The notes under the pieces are model-generated. The model did no database searches. It was not told where the DNA came from and was given only the letters and a program-made list of their open reading frames with translations. A stretch of 64,000 nucleotides of DNA from Caballeronia turbans. GTDB taxonomy: Bacteria > Pseudomonadota > Gammaproteobacteria > Burkholderiales > Burkholderiaceae. Of this stretch, positions 1 through 64,000 are shown piece by piece. Positions within the stretch are counted from its first letter, which is position 1. Each line of letters opens with the position of its first letter. The translations under genes and the position numbers were made by a program. Where the stretch lies: NCBI GenBank assembly GCA_001544655.2, contig FCOD02000003.1, positions 124,001-188,000 of the forward strand. Reading direction: 5' to 3'.

Positions 1-369
1 GGCCTGCCGGTACGCTTCGTCGATATCCCACACGCGCAGCGCGGCGTGTGGCACGTCGAAAACTTCGCACAAGCCCTTGCTGATCGTCGCGGGCAACGCG
101 TACGGATCGCGCTGGGAAATCACGCGCACGGTCCAGCGGTTGAACTTGCTCGAGATGGTGTCGTTCTCGTGGCCGTAACGCAGCAGCTCGGCGAGACGCC
201 GTTCGAGTTGCTTGTTCTTGTCGCGCAGCATTTCCATCTGGCGTTCCTGCAGCGACACGGCGGCTTTGCCGTGCGGATTCGAAAGCCGGATGGTGCCGAG
301 CAGTTCCGCGTGCTCGGCAAAGAAATCGGGGTTGTCGAGCAGGTAGTCGGCGACTTCGCGTGGATTCAT
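1..369 (-). CDS. DUF484 family protein (3' part outside window)
   Basis: Only the first 123 codons are present; the gene runs off the left edge. The N-terminus (MNPREVADYLLDNPDFF) followed by a predicted coiled segment with QERQMEMLRDKN and LERRLAELL is typical of DUF484 proteins, which have a GAF-like fold and unknown biochemical role. The ATG at 369 lies 15 bp after the dapF stop on the same strand, so the two genes are probably one transcript. In related genomes DUF484 sits between dapF and xerC; xerC would be expected beyond the window edge. The family call is confident; function is unknown. Confidence 0.85.
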   Translation of the reverse strand, partial: MNPREVADYLLDNPDFFAEHAELLGTIRLSNPHGKAAVSLQERQMEMLRDKNKQLERRLAELLRYGHENDTISSKFNRWTVRVISQRDPYALPATISKGLCEVFDVPHAALRVWDIDEAYRQA

Positions 370-384
370 GGTGACGTGTATGCG

Positions 385-1257
385 TTAGACGATGCGATCG
401 AGCTCGATTTCACCCTCGAAAACGGTCGCGGCGGGGCCCGCCATGAAGAGCGCGGCGGATTCGTCGCGCGCGCCGCTCCAGCTGATGGTGAGCGTGCCTC
501 CATGTGTTTCGACGCGCACGGGCGTTTCGAGCAAGCCGCGGCGGATGCCGGCGGCCACCGCCGCGCATGCGCCCGTGCCGCACGCAAGCGTTTCGCCCGC
601 GCCGCGCTCGTAGACGCGCAGCTTCACCGAATGGCGATCGACGATCTGCATGAAGCCCGCGTTGACGCGCTTCGGAAACCGCGCGTGGCGCTCGATGAGC
701 GGACCTTCGGTCAGGACCGGATAAGCCTCGACATCGTCGACGATCTGCACCGCGTGCGGATTACCCATCGATACGACGGAGATCGGGCGCGTTTCACCAT
801 TCACGTCGAGCGGCCAGAGGGTGTCGTTGCCTTCCTTCCGGCCTTCGAGCCCTTGCGCGTCGAACGGGACGCGAGGCGGATCGAACACCGGCGTGCTCAT
901 GTCGACGACGACTTCGCCGTTTTCCTGCATCGTCAGCGTGATGATGCCGTTCTGCACCTGCACGCGCACGGTGGATGCGTCGGTCAGCCGGCGATCGCGC
1001 ACGAACTTCACGAAGCAGCGCGCGCCGTTGCCGCAATGCTCGACTTCGCCGCCATCGCAATTGAAGATGCGGTACTTGAAGTCGACGCCTTCGATGGTCG
1101 GCTTTTCGACGAGCAGCAACTGATCCGCGCCCACGCCGAAATGGCGGTTCGCGAGCGCGCGCACTTGCTCCGCGGTCAGATCGAGCGCCTGCGTGTAGCC
1201 GTCGAGCACGACAAAGTCGTTACCCGCGCCTTGCATCTTGGTGAATTTGAGTTTCAT
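385..1257 (-). CDS. dapF: Diaminopimelate epimerase
   Basis: This 290-aa protein converts LL- to meso-diaminopimelate, the last epimerisation before lysine and peptidoglycan synthesis, in the cytoplasm. It starts [20 protein letters not shown], the usual DapF N-terminus. The two catalytic cysteines sit in EHCGNGARC and LACGTGACA, and the length is normal. The open frame continues upstream past this ATG into lpxL, but MKLKF is the conserved start. Downstream DUF484 follows after 15 bp, and lpxL lies upstream on the same strand with about 50 bp between, so a lpxL-dapF-DUF484 operon is likely. Confidence 0.97.
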
Positions 1258-1310
1258 CGCGCTATTGTATGTGACCCGCCAGCGCGGCGTTTCGCGCCGC
1301 GCACACGCTT

Positions 1311-2195
1311 TTAGTAAAAGCTCGGCTCGCCCGGGGGCCGCGTCTTGAAGCGCTTGTGGACCCAGTAGTACTGCTCGGGCATGTGCGGAATCTGCTCTTC
1401 CAGGAACGCGTTCATGCGGCGCGCGTCGGCTTCGTCGTCGCCGGTCGGGTAGTTGTCCCACGGCTCGAAGATCTTCAGCCGATAACCCTTGTAATCCGGC
1501 AGAACCTCGCCGATGAACGGCACGACCTGCGCCTTGCCCGTCTTGGCAAGCCGGCCGACGGCCGTCAGCGTGCAGGTCGGAATCCCGAAGAACGGCACGA
1601 ACGTGGAGTTGCGCATGCCGTAGTCCATGTCCGCGCCGAGCATCACCGGCTTGCGGTCGCGCAGCCAGCGCAGCACGATGCGCGCGCTGTCGGCGCGGCT
1701 CGCCATGTCGGCGCCGAAGCGCGCGCGCTGCGTCTTGGCGAGCTCCTCGATCTGCGGATTCGAAAAAGGCTGATACAGCGATCCGCAGCGACGATGCAGC
1801 GAATAGTTCAGAAAAATCGACCCCGCTTCGATGCCGACGAAATGCAGGCCGAGAAAGAGCGTGGGCGGCAGATCGGGATCGGTTAGATCGACGGCGCTTT
1901 CCACCTGAATCAGCTTCTCGAGCTTTTTCGCCGAGCCGAACCATTGCACGCTGCGCTCGACATAACTGCGGATCGCGTGCCGGAAATGCTTCTGCGCGAT
2001 GTCCTCGCGCTTTTCGTCGGACCACTCCGGGAAGCACAGTTTGAGATTCGTGTGAACGATGCGCTTTCGGCGGCTTGGAATCTGATAGAGCAGCCAGCCG
2101 AGGGCGTCGCCGAAACGCGCGGTGATGCCGTACGGAATGAGCGCCAGAAACTTGAGAAAGCCGATGGCGAGCGCGACGCCGATGCGCCCTAGCAT
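1311..2195 (-). CDS. lpxL: Lipid A biosynthesis lauroyl acyltransferase (LpxL/HtrB family)
   Basis: This 294-aa inner-membrane protein adds a secondary acyl chain to Kdo2-lipid IVA. There is one hydrophobic N-terminal segment ([18 protein letters not shown]) and the acyltransferase HX4E motif in LHFVGIEAG. Later motifs ([36 protein letters not shown]) match the family. The start MLGRIGVAL was chosen over a longer open frame because the upstream extension is low-complexity and lacks family similarity. It is divergent from metK, with about 275 bp between them holding the metK promoter and leader. Confidence 0.93.
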
Positions 2196-2272
2196 GAGCG
2201 GCTCCAGCGAACGGACGGACGGCCGCGAAGTGCGGATGGTTGATGCGTGGTGGATAGCGGCAAGCGTTCGGC

Positions 2273-2301
2273 TCTGTGAAAACAAGGGAAACCGGTATAA
2301 T
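2273..2301 (+). promoter_or_regulatory. Probable sigma70 promoter for metK
   Basis: A perfect -10 hexamer TATAAT is at 2296-2301. The -35 element at 17-bp spacing (2273-2278, TCTGTG) is poor. Transcription from here would begin near 2308 and give a leader of about 160 nt before the metK GTG, containing the two hairpins listed separately. Confidence 0.5.
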
Positions 2302-2341
2302 AAAACCTTCGCCGAGTTAATGGACAACTTGCGGGGCGAAG

Positions 2342-2381
2342 CGGGTCGGAGACTTCTGAACTTGTGGAAGTCGCCGGCCCG
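2342..2381 (+). promoter_or_regulatory. Hairpin 1 of the metK leader
   Basis: Bases 2342-2356 pair with 2367-2381: 14 pairs (one G-T) with a single A-G mismatch, closing a 10-nt loop. No U-run follows, so it is not a classical terminator. The TCTGAA at 2355-2360, which includes part of the loop, is complementary to TTCAGA at 2409-2414 in the 5' arm of hairpin 2, so an alternative pairing is possible. Confidence 0.5.
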
Positions 2382-2405
2382 GAAAGACATCCGCTAAAGC
2401 GTCGC

Positions 2406-2470
2406 CGCTTCAGACTCCAGACGAAGACGGCTACGTGAATATCAACCGTACTCAAATGGAGTCTGAAGCG
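2406..2470 (+). promoter_or_regulatory. Hairpin 2 of the metK leader, masking the Shine-Dalgarno
   Basis: CGCTTCAGACTCCA (2406-2419) is perfectly complementary to TGGAGTCTGAAGCG (2457-2470), a 14-bp stem around a 37-nt loop. The 3' arm contains the probable Shine-Dalgarno GGAG (2458-2461) and the first base of the GTG start codon (2470). If formed, this stem would block ribosome access, which suggests translational control of S-adenosylmethionine synthetase. The pairing is directly visible; the regulatory role is inferred. Confidence 0.6.
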
Positions 2471-3657
2471 TGTCGAACGACTATCTCTTTACTTCCGAAT
2501 CCGTTTCCGAAGGCCACCCGGACAAGGTCGCCGATCAAATCTCCGACGCCATCCTCGACGCCATCTTGTCGCAGGACAAATATTCGCGCGTCGCGGCGGA
2601 AACGCTCTGCAACACCGGTCTCGTTGTCCTCGCGGGCGAAATCACGACCACCGCCAACGTCGATTACATTCAGGTCGCGCGCGACACGATCAAGCGCATC
2701 GGTTACGACAACACCGACTTCGGCATCGACTATCGCGGCTGCGCGGTGCTCGTCGCGTACGACAAGCAATCGCCGGATATCGCGCAAGGCGTGAACAAGG
2801 CGCACGACGACAACCTCGATCAAGGCGCTGGCGACCAGGGTCTGATGTTCGGCTACGCGTGCGACGAAACGCCCGAGCTGATGCCGCTGCCGATCCACCT
2901 CTCGCACCGCCTCGTCGAGCGCCAGGCTAACCTGCGCCGCGACGGCCGTTTGCCCTGGCTGCGTCCGGACGCGAAGTCGCAGGTCACCGTGCGTTACGTC
3001 GACGGCAAGGCGCACTCCATCGACACCGTCGTGCTCTCCACGCAGCACTCGCCGGACATCGACCTGTCGCAGTTGCGCGAAGCGGTCATCGAGGAAGTCA
3101 TCAAGCCGACTCTGCCGAAGGAACTCATCAAGGGCGACATCAAGTTCCTGGTGAACCCGACGGGCCGTTTCGTCATCGGCGGTCCGCAAGGCGACTGCGG
3201 TCTGACGGGCCGCAAGATCATCGTCGATACGTACGGCGGCGCGGCTCCGCACGGCGGCGGCGCGTTCTCGGGCAAGGACCCGTCGAAGGTCGACCGCTCG
3301 GCGGCCTATGCGGGCCGTTATGTCGCGAAGAACATCGTTGCGGCGGGTCTCGCATCGCGCGCGCTGATTCAGGTCTCGTACGCGATCGGTGTCGCGCGTC
3401 CGACTTCGGTGATGGTGAATACGTTCGGCACGGGCCGCGTGTCGGATGCGGAGATCACGAAGCTCGTTCTCGAGCACTTCGACCTGCGTCCGAAGGGCAT
3501 CATCCAGATGCTCGACCTGCTGCGCCCGATCTACGAAAAGACGGCGGCGTACGGCCACTTCGGCCGCGAAGAGCCGGAATTCTCGTGGGAATCCGCGGAC
3601 AAGGCGCTCGTCCTGGCCGAAGCGGCGGGCACGGAACCGGTCGCGAGCGTGGCGTAA
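2470..3657 (+). CDS. metK: S-adenosylmethionine synthetase
   Basis: This 395-aa enzyme makes S-adenosylmethionine from ATP and methionine. It carries the signature segments [16 protein letters not shown] near residue 15, [12 protein letters not shown] near 118 and [19 protein letters not shown] near 258. The start is GTG at 2470 ([18 protein letters not shown]), since no in-frame ATG lies upstream at a sensible distance and GGAG sits 8 nt before it. The start region is buried in a strong stem. A terminator follows 27 bp after the stop. Confidence 0.98.
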
Positions 3658-3684
3658 CGCCGTTCGCTGAACGAGCGGGACACG

Positions 3685-3716
3685 AACCGGCGAGCATTGC
3701 GCTCGCCGGTTTTTTT
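3685..3716 (+). terminator. Rho-independent terminator after metK
   Basis: AACCGGCGAGC (3685-3695) pairs with GCTCGCCGGTT (3701-3711) around a 5-nt loop, followed by a T-run to 3716. Confidence 0.9.
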
Positions 3717-3780
3717 ATGCCTTCGCGGCGCGATTATTGCGACTTCCACGGACGACACCCCCGCCGCCAATGGAACCGCC

Positions 3781-4896
3781 ATGCCGTTCGACTCGCTTCT
3801 CTCACCTGTCACCATCGGCAATCTGCAGTTGCCCAATCGCGTCGTCATGGCGCCGCTCACGCGCAACCGCGCGTCACAGCCAGGCGATGTGCCGTCCGAA
3901 ATGAACGCGCACTATTACGCGCAGCGCGCGAGTGCGGGTCTCATCGTCAGCGAGGCGACTCAGGTATCGCGGCAAGGTCAGGGCTATTTCGCGACGCCGG
4001 GCATCTATTCGGATGCACAGGAATCCGGATGGAAATCCGTCGTGGGCGCGGTTCATGCACGGCACGGACGCATTGCGTCGCAGTTATGGCATGTGGGGCG
4101 CGTGTCGCATCGATCGCTTCAGGAAGACGGCGCATCGCCCGTCGCGCCGTCCGCGGTGCGCGCGCGCAACACGCAGGTGTTCGTGAAATGCGAGGACGGC
4201 TCATACGCCATGACCGATGCCGACGAACCGCGCGCGCTCGAAGCCGATGAGCTGCCGGGCATCGTTCTGCAGTTCGTCGACGCCGCGCAGCGCGCGAAGC
4301 GTGCCGGCTTCGACATGATCGAAGTGCACGCGGCCAATGGCTACCTGCTGCATCAGTTCATGGCGACGGGCACCAACCGGCGCACGGACGACTATGGCGG
4401 CGGAATCGAAAATCGCGTGCGACTGGTCGTCGATGTGCTGGAGGCGGTGGCGGGCGTGATGGGCGCGCATCGCGTGGGCATACGCATTTCGCCGAACTTC
4501 ACGGAATTCGACCTGCAAGACGATGAAGGCGAGGCGTCATCGCTGTATCTGGCGCAGGAGTTGAAGCGCATCGGCGTCGCGTATCTGCATCTCGCGGAAG
4601 GAGACTGGGCGGGCGGCGCGCCGCTTTCGGAAGGCTATCGTCGCGCGCTGCGTGAGGCTTACGACGGCGCGATCATCGTCTGCGGCGAGTATACGGCGGA
4701 GGAGGCGGACGCGCGCATCGAGCGAGGTGAAGCCAATGCCGTGGCCTTCGGTCGCGCGTATATCGCCAATCCGGATCTGGTCGAGCGCTTCAGCGCAGGC
4801 GCGCCGCTCAACACGCCCGACGAGGCGACGTTCTACGGCGGTGGAGAAAAAGGCTACACCGACTACCCGGCACTCGACGACGCCAGGCCCGACTGA
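3781..4896 (+). CDS. Old Yellow Enzyme family NADH:flavin oxidoreductase (NemA-like)
   Basis: This 371-aa FMN-dependent ene-reductase has a full TIM barrel. The start MPFDSLLSPVTIGNLQLPNR is typical. The signature EVHAANGYLLHQFM near residue 180 carries the conserved His/Asn pair that binds the substrate carbonyl, followed by TNRRTDDYGGG. Members reduce activated alkenes such as N-ethylmaleimide, quinones or nitro esters using NAD(P)H; the physiological substrate cannot be read from sequence. The gene stands alone after the metK terminator and is convergent with a short minus-strand ORF. Confidence 0.93.
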   Translation: MPFDSLLSPVTIGNLQLPNRVVMAPLTRNRASQPGDVPSEMNAHYYAQRASAGLIVSEATQVSRQGQGYFATPGIYSDAQESGWKSVVGAVHARHGRIASQLWHVGRVSHRSLQEDGASPVAPSAVRARNTQVFVKCEDGSYAMTDADEPRALEADELPGIVLQFVDAAQRAKRAGFDMIEVHAANGYLLHQFMATGTNRRTDDYGGGIENRVRLVVDVLEAVAGVMGAHRVGIRISPNFTEFDLQDDEGEASSLYLAQELKRIGVAYLHLAEGDWAGGAPLSEGYRRALREAYDGAIIVCGEYTAEEADARIERGEANAVAFGRAYIANPDLVERFSAGAPLNTPDEATFYGGGEKGYTDYPALDDARPD

Positions 4897-4901
4897 GTCG
4901 C

Positions 4902-5252
4902 TCAGCGCGCGGCGAACGCGTACCAGCCGGCGCTGCTCGCCGACACGCGACGCGGACGGCGGCTCGTCAGCGCCGCCGCCTTCGGCTTGGGCGACGGTGC
5001 GCGCAGTTGCACCGGACGGCGCAAAAGCGCTCGCAACGACACCCGGCGCGAAGCCGTGCGCACGCGCAAATTGAAGAAGAAACCGCGGAACCACGACCGG
5101 ATGCCATCGACCGGATGCACGTTCTTCAATTGCTCGGCGAGCACCTGAGTGCGGGCGGAGTGATGACGCAACGCGCGGATCATGCCGCGGCGGGCAGGGC
5201 GCGCGGCCCGCGAGGCAACGCGAGTCAAGCCGATAGCGATTCGGTGGTTCAT
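4902..5252 (-). CDS. Small basic hypothetical protein
   Basis: An open frame of 116 codons starting MNHRIAIGLTRVASRAARPARRG, rich in Arg and Ala, with a possible helical segment VHPVDGIRSWFRGFFFN near the middle. No recognised domain. It is convergent with the Old Yellow Enzyme gene (5-bp gap) and opposite in direction to the PhyH gene. High GC alone can produce such frames, so it may not be translated; the gap would otherwise be unusually long. Confidence 0.4.
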   Translation of the reverse strand: MNHRIAIGLTRVASRAARPARRGMIRALRHHSARTQVLAEQLKNVHPVDGIRSWFRGFFFNLRVRTASRRVSLRALLRRPVQLRAPSPKPKAAALTSRRPRRVSASSAGWYAFAAR

Positions 5253-5562
5253 GTCAGCGGAGGTCGTTGCGTGGAAGCAGACTCGACGATAGTCGTCTCA
5301 AAAATAGCGTTCAAGGCTTCGATTCAACAGCGTTTGCCAAGTTGCACCGAATGAAGTGCCCAATGTACAAGACCTTTGTTACCCCGGTAAGTCCGCGTTT
5401 TCCCTGTCGATTTATGAAGCGGTTGCTGATGAAAATCGGCCGATGCATTGTCACACGGGCCTTCCCGCGCTGCCGGATTTACAATCGCCGTATTCGCCCT
5501 AATTCCGGATATAGCGTCGACGGCATGAATAAAATCGAAAGCCGTTGGAGGCAAGAACTGAA
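5253..5562. other. Intergenic region before the PhyH gene
   Basis: About 310 bp, more AT-rich than its surroundings. A Shine-Dalgarno-like GGAGG lies at 5547-5551 before the PhyH ATG. No other feature was recognised. Confidence 0.5.
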
Positions 5563-6339
5563 ATGTCTGATCAAAACGCGTTGAAATCGAAGAAAGAACA
5601 GGTGCGCGAACTGCGCGAAAAAGGCTATGTGATCGTTAAGGGACTGGTCACGAAGGAACGTTGCGATGCGATGCGCGAGGTCGCCCGCCAGCAACTCGCC
5701 GAGGCTGCTGCGCCCGTGGAGTTCGAGGCCGATCTGAAATATCCCGGCGCGCCCGATTCGAAGGACGCGCCCGGCGGACATACGGTGCGCCGTCTTCTCG
5801 ACGCTTACGTGCGGCATCCGCTCTTCGCGGAGTTCGCGACGTCACCCGACGTGCGCGGCTGGATGGAGCTGTATTTCGGCGAGACGCCGTATCTGTCGCG
5901 CGCACATCACAACTGCATGATGACGAAGCACCCCGCGTACGGCAGCCTGACGGGCTGGCATCGCGATGTGCGCTACTGGGCGTTCGAGCGCGACGATCTG
6001 GTATCCGCATGGGTCGCACTCGGTGACGAAAAGGTGGATAACGGCGCACTGTGGTTCGTGCCGACGTCGCACAAGCTGCCGTTTACGTCCGATCGCTTCG
6101 ACGAAGCCAAGTTCTTCCGCTCCGATCTGCCCGAGAATGCGGCGCTGATTCGCACGGCGGTGTCGCCCGAACTGGAAGCGGGCGATGTCGTCTTCTTCCA
6201 CTGCAACACGTTGCACTCGGCGGGCAAAAACCTCACCGATCAGGTGAAGTTCTCGCTCGTGTTCACGTATCGCGGCGCGAGCAACGTGGCGCTGCCCGGC
6301 ACGCGCTCGGCGTCGAAACCGGAAGTGCCGCTGGTCTGA
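5563..6339 (+). CDS. Phytanoyl-CoA dioxygenase (PhyH) family oxygenase
   Basis: This 258-aa protein belongs to the Fe(II)/2-oxoglutarate-dependent PhyH family. The iron ligands are visible as the HxD in GWHRDVRYW near residue 133 and the distal His in CNTLHSAGKN. The Arg in FTYRGAS near the end is the likely 2-oxoglutarate contact. Substrates in this family range from phytanoyl-CoA to ectoine and small metabolites, and nothing nearby specifies one. ATG 5563 was chosen over an upstream TTG because GGAGG is well placed before it. Confidence 0.85.
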   Translation: MSDQNALKSKKEQVRELREKGYVIVKGLVTKERCDAMREVARQQLAEAAAPVEFEADLKYPGAPDSKDAPGGHTVRRLLDAYVRHPLFAEFATSPDVRGWMELYFGETPYLSRAHHNCMMTKHPAYGSLTGWHRDVRYWAFERDDLVSAWVALGDEKVDNGALWFVPTSHKLPFTSDRFDEAKFFRSDLPENAALIRTAVSPELEAGDVVFFHCNTLHSAGKNLTDQVKFSLVFTYRGASNVALPGTRSASKPEVPLV

Positions 6340-6348
6340 GCGTTCAGT

Positions 6349-6552
6349 TCAGCGCTTCGACGGCAAAGCGAGGCCGATCAGCCCCGCGAGCGACGCGACG
6401 ATCCCGCCCGCGATCAGCCAGATGGTCTTGCTCGTGGGCGAGCCGGTGAAGAAGCGCGAGACGTCGTTGGAGAGCGAATGAAACGACTGGCCGCCGAAAT
6501 ACAGCAGCACGACGCCGCCGACAAGCAGCGCAACGGAAATCGCTCGGGTCAT
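6349..6552 (-). CDS. Small two-helix membrane protein, DUF3185-like
   Basis: This 67-aa protein has two hydrophobic stretches (ISVALLVGGVVLLYFGG and TIWLIAGGIVASLAGLIGLAL) separated by a polar loop containing SNDVSRFFTG. The layout matches the DUF3185 family, whose role is unknown. It lies just upstream of an MscS gene in the opposite orientation to the PhyH gene, so an inner-membrane location is likely. Confidence 0.75.
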   Translation of the reverse strand: MTRAISVALLVGGVVLLYFGGQSFHSLSNDVSRFFTGSPTSKTIWLIAGGIVASLAGLIGLALPSKR

Positions 6553-6617
6553 AACATGTTCTCGTAACTTGAGGGCGCGTCAGGTTAGCGGGTCTGCGCG
6601 GGCGCGTCCACTCCGCT

Positions 6618-7415
6618 TCAGGCGGCTTGCGCCTCTTCGCGCGTGTAGGGCTGGATCTTGCGCAGCAGATCGGCCATGACGTACTGATGATCGCTCCGGC
6701 TCGTCCACGCGCCGAGGTTGTACTTGACGCCGGTATCCGTGTAATCGGCGACCGCGACCCACGGCGCCGACGGCCCGTCCTGCACGATGCGCGCATCCTG
6801 GCTCATCAGGTTGCGCAATTCCGCGAGCACGGTTTCGACCTTCAGCCCATGCTGCGCCTGAAAGTTGATGACGACGCGCCGGCGATCGTTCGCGCTGTAG
6901 TTGGTAATGGCATTCGCCCAGATGAGGCTGTTCGGCACGAACATGACGATGCCGTCGGCTTTCGTGAGGCGCGTCGTGAACAGTCCGATTTCATTGACGG
7001 TCCCCGCCGTCGTGCCGACACCTTCGATGTAGTCGCCCACACGAAACGGCCGCAACAGCAGAAGCATCAGACCGGCCGCGATATTCTGCAATGTGCCCTG
7101 CAACGCGAGGCCGATGGCAAGACCGGCAGCGCCGAGCACGGTCAGGATGCTGGCTGCGGCAATGCCGAACTTGCCGAGCGCCGCGACGATGGCGACGACG
7201 CGGATCGCCCACATCGCCAGACTGGCCAGCACCGGCGTGAGCGTGGCGTCGACATTGGTGCGGCCGAGCGTGCGGCGCATCGCGTTCGCGACGGCGTTCG
7301 AAATCCACCATCCCACCGCGAGAATCAGGATCGCCAGCAAGATGTCGATGCCGTAGGTCACGGCGATTGCGGTGAAGGAGTCGTAGGCGGGGCGCAGTCT
7401 GTCGATCGAATCCAT
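6618..7415 (-). CDS. mscS: Small-conductance mechanosensitive channel (MscS family)
   Basis: This 265-aa inner-membrane protein would open under membrane tension to release solutes during osmotic downshock. Three N-terminal transmembrane helices are visible; the third, pore-lining one is Gly/Ala rich (VLGAAGLAIGLALQGTLQN near residue 100). It is followed by the MscS beta-domain (FRVGDYIEGVGTTAGTVNEIGLF) and PNSLIWANAITNYS. Length is close to E. coli MscS (286 aa). The start MDSIDRLRPAYDS is supported by family length. The small DUF3185 gene lies downstream on the same strand. Confidence 0.92.
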   Translation of the reverse strand: MDSIDRLRPAYDSFTAIAVTYGIDILLAILILAVGWWISNAVANAMRRTLGRTNVDATLTPVLASLAMWAIRVVAIVAALGKFGIAAASILTVLGAAGLAIGLALQGTLQNIAAGLMLLLLRPFRVGDYIEGVGTTAGTVNEIGLFTTRLTKADGIVMFVPNSLIWANAITNYSANDRRRVVINFQAQHGLKVETVLAELRNLMSQDARIVQDGPSAPWVAVADYTDTGVKYNLGAWTSRSDHQYVMADLLRKIQPYTREEAQAA

Positions 7416-7647
7416 GAGTCAGGTTCCTTGCAAAAGAATCTGCATTTGTCCCGATTCGTGTTCGATCGTTCCCATTACTGACCATTCGGCCGATGCCGAA
7501 TAGCGGGAACGCGAAGCGCGTCGTGCGCGCTTTGCCCCGATTGGCTTACCATTGACGCCCTTGGCAGGGCGCGTGCACACGCATATCCAGTGTGCTCTCC
7601 TGCCGGTCGCCGTCCGATCAATTCGCAATCCGCAGAGGAAATCCGTC

Positions 7648-8691
7648 ATGGCCTACGAAGCAGCGTCCGAGCGTTATACGCAGATGCAATACCGCACCTG
7701 CGGCAAGAGCGGGCTGAAGCTGCCCGCGCTATCGCTTGGTTTGTGGCACAACTTCGGCGATACGACGCCCATCTCGACACAACGCGACATTCTTCGCACC
7801 GCATTCGATCTCGGCATCACCCATTTCGATCTCGCGAACAACTATGGGCCGCCGTACGGCAGCGCCGAGGCGAACTTCGGGCGCATCTTCAAGGACGACT
7901 TCCGGCCGTATCGCGACGAACTGCTGATTTCGTCGAAAGCCGGCTGGGACATGTGGCCTGGCCCGTACGGCCAGGGCGGCGGCTCGCGCAAGTACGTGCT
8001 CGCGAGCCTCGATCAGAGCCTGAAGCGCATGGGCCTCGATTACGTCGATATCTTTTATTCGCACCGCTTCGACGCCGACACGCCGCTCGAAGAAACAGCA
8101 GGCGCGCTTGCGACGGCCGTGCATTCGGGCAAGGCGCTCTATGTCGGCATCTCATCGTATTCCGCGACGAAGACGCGTGAAATGGCGAAGCTGCTCGCGG
8201 AGCACAAGGTGCCGCTGCTGATCCATCAGCCGTCGTACAACATGTTGAACCGGTGGATCGAAGAGGAACTGCTCGACACGCTCGACGATGTCGGCGCCGG
8301 CAGCATCGCGTTCACGCCGCTCGCGCAAGGTCTGCTGACGAGCAAGTACCTGAACGGCGTCCCGCAGGACGCGCGCGTGAACAAGCCGGGCGGCGGGTCG
8401 CTCAAGCAGGAGCATCTGAGCGACGCGAACCTCGCGCACGTGCGCAAGCTCAACGAACTCGCCCAGAAGCGCGGCCAGAGCCTCGCCCAGATGGCGCTCG
8501 CGTGGGCGCTGCGTGGCGGGCGCGTGACGTCGGTGCTGATCGGCGCGAGCCGCGCGGAACAGGTCGCGGAGAACGTCGGCGCGCTGAAGAACCTCGAGTT
8601 CACGAAGGAAGAGCTCGCGGAGATCGATCAGCACGCGCAGGAAGGCGGCATCAATCTGTGGGAAAAGCCGTCGACGGATCAACGTATCTGA
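7648..8691 (+). CDS. Aldo-keto reductase, L-glyceraldehyde-3-phosphate reductase-like (YghZ/AKR14)
   Basis: This 347-aa NADPH-dependent aldo-keto reductase contains the AKR tetrad regions: DLANNYGPPYGSAEANFG (Asp, Tyr), ISSKAGWDMWPGPYG (Lys) and DIFYSHRFD (His). The insertion around WDMWPGPYGQGGGSRKY marks the YghZ subgroup, which reduces methylglyoxal and L-glyceraldehyde 3-phosphate. ATG 7648 has AGAGGAA upstream. It stands alone between the divergent mscS gene and the downstream fpr region. Confidence 0.9.
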   Translation: MAYEAASERYTQMQYRTCGKSGLKLPALSLGLWHNFGDTTPISTQRDILRTAFDLGITHFDLANNYGPPYGSAEANFGRIFKDDFRPYRDELLISSKAGWDMWPGPYGQGGGSRKYVLASLDQSLKRMGLDYVDIFYSHRFDADTPLEETAGALATAVHSGKALYVGISSYSATKTREMAKLLAEHKVPLLIHQPSYNMLNRWIEEELLDTLDDVGAGSIAFTPLAQGLLTSKYLNGVPQDARVNKPGGGSLKQEHLSDANLAHVRKLNELAQKRGQSLAQMALAWALRGGRVTSVLIGASRAEQVAENVGALKNLEFTKEELAEIDQHAQEGGINLWEKPSTDQRI

Positions 8692-9159
8692 CGCGCCGAG
8701 CCTTTCGCCAGGAGGGTATTTCGGGATAAGGACGGCGTCCGTTGCTATGATGCGGGCTCGGCGGCTTCTCGGCAGCGATCGCCGCCGGTCCTGGCCGCCG
8801 GCCATGCAGCCAGCAGAAAAGCGCACTTCTTCAGCACGCACGTTCGCCCACGAGGCACGCGTGCGCGCCTTTGCCGCCGTCATGACATTCGGACCGCGAA
8901 ACGGCTATCGGGTTAAAATAGCCGATTGCGCCGGGCTGTCTGGTTTTTTGCGCGACGTTCACGCATGGCGCGGCGTGAAACGCTGTCTTCGAATCTGGGT
9001 TTCGGGTCAATCGGCGACCTTCGCCCATTCGATCGTCCTGTTCGGGCAGCGCAGCGCCCCCGTAGCGCGCTTTATGTTCGACGCCGGCCCGGCGTGGCAT
9101 CGGCCGCAAATCAGCCGCGAGCGTCAGAGCGTCACCGTTTTCGCACAGTTCAAGAAGCC
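8692..9159. other. Intergenic region upstream of fpr
   Basis: Nearly 470 bp. Reading frames are open on both strands but none has a recognisable protein sequence or a Shine-Dalgarno. The stretch around 8908-8924 (GGTTAAAATAGCC) is a possible -10 for fpr. Nothing else was recognised. Confidence 0.5.
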
Positions 9160-9930
9160 ATGAGCAACCTTAATTCTCAAACCGTTCTGAGCGTCCACCA
9201 CTGGACCGATACGCTTTTCAGTTTCACCTGCACCCGCGATAGCTCGTTCCGCTTTGAGAACGGCCAGTTCACGATGGTGGGTCTCGAAGTCGACGGCAAG
9301 CCGCTTCTGCGCGCCTACAGCCTCGCGAGCGCGAACTACGAAGAGCATCTCGAATTTCTGAGCATCAAGGTTCCCGACGGCCCCCTCACCTCGCGCCTGC
9401 AGCATCTGAAGGTCGGCGATTCGGTGCTCATCGGCAAGAAGCCGACGGGCACGCTCGTCGCCGACAACCTGCTGCCCGGCAAGACGCTGTGGCTCCTGTC
9501 GACCGGCACCGGCCTTGCGCCGTTCATGTCGATCATCAAGGACCCGGACGTCTACGACCGCTACGAGAAGATCGTGCTGACGCACACGTGCCGTTTCGTC
9601 GACGAACTCGCGTACAAGGATTTCATCACCGAGCACCTGCCGGCGCATGAGCATATCGGCGAAATCGTCTCCGAGAAGCTCGTGTATTACCCGACGGTCA
9701 CGCGCGAGGAATTCGCGAACCGCGGCCGCATCACCGATCTGATCGAGACGAAGAAACTGTTCGCGGATCTCGCGCTCGAGCCGTTCTCGATCGAAAACGA
9801 TCGCGTGATGCTCTGCGGCAGCCCGCACATGCTCCGCGATACGCGAGAGTTGCTCGACACAATGGGCTTCCAGGAAGGCAGCAACAATCATCCTGGCCAC
9901 TATGTGGTGGAGAAAGCGTTCGTCGGCTGA
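9160..9930 (+). CDS. fpr: Ferredoxin-NADP(+) reductase
   Basis: This 256-aa FAD enzyme passes electrons between NADPH and ferredoxin or flavodoxin. The FAD-binding segment RAYSLASANYEEHLEF lies near residue 53 and the NADP-binding GTGLAPFMSII near 115. The C-terminus NHPGHYVVEKAFVG, with an aromatic-containing tail, matches the bacterial subclass I Fpr. ATG 9160 gives the normal family length; a longer in-frame extension has no similarity. A terminator follows 26 bp later. Likely role: oxidative-stress defence and Fe-S cluster supply. Confidence 0.95.
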   Translation: MSNLNSQTVLSVHHWTDTLFSFTCTRDSSFRFENGQFTMVGLEVDGKPLLRAYSLASANYEEHLEFLSIKVPDGPLTSRLQHLKVGDSVLIGKKPTGTLVADNLLPGKTLWLLSTGTGLAPFMSIIKDPDVYDRYEKIVLTHTCRFVDELAYKDFITEHLPAHEHIGEIVSEKLVYYPTVTREEFANRGRITDLIETKKLFADLALEPFSIENDRVMLCGSPHMLRDTRELLDTMGFQEGSNNHPGHYVVEKAFVG

Positions 9931-9956
9931 GCCGGCAAGACACCGCCTATGCAAAG

Positions 9957-9984
9957 ACCGGAGCCGCGCGCTCCGGTTTTTTTT
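9957..9984 (+). terminator. Rho-independent terminator after fpr
   Basis: ACCGGAGC (9957-9964) pairs with GCTCCGGT (9970-9977), followed by a run of eight T starting at 9977. Confidence 0.9.
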
Positions 9985-10121
9985 CGTCTCGCCGCGTCGC
10001 GCCGCAGGTCGTCTTGTTACAAATTGGCGGCCGTCAGTAGGTGTTTTTCCTACGCATTATGCGCAGCGACTTGGCAAATGACATGAACTTCGTTCGGCGA
10101 AGCCTTGCCGGACATGGATTT

Positions 10122-10142
10122 ATCATATTTTTGAGATATGAT
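10122..10142. promoter_or_regulatory. Inverted repeat upstream of the two-component operon
   Basis: ATCATAT (10122-10128) and ATATGAT (10136-10142) form a perfect 7-bp inverted repeat with a 7-nt spacer, 130 bp before the kinase start. This 9985-10271 region is distinctly AT-rich and probably holds the promoter. The repeat could be an operator or an mRNA hairpin; no regulator is assigned. Confidence 0.35.
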
Positions 10143-10271
10143 CCGGTAACGCTGAAACGGCGCGCAAGACCGCGCAGTCCGTCATCGATGTTACAGAGTG
10201 TAAATTCAGTTACGCCTCTCGTGAGCTTGCCGAGGACGTAGCTCAAGTTGCGCTCAACGCGAGGATAGTGA

Positions 10272-11144
10272 ATGAATCCGTCGGCTACGATCACGCTCGA
10301 AGAGAGCCCGATTCGCCGCGCCCCGCTGCGGGGCGTTCCGTCACCGGCGCCCGAATGCTCCGGCGCGCCGTTCGCCTCTCCCTATTCCGCGCTGATCGAC
10401 GCCAAGCTCAAGGGCGATCGTCAGATTCAGCGCCTCACCGCCCGTGTCCAGGAACTCGCCGCGCTGCTCGCCGCCACGGAAGAGCGCGCGCGCGAGGCGC
10501 TTGCACAGGATCTCCACGACGAAACCGGCGCGGCGCTCACTGTCGCGAATCTCGCCCTCGCGCGCGCCGAGCACCGGCTGCCCGTCGATGCGCCCGCCGC
10601 GCTCGCCGACGCGCTGCGTCAGGCGCGCGCCGCGCTTGCGGAAGTCTGCGAGACGAGCCATCGCATCGTCGAAGGGTTGCAGACGCCGACCTTCGACGCG
10701 AACTTCGCCGCCACGCTCGCCGAATGGATCGCGTGCTTCGGCGCCCGCACGGCAATTTCCATCGACTTCTCCTGCCCGGACGATGCGCGGCTGGATCGCA
10801 TGTCGCGCGACATGTCGCTCGCACTCTTTCGCGTGATGCAGGAAGCGCTCTGCAACGTCGCACGCCACGCGCAGGCGGCGCGCGCGAGCGTGACCATTTC
10901 GCTCGATGGCCAAGGCGTGATGCTGACTGTCACCGACGACGGCGTCGGCATCAGCGCGACCGCACGACGCAAGGGCGGGCGCTTCGGCCTCTCGGGGATG
11001 CGCGCGCGCTGCGAGGCCCTCGGCGGCAATCTGCGCGTCGCGGCGGCGAAGCCCGTCGGCGCATGCGTGCGCGCGCGTCTGCCGTGGACCGCGGCGCGTC
11101 CCGGTCTCTTCGCGCTCGTCACGCCACACATGTTCAGCGCCTGA
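10272..11144 (+). CDS. Soluble sensor histidine kinase (NarX/HisKA_3 type)
   Basis: This 290-aa kinase has no transmembrane segment, so it should sense a cytoplasmic signal or partner. An N-terminal region with a coiled segment (residues 45-75) leads to the HisKA_3 H-box REALAQDLHDETGAALT, with phospho-acceptor His82. The HATPase domain shows the N-box QEALCNVARHA and the G1 box VTDDGVGIS. No PAS, GAF or HAMP domain is recognisable. The response-regulator gene starts 11 bp after the stop and is surely its partner. An AT-rich region with a 7-bp inverted repeat precedes it. Confidence 0.88.
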   Translation: MNPSATITLEESPIRRAPLRGVPSPAPECSGAPFASPYSALIDAKLKGDRQIQRLTARVQELAALLAATEERAREALAQDLHDETGAALTVANLALARAEHRLPVDAPAALADALRQARAALAEVCETSHRIVEGLQTPTFDANFAATLAEWIACFGARTAISIDFSCPDDARLDRMSRDMSLALFRVMQEALCNVARHAQAARASVTISLDGQGVMLTVTDDGVGISATARRKGGRFGLSGMRARCEALGGNLRVAAAKPVGACVRARLPWTAARPGLFALVTPHMFSA

Positions 11145-11155
11145 GGCCGCCCGCG

Positions 11156-11809
11156 ATGCTCAGAATCCTGCTCGCCGACGACCACGCCATCGTGCGCCGC
11201 GGCGTCGCGCAATTGCTTCTGGAACGTGGCGTTGCTTCCGAAGTGTCGGAGGCCGAGACCGGCATGCAGGCGCTCGCGCTGGCCGCGCGCCGTCCGCTCG
11301 ACGTCGCGATGCTCGATATCTCGCTGCCGGACGTGAACGGTATCGACGTACTGAAGCGTCTCAAGCGCGAAAGTCCGCGTCTGCCGGTGCTCATGTTTTC
11401 GATGTATCGGGAGGATCAATACGCGGTGCGCGCGCTGAAGGCGGGCGCGTCGGGTTACGTATCGAAGACGGCGGACCCGGCGCTGATGATCGGCGCGATC
11501 CAGCAGGTCGCGGCGGGCCGCAAGTACGTGAGCCCCGAAATGGCCGAAGCGCTCGCGACTTACGTTGCGCTCGACACCGAGCGCCTGCCGCACGAAAAGC
11601 TGTCTGACCGCGAATATCAGACGCTCTGCATGCTCGCCTCCGGAAAGCGGCTGACCGACATCGCTCATGCCTTATCGCTTTCGGTTAAAACGGTGAGCGT
11701 TTATCGCGCACGGTTGTTGGAAAAGATGAAGCTCGCGAACAACGCGGAGCTTACTTTCTATGTGATGAGCAACCGTCTCGTCGATATGAATCCGGCCATC
11801 GCCGGATAA
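11156..11809 (+). CDS. NarL/FixJ family response regulator
   Basis: This 217-aa regulator has a receiver domain (MLRILLADDHAIVRRG; phospho-acceptor Asp54 in MLDISLPD; conserved Lys in GYVSKT) and a C-terminal LuxR-type HTH (LSDREYQTLCMLASGKRLTDIAHALSLS then KTVSVYRARLLEKM). Start ATG 11156 lies 11 bp after the histidine kinase stop. The target genes are unknown; the neighbouring permease and the divergent region are candidates. Confidence 0.93.
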   Translation: MLRILLADDHAIVRRGVAQLLLERGVASEVSEAETGMQALALAARRPLDVAMLDISLPDVNGIDVLKRLKRESPRLPVLMFSMYREDQYAVRALKAGASGYVSKTADPALMIGAIQQVAAGRKYVSPEMAEALATYVALDTERLPHEKLSDREYQTLCMLASGKRLTDIAHALSLSVKTVSVYRARLLEKMKLANNAELTFYVMSNRLVDMNPAIAG

Positions 11810-11966
11810 CAATTTATCTTGTAAAAGATAAATCGAGGATGAATCTGTAGAAAATCGCCGCAAAAGCGCGCCCGGTGCCCATTTACCGGGCAATCTCCGA
11901 GTCTCCGATAAAATGTCGGGTTTTCCCGCAGCAGGGCGCCCGCGCGCCAGAAGGAGACTCATCGCA

Positions 11967-13427
11967 ATGTCGTTGTTCCGCAAGAAAAATATCGAGCACA
12001 TGCTGGCCGGCGCGCAAAGCACGTCGCTCAAGAAGACGCTCGGCGCCCTCGATCTGACATTCCTCGGAATCGGGGCCATCATCGGCACGGGGATTTTCGT
12101 GCTGACCGGCACCGGCGCCGTGCAGGCCGGTCCGGCGCTCATGATTTCGTTCATCGTCGCGGCGATCGCCTGCTGCTTCGCCGCCCTCGCCTACGCCGAA
12201 TTCTCGTCGACGATTCCCGTCGCCGGCTCCATCTACACCTATTCGTACGCGACGCTCGGCGAGCTTGCCGCGTGGATCATCGGTTGGGACCTGATGCTCG
12301 AATACGGGCTTGCGACGTCGGCGGTGTCGGTCGGCTGGTCGGGCTATCTGCAATCGCTGCTGTCGGGCTTCGGCATTTCGCTGCCTACGGCGCTTTCCGC
12401 CGCGCCGGGCGCCCTGCCCGGCCACGTCACTTTCTTCAACCTGCCCGCGTTTCTCGTGATGATGGCGATCACGTCGCTGCTCTCGGTCGGCGTTAAGGAA
12501 TCCACGCGCGTGAACAACATCATGGTCGCGGTCAAGGTGACGGTCGTGCTGCTCGTGATCGCCGTGGGCGTGTTCCACGTCAAGCCGGCGAACTGGCATC
12601 CGTTCATGCCGAACGGCTGGTCCGGCGTGTTCGGCGCGGCGGCGGTGATGTTCTTCGCGTTCATCGGCTTCGATTCGGTGTCGTCGGCGGCCGAGGAAGT
12701 GAAAAATCCGAAGCGCGATCTGCCCATCGGCATCATCTCGTCGCTCGCGGTGTGCGCGGTGCTGTACGTGGCGGTCGCGGCTGTCGTGACGGGCATCGTG
12801 CCGGCGGCGCAGTTCGCGAACAATCCGCATCCGGTCTCGTTCGCGCTTCAAATGGCCGGCCAGAACTGGGTCGCGGGCTTCATCGATCTCGGCGCCGTGC
12901 TCGGCATGCTCACCGTGATTCTCGTGATGAGCTACGGTCAGACGCGCATCATCTACGCGATGTCGCGCGACGGCCTCTTGCCCGCGCGGCTGTCGAGCGT
13001 GCACCCGCGCTTCGCGACGCCGTTCTTCACGACGTGGCTGGTCGGCATCTTCTTCGGCCTGATCGGTGCGCTCGTCCCGCTCAACGTGCTCGCCGAGCTG
13101 ATCAACATCGGCACGCTCGCCGCGTTCTCGATGGTCTCCATCGCCGTGCTGATCCTGCGCCGCACGCATCCGGATCTGCCGCGCGCGTTCCGCTGCCCGG
13201 GCGTGCCCGTGGTGCCCGTTCTCGCCGTGGCCTCGTGCCTGTTCCTGATGATGAATCTCCGGGCGATGACATGGATCGCGTTCGCGGTGTGGCTCGTGAT
13301 CGGCCTTGCGATCTACTTCCTGTACTCGCGCCGCCACTCGGTACTCGGACGCGCGCCTCTCGAAGCGCCGCGTGCCGCCGCGTCGGCCGCCAACGCGCAG
13401 AAGAAGCGCGAAACCGTGACGCACTGA
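11967..13427 (+). CDS. APC family amino-acid permease (cationic amino acid transporter-like)
   Basis: This 486-aa inner-membrane transporter has about 12 hydrophobic segments. The first helix motif GIGAIIGTGIFVLTGTGA near residue 35 is the APC substrate-binding unwound helix, and FFAFIGFDSVSSAAEEVKNPKRDLP is the family signature. It resembles the YfnA/CAT group, which carries basic or neutral amino acids; exact substrate is not predictable. AAGGAG precedes ATG 11967. A strong terminator follows. Confidence 0.92.
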   Translation: MSLFRKKNIEHMLAGAQSTSLKKTLGALDLTFLGIGAIIGTGIFVLTGTGAVQAGPALMISFIVAAIACCFAALAYAEFSSTIPVAGSIYTYSYATLGELAAWIIGWDLMLEYGLATSAVSVGWSGYLQSLLSGFGISLPTALSAAPGALPGHVTFFNLPAFLVMMAITSLLSVGVKESTRVNNIMVAVKVTVVLLVIAVGVFHVKPANWHPFMPNGWSGVFGAAAVMFFAFIGFDSVSSAAEEVKNPKRDLPIGIISSLAVCAVLYVAVAAVVTGIVPAAQFANNPHPVSFALQMAGQNWVAGFIDLGAVLGMLTVILVMSYGQTRIIYAMSRDGLLPARLSSVHPRFATPFFTTWLVGIFFGLIGALVPLNVLAELINIGTLAAFSMVSIAVLILRRTHPDLPRAFRCPGVPVVPVLAVASCLFLMMNLRAMTWIAFAVWLVIGLAIYFLYSRRHSVLGRAPLEAPRAAASAANAQKKRETVTH

Positions 13428-13445
13428 GCGCCATCGTCCTTCGCA

Positions 13446-13477
13446 AAAGCGCCGCCCGAGAGGCGGCGCTTTGCTTT
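13446..13477 (+). terminator. Terminator after the APC permease
   Basis: AAAGCGCCGCC (13446-13456) pairs with GGCGGCGCTTT (13462-13472) around CGAGA, followed by GCTTTT. Clear 11-bp stem. Confidence 0.8.
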
Positions 13478-13629
13478 TGCGGCCGCGATTCCGTGAATAT
13501 GGGACGGACGTTCGCGCGGATAGCGACGCCCGCCGATTTGTGTTTTACTCGATGTCACAATCACATAACACCCAATCCGGCTGAACGCTCGCGGCGGCAG
13601 TAGGCAGGTGCGTGGCGCAAGGCTGGTCC

Positions 13630-13689
13630 ATCCCACAGCAGTGAAACTGCATGGGATCAGAGTGAGGCGCAAAAGCGCCGGCTCTGATC
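13630..13689 (+). promoter_or_regulatory. Two overlapping hairpins in the cox-operon leader
   Basis: Hairpin A spans 13630-13657: ATCCCA/TGGGAT outer and GCAGT/ACTGC inner, with loop GAA. Hairpin B spans 13655-13689: GATCAGAG/CTCTGATC outer and GGCGC/GCGCC inner, with loop AAAA. They share GAT at 13655-13657, so the full stems cannot form together. The coxS Shine-Dalgarno AAAGGAG follows a few bases after hairpin B. The pairings are visible; a regulatory role is inferred. No match to the molybdenum-cofactor riboswitch was recognised by eye. Confidence 0.5.
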
Positions 13690-13707
13690 GCAAAGGAGAC
13701 AGTGAAA

Positions 13708-14184
13708 ATGGCGCTCAGCATCAGCCTGACGGTCAACGGGAAACCCGTGACCGCCACCGTCGAACCGCATCTTCTGCTCGTCCAGTTCCTCCGCGATCAA
13801 CTCAGGCTCACCGGCACGCATATCGGCTGCGACACCGCGCAGTGCGGCGCGTGCACCGTTCATCTCGACGGCCGCGCGATCAAGTCGTGCAACATCCTCG
13901 CCGTGCAGGCGGATGGCATGACAGTGACGACCATCGAAGGCATGGCTAAGGACGGCCAGCTTCATCCGATGCAGGCGGCCTTCAAGGAATGTCACGGTTT
14001 GCAGTGCGGCTTCTGTACGCCGGGCATGGTGATGACCGCGAGCGCGCTGGCCGCGCAATCACCGGACCTTTCCGAAGAAGACGTGCGCGAACAGCTCGAC
14101 GGCAATCTGTGTCGCTGCACGGGGTATCACAACATCGTGAAAGCCGTTCTCCACGGCGCGCAGGCCATGAAATCCGGCGCCTGA
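13708..14184 (+). CDS. coxS: [2Fe-2S] small subunit of a xanthine-oxidase-family dehydrogenase (CoxS-like)
   Basis: This 158-aa subunit holds two [2Fe-2S] clusters that pass electrons from molybdopterin to FAD. The plant-ferredoxin cluster cysteines are in [16 protein letters not shown] and the following C; the second cluster is in [12 protein letters not shown] and [11 protein letters not shown]. It is the first gene of a seven-gene operon (coxS-L-M, MoxR, VWA, CoxG, XdhC). Naming follows CO dehydrogenase homologues, but the large subunit shows this is not a form I CO dehydrogenase. Start ATG 13708 has AAAGGAG upstream. Confidence 0.93.
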
Positions 14185-14288
14185 CGCGACGCCCATCTCC
14201 CTTACGAAACGATGAATCGCGCCTTTCTCGCCCCGCGCGGGCTCGAGCAAGGCGTTAAAGCGCCAACTCCGGGCGCAAGGAGACCGTG

Positions 14289-16670
14289 ATGAATGCCCCT
14301 GAGCAACAGAAACTGATCGGCGCCGGCGTCAAGCGCAAGGAAGACTATCGCTTCCTGACGGGCGCGGGCCAGTACACCGACGACGTGGTCATGCCGCAGC
14401 AAAGCTACGGCGTATTCCTGCGCTCGCCGCACGCGCACGCGAAGATCAGGCGCATCGATATCGAAGCGGCGATGAAGTCGCCGGGCGTGGTCGGCATCTT
14501 CACCGGCAAGGATATGGCGGGCGAGAACGTCGGCGGCCTGCCGTGCGGCTGGCTCATCCACAGCACCGACGGCTCGCCGATGCACGAGCCGCCGCATCCC
14601 GTCATCGCGCACGACAAGGTGTTGCACGTGGGCGATCAGGTGGCGCTCGTCGTCGCGGAATCGGTGAAGGAGGCGAAGGACGCGCTCGAATTGATCGAGG
14701 TCGATTACGACGAACTGCCCGCGACCGTCGATACGGCGAGCGCATCGGATGCCGGGCAGCCGCTCGTGCACGACAGCGTGCCGAACAACGTCTGCTACAA
14801 CTGGGGCCACGGCGACAAGGCGAAGACCGACGCCGCGTTCGCCCAGGCCGCGCACGTGACGACGCTCGATATCGTGAACCAGCGCCTCGTGCCGAACGCG
14901 ATCGAGCCGCGCGCCGTCAATGCGAGCTATTCGAAGCACGACGACAGCTACACGGTCTACGTCGCGAATCAGAATCCGCACGTCGAGCGTTTGCTGATGG
15001 CGGCGTTCGTGCTGCAACTGCCGGAATCGAAACTGCGCGTGATCGCGCCGGACGTAGGCGGCGGCTTCGGTTCGAAGATCTTTCTCTATCCGGAAGATGT
15101 CGCGCTGACGTGGGCGTCGAAGAAAGTCGGGCGGCCTATCAAGTGGACCGCCGAGCGTTCCGAAGCCTTCCTCTCCGACGCGCATGGCCGCGATCACGTG
15201 ACCAAGGCCGAGCTCGCGCTGGACAAGGACGGCAAGTTCATCGGCATGCGCGTGCATACGACGGCGAACATGGGCGCGTATCTGTCGACGTTCGCATCGT
15301 CAATTCCGACCGTGCTTTACGCGACGCTGCTCGCCGGTCAATACACGACGCCCGCGATCTACGCCGAAGTCAAAGCCGTGTTCACGAACACGGTGCCTGT
15401 CGATGCCTATCGCGGCGCGGGCCGGCCGGAAGCGACGTATGTCGTCGAGCGCCTCGTGGAGACGGCGGCGCGCGAGCTGAATATCGACCCGGTCGAATTG
15501 CGCCGCCGCAACTTCATCCGCGAGTTTCCGTACGCGACGCCGGTCGGCCTCACCTACGACACGGGCGACTACGACGCGTGTCTCGACCGCGCACTCGAAC
15601 TCGCCGACGTGAAAGGCTTCGCGGCGCGCAAGGAAGAATCGAAGAAGAACGGCAAGCTGCGCGGTATCGGTTATTCGTGCTACATCGAGGCCTGCGGGCT
15701 CGCGCCGTCGAACGTGGCGGGTGCGCTGGGCGCGCGCGCGGGCCTCTTCGAAGCGGGCGAAGTGCGCGTCCATCCGACGGGCTCGGTCACCGTCTTCACC
15801 GGCTCGCACAGCCACGGACAAGGGCACGAAACGACGTTCGCGCAGGTCGTCGCGGACCGGCTCGGCATTTCCATCGATAACGTCGAGATCATTCACGGCG
15901 ACACCGGCCGCATTCCGTTCGGCATGGGCACATACGGCTCGCGCTCGATCTCCGTTGGCGGCTCGGCGATCATGAAGGCGCTCGACAAGGTCGAAGCGAA
16001 GGCGAAGAAGATCGCCGCGCATCTGCTCGAAGCGGCGGTGGAGGACATCGAGTTCAAGAACGGCGTATTCAGCGTCGCGGGCACGGACCGCACGAAGTCG
16101 TTCGTCGATGTATCGCTCGCCGCGTACGTGCCGCACAACTTCCCGCTCGAAACGATGGAGCCGGGCCTCAACGAAAACGCGTTCTACGATCCGACCAACT
16201 TCACCTATCCGTCGGGCGCGTATGTGTGCGAAGTCGAAGTCGATCAGGACACGGGCGAGACGCGCATCCAGAAATTCACGGCGGTCGACGACTTCGGCAA
16301 CGTCATCAACCCGATGATCGTCGAAGGGCAGGTGCATGGCGGGCTGGGGCAGGGCATCGGCCAGGCGATGCTCGAACGCTGCGTCTACGACGACAGCACC
16401 GGCCAGCTGCTCTCCGGCTCCTTCATGGATTACGCGATGCCGCACGCGATCGATCTGCCGAACTTCACCGTGGAGACCGCGAAGGGCACGCCGTGCACGC
16501 ACAATCCGCTCGGCGTGAAGGGCTGCGGCGAGGCGGGCGCGATCGGCTCGCCGCCGGCCGTGATCAACGCGATTCTCGATGCGCTCACGCCGCTCGGCGT
16601 GAAGGACTTGCAGATGCCCGCGACGCCGCACCGCGTCTGGACCGCGATGCACAACGCCCAACACGCCTGA
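14289..16670 (+). CDS. coxL: Molybdopterin-binding large subunit, form II (AYRGAGR) aerobic CO dehydrogenase-like
   Basis: This 793-aa catalytic subunit has the molybdopterin segments [11 protein letters not shown] near residue 255 and [15 protein letters not shown] near 515, and the catalytic Glu in [12 protein letters not shown] near 745. The active-site loop reads [14 protein letters not shown]. That AYRGAGR is the form II signature; true CO oxidisers (form I) carry AYXCSFR. The substrate is therefore probably an aldehyde, purine or other organic compound, not CO. It is translated 105 bp after coxS with AAGGAG before ATG 14289. Confidence 0.93.
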
Positions 16671-16682
16671 GGAGCCCGAAAA

Positions 16683-17483
16683 ATGTACTCATTCGACTAT
16701 CAACGGCCGAACGAAGCGAAGGCGGCGGTCGGCGCGCTCGGCGCGAACGGCGACGCGAAGTTTCTCGCGGGCGGCCAGAGCCTGCTGCCGACGATGCGCC
16801 TGCGCCTCGCGCAGCCGTCGGCGCTGATCGACGTGACGCGCATCGCGTCGATGAAAGGCGTCACGCTCGATGGCGGCACGCTCACCATCGGCGGCGCGGT
16901 CTGCCATGCGGAGGTCGCATCGAACGCCGACGTGAAGAAGGCGCTGCCTGGCCTGGCGGACCTTGCGGGGCGCATCGGCGACCGGCAGGTGCGCGAGCGC
17001 GGCACGATCGGCGGCTCGCTCGCGAATGACGATCCGGCGGCGTGCTATCCGTCCGCCGTGCTCGCGCTGAACGCGACCGTCGTGACGGACAGAAGGCGCA
17101 TCGGCGCGGACGATTTCTTCATCGACATGTACACGACCGCGCTCGAACCCGACGAGTTGATCACCGCCGTCGAGTTCCCGCTCGCCGAGCGTGCGGGCTA
17201 CGAGAAGTTTCGCAATCCGGCGTCGCACTTCGCGCTCGTCGGCGTGTTCGTCGCGAAGTTCGGAGACGGCGTGCGCGTCGGCGTGACGGGCGCGGCGTCT
17301 TCCGTGTTTCGCCCGGCCGAGCTCGAAGCGGCGTTGTCGAAGGACTTTTCGGTCGCATCGGCGCGGGGCGTCAGGATCCTGCCCGACGAGCTGAACTCGG
17401 ACATGCACGCGAGCGCCGAATATCGCGCGCATCTGATTCCGGTGCTCGCGGGCCGCGCGATCGAGCGCGCGATGTCCTTCTGA
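16683..17483 (+). CDS. coxM: FAD-binding medium subunit (CoxM-like)
   Basis: This 266-aa subunit binds FAD and completes the three-subunit enzyme. FAD contacts are visible in LAGGQSLLPTMRLRL near residue 30 and GTIGGSLANDDPAACYPSAV near 107. The C-terminal CO_deh_flav_C domain includes GYEKFRNPASHFALV. It starts 12 bp after coxL with GAGGAG upstream of ATG, and its stop lies 5 bp before the MoxR-type ATPase gene, so translation is tightly linked. Confidence 0.94.
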   Translation: MYSFDYQRPNEAKAAVGALGANGDAKFLAGGQSLLPTMRLRLAQPSALIDVTRIASMKGVTLDGGTLTIGGAVCHAEVASNADVKKALPGLADLAGRIGDRQVRERGTIGGSLANDDPAACYPSAVLALNATVVTDRRRIGADDFFIDMYTTALEPDELITAVEFPLAERAGYEKFRNPASHFALVGVFVAKFGDGVRVGVTGAASSVFRPAELEAALSKDFSVASARGVRILPDELNSDMHASAEYRAHLIPVLAGRAIERAMSF

Positions 17484-17488
17484 TCGCG

Positions 17489-18382
17489 ATGCAGGGCGAG
17501 CCCGGCTCCATCGACGACACGCTCGCGCGGTTGCGCGAGCATCGGTACTTCGCGAACCGCGAGCTCGCGACGGCGCTCTTTCTCGCGCTCAGGATGCAGC
17601 GGCCGCTGTTTCTCGAAGGCGAGCCGGGCGTCGGCAAGACCGAGCTCGCGAAAGCGGCGGCGGGCGTGTGCGGCACCACGCTGTTGCGTCTGCAATGCTA
17701 CGAAGGACTCGATACTGCCAGCGCGCTCTACGAATGGGACTATCCGCGGCAGATCATGGCGCTGCGGCTCGCGGAGGCCTCGGGTGAGACGCCTTCGAAC
17801 GATTCGCTGTATCGCGGCGAGTTCTTGCTGAAGCGTCCGTTGCTTCAGGCGCTGCTGCCCGATCCCGCGAACCCCGATGCGCGCCGCGTTTTGCTGATCG
17901 ACGAGATCGACCGCGCCGACGAGCCGTTCGAAGCGTTTCTGCTCGAATTGCTGTCGGATTTTCAGGTATCGATTCCGGAATACGGCACCGTGCGGGCGGC
18001 GCGGCCGCCGCTCGTCGTAATGACATCCAACCGCACGCGCGAAGTCCACGATGCGCTGAAGCGCCGCTGTCTCTATCAATGGATCGGTTATCCGGAGCGG
18101 GACGTCGAACTCGCGATCGTCGCGGCGCGCGCGCCGGAAGCGGGGCAGGATTTGCAGAAGCGCGCCGTCGCGTTCGTGCACGCGCTGCGCACGCTGGATC
18201 TGTTCAAGGCGCCGGGCGTCGCGGAAACGATCGACTGGTGCCGCGCGCTCGCGGCGTTGTCGGTGTCGGAACTCGATCCGCAATCGGTTCAGGACACGCT
18301 CGGCGTGCTGCTCAAGTATCAGGACGATCTCGCGCGCATGGACGCCGACACGCTCGCGCAATGCCTCTCCGCCACGCCATGA
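17489..18382 (+). CDS. coxD: MoxR-type AAA+ ATPase (CoxD-like maturation factor)
   Basis: This 297-aa AAA+ protein has Walker A GEPGVGKTELAKA near residue 45, Walker B VLLIDEIDRAD near 130 and sensor-1 VVMTSNRTREV. In cox clusters the CoxD ATPase works with the VWA protein CoxE on the molybdenum active site during maturation; that role is established for form I CO dehydrogenase and inferred here. Its stop overlaps the next ATG (ATGA). The longer open frame upstream lies inside coxM and is not used. Confidence 0.9.
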   Translation: MQGEPGSIDDTLARLREHRYFANRELATALFLALRMQRPLFLEGEPGVGKTELAKAAAGVCGTTLLRLQCYEGLDTASALYEWDYPRQIMALRLAEASGETPSNDSLYRGEFLLKRPLLQALLPDPANPDARRVLLIDEIDRADEPFEAFLLELLSDFQVSIPEYGTVRAARPPLVVMTSNRTREVHDALKRRCLYQWIGYPERDVELAIVAARAPEAGQDLQKRAVAFVHALRTLDLFKAPGVAETIDWCRALAALSVSELDPQSVQDTLGVLLKYQDDLARMDADTLAQCLSATP

Positions 18383-19569
18383 CGATGGAACCCTTCGCCC
18401 GCAATGTCGTGCATTTCGTGAGGCTCCTGCGGGGCGCGGGTCTCGGCATGTCGCCCGCGCACGCGGTGGATGCGCTCGACGCGCTGCGTCTCGTCGATCT
18501 GAATCGCCGCGACGACGTGCGCGCGACGCTCGCGTGCCTTCTCGTTCACGCGAATGACGAGCGCGACATCTTCGACGCCGCATTCGATCTCTTCTGGCGC
18601 GATCCCGACTCGGAAGGCAAGCTGCGCGCGCTGTTGCTGCCGAAGGTGAGGGGCGGCCTGCCGCCGCCGAAGCGCAACAACCGTCTAGCCGATGCATTGG
18701 CGACGCGCGCCGCGGCATCGAAAGCGCAGGCGTCGGAATCGAAACCCGAAGAGGCGCACGCGCGCATCACGTTCAGCTCGCAGGAACGCCTGAGTCATCG
18801 CGACTTCGATACGCTCAGCGCCGACGAATGGCGCACGCTGCGGCATCAGATCCGCGCGCACCGGATGCCGCTCGCGACCGAGCCGACGCGCAGGCTGAAG
18901 GCGGCGTCGCGCGGCACGCACGCCGACCTCAAGGCGAGCGCGCGCCATGCCGTCCGCTCGGGCGGCGACTGGACCGTTTGGAAGTATCGCGCGGCGGTCG
19001 AGCGCAGGCCGCCGCTCGTCTTGCTGCTCGACATTTCCGGATCGATGAGCGCGTACTCGCGTGCCGTGCTCTATTTCTGTCACGCGCTATTGCAGTCGCG
19101 CGAACGTCTCCAGGTATTCTTGTTCGGCACGCGCCTGACCAATGCGACGCGCGCATTGCGCGAACGCGATCCCGATGTCGCCATCGCGACGCTCGGGGCA
19201 CAGGTGGCGGACTGGTCGGGCGGCACGCGCATCGGCGCGGCGCTCGCGGAGTTCAATCGACGCTGGGCCCGCCGTGTGCTGGCCGGTCGGGCGACGGTGC
19301 TGCTCGTCACCGATGGCCTCGATCACGAAGCCATCGACGTGCTCGATGCCGAGATGCAACGGCTCAGACGCTTCGCGCATCGGCTCGTGTGGCTCAATCC
19401 GCTGTTGCGCTTCGCCGATTTCACGCCGCGCGCGCGAGGCGTGCGCGCGATCCTGCCGCACGTCGATGCGATGCTCGCGGCCCATAACCTCGACAGCCTC
19501 GGCGCTGTGGGCCGCGAACTCGCCGTCCTGTCGCAACACAAGCCCTTGGGAGGCCCGCGATGGAACTGA
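18379..19569 (+). CDS. coxE: VWA domain protein (CoxE-like)
   Basis: This 396-aa protein contains a von Willebrand A domain with the MIDAS motif DISGSMSAYSRA near residue 216 and TDGLDHE near 313. The N-terminal half is helical and family specific. It is the usual partner of the MoxR ATPase encoded just upstream (4-nt overlap), and together they form a chaperone pair for the molybdoenzyme. The next gene, CoxG, starts 10 bp before this stop. Confidence 0.9.
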   Translation: MTMEPFARNVVHFVRLLRGAGLGMSPAHAVDALDALRLVDLNRRDDVRATLACLLVHANDERDIFDAAFDLFWRDPDSEGKLRALLLPKVRGGLPPPKRNNRLADALATRAAASKAQASESKPEEAHARITFSSQERLSHRDFDTLSADEWRTLRHQIRAHRMPLATEPTRRLKAASRGTHADLKASARHAVRSGGDWTVWKYRAAVERRPPLVLLLDISGSMSAYSRAVLYFCHALLQSRERLQVFLFGTRLTNATRALRERDPDVAIATLGAQVADWSGGTRIGAALAEFNRRWARRVLAGRATVLLVTDGLDHEAIDVLDAEMQRLRRFAHRLVWLNPLLRFADFTPRARGVRAILPHVDAMLAAHNLDSLGAVGRELAVLSQHKPLGGPRWN

Positions 19570-20111
19570 CCGAAACACACACGTTACCCGTGCCTCAGGC
19601 GCGCGCGTGGGAAGCGCTCAACGACACGTCGATGCTGAAGGTCTGCATTCCCGGCTGCGACAGCATCGACGCCGACGGCGAGAACGCCTACAACGTCGCG
19701 ATGACCGCGTCGGTCGGGCCGGTTAAGGCGCGCTTCAAGGGCAGAATGGAGCTCACGAATATCGACGCCCCGCATACTTACACGATCGTGTTCGAAGGGC
19801 AGGGCGGCGCGGCCGGCTTCAGCAAGGGCAGCGCGACCGTGAACCTCGAACCCGGCGACGAAGCCGACACGACGAAGCTCAGCTACAGTGCGCACGCGCA
19901 GGTCGGCGGCAAGCTCGCGCAAATCGGCTCGCGGCTTGTCGACGGCGCGGCGCGTAAGATTGCGGGTGAATTCTTCAAGCGGTTCAGCGCGCAGTTGCAG
20001 GGCGGGCAGGAATCGCAGGGTGCAGGCGCCGCCGACGAAAACGGCGGAGAAGTGCAGGAAGGGCAGGAGAAAGGAAAGAAATCATGGACAGCGTGGATCT
20101 CGAAGTCCTGA
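19560..20111 (+). CDS. coxG: CoxG family SRPBCC protein
   Basis: This 183-aa protein starts MELTETHTLPVPQARAWEAL and shows the START/SRPBCC pattern of CoxG (DTSMLKVCIPGCDSI, VGPVKARFKGRMEL). CoxG proteins are thought to help place the cox enzyme at the membrane or assist maturation. The C-terminal 35 residues are polar (Gly/Glu/Gln rich) and end KKSWTAWISKS, a possible amphipathic tail. It overlaps coxE by 10 bp and xdhC by 28 bp. Confidence 0.88.
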   Translation: MELTETHTLPVPQARAWEALNDTSMLKVCIPGCDSIDADGENAYNVAMTASVGPVKARFKGRMELTNIDAPHTYTIVFEGQGGAAGFSKGSATVNLEPGDEADTTKLSYSAHAQVGGKLAQIGSRLVDGAARKIAGEFFKRFSAQLQGGQESQGAGAADENGGEVQEGQEKGKKSWTAWISKS

Positions 20112-21103
20112 AGAACAGCGCGCGATGGCTCGACGAGGGGCATCGCGTGTTGCTCGTGACGGTGGTGAAGACGTGGGGTTCGTCGCCGAGGCCCGAGGGC
20201 GCGATGCTCGCCGTGCGCGGCGATGGTCACGTCGTCGGCTCGGTGTCGGGCGGATGCATCGAGGACGATCTCATCGACCGCGTGCGGCAACGGGGCATCG
20301 AGCAGACGAAGCCGGAGGCGGTGAAGTACGGCATCAGCGCGGAAGAGGCGCACCGGTTCGGCTTGCCGTGCGGCGGCACGATCCAGCTCGTGCTGGAACC
20401 TTTGACGATGTCGAGCGGCATTGCCGAACTGTGCGCGGCGGTGGAAAGCGGCAGGCTCGTCGCGCGCACGCTCGACATGGCGACGGGCGATGTGCACCTC
20501 GAACCCGCGCAAGCCACCGACGGCGTGCTTTTCGACGACGCGCGGCTTCTGACGATTCACGGCCCGCGCTACCGGATGCTGGTGATCGGCGCGGGGCAGT
20601 TGTCGCAGTATCTGTGCAGCATCGCGGTCGGGCTGGACTATCAGGTCACCGTCTGCGATCCGCGCGAGGAATATACGGAAGAGTGGAACGTGCCGGGTAC
20701 GACGATCGTGCGCACCATGCCCGACGACACCGTCATGGACATGAAGCTCGACGAGCGCTGCGCGGTGATCGCGCTCACGCACGATCCCAAGCTCGACGAT
20801 CTCGCGTTGATGGAAGCCTTGAAGACACCCGCGTTCTATGTCGGCGCGCTCGGTTCGCGGCGCAATAACGCGGCACGTCGCGAGCGCCTCAAGGAGTTCG
20901 ATCTCAGCGAGGCCGAACTCGCGCGGCTGCATGGACCGGTGGGCATCTACATTGGCAGCAGGACGCCGCCGGAGATTGCCGTGTCGATTCTCGCGGAGGT
21001 CACGGCGGCGAAGAACGGCGTGTCGTTGCCGGAGCTGTTGCAGGTCGAAGGCGCGAAGGCGGCGCGCGAGGTAGCGGGGAGAGGCGAAGTGTGCGGCGTC
21101 TGA
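20084..21103 (+). CDS. XdhC/CoxF family molybdoenzyme maturation protein
   Basis: This 339-aa protein has the XdhC N-terminal domain (TWGSSPRPEGAML, GSVSGGCIEDDL) and a C-terminal Rossmann domain with VIGAGQLSQYL near residue 170 and ALTHDPKLDDLAL. XdhC proteins bind molybdenum cofactor and insert its sulfurated form into xanthine-oxidase-family enzymes, which fits its place as the last gene of the operon. The start overlaps coxG by 28 bp. Confidence 0.92.
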   Translation: MDSVDLEVLKNSARWLDEGHRVLLVTVVKTWGSSPRPEGAMLAVRGDGHVVGSVSGGCIEDDLIDRVRQRGIEQTKPEAVKYGISAEEAHRFGLPCGGTIQLVLEPLTMSSGIAELCAAVESGRLVARTLDMATGDVHLEPAQATDGVLFDDARLLTIHGPRYRMLVIGAGQLSQYLCSIAVGLDYQVTVCDPREEYTEEWNVPGTTIVRTMPDDTVMDMKLDERCAVIALTHDPKLDDLALMEALKTPAFYVGALGSRRNNAARRERLKEFDLSEAELARLHGPVGIYIGSRTPPEIAVSILAEVTAAKNGVSLPELLQVEGAKAAREVAGRGEVCGV

Positions 21104-21219
21104 GCGCGCCGCAATGACTACGAAATCCTGACGATGCGTCCTTGGTCCGCATCTCTCGTTTGCGTGGCCGGATAGGCTGACGCGAAGCCTTTCCCTCCTT
21201 GGCTCGAAGTCTGCATCGA

Positions 21220-21378
21220 ATGCCCGGGGAGGTTTTGATCGGCGATGTGCTGCCGGGCGGAATGCCGCTCAAGATTTTCTGAGCGGCGTCCGATGTGCTG
21301 ACGATCGCGGTGCTGGGGAGCGGCCTTTATCTGTGGCTCACGCGGCATAACCCGGGGAAGGGAAAGCGCGCCGCGTAG
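21220..21378 (+). pseudogene. 3' remnant of a PepSY-TM-like protein
   Basis: In one frame, MPGEVLIGDVLPGGMPLKIF is followed by TGA (probably a former TGG Trp) and then AASDVLTIAVLGSGLYLWL plus a basic tail to TAG at 21376. The last transmembrane helix with GLYLW and the basic end resemble the C-terminus of PepSY-associated transmembrane proteins. The readable frame extends a little upstream (FPSLARSLHR) but no intact gene is present. It lies next to, and convergent with, an intact PepSY gene. The frame and stop are visible; the family is inferred. Confidence 0.5.
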
Positions 21379-21385
21379 CCGGAAG

Positions 21386-22114
21386 TCACATCAACCCGCA
21401 AACAATCGCCGCGATCAACGATGCCGCGACGATCACCACGCCCGCCGTTCGCTTCTTGTTCAACTCGGTCCACAGCAACACGCCGGTCAGCGAAAGAAGA
21501 ACGATGCTGCCCGCAAACGTGTCGATGAGCAGCACCCAGCCCACGCTCAGGCCCACGCCCTTGTGCAGGTTGGTCATCATCGCGAGGACGGTGTTTTCCG
21601 TGCGTTTCACCGACACGAAGTTGTTGCCCACCCAGTACTCGGCCATCACGCTGCCGCCGGGAGATGCCACCATCACCGACCATTGCTCCGGCTGCATGGT
21701 GCTCCTGTCGCCCCAGCCGACCGGATGCGCCGGCTCGCGGCGCGTGCGCCCGAGGTTGCCATCGAGCTTCAATTCCTTCTTCAGCCACGCGCCCATGTCG
21801 CGCGGCGTCTTGAAGCCTTCGGCGGGCAGCGGCATCTGCATCTGCGAAACCTGCGGCTCGCCCGTGGAAATGCGCAGCGGCGGCGCGCGGTGATTCAGCA
21901 GAAAGCCCGTCATGCCGAACAGCAGGCCGAGCAGCGCGCCCCACAAGCCGATCCAGCCGTGCACCTTGCGCAGCCACTTCAGAAACGTCGAGCGGCGCGA
22001 GCGGTTCTTGCGCGCGAATTGCTCGGCATCGTCGATGAGGCGTCCATGCGGGCGATAGTGCGTCGGGCCGCTCGTCGCGGGCGGCTGCGGATTGAGGGTG
22101 TCAGGCGCGTTCAC
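21386..22114 (-). CDS. PepSY-associated transmembrane protein, probably iron regulated
   Basis: This 242-aa inner-membrane protein has a helix at WIGLWGALLGLLFGMTGFLL (near residue 53), a periplasmic PepSY-like region with MQPEQWSVMVASPGG, then two C-terminal helices (VLLIDTFAGSIVLLSLTGVLLW and VVIVAASLIAAIVCGLM). Such proteins often accompany siderophore receptors and may reduce or release ferric siderophores in the periplasm. A good Fur box lies 94 bp upstream, supporting an iron-starvation role. No receptor gene is adjacent. Confidence 0.82.
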   Translation of the reverse strand: MNAPDTLNPQPPATSGPTHYRPHGRLIDDAEQFARKNRSRRSTFLKWLRKVHGWIGLWGALLGLLFGMTGFLLNHRAPPLRISTGEPQVSQMQMPLPAEGFKTPRDMGAWLKKELKLDGNLGRTRREPAHPVGWGDRSTMQPEQWSVMVASPGGSVMAEYWVGNNFVSVKRTENTVLAMMTNLHKGVGLSVGWVLLIDTFAGSIVLLSLTGVLLWTELNKKRTAGVVIVAASLIAAIVCGLM

Positions 22115-22207
22115 GCGTCTCTCCAGATCGGGCGTTAGCAGGCAAAGCCGCGCCCCGATCGGCTATACGCGAACGAACGCGCGGCGATCGACGAAAGGCG
22201 GGCAAAT

Positions 22208-22226
22208 GAGAATTGTTATCATTACA
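22208..22226 (-). promoter_or_regulatory. Fur box upstream of the PepSY gene
   Basis: GAGAATTGTTATCATTACA matches the 19-bp Fur consensus at 13 of 19 positions, including the ATCATTA block. It lies between srkA and the PepSY gene, about 94 bp before the latter's ATG. Confidence 0.75.
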
Positions 22227-22289
22227 CGCAGCAAAGCGCTTTTCAATGCTTTGCGATTGCCTGACAGTGCGCGAATGTCACGAAAAATT

Positions 22290-23321
22290 TCAGACGGGCC
22301 AGAGCGGCCCTTCCTGCATCGCGCCGACTTGCTCGCGCAATTCGAGGATGCGGTCTTCCCAATAGCGTTGCGTGTTGAACCAGGGAAAGGCGGCCGGAAA
22401 CGCGGGATCGTTCCAGCGGCGCGCGAGCCACGCGGAGTAGTGGATCAGCCGGAGCGTGCGCAAGGCTTCCACCAGATGCAGCTCACGCTGATCGAACTCG
22501 CAGAAATCTTCGTAGCCGGCGAGCAGATCCGTGAGCGCGCGCGATGCGTCCGCGCGTCCGGCGGGCAACAGCAGCCATAAATCCTGAATCGCCGGACCCA
22601 TTCGGCTATCGTCGAAATCGACGAAATGGGGGCCCGCGTCGGTCCAGAGCACGTTGCTCGGATGACAGTCGCCGTGCAGACGCAGATGCCGCACGTCGCC
22701 CGCGCGGTCGAAGCATTGCGCGACGCCTTCGAGCGCCATCGATACGACGGTTTCCCAGGCTTCGCGCACATCGGCGGGGATGAAGCCATGCGTCAGCAGA
22801 AAATCGCGCGGTTCGTAGCCGAACGTCTCGATATCGAGCGTGGGCCGCTCGCGATAAGACTCGAGTCCGCCCACCGCGTGAATGCGCCCGATGAAGCGCC
22901 CGAGCCATTCGAGCGTATCGGTGTGGTCGAGATCGGGCGCGCGTCCGCCGCGGCGCTCGAAAACCGAGAAGCGGAAACCGTCGAATTCGTGCAGCGTCGC
23001 GCCTTCGAGCACGCGCGCCGGCACCGCCGGAATCTCGCGTTCGACGAGACTGGCGACGAATGCATGTTCTTCGAGGATCGCCGTATTCGACCAGCGTTCC
23101 GGACGATAAAACTTCGCAACGACCGGCGCGCCGTCTTCGACGCCCACTTGATAGACGCGGTTCTCGTAGCTGTTGAGCGGCAGCAGGCGGCCGTCGGTGC
23201 GTGTGCCCACGGGGATCAGCACGCTGTCCAGCGCATCGAGCACGCGCTCGGGCGTGAGGCCGGCGAAGGGCGGCGCGTCATCGGCAGGCGCGCCTTGGGA
23301 ATCGGGATCGATTGGGTTCAT
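22290..23321 (-). CDS. srkA: Stress response kinase A (YihE/RdoA family Ser/Thr kinase)
   Basis: This 343-aa cytoplasmic protein kinase has the APH-like fold. The catalytic loop reads LHGDCHPSNVLW near residue 217 and the metal-binding segment FVDFDDSRMGPAIQDLW near 236. PLNSYENRVYQVG near residue 48 is the nucleotide-binding start. In E. coli SrkA counters programmed cell death from oxidative stress and works with the Cpx/DsbA region. The gene stands alone upstream of the PepSY gene on the same strand. Confidence 0.92.
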   Translation of the reverse strand: MNPIDPDSQGAPADDAPPFAGLTPERVLDALDSVLIPVGTRTDGRLLPLNSYENRVYQVGVEDGAPVVAKFYRPERWSNTAILEEHAFVASLVEREIPAVPARVLEGATLHEFDGFRFSVFERRGGRAPDLDHTDTLEWLGRFIGRIHAVGGLESYRERPTLDIETFGYEPRDFLLTHGFIPADVREAWETVVSMALEGVAQCFDRAGDVRHLRLHGDCHPSNVLWTDAGPHFVDFDDSRMGPAIQDLWLLLPAGRADASRALTDLLAGYEDFCEFDQRELHLVEALRTLRLIHYSAWLARRWNDPAFPAAFPWFNTQRYWEDRILELREQVGAMQEGPLWPV

Positions 23322-23381
23322 CCCGGCATTGTGCCGCGCCTTCGCGCGGGCGGCATCATTACATCAACGATGCGGCGCCGT

Positions 23382-23594
23382 TCAATGAACGACCGTGTTC
23401 GACGGGCGCACGACATCGCCCGTATCGATCAGGTCTTCGAGGAAGAACGGCTCCGTATTGAGCAGCTTGGTCACGCCGGGCTCGCCCGCGTACCAGGCGA
23501 CCATCGCCATGTCACCGAGAATGCGCATGACGATGCCGCGCGCACCCTGAGGCACGGCAATATGCACGGAGCGGACAATCGAACCGATTTGCAT
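23382..23594 (-). CDS. Conserved-looking small hypothetical protein
   Basis: This 70-aa protein begins MQIGSIVRSVHIAVPQGARG and contains ILGDMAMVAWYAGEPGVTKLL. A GGGGA precedes the ATG at the right distance, which favours 23594 over the longer frame. The coding pattern is good, with acidic and hydrophobic alternation like a small beta-rich protein. No family recognised. It is upstream of srkA on the same strand with a 60-bp gap. Confidence 0.65.
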   Translation of the reverse strand: MQIGSIVRSVHIAVPQGARGIVMRILGDMAMVAWYAGEPGVTKLLNTEPFFLEDLIDTGDVVRPSNTVVH

Positions 23595-23917
23595 GATGAA
23601 TCCCCGTTTCAACGCCGGCTGAGGATAAAACGCCGGTCATATATTTCACCAAGCACAGGCTTTTCACGGCTCGTGCACCAGACAATCGCCGCGTCTTTGT
23701 TGCGGGAAGCGCGACATGCGCGGCTTTCATGAACGATTGTGCTCTTACTTTAGCGCATCGCGATGCGTCGGCGCGACGCCATTTGGCTCGTTATGTTGCC
23801 GATCGCAGACGACTCTCAGTAATTACTCGGTGATCGTCGCCGAAAAGCGTGTGTCGTATTAGGCAAAACCCTAGGGATCGGCGTATCGTCGAGAGTTTTT
23901 CAGCGGAGACTTCATTC
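23595..23917. other. Intergenic region between the small gene and the MFS gene
   Basis: About 320 bp of divergent intergenic DNA. The stretch near 23800-23875 is AT richer and probably holds the MFS promoter. No repeat or RNA gene was recognised. Confidence 0.5.
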
Positions 23918-25180
23918 GTGAATGCTGCACCGGCGCCCGAGCGCCCGAACGCCGACGATAACGACAACCGCGCCGCCGACGCCGCGCCGTATCTCGAACG
24001 CGGCTCGCGCGCCTACTGGCGTGCATCGCTTGCGCTGCTGTTCGCCGGCTACGCGACTTTCTCGCTGCTGTATTGCGTGCAGCCGTTGCTTCCCGAGTTC
24101 ACGAAGGCATTCGGCGTCAGTCCGGCTGTCAGCGCGCTTGCGGTGTCGGTGAGCACGGCGGCGCTCGCGATTGCCATCTTCATCGCGGGATTCGTCTCGG
24201 AAAGCTGGAGCCGCCACCGTTTGATGACGCTTTCGCTGCTTGCATCGTCGGTGTTGACGGTCATCGCCGCGGTGCTGCCCGATTGGCACGCGCTACTCGT
24301 GGTGCGCGCACTCGAAGGCTTCGCGCTCGGCGGCGTGCCCGCCGTCGCGATGGCGTATCTCGCGGAGGAAGTGCACCCGGAAGGCCTCGGTCTCGCGATG
24401 GGTTTGTATGTGGGCGGGACTGCAATCGGCGGGATGGCGGGGCGTGTGATCAGCGGCATCCTCGCAGACCTGTTCGGCTGGCGCGTCGCGATCGGCGGCA
24501 TCGGGCTGCTGGGTTTGCTCGCCACGCTCGCGTTCCGTTCGCTCCTGCCGCCGTCGCGGCGGTTCAAGCCTCGGCGCGGCGTCGGGTTCGCGCATCATCG
24601 GCGCTCGCTTGCCGGCCATTTGCGGCACGGCGGCTTGCCGTTTCTGTTCCTCATCGGCTTCGTGCTGATGGGCAGTTTCGTCACGCTCTACAACTACGTC
24701 GGTTACCGGCTGCTCGGCGCGCCGTTTCAGCTGAATCAGACGCAGATCGGCGCGATCTTCACCGTGTATCTCACGGGCGTCGTCGCGTCGCCGTGGTCCG
24801 GCAAGATGGCCGATGTCTTCGGACGCGGCCGCGTGCTGATCGCGAGTCTCTTCCTGATGATGCTCGGCATTGCGCTGACGCTGTCGAACGCGCTGCCGGT
24901 AATCATCGCCGGTATCGCGTGCCTGACGTTCGGCTTCTTCGCCGGCCACGCGGTCGCGAGCGGCTGGGTCGGGCGGCTCGCAGCGCAGGCCAAAGGACAG
25001 GCGGCGGCGCTCTATCTGCTCGCGTATTACATCGGATCGAGCCTGATCGGATCGTATGGCGGCCACTTCTGGACCGAGTTCGGATGGACGGGCGTGGCCG
25101 GGCTGATCGGCGGATTGCTGCTCGTCGGACTGGCGGGCGCGACGTACCTGAACCGGCGCGAGCGCGCGTCGGTCGCGTGA
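23918..25180 (+). CDS. MFS transporter (YnfM/arabinose-exporter-like)
   Basis: This 420-aa inner-membrane protein has 12 predicted helices. The first helix ASLALLFAGYATFSLLYCVQPLLPEF is typical of the YnfM group, and RALEGFALGGVPAVAMAYL near residue 130 is the helix-5 region. Start chosen at GTG 23918 with GCGGAGA upstream, because no in-frame ATG lies between it and the first helix. The substrate is unknown; relatives export sugars or drugs. Confidence 0.88.
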   Translation: MNAAPAPERPNADDNDNRAADAAPYLERGSRAYWRASLALLFAGYATFSLLYCVQPLLPEFTKAFGVSPAVSALAVSVSTAALAIAIFIAGFVSESWSRHRLMTLSLLASSVLTVIAAVLPDWHALLVVRALEGFALGGVPAVAMAYLAEEVHPEGLGLAMGLYVGGTAIGGMAGRVISGILADLFGWRVAIGGIGLLGLLATLAFRSLLPPSRRFKPRRGVGFAHHRRSLAGHLRHGGLPFLFLIGFVLMGSFVTLYNYVGYRLLGAPFQLNQTQIGAIFTVYLTGVVASPWSGKMADVFGRGRVLIASLFLMMLGIALTLSNALPVIIAGIACLTFGFFAGHAVASGWVGRLAAQAKGQAAALYLLAYYIGSSLIGSYGGHFWTEFGWTGVAGLIGGLLLVGLAGATYLNRRERASVA

Positions 25181-25404
25181 GTCGAAAGCCGGTTGAAAAG
25201 AAGCGAAGCTAAGGGTTTTCCGTGTTCGCTTAAAAACGGGCGCGCGTCAAGCCTTGTCAGGCAAGGCTTTCGTGCATCGCTCGGGTTTCCCATCGCACGA
25301 AGATCACCGACGCCTTCCACTTGAGCGGCCTATACTCGAATCGTCGATGCAGCTTCTCACCGCGCGACGATCAAAGCCAGAAGCAAGACGAAGGGAGACG
25401 CACT

Positions 25405-25587
25405 ATGACGTACTTCACGATCGGCGACTTCATCCTGATCATCCCGATGGCGCTCGCTGGCGCGCTGTTCCTTGGGGCCATTCCCTGCGCGACGCATTTC
25501 AAGAACAACGTCCTGCGTGTATTCGGTGCGCTGCTCGGTGTGCTCGCCGCCTTTCTTCTCGTCGAAGGCTTGCCCGCGCTGATATAA
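25405..25587 (+). CDS. Small membrane protein
   Basis: This 60-aa protein has two hydrophobic helices (FILIIPMALAGALFLGAIPC and VLRVFGALLGVLAAFLLVEGL). AAGGGAGA lies before ATG 25405; the longer frame is low quality. No family recognised; an inner-membrane location is likely. It is convergent with the dienelactone hydrolase gene. Confidence 0.7.
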   Translation: MTYFTIGDFILIIPMALAGALFLGAIPCATHFKNNVLRVFGALLGVLAAFLLVEGLPALI

Positions 25588-25627
25588 CGAGCGCCCCGTG
25601 CGGGCGCGCTCGCTCATGCAGTTGCTT

Positions 25628-26332
25628 TTACAGATGCTCGCCGAGGAAGGTCAGCGTGCGCCCGTGCGCGAGCGCTGACGCCCGGGCGTTGTACGACGCG
25701 CGATCGCCGCAGTTGAAACCGTGGTCGGCTTGCGGGTAGACGTGCAGCGCCGAATCCTTGCGGCCGGCGAACTTCTGGCGCACGGCATCCACCGCATCGG
25801 GCGGAATGTGCGCGTCGAGTTCGCCGTAGTGGAACTGCATCGGCACTTTGACCTGATCGGCTTTATCGAGCGCATTCTGAATGCCGCCGCCGTAGTAGGC
25901 CACCGCCAGATCGACCGAATCCTGCGCCGCCGCGAGATACGCGAGCCGGCCGCCGAAGCAATAGCCGATCGCGGCGATCTTGCCCGTCACCTCGGGCAGC
26001 GCGCGCAGCGCATCCGCGGCCGCGCCGACATCGGCGACAGCGGCGTCGAGCTTGGTCTTTTGCAGCAGTTCCATCGCCTTTTCGCGATCCGCGCCTTCGT
26101 AGCCCAGCTCGACGCGCGGCTGCGTGCGCCAGAAGACGTCGGGCGCGAGCGCGACATAGCCATCGGCGGCGTATTGATCGGCGACGCTGCGTATGTGGCC
26201 GTTCACGCCGAAGATCTCCTGCAGGATGATCACGGCAGGCCCGGTGCCTGTCCTGGGTAGCGCGAGATAGCCTTGGAAGCTGTCGCCATCGGCCGGGATG
26301 TCGATCCAGCGGGAAGTCACGGGTACGGTCAC
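25628..26332 (-). CDS. Dienelactone hydrolase family protein
   Basis: This 234-aa alpha/beta hydrolase has the nucleophilic Cys in IGYCFGGRLAYLAAA near residue 121, with Asp in HYGELDAHIPPD and His in PQADHGFNC completing the triad. ILQEIFGVNGHIRSVADQYA is the family's N-terminal signature. Start is GTG 26332, which has AAGGAG eight bases upstream; the ATG further up extends into a frame without similarity. The class hydrolyses dienelactones in aromatic degradation, but no other such genes are near, so substrate is uncertain. Confidence 0.9.
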   Translation of the reverse strand: MTVPVTSRWIDIPADGDSFQGYLALPRTGTGPAVIILQEIFGVNGHIRSVADQYAADGYVALAPDVFWRTQPRVELGYEGADREKAMELLQKTKLDAAVADVGAAADALRALPEVTGKIAAIGYCFGGRLAYLAAAQDSVDLAVAYYGGGIQNALDKADQVKVPMQFHYGELDAHIPPDAVDAVRQKFAGRKDSALHVYPQADHGFNCGDRASYNARASALAHGRTLTFLGEHL

Positions 26333-26876
26333 GTCGATACTCCTTGCATATGTGAAAAGGTTGGCCGGGTGAGTTTGCCAGCTTTCCCTTTCAGTCGCCC
26401 TGATCGTCCGCCCTGCGCTTGGCACGCCGTTTGACGCGCAGCCGGTTTTTAGAGCCTCCGATCTAAACGCAAGCTAAAAAGAAGCTTTAAAAGAACAGGC
26501 TAATGATGACGGCCGGCAGGGATTATCGGCGCGTGCCAGTCGAACTTGAATGACAGTCAAACCTTTGCGCGCCGATGTCGCGCAAACCCGCATGCACAGG
26601 GCGTCTTCGCGCGAACACCACCACAAACGGCGGCGCATCACAACTGGCCGTTAATTGGTAGTGACACCACTATCTTAAAAAACTTCCCTAAATTAATTTG
26701 ACAACCCTACACTTGCGCGCAGTGCGGATGGCGGCTGCCACGAACGGCCTGCCGGAAGGACTTGCCAAGTGCATGACGATGCATCCGGCGTGGTCGTCCA
26801 CGGGACTGAGCGATCGTGATGAAAGACGGGGCACAGGGCGATTACGTTGTTTTTGGGACCGAAACTGGAGACTTAC
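26333..26876. other. Long intergenic region upstream of the amino-acid binding protein gene
   Basis: About 540 bp between divergent genes. The part 26640-26715 is AT-rich and contains TTGACA (26698-26703) and TACACT (26708-26713); which of these form a promoter is unclear. A leader of 150 nt or more before the binding-protein ATG is likely. No riboswitch was recognised. Confidence 0.45.
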
Positions 26877-28022
26877 ATGAACACCAAGCTTCACAAACTG
26901 TTGCCGATCAGCGCTGCAGCCGTGCTGTTCGCTACGTTGGCAACGTCCGCAGCAGCCGACCAGGTCGTCAAGATCGGTCACGTCGCTCCGCTGACCGGCG
27001 GCATTGCTCACCTGGGCAAGGATAACGAAAACGGCGCGCGGCTCGCAGTCGAAGAGATCAACGCCAAGGGTCTCACGATCGGCGGCCAGAAGGTCACGCT
27101 GGAACTCGACGCGCAGGATGACGCGGCCGACCCGCGCACCGCCACGCAGGTGGCGCAGAAGCTGGTCGATGACAAGGTCGTCGGCGTCGTCGGTCACTTG
27201 AACTCCGGTACGTCTATTCCGGCTTCGAAGATTTACAGCGACGCGGGCATCGTCCAGATCTCCCCGTCGGCGACGAACCCGACCTACACGCAGCAAGGCT
27301 TCAAGACGACGTATCGCGTCGTCGCGACCGATGCGCAGCAAGGCCCGGCGCTCGCCAACTACGCGGCGAAAAATCTGAAGGTGAAGACGGTTGCCGTCGT
27401 CGACGATTCGACCGCTTACGGCCAGGGTCTCGCGAACGAATTCGAGAAGACCGCCAAGTCGCTCGGCCTGAAGGTGATCTCGCATGACGCGACGAACGAC
27501 AAGGCTGTCGACTTCCGCGCCATTCTGACCAAGATCAAGGGCGAAAACCCCGACGCCGTGATGTACGGCGGCATGGACGCGACCGGCGGCCCGTTCGCCA
27601 AGCAAGCCAAGCAGCTCGGCCTGCGCGCGAAGGTCCTCGCGGGCGACGGCGTCTGTACCGAAAAGCTGTCGGATCTGGCCGGCGACGCGACCGACAACGT
27701 CGTGTGCTCGGAAGCGGGCATGGCGCTCGAGAAGATGGACGGCGGCAAGCAGTTCGCGGACAAGTTCCAGAAGCGCTTCGGCCAGCCGATCCAGATCTAC
27801 GCGCCGTTCACGTATGACGCGGTGTACATCATCGTCGACGCGATGAAGCGCGCCAACTCGACCGATCCGGCCAAGATCGTTGCCGCGATGCCGAACACGG
27901 ACTACAAGGGCGTGATCGGCCAGACGACCTTCGATTCGAAGGGCGACCTGAAGCACGGCGTGATCTCGCTGTACAACTACAAGGGCGGCAAGAAGACGCT
28001 GCTCGACGTCGTGAAGATGTAA
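26877..28022 (+). CDS. livK: Branched-chain amino-acid ABC transporter substrate-binding protein
   Basis: This 381-aa periplasmic protein has a signal peptide (MNTKLHKLLPISAAAVLFATLATSAAA, cut near residue 27) followed by DQVVKIGHVAPLTGGIAHLGKDNENG, the LivK/BraC start. It would bind Leu, Ile, Val or a related ligand. The membrane and ATPase genes of the transporter are not nearby; orphan LivK genes are common in this group. CTGGAG precedes ATG 26877, and a strong terminator follows. Confidence 0.93.
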   Translation: MNTKLHKLLPISAAAVLFATLATSAAADQVVKIGHVAPLTGGIAHLGKDNENGARLAVEEINAKGLTIGGQKVTLELDAQDDAADPRTATQVAQKLVDDKVVGVVGHLNSGTSIPASKIYSDAGIVQISPSATNPTYTQQGFKTTYRVVATDAQQGPALANYAAKNLKVKTVAVVDDSTAYGQGLANEFEKTAKSLGLKVISHDATNDKAVDFRAILTKIKGENPDAVMYGGMDATGGPFAKQAKQLGLRAKVLAGDGVCTEKLSDLAGDATDNVVCSEAGMALEKMDGGKQFADKFQKRFGQPIQIYAPFTYDAVYIIVDAMKRANSTDPAKIVAAMPNTDYKGVIGQTTFDSKGDLKHGVISLYNYKGGKKTLLDVVKM

Positions 28023-28045
28023 TCGACGCGGGACTTCGGTCTCGG

Positions 28046-28079
28046 AAAGCGCGCGGAGCCGAAAGGCCCGCGCGCTTTA
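28046..28079. terminator. Terminator between livK and the convergent MFS gene
   Basis: AAAGCGCGCGG (28046-28056) pairs with CCGCGCGCTTT (28068-28078). T-rich bases flank both sides, so it may act in both directions; it touches the end of the MFS gene. Confidence 0.8.
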
Positions 28080-29363
28080 TATTTTCCAGCGCTTCAGAAT
28101 GCGCGGCCCGATGACCGTGATGATCAGGCAGCACGCCGCCACGACGCACAGGCCGATCGGCAGCGTGCTGATCTGCGCGACCCCGCCGATCAGCACCGGC
28201 CCGAGCAGCAAGCCGAAGTACGCGAGGCCCGCGACCTGCGCGAGTCCTTCGGCCGCGGTGACGCCTTCGACGCGCGCCGCCGCCGCGAACAGCACAGGCA
28301 TCATGTTCGCGAGACCGAGGCCCATCAGCGTGAATCCGGTCATCGTGGCGATGGTGTTCGGCAACACGAGCGCCATCACCATGCCGATGAACGCGAGACC
28401 CGCGCTTCCGAAGATCAGTTGCGGCGCACCGAAACGCGCGCGCACCGCGTCGCCGCCGAAGCGCCCGGCCGCCATGCCGCCGGAGAACGCCGCGTAGGCC
28501 GCGCTCGACACCGACGGCGTGGCCTCGACGACATCGCGCATATAGACGGTGGCCCAGTCGTACATCGCGCCTTCCGCGATCAGCGCAATCAGCGCCAGGC
28601 CGCCGAGCGCCCACAGCGCGCCCGAGCGCCAGCGGTTCGACGACGACGCCTTTGCGTGCTCGTCGTGATGAGGAACATGCGGTAACACGGCGGGCATCGA
28701 AACGAGCAGGACGATGAGGCTCACGCCCGATGCGAGCGCGAGATGTGCGGCGGGTGAGAGCCCGTGCGCGAGCAGCGCGCCGCCGACTGCCGCGCCCGCC
28801 ATCCCGCCGATGCTGAACATGCCGTGCAGCGACGACATGATCGGGCGCCCCAATGCCTGTTCGACCGCGCTCGCTTCGGCGTTCATCGCGACATCGAGCG
28901 TCGCCATGCCGAAGCCGAAGATCGCAAGCACGATCAGGAGCAGCCAATACGAAGGCGTCACCAGGATCAGCGAGCCGCATAGCATCATCGTGATGCCGCC
29001 CGCCAGGCAGGCGGTGCGCGTGCCGGCGCGCGCGATCCACGATCCGGCCGTGAGCATCGCAAAGATCGAACCGCCCGCGACGGCGAGCAGTGCAAACGAC
29101 AGCATGCCCGGGCTGAGCGCGAACTTGTCGCGCACGGTCGGCACGTGCACGCCCCACGACGCGTACATCATGCCCGCGATGAAGAAGACGGCCATCGTCG
29201 CGTAGCGTGCACGGACGCGCGTGGCATGCGGAAGGCTGCGATGCAGCGCGAGCGTCGGATTGATTTCGCAGGCGGCGGAGGCGGTAGTCGAGTCGGACAC
29301 GAGAGGAACCGTTTTGAAAGTTGCGCGAAACAGCTTGCGCGAAACGAGAGCGTGACCGGGCAT
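28077..29363 (-). CDS. MFS transporter (YbjJ-like)
   Basis: This protein of about 428 aa has 12 predicted helices starting with YATMAVFFIAGMMYASWGVHVPTV, the YbjJ-group first helix. Other recognisable parts are FGFGMATLDVAMNAEASAVEQALGRPIM (helix 4 region) and SLHGMFSIGGMAGAAVGGALL. The start is uncertain: ATG 29363 gives a 50-residue cytoplasmic extension, and a later GTG would remove most of it. The substrate is unknown. It is divergent from the HugZ-like gene. Confidence 0.85.
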   Translation of the reverse strand: MPGHALVSRKLFRATFKTVPLVSDSTTASAACEINPTLALHRSLPHATRVRARYATMAVFFIAGMMYASWGVHVPTVRDKFALSPGMLSFALLAVAGGSIFAMLTAGSWIARAGTRTACLAGGITMMLCGSLILVTPSYWLLLIVLAIFGFGMATLDVAMNAEASAVEQALGRPIMSSLHGMFSIGGMAGAAVGGALLAHGLSPAAHLALASGVSLIVLLVSMPAVLPHVPHHDEHAKASSSNRWRSGALWALGGLALIALIAEGAMYDWATVYMRDVVEATPSVSSAAYAAFSGGMAAGRFGGDAVRARFGAPQLIFGSAGLAFIGMVMALVLPNTIATMTGFTLMGLGLANMMPVLFAAAARVEGVTAAEGLAQVAGLAYFGLLLGPVLIGGVAQISTLPIGLCVVAACCLIITVIGPRILKRWKI

Positions 29364-29470
29364 GATGCCATCGGACGCGAAGGCTTTCGATTCTATCGAA
29401 CGGCCAGGCGACACGCTGGGATGCGCTGCATTACCATCGTTCGACGAATCGACGAACGAACGAGACCTGC

Positions 29471-30151
29471 ATGAACATTCCACCGCAAGCGCCGCTTCAT
29501 TTGCTGCATCGCATGTCCGAAGGCACGCTCGCCACGCATTCGCGCGAGCCGCGCGGCTTTCCCTATCCGACAGCGCTGCCGTTCGCGCCCACCGCTCGTC
29601 ACGTGCCGATGCTGCTGATCAGCCATCTTGCCGAGCACACGCGCAATCTTCACGCCGATGCGCGCGCCGGGTTTCTGGTCGCACATCCGGCGGACGGCGG
29701 CGTGCTGGACGGTCAACGCCTGACGATGCTCGGCAGCTTCGCGCCCGCGAGCCCGGAGGAGGGCGCCGAACTCGCGCGCCGTTATCTGCGGTATCACCCG
29801 GATGCGGCGCGTTATCTGGAACTCGGCGATTTCTCTTTCTGGGTGATGTCGGTGGAACGCATGCGGTATATCGGCGGATTCAGCGCGATGGGATGGCTCG
29901 CCGGCGAAGAACTCGATGCGCTGCCACCGGTTAGCGCGGCAGACGAATCGTCGTTATGGGAATATTTTGATGCTTTCGCGAGCCGCCCGGAGAATCTCCG
30001 CTTATTGGGGGTGGACCGGTACGGCTGCGATTTGCTACTTACCGGTACGCGCAATCGTTTTACATTCGATTACCCGAAACAGACGAACGAGGAATTGAAA
30101 GCGGCGCTAAAGGATTGTTTCGAGCGGCAACGCGACATTTCACAGCGATAA
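29471..30151 (+). CDS. HugZ family haem-utilisation/FMN-binding split-barrel protein
   Basis: This 226-aa protein has an N-terminal pyridoxamine-phosphate-oxidase-like barrel (GTLATHSREPRGFPYPTALPFAPT, PMLLISHLAEHTRNLHADARAGFLV) and a C-terminal DUF2470-like domain (GVDRYGCDLLLTGTRNRFTFDYPK). HugZ members degrade or bind haem, helping iron release; others bind FMN. The fold call is good, the haem role only inferred. It is divergent from an MFS gene and upstream of the H-NS gene. Confidence 0.85.
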   Translation: MNIPPQAPLHLLHRMSEGTLATHSREPRGFPYPTALPFAPTARHVPMLLISHLAEHTRNLHADARAGFLVAHPADGGVLDGQRLTMLGSFAPASPEEGAELARRYLRYHPDAARYLELGDFSFWVMSVERMRYIGGFSAMGWLAGEELDALPPVSAADESSLWEYFDAFASRPENLRLLGVDRYGCDLLLTGTRNRFTFDYPKQTNEELKAALKDCFERQRDISQR

Positions 30152-30506
30152 ATCCGGCTTGTTGCGGCCCGATTTCGCGGCGATCGCACAGACTGGCTCA
30201 ATGAACCGGGTAAATTGTCATCTCATGAAACTTTGCGGCTGACTTATCGTCGTTGTTTTCATCGGATGCCACGCTGCCGGCGGCAGGTCAAAGGAGCGGG
30301 TTTTTTACACCAGATCATCAGCCGCGCCAAACTTCGGAATTTTCGGCAAATGTTACGAAGAAAGTTGCGAAACTTTTTATTAAGTGGCGATTCGCACATG
30401 CCGCGTTAAAGAGAACTGTGTTAATCTGCGTGCCAGCCGAGGCTATACTGATAACTGAAAGCGAGCGCGTTGATTCGCAAGCCAGCAAACCACTTAGGGA
30501 ATTGCC
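30152..30506. other. Intergenic region upstream of the H-NS-like gene
   Basis: About 355 bp, AT richer than average, as is usual before H-NS family genes. A -10-like TATACT lies at 30444-30449; the -35 is weak. No other feature was recognised. Confidence 0.45.
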
Positions 30507-30809
30507 ATGCCGTCATACAAGGAACTCCTCGCACAACGCGAGTCTCTCGAACGCCAGATTGAAGAAGCCAAGTCGCGCGAATACGCCGAAGTGCTTAATG
30601 AGATCAAGCAGAAAATGGCGGATTACGGGATCACGCTTCAGGAACTGGCTGGCGGTCGGGGTGCTAAAGGTACGAAGGCGGCGCGCAGCCGTTCTGGTGT
30701 GGCGCCGAAATATCGTGATCCCGAAAGCGGCAGCACGTGGTCCGGTCGCGGCAAGCCGCCGAAGTGGATCGCCGGACAGGATCGGGACAGCTTCCTCATC
30801 GGCAAATAA
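30507..30809 (+). CDS. H-NS family DNA-binding protein
   Basis: This 100-aa nucleoid protein has an N-terminal coiled coil for dimerisation (LLAQRESLERQIEEAKSREY) and a C-terminal DNA-binding motif YRDPESGSTWSGRGKPPKWI, matching the betaproteobacterial H-NS consensus. It silences AT-rich and foreign genes; the AT-richer parts of the island after 44 kb would be natural targets. A strong terminator follows. Confidence 0.95.
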   Translation: MPSYKELLAQRESLERQIEEAKSREYAEVLNEIKQKMADYGITLQELAGGRGAKGTKAARSRSGVAPKYRDPESGSTWSGRGKPPKWIAGQDRDSFLIGK

Positions 30810-30831
30810 GCGCTGAGCAGGATCGTGCCTG

Positions 30832-30861
30832 AAAAGCCGCGTCTCGACACGCGGCTTTTTT
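30832..30861 (+). terminator. Terminator after the H-NS-like gene
   Basis: AAAAGCCGCGT (30832-30842) pairs with ACGCGGCTTTT starting at 30849, followed by further T. Confidence 0.92.
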
Positions 30862-31023
30862 ATTTCGCAGTTGCATAAACGGCCTCTTCGGTCACTTATT
30901 CTGCACGCAGCCGGCGTGTTCAAGGCCGATTCCGGACTATTGTCGTTGACGCATAAAAGCGTCGCGACGCACCGCTGATAAAATAGGAATCTGAAAAGGC
31001 CCGAGTACACCGAGCATAATTAC

Positions 31024-32211
31024 ATGCCGCTTTCAACAACGCACGCTGCGGAAAAGCAGGAGGTTGCCCGAAGAACCACCTGGACGAGCATCGCGGTAAA
31101 TAGCGGGCTTACCGCAGCGCAACTCGTCGTGGGCTTTGTTGCGCACTCACAGGCACTGATTGCGGATGGCGTTCATTCGCTTGCCGACATCGTGTCGGAT
31201 TTTCTCGTGTTGATTGCGAACAAGCACGCAGGCGCGGCCCCGGACGTCGATCATAACTACGGGCATAGCCGGTATGAAACCGTGGCGTCATTATTCCTCG
31301 GCGGATTACTCGTCGCGGTGGGCGTCGGAATGCTATGGCGCGCAGGCGCGCGAATCGTCAACCTTCAGGATATTCCGCCGGTAAAGGTCGGCGCGCTGGC
31401 TGTTGCGATAATCGTGCTCCTTTCCAAGGAAGCGCTCTTTCGCTATATGCTGCGGGCGGCTGAACGGGTGCGCTCCTCGATGCTCGTCGCAAATGCGTGG
31501 CACGCGCGATCCGATGCCGCTTCTTCGCTGGTTGTCGCGCTTGGGATAATCGGCAGTCTGGCCGGATTCCGCATTTTGGACCCGATCGCCGCTGCGCTCG
31601 TCGGTTTCATGATCGGCAAGATGGGATGGACGTTTGCGTGGGACGCATTACAAGACCTTTCCGATCGCGCGCTCGATCAAACGACTACCGAGGATTTGCG
31701 AACTATTCTGCTGGCCACGCCCGGCGTGCGTGAGGTCCATGAGTTCCGCACACGCAAAATGGGCGATCTCGCCATCGTCGATGCGCACATTCTGGTCGAT
31801 CCGCTCATCTCGGTTTCGGAAGGCCACTACATCGCCGAATCGGCGCGCGCGAACATGCTGGCCGACACGCGGGTCATCGACGCACTCATTCATGTCGACC
31901 CCGAACTCGATGAACTCAATCCGCTGCCGGGCAACTTTCCGTTGCGTTCAACCGTCAGCGACGCTGTGCGGGCGGCGTTCGCACAACACGGAATGCCCGT
32001 CGAGAGCTTGAACCTGCATTACCTGAGCAGCGGCTTCAATGTCGATGTCATGCTGCCCGCGCCAGGCGCGCCGGACACCGCAGCGAAACTGGAGTCGATC
32101 GATTTCGACGCGCTCAGGCGCAAGATCGGAGCGCGTGAGATTCACATCGCACAAGCGCTGGATTACGCGCCCGCCTCGGCGACGAAGCGCGCGATCGATA
32201 CGCCACGCTAA
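31024..32211 (+). CDS. Cation diffusion facilitator (CDF) metal exporter
   Basis: This 395-aa inner-membrane protein exports divalent metal by proton antiport. Six helices are predicted. The metal sites are visible as HSLADIVSDF near residue 50 (helix 2) and HARSDAASS near 160 (helix 5). The cytoplasmic C-terminal domain includes VREVHEFRTRKMGDLAIVDAHILVD. A further C-terminal stretch of about 90 residues makes it longer than FieF (300 aa). Metal specificity is not clear. It is convergent with the Lrp gene. Confidence 0.92.
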   Translation: MPLSTTHAAEKQEVARRTTWTSIAVNSGLTAAQLVVGFVAHSQALIADGVHSLADIVSDFLVLIANKHAGAAPDVDHNYGHSRYETVASLFLGGLLVAVGVGMLWRAGARIVNLQDIPPVKVGALAVAIIVLLSKEALFRYMLRAAERVRSSMLVANAWHARSDAASSLVVALGIIGSLAGFRILDPIAAALVGFMIGKMGWTFAWDALQDLSDRALDQTTTEDLRTILLATPGVREVHEFRTRKMGDLAIVDAHILVDPLISVSEGHYIAESARANMLADTRVIDALIHVDPELDELNPLPGNFPLRSTVSDAVRAAFAQHGMPVESLNLHYLSSGFNVDVMLPAPGAPDTAAKLESIDFDALRRKIGAREIHIAQALDYAPASATKRAIDTPR

Positions 32212-32219
32212 AACGCCGC

Positions 32220-32678
32220 TCAGAGCGGCAATTGCGTGTCGAACTTGATTTCGCGAAGCACCACGCTCGTTCGCACTTGCGCGACGGCGGGAATCTTGAA
32301 GATGCGATCGTGCAGGAACGCGTCATACGCCTTGATATCCGGCGCAACGATCTTGAGGATGTAATCGGATTCGCCGGTCGTGCTATAGCACTCGGTGACT
32401 TCCGGACAAGTGGCGATTTCCCGCTCGAACTGCTCGACGCCGCCTTCGGTGTGACGCGTGAGATGGATATGCGCGAGCGCGCAGACGTGAAGGCCGAGTT
32501 TCTCGCGGTCGAGCAGCGCCGTATAGCGCTGAATGACGCCCGATTGCTCCATATCCTTGATGCGGCGCCAGCACGGCGTGCTCGACAAGCCGACCTGGTC
32601 GGAAATTTCCTGAACGGAGCGTCGTGCGTCCAGTTGCAGAAGACGCAGGATTTTTTGTGAGAATGTATCGAGAGTCAA
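32220..32678 (-). CDS. Lrp/AsnC family transcriptional regulator
   Basis: This 152-aa regulator has an N-terminal HTH (RSVQEISDQVGLSSTPCWRRIKDMEQSGVI) and the C-terminal RAM ligand-binding domain (VTECYSTTGESDYILKIV). It probably responds to an amino acid and is likely to control a nearby or its own promoter. The start MTLDTFSQKIL is normal for the family. The 95 bp upstream, before the exonuclease gene end, may hold its promoter. Confidence 0.95.
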   Translation of the reverse strand: MTLDTFSQKILRLLQLDARRSVQEISDQVGLSSTPCWRRIKDMEQSGVIQRYTALLDREKLGLHVCALAHIHLTRHTEGGVEQFEREIATCPEVTECYSTTGESDYILKIVAPDIKAYDAFLHDRIFKIPAVAQVRTSVVLREIKFDTQLPL

Positions 32679-32773
32679 CTGCGCCTCCGTTCGGTCGCGA
32701 TTTGACTCTCATGGTAGAGGCGCCAGAAAAGAAACGCAATGCAAGGCGCCCGCACTGAGGGAGTTTCCCTAAC

Positions 32774-33409
32774 TCACTGGCCTGACTGCGCGGTTTTACC
32801 TTCGGCATCGCCGCTCGGTTCGGCCGATGTCCGAGCCATCGCGGCCTGCGATGCCCGCAGCTCCGCAAGCATGTTGCAAAAGAGGGCGCCTTGCTCGATC
32901 GCGTCGTCGAGTGCGACGTGCGTGTGCGGCAGCTCATCGAACCAATGCTTCGGCAGACGCGGCTTGATTGCCTTGCGATACGGCAGGCCGGTCATCGCGA
33001 AGGCGAGCGTCTTGATATCGAGCGCGGACCACGAGAACGGGCAGCGCTCGGCAAAGCGCATCATGTACCAGAACATATACGTGAAGTCGAAGCCCGCCGG
33101 ATACGCGACGAACACCGGCTTGCCCGGCAGCGCCTCCACCCATTCGACATAAGCCGGCAGCGCGATCTCCGGCTTCTGTAAATCCTTGCGGCACGCGGCC
33201 CACGCGTCCGGCTGCGTTTTCCACCATGCGGCCTGGACCGGATGGGGCGCCGCGCCTTCCAGCGTTTCGAGATTGGCCGAAAAAGTGCCGATGAGTTGCT
33301 TGTCGGCCGTGAACGCTGCCGAGGCGAAGCTCAGCATGGAATGCGGTCCGGGAATCGGGCCATCGGCTTCGACGTCGGTGCTGACGTAGATTTCGGGAAT
33401 CGCGTTCAC
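32774..33409 (-). CDS. DEDDh-type 3'-5' exonuclease family protein
   Basis: This 211-aa protein begins at GTG 33409 ([17 protein letters not shown]), where Asp12 and Glu14 form the first metal-binding DxE. Later parts [13 protein letters not shown] and [15 protein letters not shown] give the remaining acidic residues and His of the DEDDh set. The GTG overlaps the stop of the metallo-hydrolase gene (GTGA), so the two are translationally coupled. The nucleic-acid substrate is unknown. Confidence 0.85.
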
Positions 33410-34050
33410 GCTGTCACTCCGTCGCGCACGAACGGGTTGGTGCGCCGTTCTTCGCCGAAAGTCGATGCCGGGCCGTGACCGGGCACGAACGTGACCTCGT
33501 CGCCGAGCGGCCACAGCTTCTCGCGGATCGAGCGGATAAGTTCAGCGTGATTGCCACGCGGAAAATCCGTGCGTCCGACGGAACCGGCGAACAGCACATC
33601 GCCGACGAACGCGAGCTTGTGCTCACGGCTGAAGAACACGACGTGGCCCGGCGTGTGACCCGGGCAGAAATAAACTTCCATCGACTCGTTGCCGAATTGC
33701 ACGGTGTCGCCGTCGACCAGCCAGCGTTCCGGTGTGAACGCTTCCGCGCTCGAGAAGCCGAAGCGCTGAGTCTGCGCGGGCAACTGGTCGATCCAGAACG
33801 CGTCTTCACGGTGCGGTCCTTCAATTTGTACGCCGTAATGGTCGGCGAGCGCCTTTGCTCCGCCGCAGTGATCGAGGTGGCCGTGCGTCAGGAGAATCTT
33901 GTCGACGGTCAGGCCCTGCCGTTCTACTTCCTCGATGATGCGTTCGATGTCACCGCCCGGGTCCACGACAGCGGCGCGCCGCGTCGCGTCGCAGATCACG
34001 ATCGAGCAGTTCTGCTGAAAGGGCGTCACGGGAACGAGAATGACTTTCAT
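33406..34050 (-). CDS. MBL-fold metallo-hydrolase (glyoxalase II-like, YcbL group)
   Basis: This 214-aa protein has the metal-binding motif [10 protein letters not shown] near residue 55, further ligands in [11 protein letters not shown] and [17 protein letters not shown], and FVPGHGP near the end. It matches the short YcbL type rather than full GloB, lacking the long C-terminal glutathione-binding domain. ATG 34050 gives the expected [16 protein letters not shown] start; the longer open frame is not used. It is co-translated with the exonuclease. Confidence 0.92.
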
Positions 34051-34714
34051 ATGACTGTCGTCGGTACGCGCAGGACTGTAAAAACGTCCATTGTACCGGT
34101 GCCAGAACGCATGCAATGGTGATGCTGAAAGCACTTGGGAATCCGCCGCAAACTGGCAATTCTTACGGTCATAGCGAAAATCAATGACCAAATGTTGGGT
34201 CCGGCGGGACGAACCGCTGTTTTTTTGTATAATGGCAGTACTTGTGCATGGACTTAACCATGCCGTCAATAGGCGAAGGTTGAAACGCTAGTGCGTTTTT
34301 ACAATCGCTGTCAGTACGCTGTTCCGGGGCCAAAAGCCTCGCAATTGCAACTCAAGCACCTCGAGTAGGTGCACACGTCTTGTCCGGCCAGACGCCGCGC
34401 GTCTGTCTGATGGTTTTTGCAGCCATCATGCCGGATGGGGCCTACGCCGCCGTTCCTGCGCTCATAAGGGTTTTCAGCGCACGAATTGATGCCAAGTTCG
34501 ATGGCGGCTTGTGGGGTCTGGTCAGGCTGCCGGGGACAGGTTGCGCCAGACGTGAACAATAACCGGGCGTTTGCGGCACGAGTGCGCCGCATCCGAGCAC
34601 AGTTTCGCCGTTCGCTTGACCGAGCGGCGTTCTGCTTTGCACGGCAAAGCCTCGAGCAGCCATGCGCGCGCCGACCAGCGCAGCGCGGTTGCTCCTTTTA
34701 TCGTAAACACGTCT
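34051..34714 (+). other. Long structured region upstream of rlpA
   Basis: Over 660 bp without a convincing protein. A TATAAT at 34228-34233 preceded by a T-run may start a long leader (about 475 nt) for rlpA or a separate small RNA. Visible hairpins are AAACGC/GCGTTT near 34283-34298 followed by T residues, GCACCT/AGGTGC near 34357-34373, and the three-way structure at 34383-34435. The open frame that extends rlpA upstream from 34571 starts late and has no similarity. Confidence 0.5.
34383..34435 (+). ncRNA. Candidate three-way-junction RNA element
   Basis: Outer stem TCCGGC (34383-34388) pairs with GCCGGA (34430-34435). Inside are two perfect 6-bp hairpins: CAGACG/CGTCTG (34389-34394, 34400-34405) and TGATGG/CCATCA (34408-34413, 34423-34428). 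Junction linkers are 0, 2 and 1 nt. All pairs are Watson-Crick. It resembles no riboswitch class known to me. Whether it is cis-acting on rlpA or part of a small RNA is unknown. Confidence 0.4.
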
Positions 34715-35320
34715 ATGAATGCTCGATTTATTCGACATGTCGGAAGCCTGCTAGCAGTTGGTGTGCTGGCCGGTTGCGCCGCGCCGGGTTCGGGCGATGT
34801 TGCAGCCAATCCTCAGAAGACAGACTCTCTGAGCACGAGCAATGCCCGCTCGACGGCGCCGCTCGCGTTCGATTCCCATCTTTCCACCCTGCCGGCCGAC
34901 AAGCCGGCCCAGGCTCAGTCGCTTTCGAGCGCCGAGCCGATCACGACCGGCCCGGACGCCGGCAGCTTCGAACAGAAGGGCAAGGCATCGTGGTACGGCC
35001 GCATGTTCCATGGCCGCAAGACGGCGAGCGGCGAGAAGTTCAACATGAACGCGATGACCGCGGCGCACCGCACGTTGCCGCTGGCGTCGTGGGTGCGCGT
35101 GACGAACGAGTCCAACCACAAGACGGTGGTCGTGAAGATCAACGACCGCGGTCCGTATGTGCGCGGGCGCGTGATCGACTTGTCGTACGCTGCCGCGGCG
35201 GTGCTCGGCATGCGCGGCGCCGGCACGCAGAAGGTGAAGATCGAAGGTCTCACGCAGCAGGAAGCCCGTGCGGCGCGCGAAGAGCAGGCGCAATCGCTTG
35301 CCGACGACAACGTGAACTGA
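34715..35320 (+). CDS. rlpA: RlpA septal-ring lytic transglycosylase lipoprotein
   Basis: This 201-aa lipoprotein has signal and lipobox VGVLAGC (Cys near residue 20) and a double-psi beta-barrel (GKASWYGRMFHGRKTASGEKF ... VVVKINDRGPYVRGRVIDLS), with the catalytic Asp in NDRGPY. It cleaves denuded glycan at the septum. No SPOR domain is present, unlike many RlpA proteins of about 300 aa; many in this group are short. ATG 34715 is the only start that gives a proper lipoprotein signal. Confidence 0.93.
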   Translation: MNARFIRHVGSLLAVGVLAGCAAPGSGDVAANPQKTDSLSTSNARSTAPLAFDSHLSTLPADKPAQAQSLSSAEPITTGPDAGSFEQKGKASWYGRMFHGRKTASGEKFNMNAMTAAHRTLPLASWVRVTNESNHKTVVVKINDRGPYVRGRVIDLSYAAAAVLGMRGAGTQKVKIEGLTQQEARAAREEQAQSLADDNVN

Positions 35321-35346
35321 TCTCACGCCGCGCCTTGCAGAACCGG

Positions 35347-35373
35347 ACGGGCCGTCTCGCGACGGCCCGTTTT
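35347..35373. terminator. Terminator between rlpA and rsmI
   Basis: ACGGGCCGTC (35347-35356) pairs with GACGGCCCGT (35361-35370) around TCGC, followed by TTTC. It reaches the end of the convergent rsmI gene, so it may serve both. Confidence 0.8.
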
Positions 35374-36293
35374 CATTCGTCTGCGCTTTCGTGCCGCTTT
35401 GCCAGCTTGAGCGCGCGCTCGTACAGCGCGTTGCGCGATGCGCCCGTCAACGTCGCGGCGATGCGCGCCGCACTCTTCACCGACAACTCTTCCAGCAGCG
35501 TCGCGAGCAGTGCGTCGTGCGCGTCGTCGGCGTCTTGCGCTTCGGGCGCGCCTTCCACCACCAGAACGAATTCCCCGCGCTGACGATTCGCATCGGCTTC
35601 CAGCCACGCTGGCCCTTCGGCCAAGGTGCAGCGATGCAGGCTCTCGTGTAATTTCGTCAGTTCACGGGCGATCAGCAGTTGCCTCTCGCCGCCGAGCGTC
35701 TCGCCGAGCGCGCGCGTCGTCTCCACGATGCGATGCGGCGCTTCGTAGAACACCAGCGCCATCGGATGATTCGCGAGCGTGCGCAATTGCGTGGCGCGCT
35801 GCTTCGGCTTCGTCGGCAGGAAGCCGATGAACGAGAAGCCGCTTACCCACGCGCCCGCCGCGGAGAGCGCCGTCGTCAGCGCGCTCGCGCCAGGCAGTGG
35901 AATGACCGGCAGCCCGGCTTCGCGCACGGCGTCGACGAGACGCGCGCCGGGATCGGAAATGCCGGGCGTGCCGGCGTCGGATACGCACGCGATGCGCTCG
36001 CCGTTCCTGAGATGCTCGATCACGCGTTCGGCGGCCGCGCGCTCGTTGTGCTCGTGCACGGCGATCGAGGGCTTCGAGATGCCGTAGCGCGCGAGCAGTT
36101 GCGCGGTGTTGCGCGTGTCTTCGGCCGCGATGCGATCCGCGAGTTGCAACACATGCAGCGCCCGCACGGTGATGTCCGCCGCGTTGCCGATCGGCGTTGC
36201 GACGACGTAGAGCGCGCTTGTCGGATAGTGCTGCCCGGCGGCGAGTTCGGAGATCTGGAGCATGAGCGCGGGCGTTGAAGGAAAGGACGTCAT
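35373..36293 (-). CDS. rsmI: 16S rRNA (cytidine(1402)-2'-O)-methyltransferase
   Basis: This enzyme (306 aa from ATG 36293) methylates C1402 of 16S rRNA using S-adenosylmethionine. Family motifs are YVVATPIGNAADITVRAL near residue 30, CVSDAGTPGISDPGARLV near 95, IPLPGASALTTALSAAG and MALVFYEAPHRIVETTRAL. The internal ATG (MLQISELAAG) is an alternative start. It is divergent from yraN with a 50-bp gap; this rsmI-yraN-diaA-BON order is conserved in many proteobacteria. Confidence 0.95.
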   Translation of the reverse strand: MTSFPSTPALMLQISELAAGQHYPTSALYVVATPIGNAADITVRALHVLQLADRIAAEDTRNTAQLLARYGISKPSIAVHEHNERAAAERVIEHLRNGERIACVSDAGTPGISDPGARLVDAVREAGLPVIPLPGASALTTALSAAGAWVSGFSFIGFLPTKPKQRATQLRTLANHPMALVFYEAPHRIVETTRALGETLGGERQLLIARELTKLHESLHRCTLAEGPAWLEADANRQRGEFVLVVEGAPEAQDADDAHDALLATLLEELSVKSAARIAATLTGASRNALYERALKLAKRHESADE

Positions 36294-36343
36294 TTTGCCA
36301 CGCGCGATTAGCATGGCCCGCCGACAACTTTTAGGGAGGAGCC

Positions 36344-37388
<1,045 letters not shown>

Positions 37389-37411
37389 AACTGAAAGGGG
37401 GAACGGAGTTG

Positions 37412-38218
37412 ATGAACAAGACACGCGTCAAGGCGACGCTGGCCCAAGCCACGCTCGTGGTGAGCATGTTGTCGGGAGTCGCATTGACGTTGCAGGGCTG
37501 CGCGCTCGCGGTCGTCGGCGCGGCGGCTGGCGGCACGTTGATCGCCACGGATCGCCGCACGCTCGGTGCGCAGACCGAAGACCGCGAGATTCAGGTGAAG
37601 GCGCTTTCGCGGATCAACGAGAACCTGCCCGATACGGCGCATGTCAACGTGACCGTGTTCAACCGGCGCGTGCTGCTGACCGGTGAGGTGCCCGACGAAG
37701 CGTCGAAGCAGAAGGCCGAGGCCGTCGTGCGCGATATCAATAACGTGGGCAGCATCGTCAACGAACTGTCGATTCAGGGCGCGAGTTCGATCTCGTCGCG
37801 TGCGAACGACTCCTATCTCGAAACCCGTGTGAAGACCGCGATGGTCGGCGAAAAGGACTTGCGCGCGAATTACTACAAGGTGGTGTGTGAGCGCAGCGTC
37901 GTCTATCTGATGGGTCTCGTCACGCCGGACGAGGGCGCGCATGGCGCCGATGTCACCGCGCGCGTGCCGGGCGTGGAGCAGGTCGTGAAGGTGTTCCAGT
38001 ACATCAAGCCTGAAGAGGCGCGAGCGCTGGAGGCCGCGGCCGCATCCGATGCGAGCGCGGTGTCGGCGGCAAGCTCGCCCGCTGCCGCTGACGCGACGGT
38101 CGGCACGGTGCCCGATTCGGGCGTGACGTCGCGTCCGCTCGATATGCAGTCGCCCGCGCCGGTGAAGAACTCAGACGTGCATCCGGGCAATCCTAACCGG
38201 GCTCCCGCGGCGAAATGA
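37412..38218 (+). CDS. BON-domain outer-membrane lipoprotein (DolP/YraP-like)
   Basis: This 268-aa lipoprotein has a signal with lipobox ALTLQGC (Cys near residue 30), then two BON domains (VNVTVFNRRVLLTGEVPDEASK and YYKVVCERSVVYLMGLVTPDEG). DolP keeps outer-membrane integrity and acts on the Bam complex. A C-terminal tail of about 60 Ala/Ser/Pro-rich residues is longer than in DolP (191 aa). It starts 23 bp after diaA and overlaps the cytochrome c gene (ATGA). Confidence 0.92.
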   Translation: MNKTRVKATLAQATLVVSMLSGVALTLQGCALAVVGAAAGGTLIATDRRTLGAQTEDREIQVKALSRINENLPDTAHVNVTVFNRRVLLTGEVPDEASKQKAEAVVRDINNVGSIVNELSIQGASSISSRANDSYLETRVKTAMVGEKDLRANYYKVVCERSVVYLMGLVTPDEGAHGADVTARVPGVEQVVKVFQYIKPEEARALEAAAASDASAVSAASSPAAADATVGTVPDSGVTSRPLDMQSPAPVKNSDVHPGNPNRAPAAK

Positions 38219-38559
38219 GTATGGTGCGTGTGATTTTCGGCGCGGTGATCGTCGCCGCGTCTTTTGGTGTGTCTGCCGCAGAGCAGTCCGTGTCATCCGC
38301 GAGTGCCATCGTGATCGCGCGAAGCAATGCGTGCATGGGGTGTCATGCGATCGATCGCAAGCTTGTGGGTCCGTCGTTTCAGCAGGTCGCCGAGAAGTAC
38401 AAGGGCGATCCGCAGGCGAGCGCGAAGCTCGAGAAGAAGGTGAAGAATGGCGGCGCAGGCGTGTGGGGGTCCATTCCGATGCCATCGCATCCCCGGATGA
38501 ACGATACGGATATCAAGGCAGTCGTCGGATGGATCCTGGCGGGAGCGCCGGAGAAGTAG
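38215..38559 (+). CDS. Small periplasmic class I cytochrome c
   Basis: This 114-aa protein has a signal peptide (VIFGAVIVAASFGVSAA) and the haem motif CMGCH near residue 40, with an axial Met in IPMPSHPRM. It resembles cytochrome c-551-type electron carriers. It overlaps the BON gene by 4 bp, the last gene before the tRNA where the island begins. Its redox partner is not evident. Confidence 0.92.
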   Translation: MSMVRVIFGAVIVAASFGVSAAEQSVSSASAIVIARSNACMGCHAIDRKLVGPSFQQVAEKYKGDPQASAKLEKKVKNGGAGVWGSIPMPSHPRMNDTDIKAVVGWILAGAPEK

Positions 38560-38625
38560 GCGCGAGTGGAATCGTCCGAAGGCTTGCCTGTGGGCGATTT
38601 GGCTGTGATACAATCTGCGTTCGTT

Positions 38626-38701
<76 letters not shown>

Positions 38702-38798
38702 ACAGATTCAATCTCATTGATGGGCAAGGCAATCTTGCCCAGATGTCGCCGGTCTTGGCTTGGGTGTCCCGAACAGGTGTCCCAAACCGAGCCGGCCC

Positions 38799-40373
38799 AT
38801 GTCCTTCAGACTCCCCGCCTATCTGCACCGCAACCGCCACGGCATGCTCTATTTCCGGCTGACCGTGCCACCAGACCTGCGTCCTATTGTGGGGCAGGCC
38901 GAGATCTATCGCAGTCTGGGGAGCGCCAGCGTTCGGCTCGCTGCCGACAGGGCGCAGACCCTCAGGATCACGCTGCAGCGTCTATTTTCAGATCTCAGAG
39001 AAGGCGGTAGGCACGACATGAACGGGGAAGCATACAAGGCGCTGCGGGCGTTGCTCGATCAGCGAAAGATCACAGCGCACCACATGGAGCAGCGCGAGGA
39101 GCAGGAATCCCGGATTTCCGCAATAAAATCCGAGCAGTTCCGGATGACGGCCGAGCACGGCCGCGTGCTGGAAGCGGTGCAGAAGGCCCGGCCCTTCGTC
39201 GCCGCCGAGATGACCAAGGCGGGCGACGCAACGGCACCTATCAACACGTCTCCCGTGAAGGCTCGCGCTGCGGGCGTGCCCTTTTCGCGGCTGTTCGAGG
39301 CGTTCTGCCGCTTCAAGGAGGGCGCCGGGGAATGGCGTGACCCAGAGTCCGACCGTCTCTACCGTTACGGTCCCATCGTCAGGGAATTCATCGCGTGTGT
39401 TGGAGACGTCGCCGACGGGTCGCTTGACGCGGGAGTCATCCGGACGTTCAAGCAGACGATACTCGGACGGCCCGATTTCAGCCAGGCGAAGAAGGCGAAG
39501 TATTTCGAGCATATCGGCTCAATCCTGCGATGGGCGCGGATCGAGCAATACGTTCGGGACGATCTGGCCGGCATTCTCAAGATGCCGGCGAAGAAGTCGA
39601 CCGGAGGCTATGAACCTTTCTCCGACGACGATCTCAAGCGTCTTTTTGAATCCGAGGATTACCAAGACGGAACCTTCGTCAAGGCGTCGCAGTTCTGGAT
39701 TCCGCTGATCGGCCTCTACACGGGCGCGCGGATCACCGAGATCGCGCAATTGCACCTGTGCGACATCCGGGAGCAAGATGGCGTTTGGCTCATCGATATC
39801 AACGACGACGACTTGAGAAAGCATTTAAAGTCCGAAAGCGCTACGCGCGCAGTGCCAATCCACCCGGTGCTCATAGGGATTGGGTTGCTTCGTTACCATG
39901 CCGAGGTCAAGGCGGAGGGTTACGACCGGCTATTTCCCGACCTCACACGCACAAATAAAGCGAAGGACAGCTTCGGCGCCGACCCGTCGGAGTTCTTCAC
40001 GGGCTACCGCCGCAGGCTGGGAGTGACCTCGAAGTCCGAAACGTTCGATGCGACCACCAACAAATGGACGGGGCGCGGCACGAAGGTTTTTCACTCGCTA
40101 CGCGACACCGCCAACAGCAAGCTTCGGCACGCCGGTGTGACGCAGGAGCGAAGGGAGCGACTCGTCGGTCACGCGTCGCGCGACGTCAACAATAAGCATT
40201 ACCGGCCGGCGGACATCAATGAGATGTTTCCGCTGTCGCGCCTGCTCGAAGACATCACGAAGCTGGACTATGGCCTGACGCATGCGTCCTACATAGGCAC
40301 GGCGCGCCATCGCCGCGAACGCGTCAAGGGCGCGCAGCGACAGGCGAGGATTGACGCTGCGCCCAGCGCATAG
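38799..40373 (+). CDS. int: Tyrosine-type site-specific integrase
   Basis: This 524-aa recombinase is the expected enzyme for insertion at the adjacent tRNA. Catalytic residues are visible as Arg in YTGARITEIAQL, HxxR in FHSLRDTANSKLR, the second His in VGHASRD and the nucleophile Tyr in NNKHYRPAD. The N-terminus (MSFRLPAYLHRNRHGMLYFRLTVP) is the DUF6538-like start seen in many betaproteobacterial island integrases. ATG 38799 was taken because the frame upstream runs into spacer. Its direction away from the tRNA is normal for such islands. Confidence 0.93.
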   Translation: MSFRLPAYLHRNRHGMLYFRLTVPPDLRPIVGQAEIYRSLGSASVRLAADRAQTLRITLQRLFSDLREGGRHDMNGEAYKALRALLDQRKITAHHMEQREEQESRISAIKSEQFRMTAEHGRVLEAVQKARPFVAAEMTKAGDATAPINTSPVKARAAGVPFSRLFEAFCRFKEGAGEWRDPESDRLYRYGPIVREFIACVGDVADGSLDAGVIRTFKQTILGRPDFSQAKKAKYFEHIGSILRWARIEQYVRDDLAGILKMPAKKSTGGYEPFSDDDLKRLFESEDYQDGTFVKASQFWIPLIGLYTGARITEIAQLHLCDIREQDGVWLIDINDDDLRKHLKSESATRAVPIHPVLIGIGLLRYHAEVKAEGYDRLFPDLTRTNKAKDSFGADPSEFFTGYRRRLGVTSKSETFDATTNKWTGRGTKVFHSLRDTANSKLRHAGVTQERRERLVGHASRDVNNKHYRPADINEMFPLSRLLEDITKLDYGLTHASYIGTARHRRERVKGAQRQARIDAAPSA

Positions 40374-40632
40374 AACGTTTGAAACGGTGATGCGGTATAT
40401 GACGATCAGCCGGGAAATGGCCTCATAGCGATCCAGGGTAAGGAAGTTTGTCACCACCTGATAGACCGGAGTAAGTGGCGAGATCGCTCTGACAGCCCGC
40501 GTGGTTGTGCCACGGGTGAACCCACGGCTTCAAACGGGGATTCGGCCAAGCCAGTTTTGGATCGGCCCAAGAAGCCCGGAGCCTCTGGGTGGTATCAGAC
40601 AGCGTGCCACGTCGCACGACGAAGCGCGGGCA

Positions 40633-40995
40633 TTAGCGATGTCCGTTGCCAGAAAGCAAATGTATAGCTCTCGAAAGGAGCTCAATGCAGGCGTCCACGT
40701 CTCGCTCCACGCCGTCAGCTCGTCCAGCCATGATCAAACAAGCGGCGTGCACGGCCTTCGAATGCCGCGCCAAGGCGAGAAGATGCTCGCCTTTCGGGCC
40801 ACGGGTCGCGTTCAACCAGTTTTGAGCGGTTCGCTCGCTGGCTCCAGTCCAACGCGCCGCGATTTTGACCGCATTCGCGGAATTCTTGAATTCTGACTTC
40901 AAAGCCATCGCGATAGCGAGGGGGTATTCAGCGCCGACCGGCTGATCGTCGCGCAAGTTCTTGCGGTTTTCCGGCAACATCTTTCTCGCCTCCAA
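40633..40995 (-). CDS. HTH-like small island protein
   Basis: This 120-aa protein has a core KIAARWTGASERTAQNWL near residue 45 that looks like a helix-turn-helix, followed by RGPKGEHLLALARHSKAVHAACLIMAGR. This pattern is found in small proteins of alpha- and betaproteobacterial mobile elements; function unproven, possibly a regulator or excision factor. It is divergent from the serine recombinase gene, which it may control. An internal Met (MLPENRK) is an alternative start. Confidence 0.75.
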   Translation of the reverse strand: MEARKMLPENRKNLRDDQPVGAEYPLAIAMALKSEFKNSANAVKIAARWTGASERTAQNWLNATRGPKGEHLLALARHSKAVHAACLIMAGRADGVERDVDACIELLSRAIHLLSGNGHR

Positions 40996-41084
40996 TCGTA
41001 TAGTTTCCGAACAGAAGGATCAAACAATGACTTGGCGCGTCGCCGGGTTCGGCGGTGCCGCTCTCCGAGCGAAGGAGGCAAAGC

Positions 41085-42656
41085 GTGATTTGGCCCGCGC
41101 GCGAACGAAAGACAAACGACGAACACGCTGGGCGAGCGCGCGCGGCCGCGTATGTGCGCATGTCGACAGAGCACCAGCAATACTCCACCGAGAATCAACG
41201 TGAGGTTATTAACGCGTTCGCCGAGCTGCGCAATCTCGACATCGTGAGAATCTACGCCGACGAGGGCAAAAGCGGGCTGCGGCTCGACGGGCGCGAGGGC
41301 TTGAAAGCGCTGCTTCAGGACGTGGAATGCGGGCGGGCCGACTACGACTTCGTTTTGGTCTATGACGTGAGCCGCTGGGGACGTTTCCAAGATCCGGACG
41401 AAAGCGCGAGCTACGAGATTCGATGCAAGCAGCGAGGCGTTCGCGTCCTTTATTGCGCGGAGCAATTTGAAAATGACGGCTCGCCGGTTAGCAGCATCAT
41501 CAAGAGCCTCAAGCGCTCGATGGCCGGCGAATACAGCCGCGAGCTCAGTGTAAAGGTCCACGCGGGGCAAACGCGCTTGATCAAAAACGGCTACCGCCAA
41601 GGGGGGCAGGCTGGATATGGGCTCCGCAGAGCGATTGTCGATCACGCCGGAGAAGTGACGGAACTCGCTGCCGGCAAGCACAAGTCCATTCAAACCGATC
41701 GAGTGATTCTGCGCCCCGGTCCAGCGCAAGAGGTGGCTACAGTGCGGGAGATCTACCGCGCATTCGTCGAGGACGGCCGCGTCGAGAGCGAGATTGCCCA
41801 TACTCTGAACGCCTCAGGGGTGCTCACGGACAGAGGGGCTATGTGGACACGCGGCACAGTGCATCAGATCTTGATTAATGAAAAGTATGCAGGGCACAAC
41901 GTTTGGAATCGCGTTTCCTATAAGCTCAAACAAGAGCGAGTGAAGAACCCGCCTGCCGAATGGGTGAGAAAGGACAACGCTTTCGAGCCAATTGTCGATC
42001 AGATCCTGTTCGATGCGGCCCGCCAAATGATCCTTGCGCGTTCTTACCGGCTAAGCGACTCCGACATGCTCGACGCCCTGCGGCGCGCGCTTCGAGAGCA
42101 CGGCTATCTTTCTGGAATAGTCATCGACGAGACGCCGGGCTGCCCGTCGAGCAGCGCATTTCGCGGCCGGTTTGGAAGCCTGCTGCGAACGTATTCGCTC
42201 ATCGGCTATCGCCCGGACCGCGACTACCAGTATGTCGAGATCAACCGACGCTTGCGGGTGATGCATCCCGAAATTGTCCGGCGGGCAAAAGAGGCAATGC
42301 TCGCCGCTGGGGCGTCTATTGAGGCGGACGCGGATACAGGCCTTCTGTGGGTCAACGCCGAGTTCAAGTCCTCACTGGTCCTCTGCCGATGCCGCGCCAC
42401 GTCTGGCGGCGGCCTGCGGTGGATTGTTCGGCTGGACCACGCGCTACGGCCCGATCTCACCGTCGCCGTCCGAATGGAGCCGGACGCTCAAGCCATCCGC
42501 GACTACTACCTCTTGCCGGCATGGGGCATGGGCGAATCGATGCTGCGCATCGGCGAACATAATGAGCGCAGCTTGGAGGCGTATCGCTTTGACGACATGG
42601 AGATGTTGGCCTATCTGGGGCGAAGAGCGCCTTTGCGAGGAGCGTCTTATGGATGA
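41085..42656 (+). CDS. Large serine recombinase (resolvase family)
   Basis: This protein of about 523 aa has the N-terminal resolvase domain with catalytic Ser in YVRMSTEHQQYSTENQ, DEGKSGLRLDGREGL and LVYDVSRWGRFQDPDES. A Recombinase domain follows (GGQAGYGLRRAIVD, VRILINEKYAGHNVWNR-like region near residue 270). Start chosen at GTG 41085 because AAGGAGG lies six bases before it. Two ParB-like genes follow with overlapping ends, so all three are one operon. It may act as an integrase, invertase or resolvase for an element nested in the island. Confidence 0.92.
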   Translation: MIWPARERKTNDEHAGRARAAAYVRMSTEHQQYSTENQREVINAFAELRNLDIVRIYADEGKSGLRLDGREGLKALLQDVECGRADYDFVLVYDVSRWGRFQDPDESASYEIRCKQRGVRVLYCAEQFENDGSPVSSIIKSLKRSMAGEYSRELSVKVHAGQTRLIKNGYRQGGQAGYGLRRAIVDHAGEVTELAAGKHKSIQTDRVILRPGPAQEVATVREIYRAFVEDGRVESEIAHTLNASGVLTDRGAMWTRGTVHQILINEKYAGHNVWNRVSYKLKQERVKNPPAEWVRKDNAFEPIVDQILFDAARQMILARSYRLSDSDMLDALRRALREHGYLSGIVIDETPGCPSSSAFRGRFGSLLRTYSLIGYRPDRDYQYVEINRRLRVMHPEIVRRAKEAMLAAGASIEADADTGLLWVNAEFKSSLVLCRCRATSGGGLRWIVRLDHALRPDLTVAVRMEPDAQAIRDYYLLPAWGMGESMLRIGEHNERSLEAYRFDDMEMLAYLGRRAPLRGASYG

Positions 42657-43566
42657 TGAAACCCAAGAGTTGGGGGCCACGCTGCCCCGTGAGGAACTGA
42701 TCACCTTATTACCGGCGGGGCGCCTTCGGGTCCTGAATCCGCGCACTCGCAACAGCCTTTTCTTCGCTCAACTCGTGGAGAATATCGCCACGGTCGGCTT
42801 GAAGCGCCCAATCACCGTGGCTTTCGGGGGCAACGACGAGGGCGGCCCGTGGCACGAGGTGCTGTGCGGTCAAGGGCGATTTGAGGCGCTGAAATCGCTT
42901 GGCGAGACCATGATCCCGTGTTGCGTGGTCGAGGCGGATCGAGTAGAGCGATTTCTCATCAGTCTGACGGAAAACATCGCAAGGAGACGCCACACGACGG
43001 AGGAGCTTCTCAGCGGCTTGCAGATCCTCAGAGATCGCGGATATACAAGCGAGCAAATCGCGAAGAAGACCAATTTGGATTCGAGCTACATCAACAACAT
43101 CCTGCACTTGTTGGAGAAGGGCGAGCAAAGGCTGCTTCGTGCCGTCGAGAAAAAACAAATCCCAATGTGGGTGGCGCTCGATATCTCGCGCTCGTCAAGC
43201 GATGAGATCCAAGCCGCGATGCTCGCCGCTTATGAGAGCGGGACGCTGAAAGGCGACCAACTCATCAAGGTGCGAAAGCTGATAAGCAAGCGGGAAGCGA
43301 TTGGGAAGGCCTACCACTCCAAGAAACCGATGCCCAAGGACCCGCCCACCCCACAAAAATTGCTTCGAACCTATCAAACCGAGGTTCGACGTCAAAGGCG
43401 GATCGTCCAAAACGCGGCGTTTCAAGAGCAGCGGCTTCTGATGATTACATCGACGTTTCGAAGGCTACTTGCGGACGAGCACTTCCGCACCCTGCTCCGA
43501 GCAGAAGGGATCAAAGACATCCCGCAAGCTCTTGCAAGCCGCATCCCCGAGGATCTACTGCCATGA
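42649..43566 (+). CDS. ParB/RepB-like nuclease-domain protein 1
   Basis: This 305-aa protein has a ParB N-terminal domain (LCGQGRFEALKSLG near residue 75; ENIARR as the ParB box II) and an HTH (YTSEQIAKKTNLDSSYINNIL). The C-terminal half resembles the RepB plasmid-partition family. ATG 42649 overlaps the recombinase stop by 8 bp, and its stop overlaps the next start (ATGA). In this family such proteins accompany a serine recombinase in integrative elements, but no ParA is nearby, so classical partition is unlikely. Confidence 0.85.
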   Translation: MDDETQELGATLPREELITLLPAGRLRVLNPRTRNSLFFAQLVENIATVGLKRPITVAFGGNDEGGPWHEVLCGQGRFEALKSLGETMIPCCVVEADRVERFLISLTENIARRRHTTEELLSGLQILRDRGYTSEQIAKKTNLDSSYINNILHLLEKGEQRLLRAVEKKQIPMWVALDISRSSSDEIQAAMLAAYESGTLKGDQLIKVRKLISKREAIGKAYHSKKPMPKDPPTPQKLLRTYQTEVRRQRRIVQNAAFQEQRLLMITSTFRRLLADEHFRTLLRAEGIKDIPQALASRIPEDLLP

Positions 43567-44462
43567 GCGGCGTCAAGCACGGTTTTGAGCGGCAAATCAT
43601 TGAAGTCCCCATCGCCCTCATCCATATGAGCGCGCCCCTGGGGCCGCGAATCTTGTCGACGCCGAAGTTTCGGACCATTCTTAGCTCCGTGCGAGAGCTG
43701 GGCGTGATTGAGCCTTTGGCTGTTTTTCGATCGGCTGAGAACGCGGGCGAATATTACCTGCTTGACGGGCGCCTTCGGCTTGAAGCGCTCAAAGAATTGA
43801 AAAGACAAACCGCGCCGTGCATGGTCTCGTCTGATGACGAGAGCTACACTTTTAATCGTCACATCAACCGGAGCACAGCCGTTCACGATCATCGAATGAT
43901 CCGGGCGGCTCTGGCCAAGGGAGCTTCGGAAGAGCGCATCGCGGCGACGTTGCAAATGGACGTAAAACGCGTTCGGGAGAAAATTCACTTGCTCGACGGC
44001 ATCGCTCCCGAGGCGGTCTCTTTGCTTAAAGACCGCATGGTGATTCCACGAGTTTTCTCGATCTTGAAAAAGATGAAACCGATGCGGCAAATCGAAGCCT
44101 GCGAAATGATGATCGCGGCGAATCGCTTCACGGCGAGCTACGCTGGGATGCTTCTGGCGACCACGCGCCCCGATGCATTGACGGAGCCTGCGAAAGCGAA
44201 GAAGGGCGGCGAGATCTCGCAAGAGGACCTCGCGCGAATGGAAAGGGAGATGGAGCGGCTGAACCTGGACAGCCAAGCGGCCGAGGAGAGCATCGGAGAC
44301 ACGATGCTCACGCTAGTCGTCGCCAAGGGCTTCACTACGCGACTACTGCGAAACGAGACAATCCATGAACATCTGCGACGGCACCACCCCGACTTGCTGG
44401 CGACACTGGTAGCAACGATGGAGGCGATCGCGGCTGACAGCCGCGGTCCGGAGCGCGAGTAG
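43563..44462 (+). CDS. ParB/RepB-like nuclease-domain protein 2
   Basis: This 299-aa protein is a second ParB-like member, distinct from the first: YYLLDGRLRLEALKEL near residue 75 corresponds to the ParB GxxR motif, RHINRSTAVHDHRMI to box II, and ASEERIAATLQMDVKRVREKI to an HTH. The C-terminal helical domain is RepB-like. The two proteins may form a heteromeric DNA-binding complex, possibly directing the upstream serine recombinase; this is inferred from gene overlap. Confidence 0.82.
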   Translation: MSGVKHGFERQIIEVPIALIHMSAPLGPRILSTPKFRTILSSVRELGVIEPLAVFRSAENAGEYYLLDGRLRLEALKELKRQTAPCMVSSDDESYTFNRHINRSTAVHDHRMIRAALAKGASEERIAATLQMDVKRVREKIHLLDGIAPEAVSLLKDRMVIPRVFSILKKMKPMRQIEACEMMIAANRFTASYAGMLLATTRPDALTEPAKAKKGGEISQEDLARMEREMERLNLDSQAAEESIGDTMLTLVVAKGFTTRLLRNETIHEHLRRHHPDLLATLVATMEAIAADSRGPERE

Positions 44463-45556
44463 CGCCCACATGGAAGCGTTGCTATTACCTTGCCCTTGCT
44501 GTGCCCAATTTCACTGCATCAAATGAACGGGGTCCTGCTAGGGGCTATGCGAGCAGGTAAGCGATGACCGGAGCGGAGCGCCCTATAAGAAATTTCAGAC
44601 AAGAGACGATTGAAGGACGGGGAACGAGCTCGGCCGGATAAAAACTTATACGTAGAACACTGCGCAAGTGTCTATTTCCCGAGCATTATCTGTCTGATTC
44701 TAGGTTGTGACACTTTGAACTCCCCTTGCGAGTGACATGCCTGTTTCCACGTTAGCTCCTCGTCATCGTATTGCTTGTCGTTGTTTCACCGTGAGCTTCC
44801 CCCTATGTTCTGGAATCCGTGGACTAGGCATTTGGAGCGAGCCATGTCTATACCTGTCCTCCGCGTTTTCTACCGGCGTGTCGTATCTCAGATTGCCAAG
44901 CCGATTGTTTGCCGGGCGCGAGTCATATGTATGGCAGACCTGCGTGCCAGATTGATGAGGTCCTACGAACGCCCCATGACAAGTTGATGGACGTATCTCC
45001 TGACTCCTTTTCCGTCTATCGATAGCTCTAGGAACAAATAGCCATCGTTTGCGGGGCGCGAGCTTGAACTGCCTTCCGTTGAGAAGCGCTCCGTCGAATT
45101 TGCAACGACGGTCCTGTGATCTTATGCTGCCCGATTACTTGCCTGATAGACGCCCTCGTAACCGGGAACATCTCGCAATATCGCGATGATCATACGCCTG
45201 GTGTGATGTGGTTCTGCATCTGATTATCGCTAACGGATTTCGGCCCGACTCGGAGGTTTTTACGCCTGCCCTTTTTTCTTGCGCAATTTTTTCACTGTCT
45301 TAGTCGACGCTCGTGTGCTTGAGCGACCGCTCGGCGTTGGGCTCGTTACGGTCTGCGGTTTCCTCGGTATTGCTGACAGCGCGGAGCGCCCGGGCCGTTT
45401 TCTATGCGGATCGGGCTTATCTCGGGCGGACTGAATTGACTGTGAATTGATCGCGCAAAAAGGCATGTTCCCAAAATACAATATTGTTGATTGAGTTCAA
45501 TAACTTAGCGCGACTTTATCGATGCAGTTGCCCGAATCTGAAATAAAGCTATTAAT
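44463..45556. other. Gene-poor island segment
   Basis: About 1.1 kb of lower-GC DNA after the recombinase operon. Short frames near 44737-44987 lack a Shine-Dalgarno and similarity. CCTGCT/AGCAGG near 44534-44557 is a small hairpin. Only the weak minus-strand ORF at 45260-45481 is worth listing. Confidence 0.5.
45260..45481 (-). CDS. Very basic short hypothetical ORF
   Basis: A 73-codon frame whose C-terminus is lysine/arginine rich (KTVKKLRKKKGQA) and whose middle is Ser/Thr/Pro/Arg rich. No recognised family. A second Met (MPFCAIN) lies six codons in. It could be a small nucleic-acid-binding protein, or not translated. Confidence 0.3.
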   Translation of the reverse strand: MYFGNMPFCAINSQSIQSARDKPDPHRKRPGRSALSAIPRKPQTVTSPTPSGRSSTRASTKTVKKLRKKKGQA

Positions 45557-46522
45557 TCAGTCTTGCTTGCGTTTGCCCGGCCTGCGTTCCGCTGCTTCGC
45601 GGCCCCAAGCATGAGGTCTTTCCAGCCCTTCAGGTAAGACTGTGGCCGGATCGCCGCTGGTATATTTCAATTGATCGTATTCGACTCCGAAAGTGTTTGA
45701 GAGATCTGCCGAATTCAAAATCGCACCGTGGAAAGACGCACCTTCCAAGCGCGCACCGCTTAGATGAGAAAAGGCAAGAATAGAGCCTTCAAGATTCGCT
45801 TTGAACAGGTTTGCCCCCTCTAGGTGTGCATGCATTAATACGACTCTCCCAAGCTCGGCCTCATGCAAGTCGACACCACGTAAGTCCACACTACGCAGAT
45901 CAAGGATCCAGTTCATTGCCACTTCAAGTCGCTGCATCTCGTTACTTCGCCGACCCAGAACAGTCATGATCGCTTGAATATCGGATGGCATCCCCGTCTC
46001 TTGAAAATCACGATGATTTAGGATCAGAGTTTCGTTATTCGGCTCGTTCCATCGGGCGCGCTCTCTGACAAACGCAGTCAGCGTCTCCATCACGTTCCAA
46101 TAGTCGAGCGGCCCTTCCTTCGAAATGCGCTCCAGCGTATACACACCACCTATCCTCACTTCAATCTTATCGCTACCAAGTTGCTCGATGGCTTTACTGA
46201 AGCTTTCGATGATCCGTCGTTGTAAGTCCGCATGGGTCTGTTCTTCATGGCGTAGCCTGGCCGTTTTGAACTGCCCAAATGCGACCCAAAGCGCGATCAT
46301 TCCACCAAGCCCTGTCAAAAGTGGAACGATCGCCTCCCGGTTCGCGACATACCAATTCCAGACCGAGACAAGCGTGTCGTAGTATTGAAGGCACAAGACA
46401 ACTACGATTAATATCGTCAAGCACAGTCGGAGGATGCGTGCTCGAAATGCCGAGCGCGCCGCTGCGTATTCCGGAACAACCGAGCGAAGCTCCGAAGGCA
46501 GTTCACCTAGATCTCGCTTCAT
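45557..46522 (-). CDS. Membrane-anchored pentapeptide-repeat protein
   Basis: This 321-aa protein has a helix near residue 37 (LTILIVVVLCLQYYDTLVSVW) and a second near 65 (IVPLLTGLGGMIALWVAFG), then a cytoplasmic linker (LRHEEQTHADLQRRIIESFSKAIEQLGSD) and a pentapeptide-repeat stretch (DLRGVDLHEAEL, AHLEGANLFKANLEGSIL, ARLEGASFHGAILNSADL). The layout is that of the common two-helix plus pentapeptide family of accessory regions. ATG 46522 (MKRDLGELPSEL) is preferred to a longer frame. Function is unknown. Confidence 0.85.
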   Translation of the reverse strand: MKRDLGELPSELRSVVPEYAAARSAFRARILRLCLTILIVVVLCLQYYDTLVSVWNWYVANREAIVPLLTGLGGMIALWVAFGQFKTARLRHEEQTHADLQRRIIESFSKAIEQLGSDKIEVRIGGVYTLERISKEGPLDYWNVMETLTAFVRERARWNEPNNETLILNHRDFQETGMPSDIQAIMTVLGRRSNEMQRLEVAMNWILDLRSVDLRGVDLHEAELGRVVLMHAHLEGANLFKANLEGSILAFSHLSGARLEGASFHGAILNSADLSNTFGVEYDQLKYTSGDPATVLPEGLERPHAWGREAAERRPGKRKQD

Positions 46523-47382
46523 AGCGCCACCGAAAAAGGGTCTACAAAGAGTTACCGGATTAACTCGCTTCCTAAACATGCCGGCATGAGACAGCAATGC
46601 CAAGCCATTCTAGTATCGGTCTATATTCGATGCACATCCGAGGGCACTCCCCATTCGTGTTGCGACAGGTCATCAACCGCGTCCTGGTCGCAGGTAATCG
46701 TTCGGCTGCCCACTCTGGGGAATTCGCGCAGGTGTATTCGCACGCTGACACACCCGCGGCGCCCGTGTCACTCGACAGGTCGTAGACGCACTTTGTTTCA
46801 GGCCCTCACCGTAAGATAACGTTGGCGGCTGCGAAGGCCATCGAAACTGGCATGACGTCGATGAATTGATTGTGGATCGCATCGATCAAATACCCGTAGA
46901 CGTCGAACCAGGTTGTCGATGGTGCCTGCGGACGTTCGCGCACCAAGTTTCCCGTTGCTTCCGGAGGTGATATCCCTCAGAGCTCAAGACGTCGAGCACG
47001 CATGGGATCTCGTTCCCATGCTCGACTGCCAAGCGAGCAGGAGAACGGCGCGGCTCGCCTTCTAGATCTTCCGTCGTAGACCGGGAACCGCACCTTGCTT
47101 GCGGCACATCAAGCACAGTGCCGAAACAAGACTGGAAGCTATAGGAATCCTGCGTGAAAAGGGAAGCGATTGCCTGAGCGCGACCCGGCGCTGCGGTGCG
47201 ACTTTCACGACGCATACGAGGACGCGTTGGTGCGCTTTTGGGGGCTGTGAGTGGTTACCCGCGCCCGATGGGGCGAGCGGGCCGCTCTTTGTCGAGCACG
47301 GCAACAAGTTGAAGGTGGGCGATAGCAAGATCGACGTGCGCGGGATGGACCCCAACGTCGGGGACCTGGCAGGGAGCTGGTG
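46523..47382. other. Intergenic/decayed segment
   Basis: About 860 bp. The frame 47099-47383 ends GDSKIDVRGMDPNVGDLAGSW and runs directly into the next gene, so it may be the tail of a lost phage gene; its upstream half has no coherent sequence. Nothing else was recognised. Confidence 0.4.
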
Positions 47383-47628
47383 ATGACGGAATGCGATGAA
47401 TTGGCGCGGGGAATGCGTGACGATTTTCTCGACTGGATTCGCGCCGAAGATCGCGAGTTGACGCACTACCCCGCGCGCCGGTTCGTCACCGCGCAGATGC
47501 CCGACGAGACAATGACGGTCCGTGAGAGCGTCGCTATAAGCCTGTTCGCTACTGCGCGCGCACGAGCAGGATCACACTACGCGGCGGAGGATCGCGGAGA
47601 TGGGGACAGCCCGATGGCCGGGATTTAA
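47383..47628 (+). CDS. Small phage-type hypothetical protein
   Basis: This 81-aa frame starts MTECDELARGMRDDFLDWIRAED and contains RRFVTAQMPDETMTVRESV. The beginning shows good coding character and resembles small early-region proteins of temperate Burkholderia phages. Its last third (DRGDGDSPMAGI) is less convincing and may be frameshifted. Its stop overlaps the ATG of the next gene (TAATG), consistent with a phage-style compact operon. No biochemical role known. Confidence 0.5.
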   Translation: MTECDELARGMRDDFLDWIRAEDRELTHYPARRFVTAQMPDETMTVRESVAISLFATARARAGSHYAAEDRGDGDSPMAGI

Positions 47629-47852
47629 TGATGGCGGCGATCAAGGAGCGCCACCTGACCGACGAGGCGCAGGCCGAGCGCGACGAATTCGAGGGGCTCT
47701 ACCGCAATTACAGTTGCTCCTGCTTTATCTCAGCGCCGTGCAGCACCTGCACGCACCCGAGCAATCCACTGAATCAGGAGAATGACGACGAGTGCTGAGT
47801 GGAAGTCGAGCGCGAGGCGACGGAAACCGAATTGCTGGAGGGTAGTTGGTGA
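47628..47852 (+). pseudogene. Cys-rich phage protein gene with a nonsense codon
   Basis: From ATG 47628 the frame encodes KERHLTDEAQAERDEFEG and a Cys-rich core (YRNYSCSCFISAPCSTCTHP) ending NPLNQENDDEC, then TGA at 47796-47798. The same frame continues for 17 codons (VEVEREATETELLEGSW) to TGA 47850-47852, so the first TGA looks like a mutated TGG Trp. If the stop is natural the product is 56 aa. The CxC and CSTC cysteines suggest a small metal site. Confidence 0.5.
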
Positions 47853-47910
47853 TTAAAGATCAGGCAGAAGATGCCGATAAGCAAGCGTGAATACCTGAGA
47901 GGAGTTAGCG

Positions 47911-48303
47911 GTGAAAAGAATCTTAACGGCGTGCGTGCTTGTGCTCGCGAGCGCGCAGGCAATCGCTGAGCCGGCATGGGTCGAGTGGTCGAAGACGTCC
48001 AAAATTGCGTGGTATGTGGACGCCAACTCGGTAAGGCGATCCGGGACCGATGGCGTGGCCATGTGGGTCAAATATGTCCTACCTGTGCCCGACGCAGAGC
48101 ACCAAAACGCCAAAGCAAGCGTTATTCACCTGGACTACCGGTGCGGTGCGCCGTTCGTCGGCATCGACAGCATGGCAATCTATGACGGCAATGGTCGCCT
48201 GATCCTTACCAATGAGCAGTTCAGCAAGGTGAGCGCGCCTCCGGGCAGCGTCTACGAGGACATGATGGATGGAGGCTGCAAGGTGGCCTACCGCAAGCAG
48301 TAA
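47911..48303 (+). CDS. Exported small protein (surface-adhesin E-like)
   Basis: This 130-aa protein has a clear signal peptide (KRILTACVLVLASAQAIAEP) and a compact mature domain with WVEWSKTSKIAWYVDANSVRR, similar in plan to the small 'surface-adhesin protein E' type domain. Two cysteines (YRCGAP, GGCKVAY) could form a disulfide. It begins with GTG 47911, eight bases after AGGAG. Periplasmic or secreted location is likely; role unknown. Confidence 0.75.
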   Translation: MKRILTACVLVLASAQAIAEPAWVEWSKTSKIAWYVDANSVRRSGTDGVAMWVKYVLPVPDAEHQNAKASVIHLDYRCGAPFVGIDSMAIYDGNGRLILTNEQFSKVSAPPGSVYEDMMDGGCKVAYRKQ

Positions 48304-48896
48304 GGCTCCTTTTCCTGAGTGGGCAATACGCAACGAATTTCTTGCGAAGATGAAAAGCGCATCCGGGGCGCGCGGCGACACCGGACAGTAGCCAGTAATT
48401 TATAGCCGCCACGGTTCGATGCGCAGAATAGGCACATCACAACCACACCGAGAAACGACGATGTTTCCGATCGCTTCGAACCGAGTCGAAGGGGAGAGAC
48501 ACGCGGTTCGTGGTGTAGAGGGTTTCTGAGGTGCTTGTCGTCGTCAGCGTCTTCGGGGCGCGGCGGAGACGATGTGGCATTCGCTAATTGCTTGCTCGAC
48601 TCGATCTGCGCTTCCAACTCACGAACGTGCACTTAGCCCGTGGTGGACTCTCGCGCATCGCGAGGGCAACGGCACACCGGTTCGGGCAAGCAGAACGAGC
48701 TTGCAAACGCGCGCTCGACGTGCCGCAGGCCGACGGGAAGCCCACGCCATGACAATGGGAATGCACTCTGGCCGAATAATGCAACCGCCTAGAGGTAGCT
48801 GTCATGCCTCGACTAACCCCTCCTGGGGAACGGCGCATGCGTTAGCGCGGCGGAAATCGGGGGCAAGCTGACAGAGAAGGTAAAGAATAGTGACTG
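48304..48896. other. Intergenic segment without clear genes
   Basis: About 590 bp. Minus-strand frames here (one containing ELEAQIESSKQLANATSS) lack a credible start and overlap each other, suggesting decayed sequence. No RNA gene or repeat seen. Confidence 0.4.
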
Positions 48897-49841
48897 TCAG
48901 CGCCTCGAATTCTTGCTCAACGGCATGCTCACGGAGCAACCAGCGTTGAACCTTCCTGTCAGCTTCCGAAGCTGGTCTCGGGCGACTTCGGTGAGCGCGG
49001 GCTCTATGCTGAGCACTTTGCTCTTTGAGCGCCATCTACCTCGACTGTCCCGTCGGCCGAGGTGGTTGATGATGCATGCAGGGGCCGTTTCATCGACTCC
49101 ACGCTGGCGGTAGTAGAGATGCCCAGGATGACCGTGTTCCGCATAGAGGGCGGCGAGCCGTCCCGGCATCGGTGTCGCGAAGCGAAACAGGCTCGTCAAG
49201 CGTTCAAACTGGAAGCCATCCAGGGAGTCGAGGTCCGAAAGGCCGTAGCGATCGAGCTCTTGTCCGGAGATGACTGCTTCGATCCGAGCGCGATGCTGAG
49301 CCTCAGGAAGTAACTTTTTGTTGTCAGTTATCTTCTTATAGGCCCGAATTCCCAAGCCTTCGGCGGGAATGCTATTCATTCTTGCCCAATCCCCAATATA
49401 AAGCGTTGAGTCGCTGGACAGTGCGCATCGCTGCGCAGAAAGCAGCGGCCGCTCTCGACGGTCGGCCCCCACGATCCTAGCGTTGCTGTAGATGATGGGA
49501 GGCAGCGCCTGCCGCATCAGTCGCAAGGTCATCATTTCGAGCCCTTCCGGATCCGGCTCGCGCGGGGTCGCGTCGAACGATATCTCGATTCCATCGATCC
49601 GCGCGGGGGCCTGCACTTCCTTCCACGCGTCGATCTGGCTAACGATGCTTTTGACCGCGGCGAAGGTTTCAAGATCTTGGACACGCACAGAGAAGTCCTT
49701 CGCAGCATTTCCAGGGCCGGCGTTGTGAGCTTGGACCCAAGAAACGCCATACCCTTCAAATCTTTCCTTGAAGGCGGCCGCTTGAGTTGTCCCGGCCAGT
49801 TGAACTCGGAACGACAGCCAATCGACCGACATGCGAAACAT
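48897..49841 (-). CDS. Putative phage/plasmid replication-initiation-like protein
   Basis: This protein of about 314 aa starts near MFRMSVDWLSFRVQLAG; the frame extends further upstream to 49970 and the start is unsure. It contains ARIDGIEISFDATP, LGIRAYKKITDNKKLLPEAQHRAR and EAVISGQELDRYGL. That pattern resembles Rep proteins of filamentous phages and related plasmids in layout, but I cannot place the catalytic Tyr/His motifs with confidence, so the function is tentative. Confidence 0.5.
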   Translation of the reverse strand: MFRMSVDWLSFRVQLAGTTQAAAFKERFEGYGVSWVQAHNAGPGNAAKDFSVRVQDLETFAAVKSIVSQIDAWKEVQAPARIDGIEISFDATPREPDPEGLEMMTLRLMRQALPPIIYSNARIVGADRRERPLLSAQRCALSSDSTLYIGDWARMNSIPAEGLGIRAYKKITDNKKLLPEAQHRARIEAVISGQELDRYGLSDLDSLDGFQFERLTSLFRFATPMPGRLAALYAEHGHPGHLYYRQRGVDETAPACIINHLGRRDSRGRWRSKSKVLSIEPALTEVARDQLRKLTGRFNAGCSVSMPLSKNSRR

Positions 49842-50896
49842 GAACGTCTGACCGAGACTTCTTTGCGACAACATGAGATGACCAAGGATGATAGAGATAT
49901 GGACGGAAGCCCCCACAAACAAGAGGGCAAGAGAAGGACGGATGATCGTGCTACAGATCAGTATAGTCACCGCTTACTTATCTATCGCGAATTACCGTAG
50001 ACGAGGAGGGCGGTCTACGAGTTGAAGAGAGGGGCTGACTACGTGAGGCGTCGCGCTGCAAAGGGAGATGAAGAGAAACGTATATGTCTGAGGTGCTGGT
50101 GAGGGAAGGTGAGAGGATAGCTCCACGAAGATAGTGAGAAGGTAGTTGTTAGAAGGTAGTTATTAGCGAACGCTGTCGGCTTTCAGCAGAAACAAGGACA
50201 TATGCAGGTTTGTGCGCCCGAAAACCTGGCATGGTGGTCGACATCCGTCGGATAGGCGGCGCCCGGTCGCTCGGATGAGGCGACGCCGAAAGGCCTTTGC
50301 GGCGCTAGGAGCCGATGTTGGTGTCGGAAGGTAGGTGGGCGGCGGTGCGACCCGGCGGGCCGCGCAGCGCGGCTTCTGGTTCGTATGGGGGCTATTGGCA
50401 AGGAGCGGGTCGGTTCGTCGCTGGCGACGTCTATTCGCGTTGAATCATGACAATTGTCACTGGCGGGCTTAAAAAACTCGACGAATTTCCGTGACTCGCG
50501 GTGCCTGCCAAGAACTCTCTCGAATAAGCTGGACTATAAGTTCGTTGGCGAATCGCCACAATTTCGTTTGCTCTTTGAGATGAATCGGATACCTAAGGTA
50601 AGTAACGGGTGACTTGCTTGTCACAGAATGCGAGTTTGGCGAGAATAGTGGCTTGAGAATACTCCCGCGAAATCAGCCAATGTTTGCTGCGGAAGACAGA
50701 CTGGGGATGGTTTCGAATCTTTTTTGAGGCATCGGGCGGAGCCAGGTCACAAAGAAGAACGTGATGACGATCCAGGGTCGAAGGGACTGACGTTTTGCAG
50801 CTCTTTCAAGACAAACCGGGCCAGTCATCGCGCGATGTGGCAGGTGAGATTGTCGCGATCATCTTGGGGCTGGCAGCCAATTGGGAAACATTCACC
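49842..50896. other. Intergenic segment with short repeats
   Basis: About 1 kb. Short tandem repeats GAAGGTAGTTGTTA/GAAGGTAGTTATTA lie near 50140-50165. One copy of the 16-bp near-palindrome is at 50600-50615. The minus-strand frame 50183-50401 is Arg/Pro-rich and not convincing. This may be a control region for the genes from 50.9 kb onward. Confidence 0.45.
50600..50615 (+). repeat. 16-bp near-palindromic site, copy A
   Basis: AAGTAACGGGTGACTT: each 7-nt half matches its inverted partner at 6 of 7 positions. It is followed by GCTTG, as is copy C (read on the other strand). The site lies about 280 bp before the antitoxin-like gene. Confidence 0.6.
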
Positions 50897-51265
50897 ATGT
50901 CGAATCCGCTAACGAACCGAGAACATCCGATGTATCCCGCGTTCAACTACATGACCGAGGAGGAATACGACGAGTGGGCGCGGTGGCATATCCAACGGGC
51001 ACTCGATGATCCCCGCCCAAGTATCCCACATGACGTTGTAGTGGCCGACCTGCGTGGGCACAGGGCGAAATGGCGTAAGCACCGCAAGCCTCGGCGGTGG
51101 GTCATCAGGCGTGACGCGTTTGCAGACGGCTGGTTTCACCGGACGGCCGGCGCCTCGATCGAAAAGAACCCGCACCATAAAAGCCGTTCGAGCGCGCGCT
51201 GGCGTTGGTGGCGTCAGGGATGGCTGTCTGCCACGACGCATCCGAGCAGAGTCGGATGGGGCTGA
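50897..51265 (+). CDS. Antitoxin-like protein (RelB/ParD-type region)
   Basis: This frame, about 122 aa from ATG 50897, contains MTEEEYDEWARWHIQRALDD and PRPSIPHDVVVADLRGHRAKW. This strongly recalls the conserved C-terminal motif of RelB/ParD antitoxins (ALDDPRP..PHDEV). The remaining 70 residues are Arg/Trp-rich and unlike an antitoxin, so the 3' part may be a frameshifted tail. No toxin gene follows. The start is uncertain because several Met codons lack a good Shine-Dalgarno. Confidence 0.45.
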   Translation: MSNPLTNREHPMYPAFNYMTEEEYDEWARWHIQRALDDPRPSIPHDVVVADLRGHRAKWRKHRKPRRWVIRRDAFADGWFHRTAGASIEKNPHHKSRSSARWRWWRQGWLSATTHPSRVGWG

Positions 51266-51481
51266 ATGCATCTAGAGGGCTGCTCCACGACGAGTTCCAG
51301 CAGCAACTTCCGACGAACCAAAGTTGCGGCGGGGCAGTGGGCCTACGGCGCGTGGTTCCATCACAACGTCGTGCTGAGCTTTGCCGAAGCTGATACCGGA
51401 AAGCTGACTCCACGCGATCAAGTCGTCGCCGAAAAGCGTGAGCACATCGAAGAAAGACGAAAAGCCCGTAAAGGACGCTAA
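51266..51481 (+). CDS. Small hypothetical protein
   Basis: A 71-codon frame beginning directly after the antitoxin-like stop. Its second half, FHHNVVLSFAEADTGKLTPRD followed by a charged helix (EKREHIEERRKARKGR), has good coding character; the first half is weak. No family recognised. Tight spacing suggests co-expression with the preceding gene. Confidence 0.4.
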   Translation: MHLEGCSTTSSSSNFRRTKVAAGQWAYGAWFHHNVVLSFAEADTGKLTPRDQVVAEKREHIEERRKARKGR

Positions 51482-51584
51482 CGGAAGAACGCATGCTCTG
51501 AAGGCTACTTCGGAAGCGGTGGATTGCTTACGGGCGGCACGGAATCCAACATCGAAACAAACTGTTCTTTGAGGGGACGAGTAG

Positions 51585-52466
51585 ATGGCGGGACGCTGGT
51601 CGGAAAAGGACGAAGAGCTAGCGATTTCGCTTTATCTCCGCGATAAGCTGCCAATCCAAGAAATAGCCGCTCGTTTGGGACGCACCGTTAGTTCGGTGCG
51701 CCTGCGCCTATCGAACATGGGCGTCAAACGTGGTTACTGCGTAGGTATAGCATACTGTCCCAACAAGCAGTTCGACGTGAAGGAAGCATGGCTGCGACAA
51801 CGATACGTAGTTGATCTATTGCCGGTGGAGAGCATCGCGCAAAGGGTGGGATGCGGCGCACCAAACATCAGGCGCTTGCTTAAGAAGTGGGAGATCCGCC
51901 GCGGAAAGACGTTCATAAACAGCGGCGCGTCCAAGGTCTGGAACCGCGGACTTGACAAGAATGTCGACGCGAGGCTCAAACAAATCTCAGAGAAGCGGAT
52001 GGGAGATCTAAACCCGATGGCAGGCCGCGAGGCTTGGAACAAGGGTGTTACGGTTGATGACGACCCGCGCGTGCGGAGGATGGTCGACGCTATTCGTTCC
52101 TCGGCATTCACGCCTGAGCATCGAGAGAAAATGGCGCTCGCGAAGCGCGGCAAACGTGGTGCAGATACGAACAACTGGCGCGGTGGCATTTCGTTCACGA
52201 GCCAATACGTGCTGGAAGGCAAGCTGTATCAGCATCGAGTCGTCGCGGAGCGAATACTTGGCAGGGCGCTTCAATCGGGTCAGCACGTTCATCATGTAGA
52301 TCGGGACCGGAGGAACAACGAACCGACTAATTTGCTCGTAATGACTGATAGCGTGCATCTACGGTTGCACGCGGCAATGCGAGCAGAACCAGGATTGGAC
52401 CAACGGTCATGGCTCAGCGAGAATGGCATGCGGTTCGAACAATTGCTTGAACATGATCCGGTTTAG
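51585..52466 (+). CDS. HNH endonuclease with HTH and NUMOD-type motifs
   Basis: This 293-aa protein has an N-terminal Myb/SANT-like helix region (WSEKDEELAISLYLRDKLPIQ), a second HTH (VESIAQRVGCGAPNIRRLLKKW), a NUMOD3-like linker (GDLNPMAGREAWNKG), and a C-terminal HNH nuclease (HRVVAERILGR ... QHVHHVDRDRRNNEPTNLLVM ... HLRLHA). This domain order is that of free-standing homing endonucleases of phages. Catalytic His are in VHHVD. It probably came with the phage remnant; the target site is unknown. Confidence 0.85.
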   Translation: MAGRWSEKDEELAISLYLRDKLPIQEIAARLGRTVSSVRLRLSNMGVKRGYCVGIAYCPNKQFDVKEAWLRQRYVVDLLPVESIAQRVGCGAPNIRRLLKKWEIRRGKTFINSGASKVWNRGLDKNVDARLKQISEKRMGDLNPMAGREAWNKGVTVDDDPRVRRMVDAIRSSAFTPEHREKMALAKRGKRGADTNNWRGGISFTSQYVLEGKLYQHRVVAERILGRALQSGQHVHHVDRDRRNNEPTNLLVMTDSVHLRLHAAMRAEPGLDQRSWLSENGMRFEQLLEHDPV

Positions 52467-53413
52467 ATCGCCCGAGATTGAGAAATCGGAGTCTCGGGAC
52501 TCGCCAGTGATATGGTTTTTGCCGTGCATGCAACGCGCACGCGCGCTTTTAAAGCGCTTGACGGCTGGAGGGATGCCGCCGGCCTAGGCGGAAAGTTCCG
52601 GTAGGAACACTTTTCGAAATCCAGAAAGCGATGCCTCGGCCGCCATTATTCGAACTCGGCCGATTGATTTACTCGTAACGCTTTCGGCACCGGACTAACA
52701 TGATCCGTTTAGAAGAGTGCGGGACCGCGTCCGCGCCAATGACAGGGCTGGGTCGAACCGGCTATGCACGAGTTCGAGAGATTCCGGAACGTCTGGCAGA
52801 GTGCTGCGAACCGCACACGGGGATGGAATGACCCGAGACCGAGAGACGCTCAAGCTCTAGTAGATAAACTTCCACTATTCTTATATTTGCTTTTGAAAGA
52901 CATCCGGAGCAGTCAAAGCTCTCCCAAACCCAGCTGGTGTCAGCAAGGTTCGGGCGAGTTGACTGCCCGGCGTCTTCGATAACCTCTTGCGAGGCCATCC
53001 GTCTGCCCGGGTGGCGGAGAAATTGCCTTTCCCGCACTTATGCTCAACCATCCGCAGACTTAAACACGAAGGCATCGTGTCCACTCTTGGGCTCTGCAAG
53101 GATACGCCCCCACCCTAGTCGCCATCGAGTTCCCACTTGCGACATCGCTGACAGGCTGCTTTTTCGCTTGGGGCTCGCCCCGCCTGCGTTTTCTGCTTCC
53201 TGAACGGCCGCGGTGGTTATCCTCCCACCTCCGCTCAGTGTTGAAACAGCGCTGAGGTTATTGTAAGTTACCCATTACTTATGAGCAATACTGCTCAGCC
53301 CTTCCTGCCGCCGATGGATTGGAATAGCAATCGAATCGTCCTCGACGCGTGCTGCGGGGATGAGGGCTCATGAGTGCCGATCGGCCGGCTGATATAGCTG
53401 GCGCTGCTCGGCG
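52467..53413. other. Intergenic segment before the signal-peptide gene
   Basis: About 950 bp. Frames on both strands near 52760-53200 are short and have no recognisable sequence. Copy B of the 16-bp site is at 53266-53281. Confidence 0.4.
53266..53281 (-). repeat. 16-bp near-palindromic site, copy B
   Basis: Read on the minus strand it is AAGTAATGGGTAACTT, differing from copy A at two positions (C to T, G to A). It lies about 130 bp before the ORF at 53414. Confidence 0.5.
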
Positions 53414-53815
53414 ATGGACGTTGCAGGCGCCGATGGAATCGGGCCGCTGCAAAAAAATTACAACGGGCCTACGAGGGGGCGAATATGGCGGGTCTTGGTG
53501 GCGGGGCTGCTGATGGCGGCCGGGCTCGCGCACGCGCGCGACTGGGAACAGGCGAACAACAAGGTCGAGACATGCTTGATGTATGGCCGCATGGGCGATC
53601 TCTACTACCGCATGGCGTTGGACGGCAAGCGCCCGACGATGCACGACGAGGCGGCCGCGCTCGAAGCGGTGCGCCAGCACATCGAGGACGAAATCTACTC
53701 GAACACGGCGGCATACGATCGGGAGAAGGCGGCGCGCTGGGCAATCTCGTATTGCCTGGACCACATCGACGCGGCGATCCACCAGGCACAGCGTGACGGC
53801 GATCTGCCGCAATAA
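53414..53815 (+). CDS. Exported hypothetical protein
   Basis: This 133-aa frame has a hydrophobic segment at residues 24-41 (IWRVLVAGLLMAAGLAHA) that reads as a signal peptide, followed by a helical mature part (VETCLMYGRMGDLYYRMALD, EAVRQHIEDEIYSN). Two cysteines (VETCL, ISYCL) may pair. The 23 residues before the hydrophobic segment suggest the true start may be later, but no good alternative start exists. Similar small proteins occur in Burkholderia phages; function unknown. Confidence 0.6.
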   Translation: MDVAGADGIGPLQKNYNGPTRGRIWRVLVAGLLMAAGLAHARDWEQANNKVETCLMYGRMGDLYYRMALDGKRPTMHDEAAALEAVRQHIEDEIYSNTAAYDREKAARWAISYCLDHIDAAIHQAQRDGDLPQ

Positions 53816-53829
53816 CGGGGAACGCCACA

Positions 53830-54061
53830 ATGAACAAAGCAGAGGGTTTTCGTCGAATTGGGACGGCCATCGCCGTCATCGGCTGGGTAGTATTGGCTCT
53901 CGCCAACCCTACTCGGGATCTATAACTTCGCGCATAGCACGTCGCACGACCCCGTGGATCTGATTCTCTTCATCGTGATCGGCGCGGCCTTCTTCGGACT
54001 GTGCAAGGGCGCCGAATGGGTCATCCACGGCTTCACGGGCACGCGGAGCGCCAGTCAGTGA
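53830..54061 (+). pseudogene. Frameshifted small membrane protein
   Basis: From ATG 53830 the frame encodes MNKAEGFRRIGTAIAVIGWV and VLALANPTRDL then TAA. Shifting by one base around 53905-53911 restores a long frame: LLGIYNFAHSTSHDPVDL, a helix LILFIVIGAAFFGLCKGAEW, and a tail to TGA at 54061. The total of 232 nt is one more than a multiple of three, so a single-base insertion explains it. The intact ancestor would be a two-helix protein of about 76 aa. It follows the exported ORF by 14 bp. Confidence 0.7.
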
Positions 54062-54226
54062 AGAGGCATCTGCGCGCTCGCGAAGTTCACGATGGCAGAG
54101 AGCCTAGAATCGCCGGATTGGGATGAAGGTTGTAGGTGAAAGAAAAGAAATCACCAAGCTAGGAATTCTTCGAAGCAAATGAACAACGCAAGTGCGTGAA
54201 AAAAAATTGGAAAGGGTTTAGGATGA

Positions 54227-54285
54227 TTTCAGGCGGGAAATTGATCGCCTGAAAGCAAAAGGGAGTGGATTTCTCCACTCCCTTT
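54227..54285. terminator. Pair of strong hairpins
   Basis: TTTCAGGCG (54227-54235) pairs with CGCCTGAAA (54246-54254). Next to it, AAAGGGAGTGGA (54258-54269) pairs perfectly with TCCACTCCCTTT (54274-54285) around a 4-nt loop. The second has flanking A and T residues on either side and may terminate transcription in both directions. They mark the end of the small-gene phage cluster. Confidence 0.5.
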
Positions 54286-55436
54286 CCCCAGGAAACACTC
54301 GCTCCGACCTCTGACAGTTAGGCGGGTGCCCCTGTTCGCCAAAAGCCCGGAGGACCTTGTGGCTACAGCACTGCAACTTGCGGCGGCAATACTGCTCGTC
54401 GCGCATTACGTGTGTCTTGTCTGTGCGTCGATGATCGATCTATTCGCCGTTCTCTTCAGGTGAAATTCGACGATACCGACGGCGCAATATGATGATGATT
54501 CCGTCACCGTTGCGCTTAGCCTAACACAGGCAAATTGCGGAGGTAAATAGCGGCCCGGTTTCGGGTCGCTATTTTCGCCCAAGGTTCGATGGCACGGACG
54601 GTGGGATGCGGGGCGCGCCAGCGCCCCTAGCGCCGCCGGCCTGCCGGTTTCCAGCCCTGCCAAGTCGCCCTTTCCCCTTCCCCAAGCCCCACGTCCCCCT
54701 GTCCCGCTTTCCAAGGCCCCGCTCGGCCCTATAAGGATCTCGGATTCGCCACCGCCTGGCTGTATAAGGATCGGGTCTGGATCTGAAAAAAATTAGGCGC
54801 GATGCCCTGATCTCAAATCGATTATTTCTAAGACCAGCAAGGTGCACGCGACGTTTTCCTCAAAAGAGGCTGTCCTTAGTTTGATAGTCGATATTTTCAT
54901 GCGGTAGGCAATGCTCACCTCACAGCCATAGCGTCGAGGGACAACGCATATCGCCTCTCATGACTGTTCGATGGCCGGGGCTAGTAAGTTTAATGCAATG
55001 GTCTGCGGCACAAGCCTAAGAAATGCGATACACACGCGCGTCAGCGTTCCAAAACAGACAACGTCTCGGCATCTCGGGTGGTTGTCGAAGTTGCAGCAAA
55101 AGCTAGAGTTCGGCTCTGGAGGTCTGGCAAGGGCAGCCTTCTCCAGCGCTTTGCTGGACCTGCGCGACGAGTGTCCTCAGTGGCGTGTGCTTTGGTTGAC
55201 AGCTTAAGGAGCCTTATCGAGACGAAAAATGCGTGTGCCAGATCGCATAGGCGACCGGGATAGAGGCGCTCATTAGCCATAAGATATTAATGTATCGTCG
55301 CATAAACCTCTCGCGCGGCGTCTCGTTGGCAAGTCGCTTGGCTCTTGATTCAAATAGTGCTCGCAGTTTCATTTCGAAATCCCACAGTTGGTGACCCTAT
55401 TCCGATTTTTACGCGCGATTTTGTATTAAATCAAGC

Positions 55437-55452
55437 AAGTCACCGGTTACTT
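55437..55452 (-). repeat. 16-bp near-palindromic site, copy C
   Basis: Read on the minus strand it is AAGTAACCGGTGACTT, one base from copy A, and it continues GCTTG as copy A does. The central ACCGGT is self-complementary. Confidence 0.6.
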
Positions 55453-55726
55453 ATGTTCGCGCTTGTGGGTAACGATATTTCTCGAATATAGGCAAAGCAC
55501 TAGCGCCAATCTGGAAGACTAATCTGAAGATGATTTGAGTCGAGACTCAATCTCATGTGGCTTAGTGGCGTCGATCGCACCATCTGTTGGACACTGAAAA
55601 GGTCAGGCGGACTGCGAGGATAGGTTAAGGCTTAACTGCAGCCCGTCTTGCGACTTGTAATCGTCGCCATCGCCAGATGCGGATTTGCGGCATTTTCAAC
55701 AAAGGAAGAGAAGTGGCGCAAACAGT

Positions 55727-56617
55727 TCAACTCCGAGGGGTGATTCCTTTTTGCTCATCGTCGACGGCTCTCATCAAGTCGTATTCGTTAGGATGCCACA
55801 AGTCAAGATTAACTGTTGCGCGCCTAAGGTTGACTACATTCAGAGTCGCATCGGAGATAATGCGCAAAAACGCAAGGTCGAAATCCGTGATCTTTCCACG
55901 CGGAAGCGTCACCAACCACTGTTGTCGATTAATAACAAAAGCTGCGAAATCAGCCAGCTGAATCAAAGGAAATTCTTTTGAATCCCTCGAATAGATCATT
56001 TGGCCCGCAAAAGCAGTGGGATTGCTAACCGCTTCCCGAATAGCTATTGACCTTGAGTCTTTCCACTTCTCGCTCTCATCAAGGACAACATGAACAGGTG
56101 CGGGAATTTGATTGCTCCGGTTGGAAACATAGTCTTGGATGTGGACCAGGAGCATCCATAAGGCAAGTTCATCATGCTTCCGCAAATCAATTGGGCCCAG
56201 TTTTTGCTGAAACTGATGATCAGAGAATGCTTTCGCTCCGATGGGGTCTAGCGTTTGAAAGAATATTGGATATTGATATTCGGAAAAAATATGTGACAAG
56301 AATGCGACCGCCGCAAGTCGTTTCTGAGCAGAAACGCCCTTAAACGATTTGTGACCACGATAAATGTCGGTCATGTGGAACTCGTCGCCGCCACAGAGTT
56401 CCGTAAGTTTCCTGATAGCCAGGGGCAGTTCTTTTGCTGCGGTTGCAAATTGAGCTGGTGAAAAGATAACGGCCGCCCATGATTTGCGCTGTGGGTGCAG
56501 ATATTTCGATCCTGTGGATTGTCCGGGATTTCCGGTCTCATCGATGACCACACACGAAGTTCCTGCGCGGAGCACCTCGTCGATCGTCAGCGAGTATTGA
56601 TTCACGTATGTTTTCAT
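55727..56617 (-). CDS. DUF3800 domain protein
   Basis: This 296-aa protein has the DUF3800 hallmarks: CVVIDETGNPGQSTGS near residue 22 with a conserved acidic Asp/Glu, VHVVLDESEKW near 175 and IQLADFAAFVINRQQW near 220. The family is predicted to have an RNase H-like fold and is frequent near defence genes and mobile elements. It lies downstream of the DUF499 gene on the same strand, separated by a probable terminator, so it may be an independent accessory gene of the same defence locus. Activity is not demonstrated. Confidence 0.8.
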   Translation of the reverse strand: MKTYVNQYSLTIDEVLRAGTSCVVIDETGNPGQSTGSKYLHPQRKSWAAVIFSPAQFATAAKELPLAIRKLTELCGGDEFHMTDIYRGHKSFKGVSAQKRLAAVAFLSHIFSEYQYPIFFQTLDPIGAKAFSDHQFQQKLGPIDLRKHDELALWMLLVHIQDYVSNRSNQIPAPVHVVLDESEKWKDSRSIAIREAVSNPTAFAGQMIYSRDSKEFPLIQLADFAAFVINRQQWLVTLPRGKITDFDLAFLRIISDATLNVVNLRRATVNLDLWHPNEYDLMRAVDDEQKGITPRS

Positions 56618-56686
56618 ACTTTTTCTTCTTTCCGCTACGGCCGGAGTCGTCTGTCAATGCGAGGCATACACAGCGAATACTCAAGA

Positions 56687-56716
56687 CGGGATGCGCTGAT
56701 TGTTCAGGGCATCCCG
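56687..56716 (-). terminator. Probable terminator between DUF499 and DUF3800 genes
   Basis: CGGGATGC (56687-56694) pairs with GCATCCCG (56709-56716). On the minus strand the stem lies 12 bp after the DUF499 stop; the following bases TCTTG are only a weak U-run, so termination may be partial. Confidence 0.5.
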
Positions 56717-56727
56717 CTTTGACTTAA

Positions 56728-59634
56728 TCATTCTTCAAAGTCTTTATTAACGAAATTGAGTTGTGTGCAATTTTCCCGGACCGCGCGTTGGAGGTTTTCG
56801 TCAAATTGGCCCTCAGTTTCGGCGCTGATTTCAATGGACACGCGAACCGTGGTGTCAGAGCGGCTGGCAAAAAGCATCAACACCTCATCGACGATTTCGC
56901 CAAATTCGAACCGCGCCCGCGCTGCGTCCAGGTTGACGGTTCCGAAGAAGCGGCGTTTTTGCGTGGAGGCCGGCGTAATTTGCTCACCGCCGTCTGGGTG
57001 CGTCGTCGAGTCATTCCCCGTCTTGCCGACGGTGCCGGACGAGGAGGAACCGGCGTCGGGTTCAGTGGCTTGCCCACCCGTTTGCCCTCCGGTGGTCTTG
57101 CCCGCGAGTTGCGCGGCTGCTTCCTCCGCGGCTTTCACGCGCGCGGCCTCTTCCTCGGCCAATTTGGCCGCGAACGCCGCGGCCGCTTGCGGCTCGATCA
57201 GTAGCAGCGTCTCGTCCAGGATGGGTGTCGTGGCCTTGCCGAACGAGAAGCCGGAGTAACGCCCGTCGTCTTGGCCGTAGGCGCAACCGAAGAAATCGCG
57301 CGCGCCCGCGCCGGCGGCGATGGTGGTCCGCAAAACCTCCGAATCGCGCAGCCGAGGGAGGTAGAGATAAGAGCAGCTCTTTTGCCAGACGTCGAGCGCG
57401 GACACTTCCACCGCCCCGTCCTTCCAAAACCAGCTGCGCATCATATTGGCCAAGTGGATTGGCGACCACTGCGTGATCAGAAGCTCGTTTTCTCTGAGGA
57501 GGCGCTCGATCTCTTGGGTGCGGTTCACGGCCGCCGGGTTGATTTGGAAATGCTCCCAGGCGACCTCGCTGACCCCGCTGCCGGGCGCGGCCTGTTGCAT
57601 CGGCGCGAGCAGCCATTTGTAGCATTCTTTGACCATGTGGCTGAGCGCCTCGGCCGCCGATTCAAGGCTTTTTTGTGCTTGCTTCGATTGCAGCTGGTCT
57701 AGGTTCAGCCGCGCTTCCTTGACATCCGCAACAATGCTTTGCCAAGCGAGGGTAGATCGAACCTGGTCTTTGAGGCGGCCTACGCTGTCGGCGTCCGCCG
57801 CGAGGAAAATCAGCCGGTTCTGCTTTTGCCGAGGCTGTTCGCCACGATTTTTCAAAATGTCAGTGGCGCGCTCGATGCCGGGGGCGCTCGCTGAGGGACT
57901 AAATCCCGCGGCCGGCGGCAGCACGACCAGTCGCAGCGACCAATCGTCGGGTATGTCGGCGCTGTGAGTAAAAACGTGGATGCCCGCGAATAGGCCGGGC
58001 GCAAACCGCAGCTTTTCGCGGATCACCGGCAGCACGTCGTCGTGGTCGTTGAAACGGCGCTTGCGGTCCTCCATTTCGCGCCGTAAGTTGGGTCGCGTGT
58101 CAAACCAATAGCGGTTGTTCGCGCTGTTGAGATATTGAAGCTTGTCGACAATGGCGCGAACGCCGTCCTTGTAATGCCCGATCACTTCGCGGGGTTGCGC
58201 GGCGCCCAGAAGCAGCCTTTCGAGTTCGAGCCCGCGATGGTGCTTGGCACCGCCGACGGTGCCCGCGTCCGGCGCGCTGCCCAAAAAGATCGTGCGAGCG
58301 AGGCGCCGGCAGGCCTGGATAGCGCCGAAAATGGGCTTGTGGCTGTCCATTTCGGTGGTGGCCGCGCGCTCCCCGTCGATATCGCGCTCCAACACGGGGT
58401 CCCAGCCCGGTGCCAAGTGATAAATCGCCTCGTTGCGGGTGTCCGCGTCGTAAAGCGGCAGGCTGGCAGGCTGAATCAACAGGTCGTTGTTGCCGTCTTT
58501 CCACAGCCGATGAATCGCCTTGGCCATGAATTTGAGCACACCGCGCGTCCGCTGAAAATTGTCGAGTGACGACCAGTCCTCATATAGCCGGTCGAAGACC
58601 TCCGGATGGATTGGATAGGCGCGCTTCAAGCGTTCGAGATAATGGCTGTCGCGGCTTTCGGGCGGAAAGTCGCCGCCGTTGGCCGCATACAGGTCCGCGT
58701 AGGCTCGGCACACCTCTTCGGCCGCGAGGCGGTCGTTGATGTCAGCGAAGAGGCGGCGACGCACGATCTCGAACGCCTCCTCGGTTGCAACGGGCTTCCA
58801 GAGCGCTTGCACGCGGCCAAAGTAATGTGACAGGGCGGCCAGCGCAGCCGCGCCCTTCTCACTGCCCGCTTCCTTCTCCGATTCCGGCAGGGAGGCCAAA
58901 AGCACCGCATTGGGCACCGCTTTCACGGCCTCGGTCAGGGCCTGGACGAAGGACAAGTTGGAGTCGAAGCTCCCGCCCGACACCGACTTCCCCTCGTCGA
59001 ACTGCCGCACATAAGCCACGAGCTCGTCGATGAGAATGACGCACGGTGCGTGTTGGGCCAAAAGTTGCGCGAGCACCTCCTTGCCGGGCGATGTGCCGCT
59101 CTCGTCGGCGCCCCTCACCTGCGCATACGCTTCGGCGCCGCCGAGCTGCCACGCGAGTTCGCCCCAAACTGTGTTTACATTGACGGCGTCGGCGCCTTTG
59201 CCGCGCCGCTGCGGTTGATTGGGCGACAAACGAATGCCATCCAACACGGCGATCCGCGCCTGGGGCAGCTCGGCGACGCCCGCCGCATCCAAGATGGGCG
59301 GAATGCCTTGCAGCGAGCTGGCGCTTCGCTCGCCCTTGGCCAGGTGATAGACGGCGAGCATGGTGTGGGTTTTGCCGCCGCCAAACGCCGTTTGCAGTTG
59401 GATGACGGGGTCGCCGCCGTTGCGGGTCAACCGTTTGACCACTGAATCGAGCAAAAGGCGCATGCCTTCCGTGACGAAGGTGCGCTGAAAAAACAGCTCC
59501 GGGTCCTGATACTCGGGCGACGCGGAGCCTTCGTGAACCCGCGAGATGTCGGCGGCAAACTCGGCTTGTTGGAAGGTGCCCTTCAAAACGTCTTCGTGCG
59601 GGACGGCAATTGCGCGCCAGTTTTTCAAGCTCAT
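56728..59634 (-). CDS. Anti-phage-associated DUF499 ATPase
   Basis: This protein of about 968 aa is a large P-loop ATPase. Walker A is [10 protein letters not shown] near residue 85 and Walker B is [15 protein letters not shown] near 205. The region [18 protein letters not shown] and [16 protein letters not shown] is typical of DUF499 and of BrxC/PglY-like proteins of BREX systems. A low-complexity linker (Ala/Glu/Gly/Thr) near residues 830-905 separates a C-terminal domain. ATG 59634 ([10 protein letters not shown]) is preferred over TTG 59658. It starts 14 bp after the DUF1156 stop. It probably powers the defence complex. Confidence 0.9.
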
Positions 59635-59647
59635 GTTGGTTTTTCGC

Positions 59648-62506
59648 TCACAAATCAAATTGCGTTTGGGAGCCTACGGGCCCCGCTTCGTGCGCCGCGG
59701 CCTCGACGCCCAACCAAGAAGTGATCAACGCGTTGTAGCCGCGCGCCTCGTCCGCCCAGCTCTTGCGCTCGCATAGGGTGTAAAGGCGATAAGCCAAGCT
59801 GCGAATGCGTTCCGCCGATTCGGGCAGCCGCGCGAGGACGCGGCCCGCCGAGGTCTCGCCGTCCGATTGCAGGGCTCGAATCATTTGATGCAGCGCTTCC
59901 CACACCGGCGTTCGATTGTCGTGCTCGGGTGACCAATCGCTGGGGTATTCGCTCGTTTTGAGCAAGCGGACCCGCCCGCTGGCCGCCTCGATCACCCCGG
60001 CGTCGCGCACCCCGTCAACCGAGGTGCCCTTGGCTCTTGCCAAGACATCAGCCTTCCCAAACTCGCCCGCGGCCCAGCCCATTTCATCGAACCACGACAA
60101 GCAAAAATGCGTATCGGCGTCGAATTCATCGCCCCCTTCCGTTAGGACACGGTTGATGAGGGTGAGCGCGGTGTGCACGGACATGCGGCTGCCGTCGGCT
60201 TCCAAGACCGCCGCATATTTGGAGAACACGGCCATGCCCGGGCCGATCACGGCTTGTGCCAGATCGACGGGAGCCACGGGCGAGATGCCCTCCGAACCGC
60301 CGATCATCACCTCGACCGCTTCGCGCAGTTCGTCTTTGAGTTCGCGCAAAAAATCACGACGAGAAATCGTTGCCGCGTCGCGCTCGCGTTGCCGACAGAC
60401 CAGCACGATGCTGGACGCCAGCGCGTTGGTGCCCCGGCCGATCATCCGGTTGCCCAATTCCGTGCGCATCGGCCAGGTTCCGGTAATAGAAAATCCGGCC
60501 GTGAGGACCGCATCGAGGAACGTTTCCCATCCGGTGTTGCCCGTGCCGATGTCGGTGGTGTCGGATTGTTTGAAGGCGTAATAGATGGTCGTGGGAAACG
60601 CCGGGTGCGCATCCTCAGCCAAGCGCCGCATCGCCTCGGTCATCCCGCCGAGGAAAAATTGCTCGGCGGCGTCTTTGCCGCCGTGGCGGTAGGGCGTCGC
60701 GACGAGCTCTTCAACTTTAGGGGCGGCCATGCCGGAGAACAGTTCCGGCAGCACGGTCCGCAGCGTTCGCCGAAGCCAAACATAGAAAAAGTCCGACAGG
60801 TCCGCGTAGCCGATGTTGTCGTAATACGGCGGATCGGTCGTCACGATCTTTCCCGCGCTGATTGACTGCGTTGAGGCGTCCTGCTGCATGGCTTGCCCGC
60901 CCGCGCGCGCCGGCAGCCGCTCGACGACTTTGGCCACCCACTCCACGTTATTCATCCAATTGCCACTGGACTCGGAGAAGGGGTTTCCCTCAGCAAAATC
61001 CCATGTCATCGGCAAAGCCTGGCGCGCAAATGTGTTTCGCAGCGCCTCCATTTTGGGGCTGTTGTCCCACGAGCAAATGGTGGATCCTCGATCGACCGAG
61101 CGGCTTAGCGCAAACGACAAGTAGACGGCGATGGCCTCCCCATAAGCCGTGGCGCCGACGCCGCCCTCCGCGAGGCGGCGCTCGTCGTCTGCCACTCCGG
61201 CGCGGATTGCGTCCTGCCTCGCTTTGGCCGGAAGCTCCTGAACGAGCTCGGAGAGGGTGTTCAGCGCCACCAGCTGGCGCGCGGTGAACAGATCACTGAA
61301 CTTTGTGATGCCGTATCCGACGGTCCAAAAAGCTCGAGGGTCGTCCGGCAGCGCCGTCTGGGGGCTCCACGTGGCTTCCGCGCTGTTCGCCAGCGCTTCG
61401 TCCTCCGGCGTGGGCGGGAGGTATATTCGACCCCGCGGCCCTTCGGCGACGATGGCCATCAGCCTTTGGCCCATGTGGCCGGCCACGCCTTCGGCCTTGA
61501 TATACGCCGGCGAGATTGGGGAGTCGGACAAAATGCACCTAAAGTTCGCGCCTCGCGCGAGCTTGGTGCCGGTTTTGAGATGCTCGGGCGGGACGCCAGC
61601 TTTGATTTCAAAACGGTAGTCGCCGCCGCTAATGATCGGCTCGACATACGTCGCCTTTGTGGGCTTCGCCGACAGCACAAAGCTCGACGCGAGCGGAACG
61701 CGCGTCGACGAGAAGGCCGGGTTGGGGCTTCTGACGGTTCGGACCCACAGCCATGCGATGACCGTCGCTTCGCCCCCTCCGTTCTCTTTGGGGAGGCGAA
61801 CCTTTGGGTAGAGACGGCCAATGCGCGCGTGAGCTTGCTCGCGAACCCATGCGCCATAGCGGCGAACATCCTCGGCCAACCCTTGCGCCGCCCGATATCC
61901 AAGCGTCCGACTTTGGCCGCCTTGCGCCGGCTCCCCCACGGGCTCACGGTCCGCGAAACGCGGCGGAAACTCGATCATTGCTTTGTTGATCAGCGCGGCG
62001 ACTGGATTCAAATCGGACGCAAAGCTTTCGAGTCCGAGGCGCTGGGCTTCGAGCGGCAAGGCCCCGCCTCCTGCGAAGGGGTCGTGCGTCGCTGGCAGGC
62101 GAGAGGCATCGAAGAGCTCGGCCGCCTGAGGATGATTGCGGTTCAGCGCGCAGGTTTCACGCCAACTCTTCCATATTTCCTCCCGCGCTTCGTTGAGAAT
62201 CTCTTCGTTGCCCGAGTTTTCCCAAAGCACCAGCCGGCGGATCAAGTTGAAAAGTCGCTCCCGTTCCTCCTGAGCCTTTTCTTTATTCACGCCACGCTGC
62301 ATCGAGCGCTCAAAGCCGGGGTCATTGACCATCTGCGCAAAGATAACGGCCCGGGCGGCCGCCAGGGGGCGACGCGCCCACCAAAGGTGAAGCGTGGACG
62401 GATGCCCGTGGCGGATCGATTTCTCGCGAGCGGCCGCGGCGTTGATGTCGTCGAGCGGCAGCGCGACTTCGATGAGTTTTTTCGGTTTCTTAATGGGCGT
62501 GGTCAT
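59648..62506 (-). CDS. DUF1156 DNA methyltransferase
   Basis: This 952-aa protein has the DUF1156 N-terminus ([20 protein letters not shown] ... [20 protein letters not shown]), the SAM-binding motif [18 protein letters not shown] near residue 142 and the catalytic motif [21 protein letters not shown] near 560. DPPY indicates adenine-N6 or cytosine-N4 methylation. In the defence role it may mark host DNA, as in BREX/DISARM-type systems; the recognition site cannot be read. It lies between the DUF499 gene and the small protein gene, all tightly packed. Confidence 0.92.
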
Positions 62507-62514
62507 CTAAACCT

Positions 62515-63036
62515 TCAAAAATCGTCATACAGGGACTCGTCATGGACGAGCCGTTGGCCGACTGCATGCAGCGCGCCGCGCGTGAGCGACTCAAAGATCG
62601 GGCTGGAATAGCCGTCGGCCCAGCGTTCGGCACGCAAAAGCGTGTGGACGTGGTGTCGCAATTCGAAAAAGGACCATGAGCCCACCGACTCCTCGACGCG
62701 TTCGCCTGGCTCGACCGTCGGTCCGCTCGGCGCGAAGTCCGTGCACACAAATCCGCAGGCATAGGTTCCTTCGACGAACAGCCGGTATTCCGGCAACGCG
62801 AAAAATTCCTCGTAGCGATCGAGGGGCAACCACTCGCGACTCGGCGTTGAAAAGTGGCGTAGCGCAGCCTTTTCCAAATGGTCGATCAGAAGCGCCAGCG
62901 CTCGCGCCTGGTATTCGTTGACCGCGCTGCGTTTGCTCGCCGGCCGCCTGCGGATACGCTGTTGACGAAGGCCCGTCGCGAGCGCGGGCGACTGCGCCGT
63001 CAATTCGTTGCTGTCCGTTTCACGCTCGGCGTTCAT
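62515..63036 (-). CDS. Uncharacterised small protein of the defence operon
   Basis: This 173-aa protein has a basic N-terminal stretch ([13 protein letters not shown] near residue 24), then [20 protein letters not shown] and a C-terminal part [20 protein letters not shown] followed by [20 protein letters not shown]. The C-terminal pattern (LR..V..LLRAER..GY..) is reminiscent of DUF6508-type domains; this is a weak visual match. It overlaps the helicase stop (ATGA) and ends 8 bp before the methyltransferase start, so it is a true operon member. Its role is unknown. Confidence 0.8.
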
Positions 63037-64000
63037 TCTCGGCCTCGGGCGCCTTTGCGCAATTTGGCGATGTCATAGTTGACACTGGTGGTCCCCCAAT
63101 CCGGCTCGCGCTGAAAAGGGTTTTGGATGTAAAGCGGAGGTTCCGCTGTCTCTCCGTCCACCATCACGATCGCCAAGAAAAATTTGTCGCCTTGGTTGAG
63201 GCCCTGAATGATCTCGTTGCTCGTGACGGTGATCGTCGTTTGGCCTTTGGCGCGCCCTTTGACTTCGATATGCCGGGGCTCAGACGTTGCGCCGTTGACC
63301 GCGGGCGGCTGAGAGGTGATGTCCCACCCAATGCACTGCGCGGACACGTCCTTAGTGGCGTTTCCCAACGCGTGCTCGGCGTCGAACACTGCTTGCATGG
63401 CGATCCGCTCGACGCGGCTGCGCGCCGCGGCGTCCACGGCCCAGGCCACGGTTTCCTCGGTCGGTTGTCGCTCGGCCCACAAAGCGGCCGGCAGCACGAG
63501 GGCGCCGCCGACGACCAAGGGCGTCGACGACACCACTTGCCGCATCGCCCGCAGCTCGCGCTCGCGGCTTTCCCGACGGGCGGTCAGCTCGTCGATTGTG
63601 CGCCGGACATTCTCCAACGGCAGCCGCGCGTCTTTGCCGGCCGCAAGATCCGCTTTGAGCTTGCTGTGCCGCTCCGACCAATGGTCGATCTCTTTGACCA
63701 GGCGCTCGTGAACGGCCGCCAACGTTTTGTCGACTTGCTGCTCTCGCCGTTGACGCGTCTCGGCCAAGTGCTCCGGCAACAGTTGCGTGGCCGCGTGCGC
63801 GATCGCTCGCGCTTCCAAATCGCGTTGAATCCAGGGCTGCGCCAGCACGTCTTGAACGCGCGCGCGGCCGGCGTCATCGATCGGAACCAAGTCCAAATGC
63901 GGCGCCCAACCGGCATTAGAAACAGCGCCCTGGGCATCGAGATAAACGAAGTGCAGGCGACGGGAAATGACGCGCTCGTCGGGCCCCGCCTCTTTGATGG
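63033..64000 (-). CDS. Defence helicase with C-terminal DUF3883 domain (5' part outside window)
   Basis: About 322 C-terminal codons are present; the frame is open to the window edge. A helical region ([20 protein letters not shown] ... [14 protein letters not shown]) leads to the DUF3883 domain: GWDITSQPP near the end, [20 protein letters not shown] with the Glu/Lys of a PD-(D/E)xK-like core, and [14 protein letters not shown]. Large SNF2 helicases with this tail are the usual partner of DUF1156 and DUF499. The helicase motifs themselves are beyond the window, so that part is inferred. Confidence 0.8.

Follow-up and report, generated by a model that had tools for sequence, protein, structure and literature searches.

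The window analysed here, 64,000 nucleotides of Caballeronia turbans DNA (positions 124001-188000 of a 457-kb contig; genome of 7.35 Mb), closes with a group of minus-strand genes in which a reading made from the sequence alone had seen an antiphage operon of a vaguely defined kind. Which system these genes belong to, how their products could act together, and what a small gene placed among them may contribute are the questions that this locus raises.

The operon and its tRNA-Ala island

Transcription on the minus strand runs from a helicase gene (hmaA) through a 173-aa ORF, here called X, to the genes of a DUF1156 methylase (hmaB) and a DUF499 ATPase (hmaC). The hmaA gene crosses the window edge and was completed from the next contig stretch (L002:9033-12545), where it encodes 1170 aa and reaches position 66545 in window numbering. 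The features are as follows.

63033..64000, minus strand: 3' part of hmaA (the window covers 321 of its 1170 codons); the product is a Swi2/Snf2 helicase ending in a NOV_C/DUF3883 nuclease-like domain
63258..63323, minus strand: predicted PD-(D/E)XK site of HmaA, D1075 (GWDI) to E1094-x-K1096 (EVK), from conservation, an AlphaFold model and fold comparison
62515..63036, minus strand: X, a 173-aa accessory ORF coupled to hmaA on one side and hmaB on the other; DUF6508-like at best
59648..62506, minus strand: hmaB, DUF1156 DNA methyltransferase, 952 aa (PADLOC and Pfam)
60824..60835, minus strand: DPPY motif of HmaB, residues 558-561 (alignment)
56728..59634, minus strand: hmaC, DUF499 AAA+ ATPase, 968 aa from the likely ATG (PADLOC, alignment)
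59368..59382, minus strand: Walker A motif (GGGKT) of HmaC (alignment)
56681..56722, minus strand: hairpin after hmaC (-26 kcal/mol, z -5.7), a possible terminator in which a clear T-run is absent
55727..56617, minus strand: DUF3800 protein, 296 aa (Pfam DUF3800, E 3e-06), directly downstream

The hmaA stop and the X start share a 4-base ATGA overlap, evident in both coordinates and sequence, while X is followed by hmaB after 8 bases and hmaB by the likely ATG of hmaC (59634) after 13. This spacing agrees with the earlier proposal that the DUF499, DUF1156 and helicase-DUF3883 genes form a single minus-strand operon. That reading had overlooked the 173-aa ORF (62515-63036) inside it. The listed hmaC ORF (56728-59658) opens at a TTG (59658) and spans 976 aa, but the ATG at 59634 is the better family start because the match to the HmaC model starts only at residue 9. 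The DUF3800 protein had no PADLOC match and was treated as lying outside the system.

The three core proteins matched the PADLOC models of the Hma system near full length: HmaA with 1913.7 bits (PDLC00659, residues 1-1166), HmaB with 1588.8 bits (PDLC00660, residues 1-951) and HmaC with 1458.9 bits (PDLC00662, residues 9-976 in TTG numbering), a model-level form of the PADLOC check that had been suggested. Pfam recognised DUF499 in HmaC (E 6e-26), an N-terminal DUF1156 in HmaB (E 1.9e-31), and Helicase_C, SNF2-rel_dom and NOV_C in full-length HmaA, NOV_C (DUF3883) reaching E 1.1e-19 when the in-window part alone was scanned. Together with the DPPY motif and the complete 1170-aa gene, these matches confirm the three proteins that the sequence-only reading had named: a DUF499 ATPase, a DUF1156 methyltransferase with DPPY and a large helicase with a DUF3883 tail. 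In the alignments all 16 HmaB proteins have DPPY and all 13 HmaC rows in the correct frame have Walker A, the helicase motifs of HmaA are conserved, and HmaC has no N-terminal HEPN extension.

On the other hand, membership in the NCBIfam anti-phage-associated families, which had also been proposed, did not hold: the scores were 187 bits against a cut-off of 1200 for the DUF499 model, 120.9 against 1000 for the DUF1156 model and 169.1 against 1100 for the phospholipase-D model. Extending the sequence upstream, as had been recommended, completed the helicase but brought to light neither of the PLD and DUF3780 genes thought possible there; PLD, DUF3780 and PglZ were all absent by Pfam from the 15 distinct proteins scanned (operon and nearest flanks), and the Pfam scan of full-length HmaA likewise found no PLD domain. 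Since the three PADLOC matches are near full length and the NCBIfam scores lie far under their cut-offs, the genes are assigned to Hma and not to the PLD/DUF3780 set. A single operon, its genes on the same strand, encodes HmaA, HmaB and HmaC, with one extra gene between hmaA and hmaB. Judged by PADLOC profile scores and gene arrangement, as distinct from PADLOC's own system rule, the operon is Hma, alias Type-1 BREX-related, and its core is an already known kind of system. A vague defence guess can be replaced by a firm assignment.

The operon lies on an island with these features:

38626..38701, plus strand: tRNA-Ala (CGC), the integration target, followed by the island
38760..40373, plus strand: integrase gene beside the tRNA (PHROG integrase, E 9.6e-23)
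L002:13053-13712: AlpA-like gene close to the far end of the island
67996-68066 in window numbering (L002:13996-14066): copy of the last 71 bases of tRNA-Ala with one mismatch, at the far end of the island

The distance between tRNA-Ala and its 71-nt copy is 29.4 kb. When the 1-kb flanks were searched against 41 genomes of the genus, with coordinates judged by eye, they were contiguous (an empty site) in seven (G001, G012, G014, G018, G021, G030 and G800) and 11-54 kb apart on the same contig in 11, the genome itself included (G000, G004, G005, G007, G009, G011, G022, G023, G029, G799 and G802); in the other 23 genomes the arrangement could not be resolved. The tRNA target, the adjoining integrase gene, the tRNA copy and the empty sites in relatives support the earlier view of a mobile island.

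A search of 61 genomes, 37 of them from the genus, found HmaC in five, of which four belong to the genus. Three of these four Hma copies (G000, G016 and G017) adjoin att sequences derived from tRNA-Ala. The copy in G016 has an entire tRNA-Ala on one side and a 43-bp copy on the other; that in G017 is beside a 45-bp tRNA copy that leads straight into the right flank, and its left end falls on a different contig. Both look like separate arrivals because their HmaA proteins are only 51% (G016) and 33% (G017) identical to that of the window. These three distantly alike copies suggest that further defence cargo may be found at this site. A tRNA-Ala site common to all Hma copies of the genus was considered and dropped: the fourth copy (G006; HmaA identity 61%) sits at a synteny break relative to the window's chromosome, just before the place of tRNA-Lys.

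Another reading is that the operon has decayed or fallen silent and is a non-working passenger of the island. A scan of L002:12300-13200 found no sigma-70-like promoter, as a silent operon might show, yet only 0.2 were expected in shuffled sequence and the scan is weak evidence either way; moreover, the reading frames of all four genes are open with their motifs in place. This explanation is highly improbable.

The nuclease-like tail of HmaA and the proposed mode of action

All 14 relatives compared keep the D, E and K residues of the predicted nuclease site unchanged, and NOV_C was likewise matched in 14 of 14. An AlphaFold model of this domain, built from 8 sequences, has a pLDDT of about 90 over residues 81-200 and adopts a predicted PD-(D/E)XK nuclease fold that resembles Hjc, the SPARDA nuclease, NhoI and PvuII in fold comparison. 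In the Foldseek search only six matches reached E 0.001 (best 3.9e-4), and query-normalised TM-scores were 0.23-0.39 among the 50 matches listed. A DUF3883 domain fused to an SNF2 helicase was already described as a novel REase in 2013 (PMC3710099), and for antiphage activity of the nuclease-helicase PMC12839542 cites Liu et al. 2024 (Microb Biotechnol 17:e14524). To this the present model brings an argument from predicted structure that DUF3883/NOV_C is a nuclease.

Regarding the methylase, the two descriptions available disagree, HmaB being presented as an m5C enzyme in PMC8565338 and as an N6 enzyme in PMC12839542. The methylated base is therefore disputed; HmaB, a DPPY methyltransferase, most likely has N6-adenine chemistry.

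The mechanism had been regarded as not worked out by the sequence-only reading, but a system of this name has a proposal in print: Type-1 BREX-related systems are thought to act like restriction-modification (PMC12839542). The mode of action that we consider probable for this strain is that restriction-like model as set out in the paper, to which the nuclease-domain model and the motif conservation are added here. HmaB would mark host DNA; HmaC, as an AAA+ protein, would build or license a recognition complex; the Swi2/Snf2 motor of HmaA would translocate on unmarked incoming DNA, and its C-terminal PD-(D/E)XK domain would cut it. X would be an accessory gained at the hmaA-hmaB junction, serving as regulator, sensor or backup effector. 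The whole locus is best explained, with good confidence, as a restriction-modification-like Hma operon on a 29.4-kb island in tRNA-Ala(CGC), which may protect its host against phages.

The same proteins could instead block phages as BREX does, stopping replication of phage DNA without cutting it, with methylation marking self and the nuclease-like domain being regulatory or structural. HmaA is indeed related to BrxHI/BrxHII (316.5 bits) and DrmD (399.5 bits) in the PADLOC models, and PMC12839542 ties the family to BREX. However, an invariant D, E and K in 14/14 relatives, a domain that models as PD-(D/E)XK and the lack of PglZ among the 15 proteins scanned speak against it, and such a block is unlikely.

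Gene X and the hmaA-hmaB junction

X resembles few known proteins. A Pfam scan up to E 1 returned only Phage_Gp84 (E 0.15), taken as chance, and the PADLOC and NCBIfam models gave no match. Its closest relative (61% identical), the only one that short peptide patterns retrieved from 84,980 species genomes, is in Paraburkholderia ginsengiterrae (L009), among mostly metabolic neighbours and with hma absent in 16.5 kb. This relative matches DUF6508 (PF20118) along its length at E 0.0015 and 18.8 bits, under the 23.6 cut-off; X itself has no PF20118 match up to E 1 and is not assigned to DUF6508. Matches to DUF6508 over the cut-off numbered none in 61 genomes and one in 299, and the literature searched held no mention of it by name.

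A profile of these two sequences found one more member among 58 genus genomes, in G030 (E 3e-32). It is 41% identical (L071) and forms part of an ORF of 314 aa whose C-terminus is extended. The 5.9 kb that separate it from dndB, behind which lies dndC, contain a transposase and further ORFs, and on the opposite side there is a TPR-repeat gene with weak STAND/AAA matches. Among 399 genomes of the order, a strong match occurred in G000 only, with two others at E 3.1e-4 and 4.7e-4 (G235 and G416; L011 and L012), of which only the first rematched X (E 3e-5). Of the three members of the X family, the first belongs to an hma operon, another lies near dnd and the third has neither context, so that a link to defence is suggestive only.

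Other candidates were set aside. The single match in viral contigs, 33% in L044, was judged chance, being on the opposite strand of a 730-aa ORF. The readings of X as DUF3780 or as a homologue of other junction genes were rejected, given no DUF3780 match in its Pfam scan and no further match by HMM over the ORFs of L001-L058 or by tblastn in L061-L069. An AlphaFold model from two sequences (mean pLDDT 48.2) was too poor for a fold search.

To place X in its context, Hma loci were gathered from relatives and phylum searches, from 14 of 65 plasmid records and from 9 viral contigs. The order helicase-methylase-ATPase on one strand is kept in 11 of 12 annotated plasmid stretches, the exception being L051 with an inverted helicase; L046 and L053 are unannotated and stand outside the 12. 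All three hma genes were seen in 6 of the 9 viral-contig loci, HmaB had no match in phage records at E 1e-30, and a direct search of viral contigs with the helicase tail found nothing.

The hmaA 3' end and hmaB 5' start are found on one strand in 30 of 48 loci examined; the 18 left out are L051 (helicase on the other strand) and loci whose retrieved stretch lacks one of the two ends. The gap is below 200 bases in 14 of the 30 and at least 400 in 16, and 14 of these wide gaps, the window included, hold a same-strand ORF of at least 60 aa, a size that alone may be chance (the two without are L046 and L062). Names of genes at unannotated junctions were assigned by eye.

L019 and L020 (near-copies): NYN-like, 211 aa
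L025: DUF4145-like
L039: 345-aa protein
L048: AAA ATPase and HNH
L050: DUF29/AAA/DUF4435
L052 and L067: large ATPase or ATPase-like genes
L069: AAA-like gene and 310-aa ORF
L053, L056, L057 and L064: proteins without assigned family

Hence, the hmaA-hmaB junction often carries an extra gene, and its content varies among the loci sampled, a sample driven by the searches made and consisting of non-independent loci. The hmaB-hmaC gap exceeds 650 bases in 6 of the 27 among these 30 loci in which hmaC is seen (L019, L020, L046, L050, L057 and L066), in a rough comparison that allows about 510 bases for a HEPN fusion. By eye, no correlation of HEPN-less HmaC with junction content was apparent. In L051 a Fic gene comes before hmaB.

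X itself was not found by tblastn or by HMM on ORFs in any of the other 29 loci whose hmaA-hmaB junction could be read. Across loci, the only strong match besides the window copies was L009, with a weak one in L017; the two-sequence HMM over the ORFs of L001-L058 gave nothing else better than E 0.028, and tblastn in L061-L069 nothing at E 1e-3, although a very diverged X could escape these searches. Plasmids held no X by tblastn or, as DNA, by blastn. X appears dispensable for Hma in general because it was found in no other Hma locus examined.

It could nevertheless be a fourth core subunit that this Hma lineage needs in order to function, for instance a reader resembling DUF3780 or a sensor of an inactive STAND-like type, and not a swappable accessory. 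The tight translational coupling on both sides would fit this, as would its position where other Hma operons hold extra genes. Nevertheless, the failure to find it in those 29 loci, a relative without hma nearby and the lack of a DUF3780 match render a core role doubtful, and an accessory is preferred. A bolder and quite tentative proposal is that auxiliary defence genes are swapped in at the junction and that X founds an undescribed defence-linked family attaching to DNA-modification systems (Hma here, near dndBC elsewhere in the genus), as a small sensor or backup effector answering loss or inhibition of the DNA mark. X, a testable small gene, and the variable junction are the parts worth following.

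Comparison with known systems

Hma was described as a candidate three-gene system with 1,638 instances in 26 phyla (PMC8565338); the cloning passage of that paper names three other systems and not Hma. The operon shares the three functions, in one operon and with proteins matched near full length, and differs from the three-gene operon of the paper in the extra 173-aa gene between hmaA and hmaB.

Concerning Type-1 BREX-related systems, PMC12839542 gives as their parts a DUF499 ATPase, a DUF1156 N6-methylase and a Swi2/Snf2 helicase with an active C-terminal PD-(D/E)XK domain. The operon has all three: an ATPase with Walker motifs, a methylase with N-terminal DUF1156, and a helicase whose C-terminal PD-(D/E)XK fold comes from a predicted model. 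Likewise, no DUF3780 or PglZ was found in the proteins scanned. The ATPase is described there with an N-terminal TUDOR, an inactive REase and a C-terminal RRM, and with an N-terminal HEPN in 1370 of 2446 Type-1 taxa; HmaC here is the HEPN-less form. Auxiliary nucleases often occur near or within such loci according to the same paper, whose passages considered here do not single out the hmaA-hmaB junction; by Pfam, X matches none of its nuclease classes with which it was compared.

The NCBIfam DUF499/DUF1156/phospholipase D set (compare Type-2 BREX-related in PMC12839542) has homologous ATPase, methylase and helicase parts, but carries a PLD/HKD nuclease where this operon has the NOV_C nuclease-like domain. 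Neither an HKD/PLD domain on the helicase nor a DUF3780 gene, the marks of Type-2, was found among the proteins scanned, X included. Type-3 BREX-related systems have PglZ and iSTAND genes, the latter fast-evolving (PMC12839542); PglZ did not appear in the 15 proteins of the operon and its nearest flanks. With DISARM (DrmD) and BREX (BrxHI/HII) the operon shares a related Swi2/Snf2 helicase, as the PADLOC scores given above show, so the likeness to parts of both that had been pointed out earlier is real; however, DrmD reaches 371 bits against an NCBIfam cut-off of 610, and no further gene of either system is among the proteins scanned. The closest counterpart is Hma, or Type-1 BREX-related, with X as the added gene.

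Integration site and make-up of the island

The tRNA-Ala(CGC) gene that bounds the island is used as an integration site in the genus. Among 41 genus genomes, the site was empty in seven and filled by 11-54 kb on a single contig in 11, the window's genome counted; the other 23 could be scored neither as empty nor as occupied. The site and some further cargo of the island are as follows:

window 38626-38701 and L002 (next stretch of the contig) 13996-14066: tRNA-Ala(CGC) integration site and its far-end copy
window 41055-44462 and 51585-52466: recombinase, two ParB-like proteins, HTH-containing HNH endonuclease

The recombinase presented integrase/invertase PHROG matches. Concerning base composition, the GC content of window 58001-64000, which holds most of the hma operon, is chromosome-like (62.5-63%), whereas the rest of the island within the window (span examined, 38001-64000) shows 52-61%; it looks as if the hma operon joined the island separately.

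A further Hma operon, around 60% identical to that of the window, was observed in another genome of the genus (L013, G006:C52:1-16000). It is located at a chromosome synteny break, adjoining the tRNA-Lys position of the window's genome.

An X relative near dnd

A relative of the accessory protein X with an additional C-terminal region is encoded at L071:9579-10523, with dndB 5.9 kb away. The adjoining TPR-repeat gene showed weak STAND/AAA matches.

Gene content of other Hma loci

The operon of a viral contig carries two HmaB-like genes in tandem (L066:5592-10763; 943 and 777 aa). Between hmaB and hmaC, the near-copies L019 and L020 hold a small gene pair that is VapBC-like by eye (4392-5086 in both), and a 'four helix bundle protein' is annotated there in a cyanobacterial plasmid (L050:9389-9757) and a Chloroflexota plasmid (L057:9566-9934). 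Large genes are found upstream of hmaB in three loci:

L067:3791-8020: large gene
L032:30-1502: large gene
L052:2294-6517: large gene, annotated 'ATPase'

The L067 and L032 genes, the two compared, have in common the stretch SPRHILSELLQNADDAG, which we take to be reminiscent of sacsin/NO VEIN proteins.
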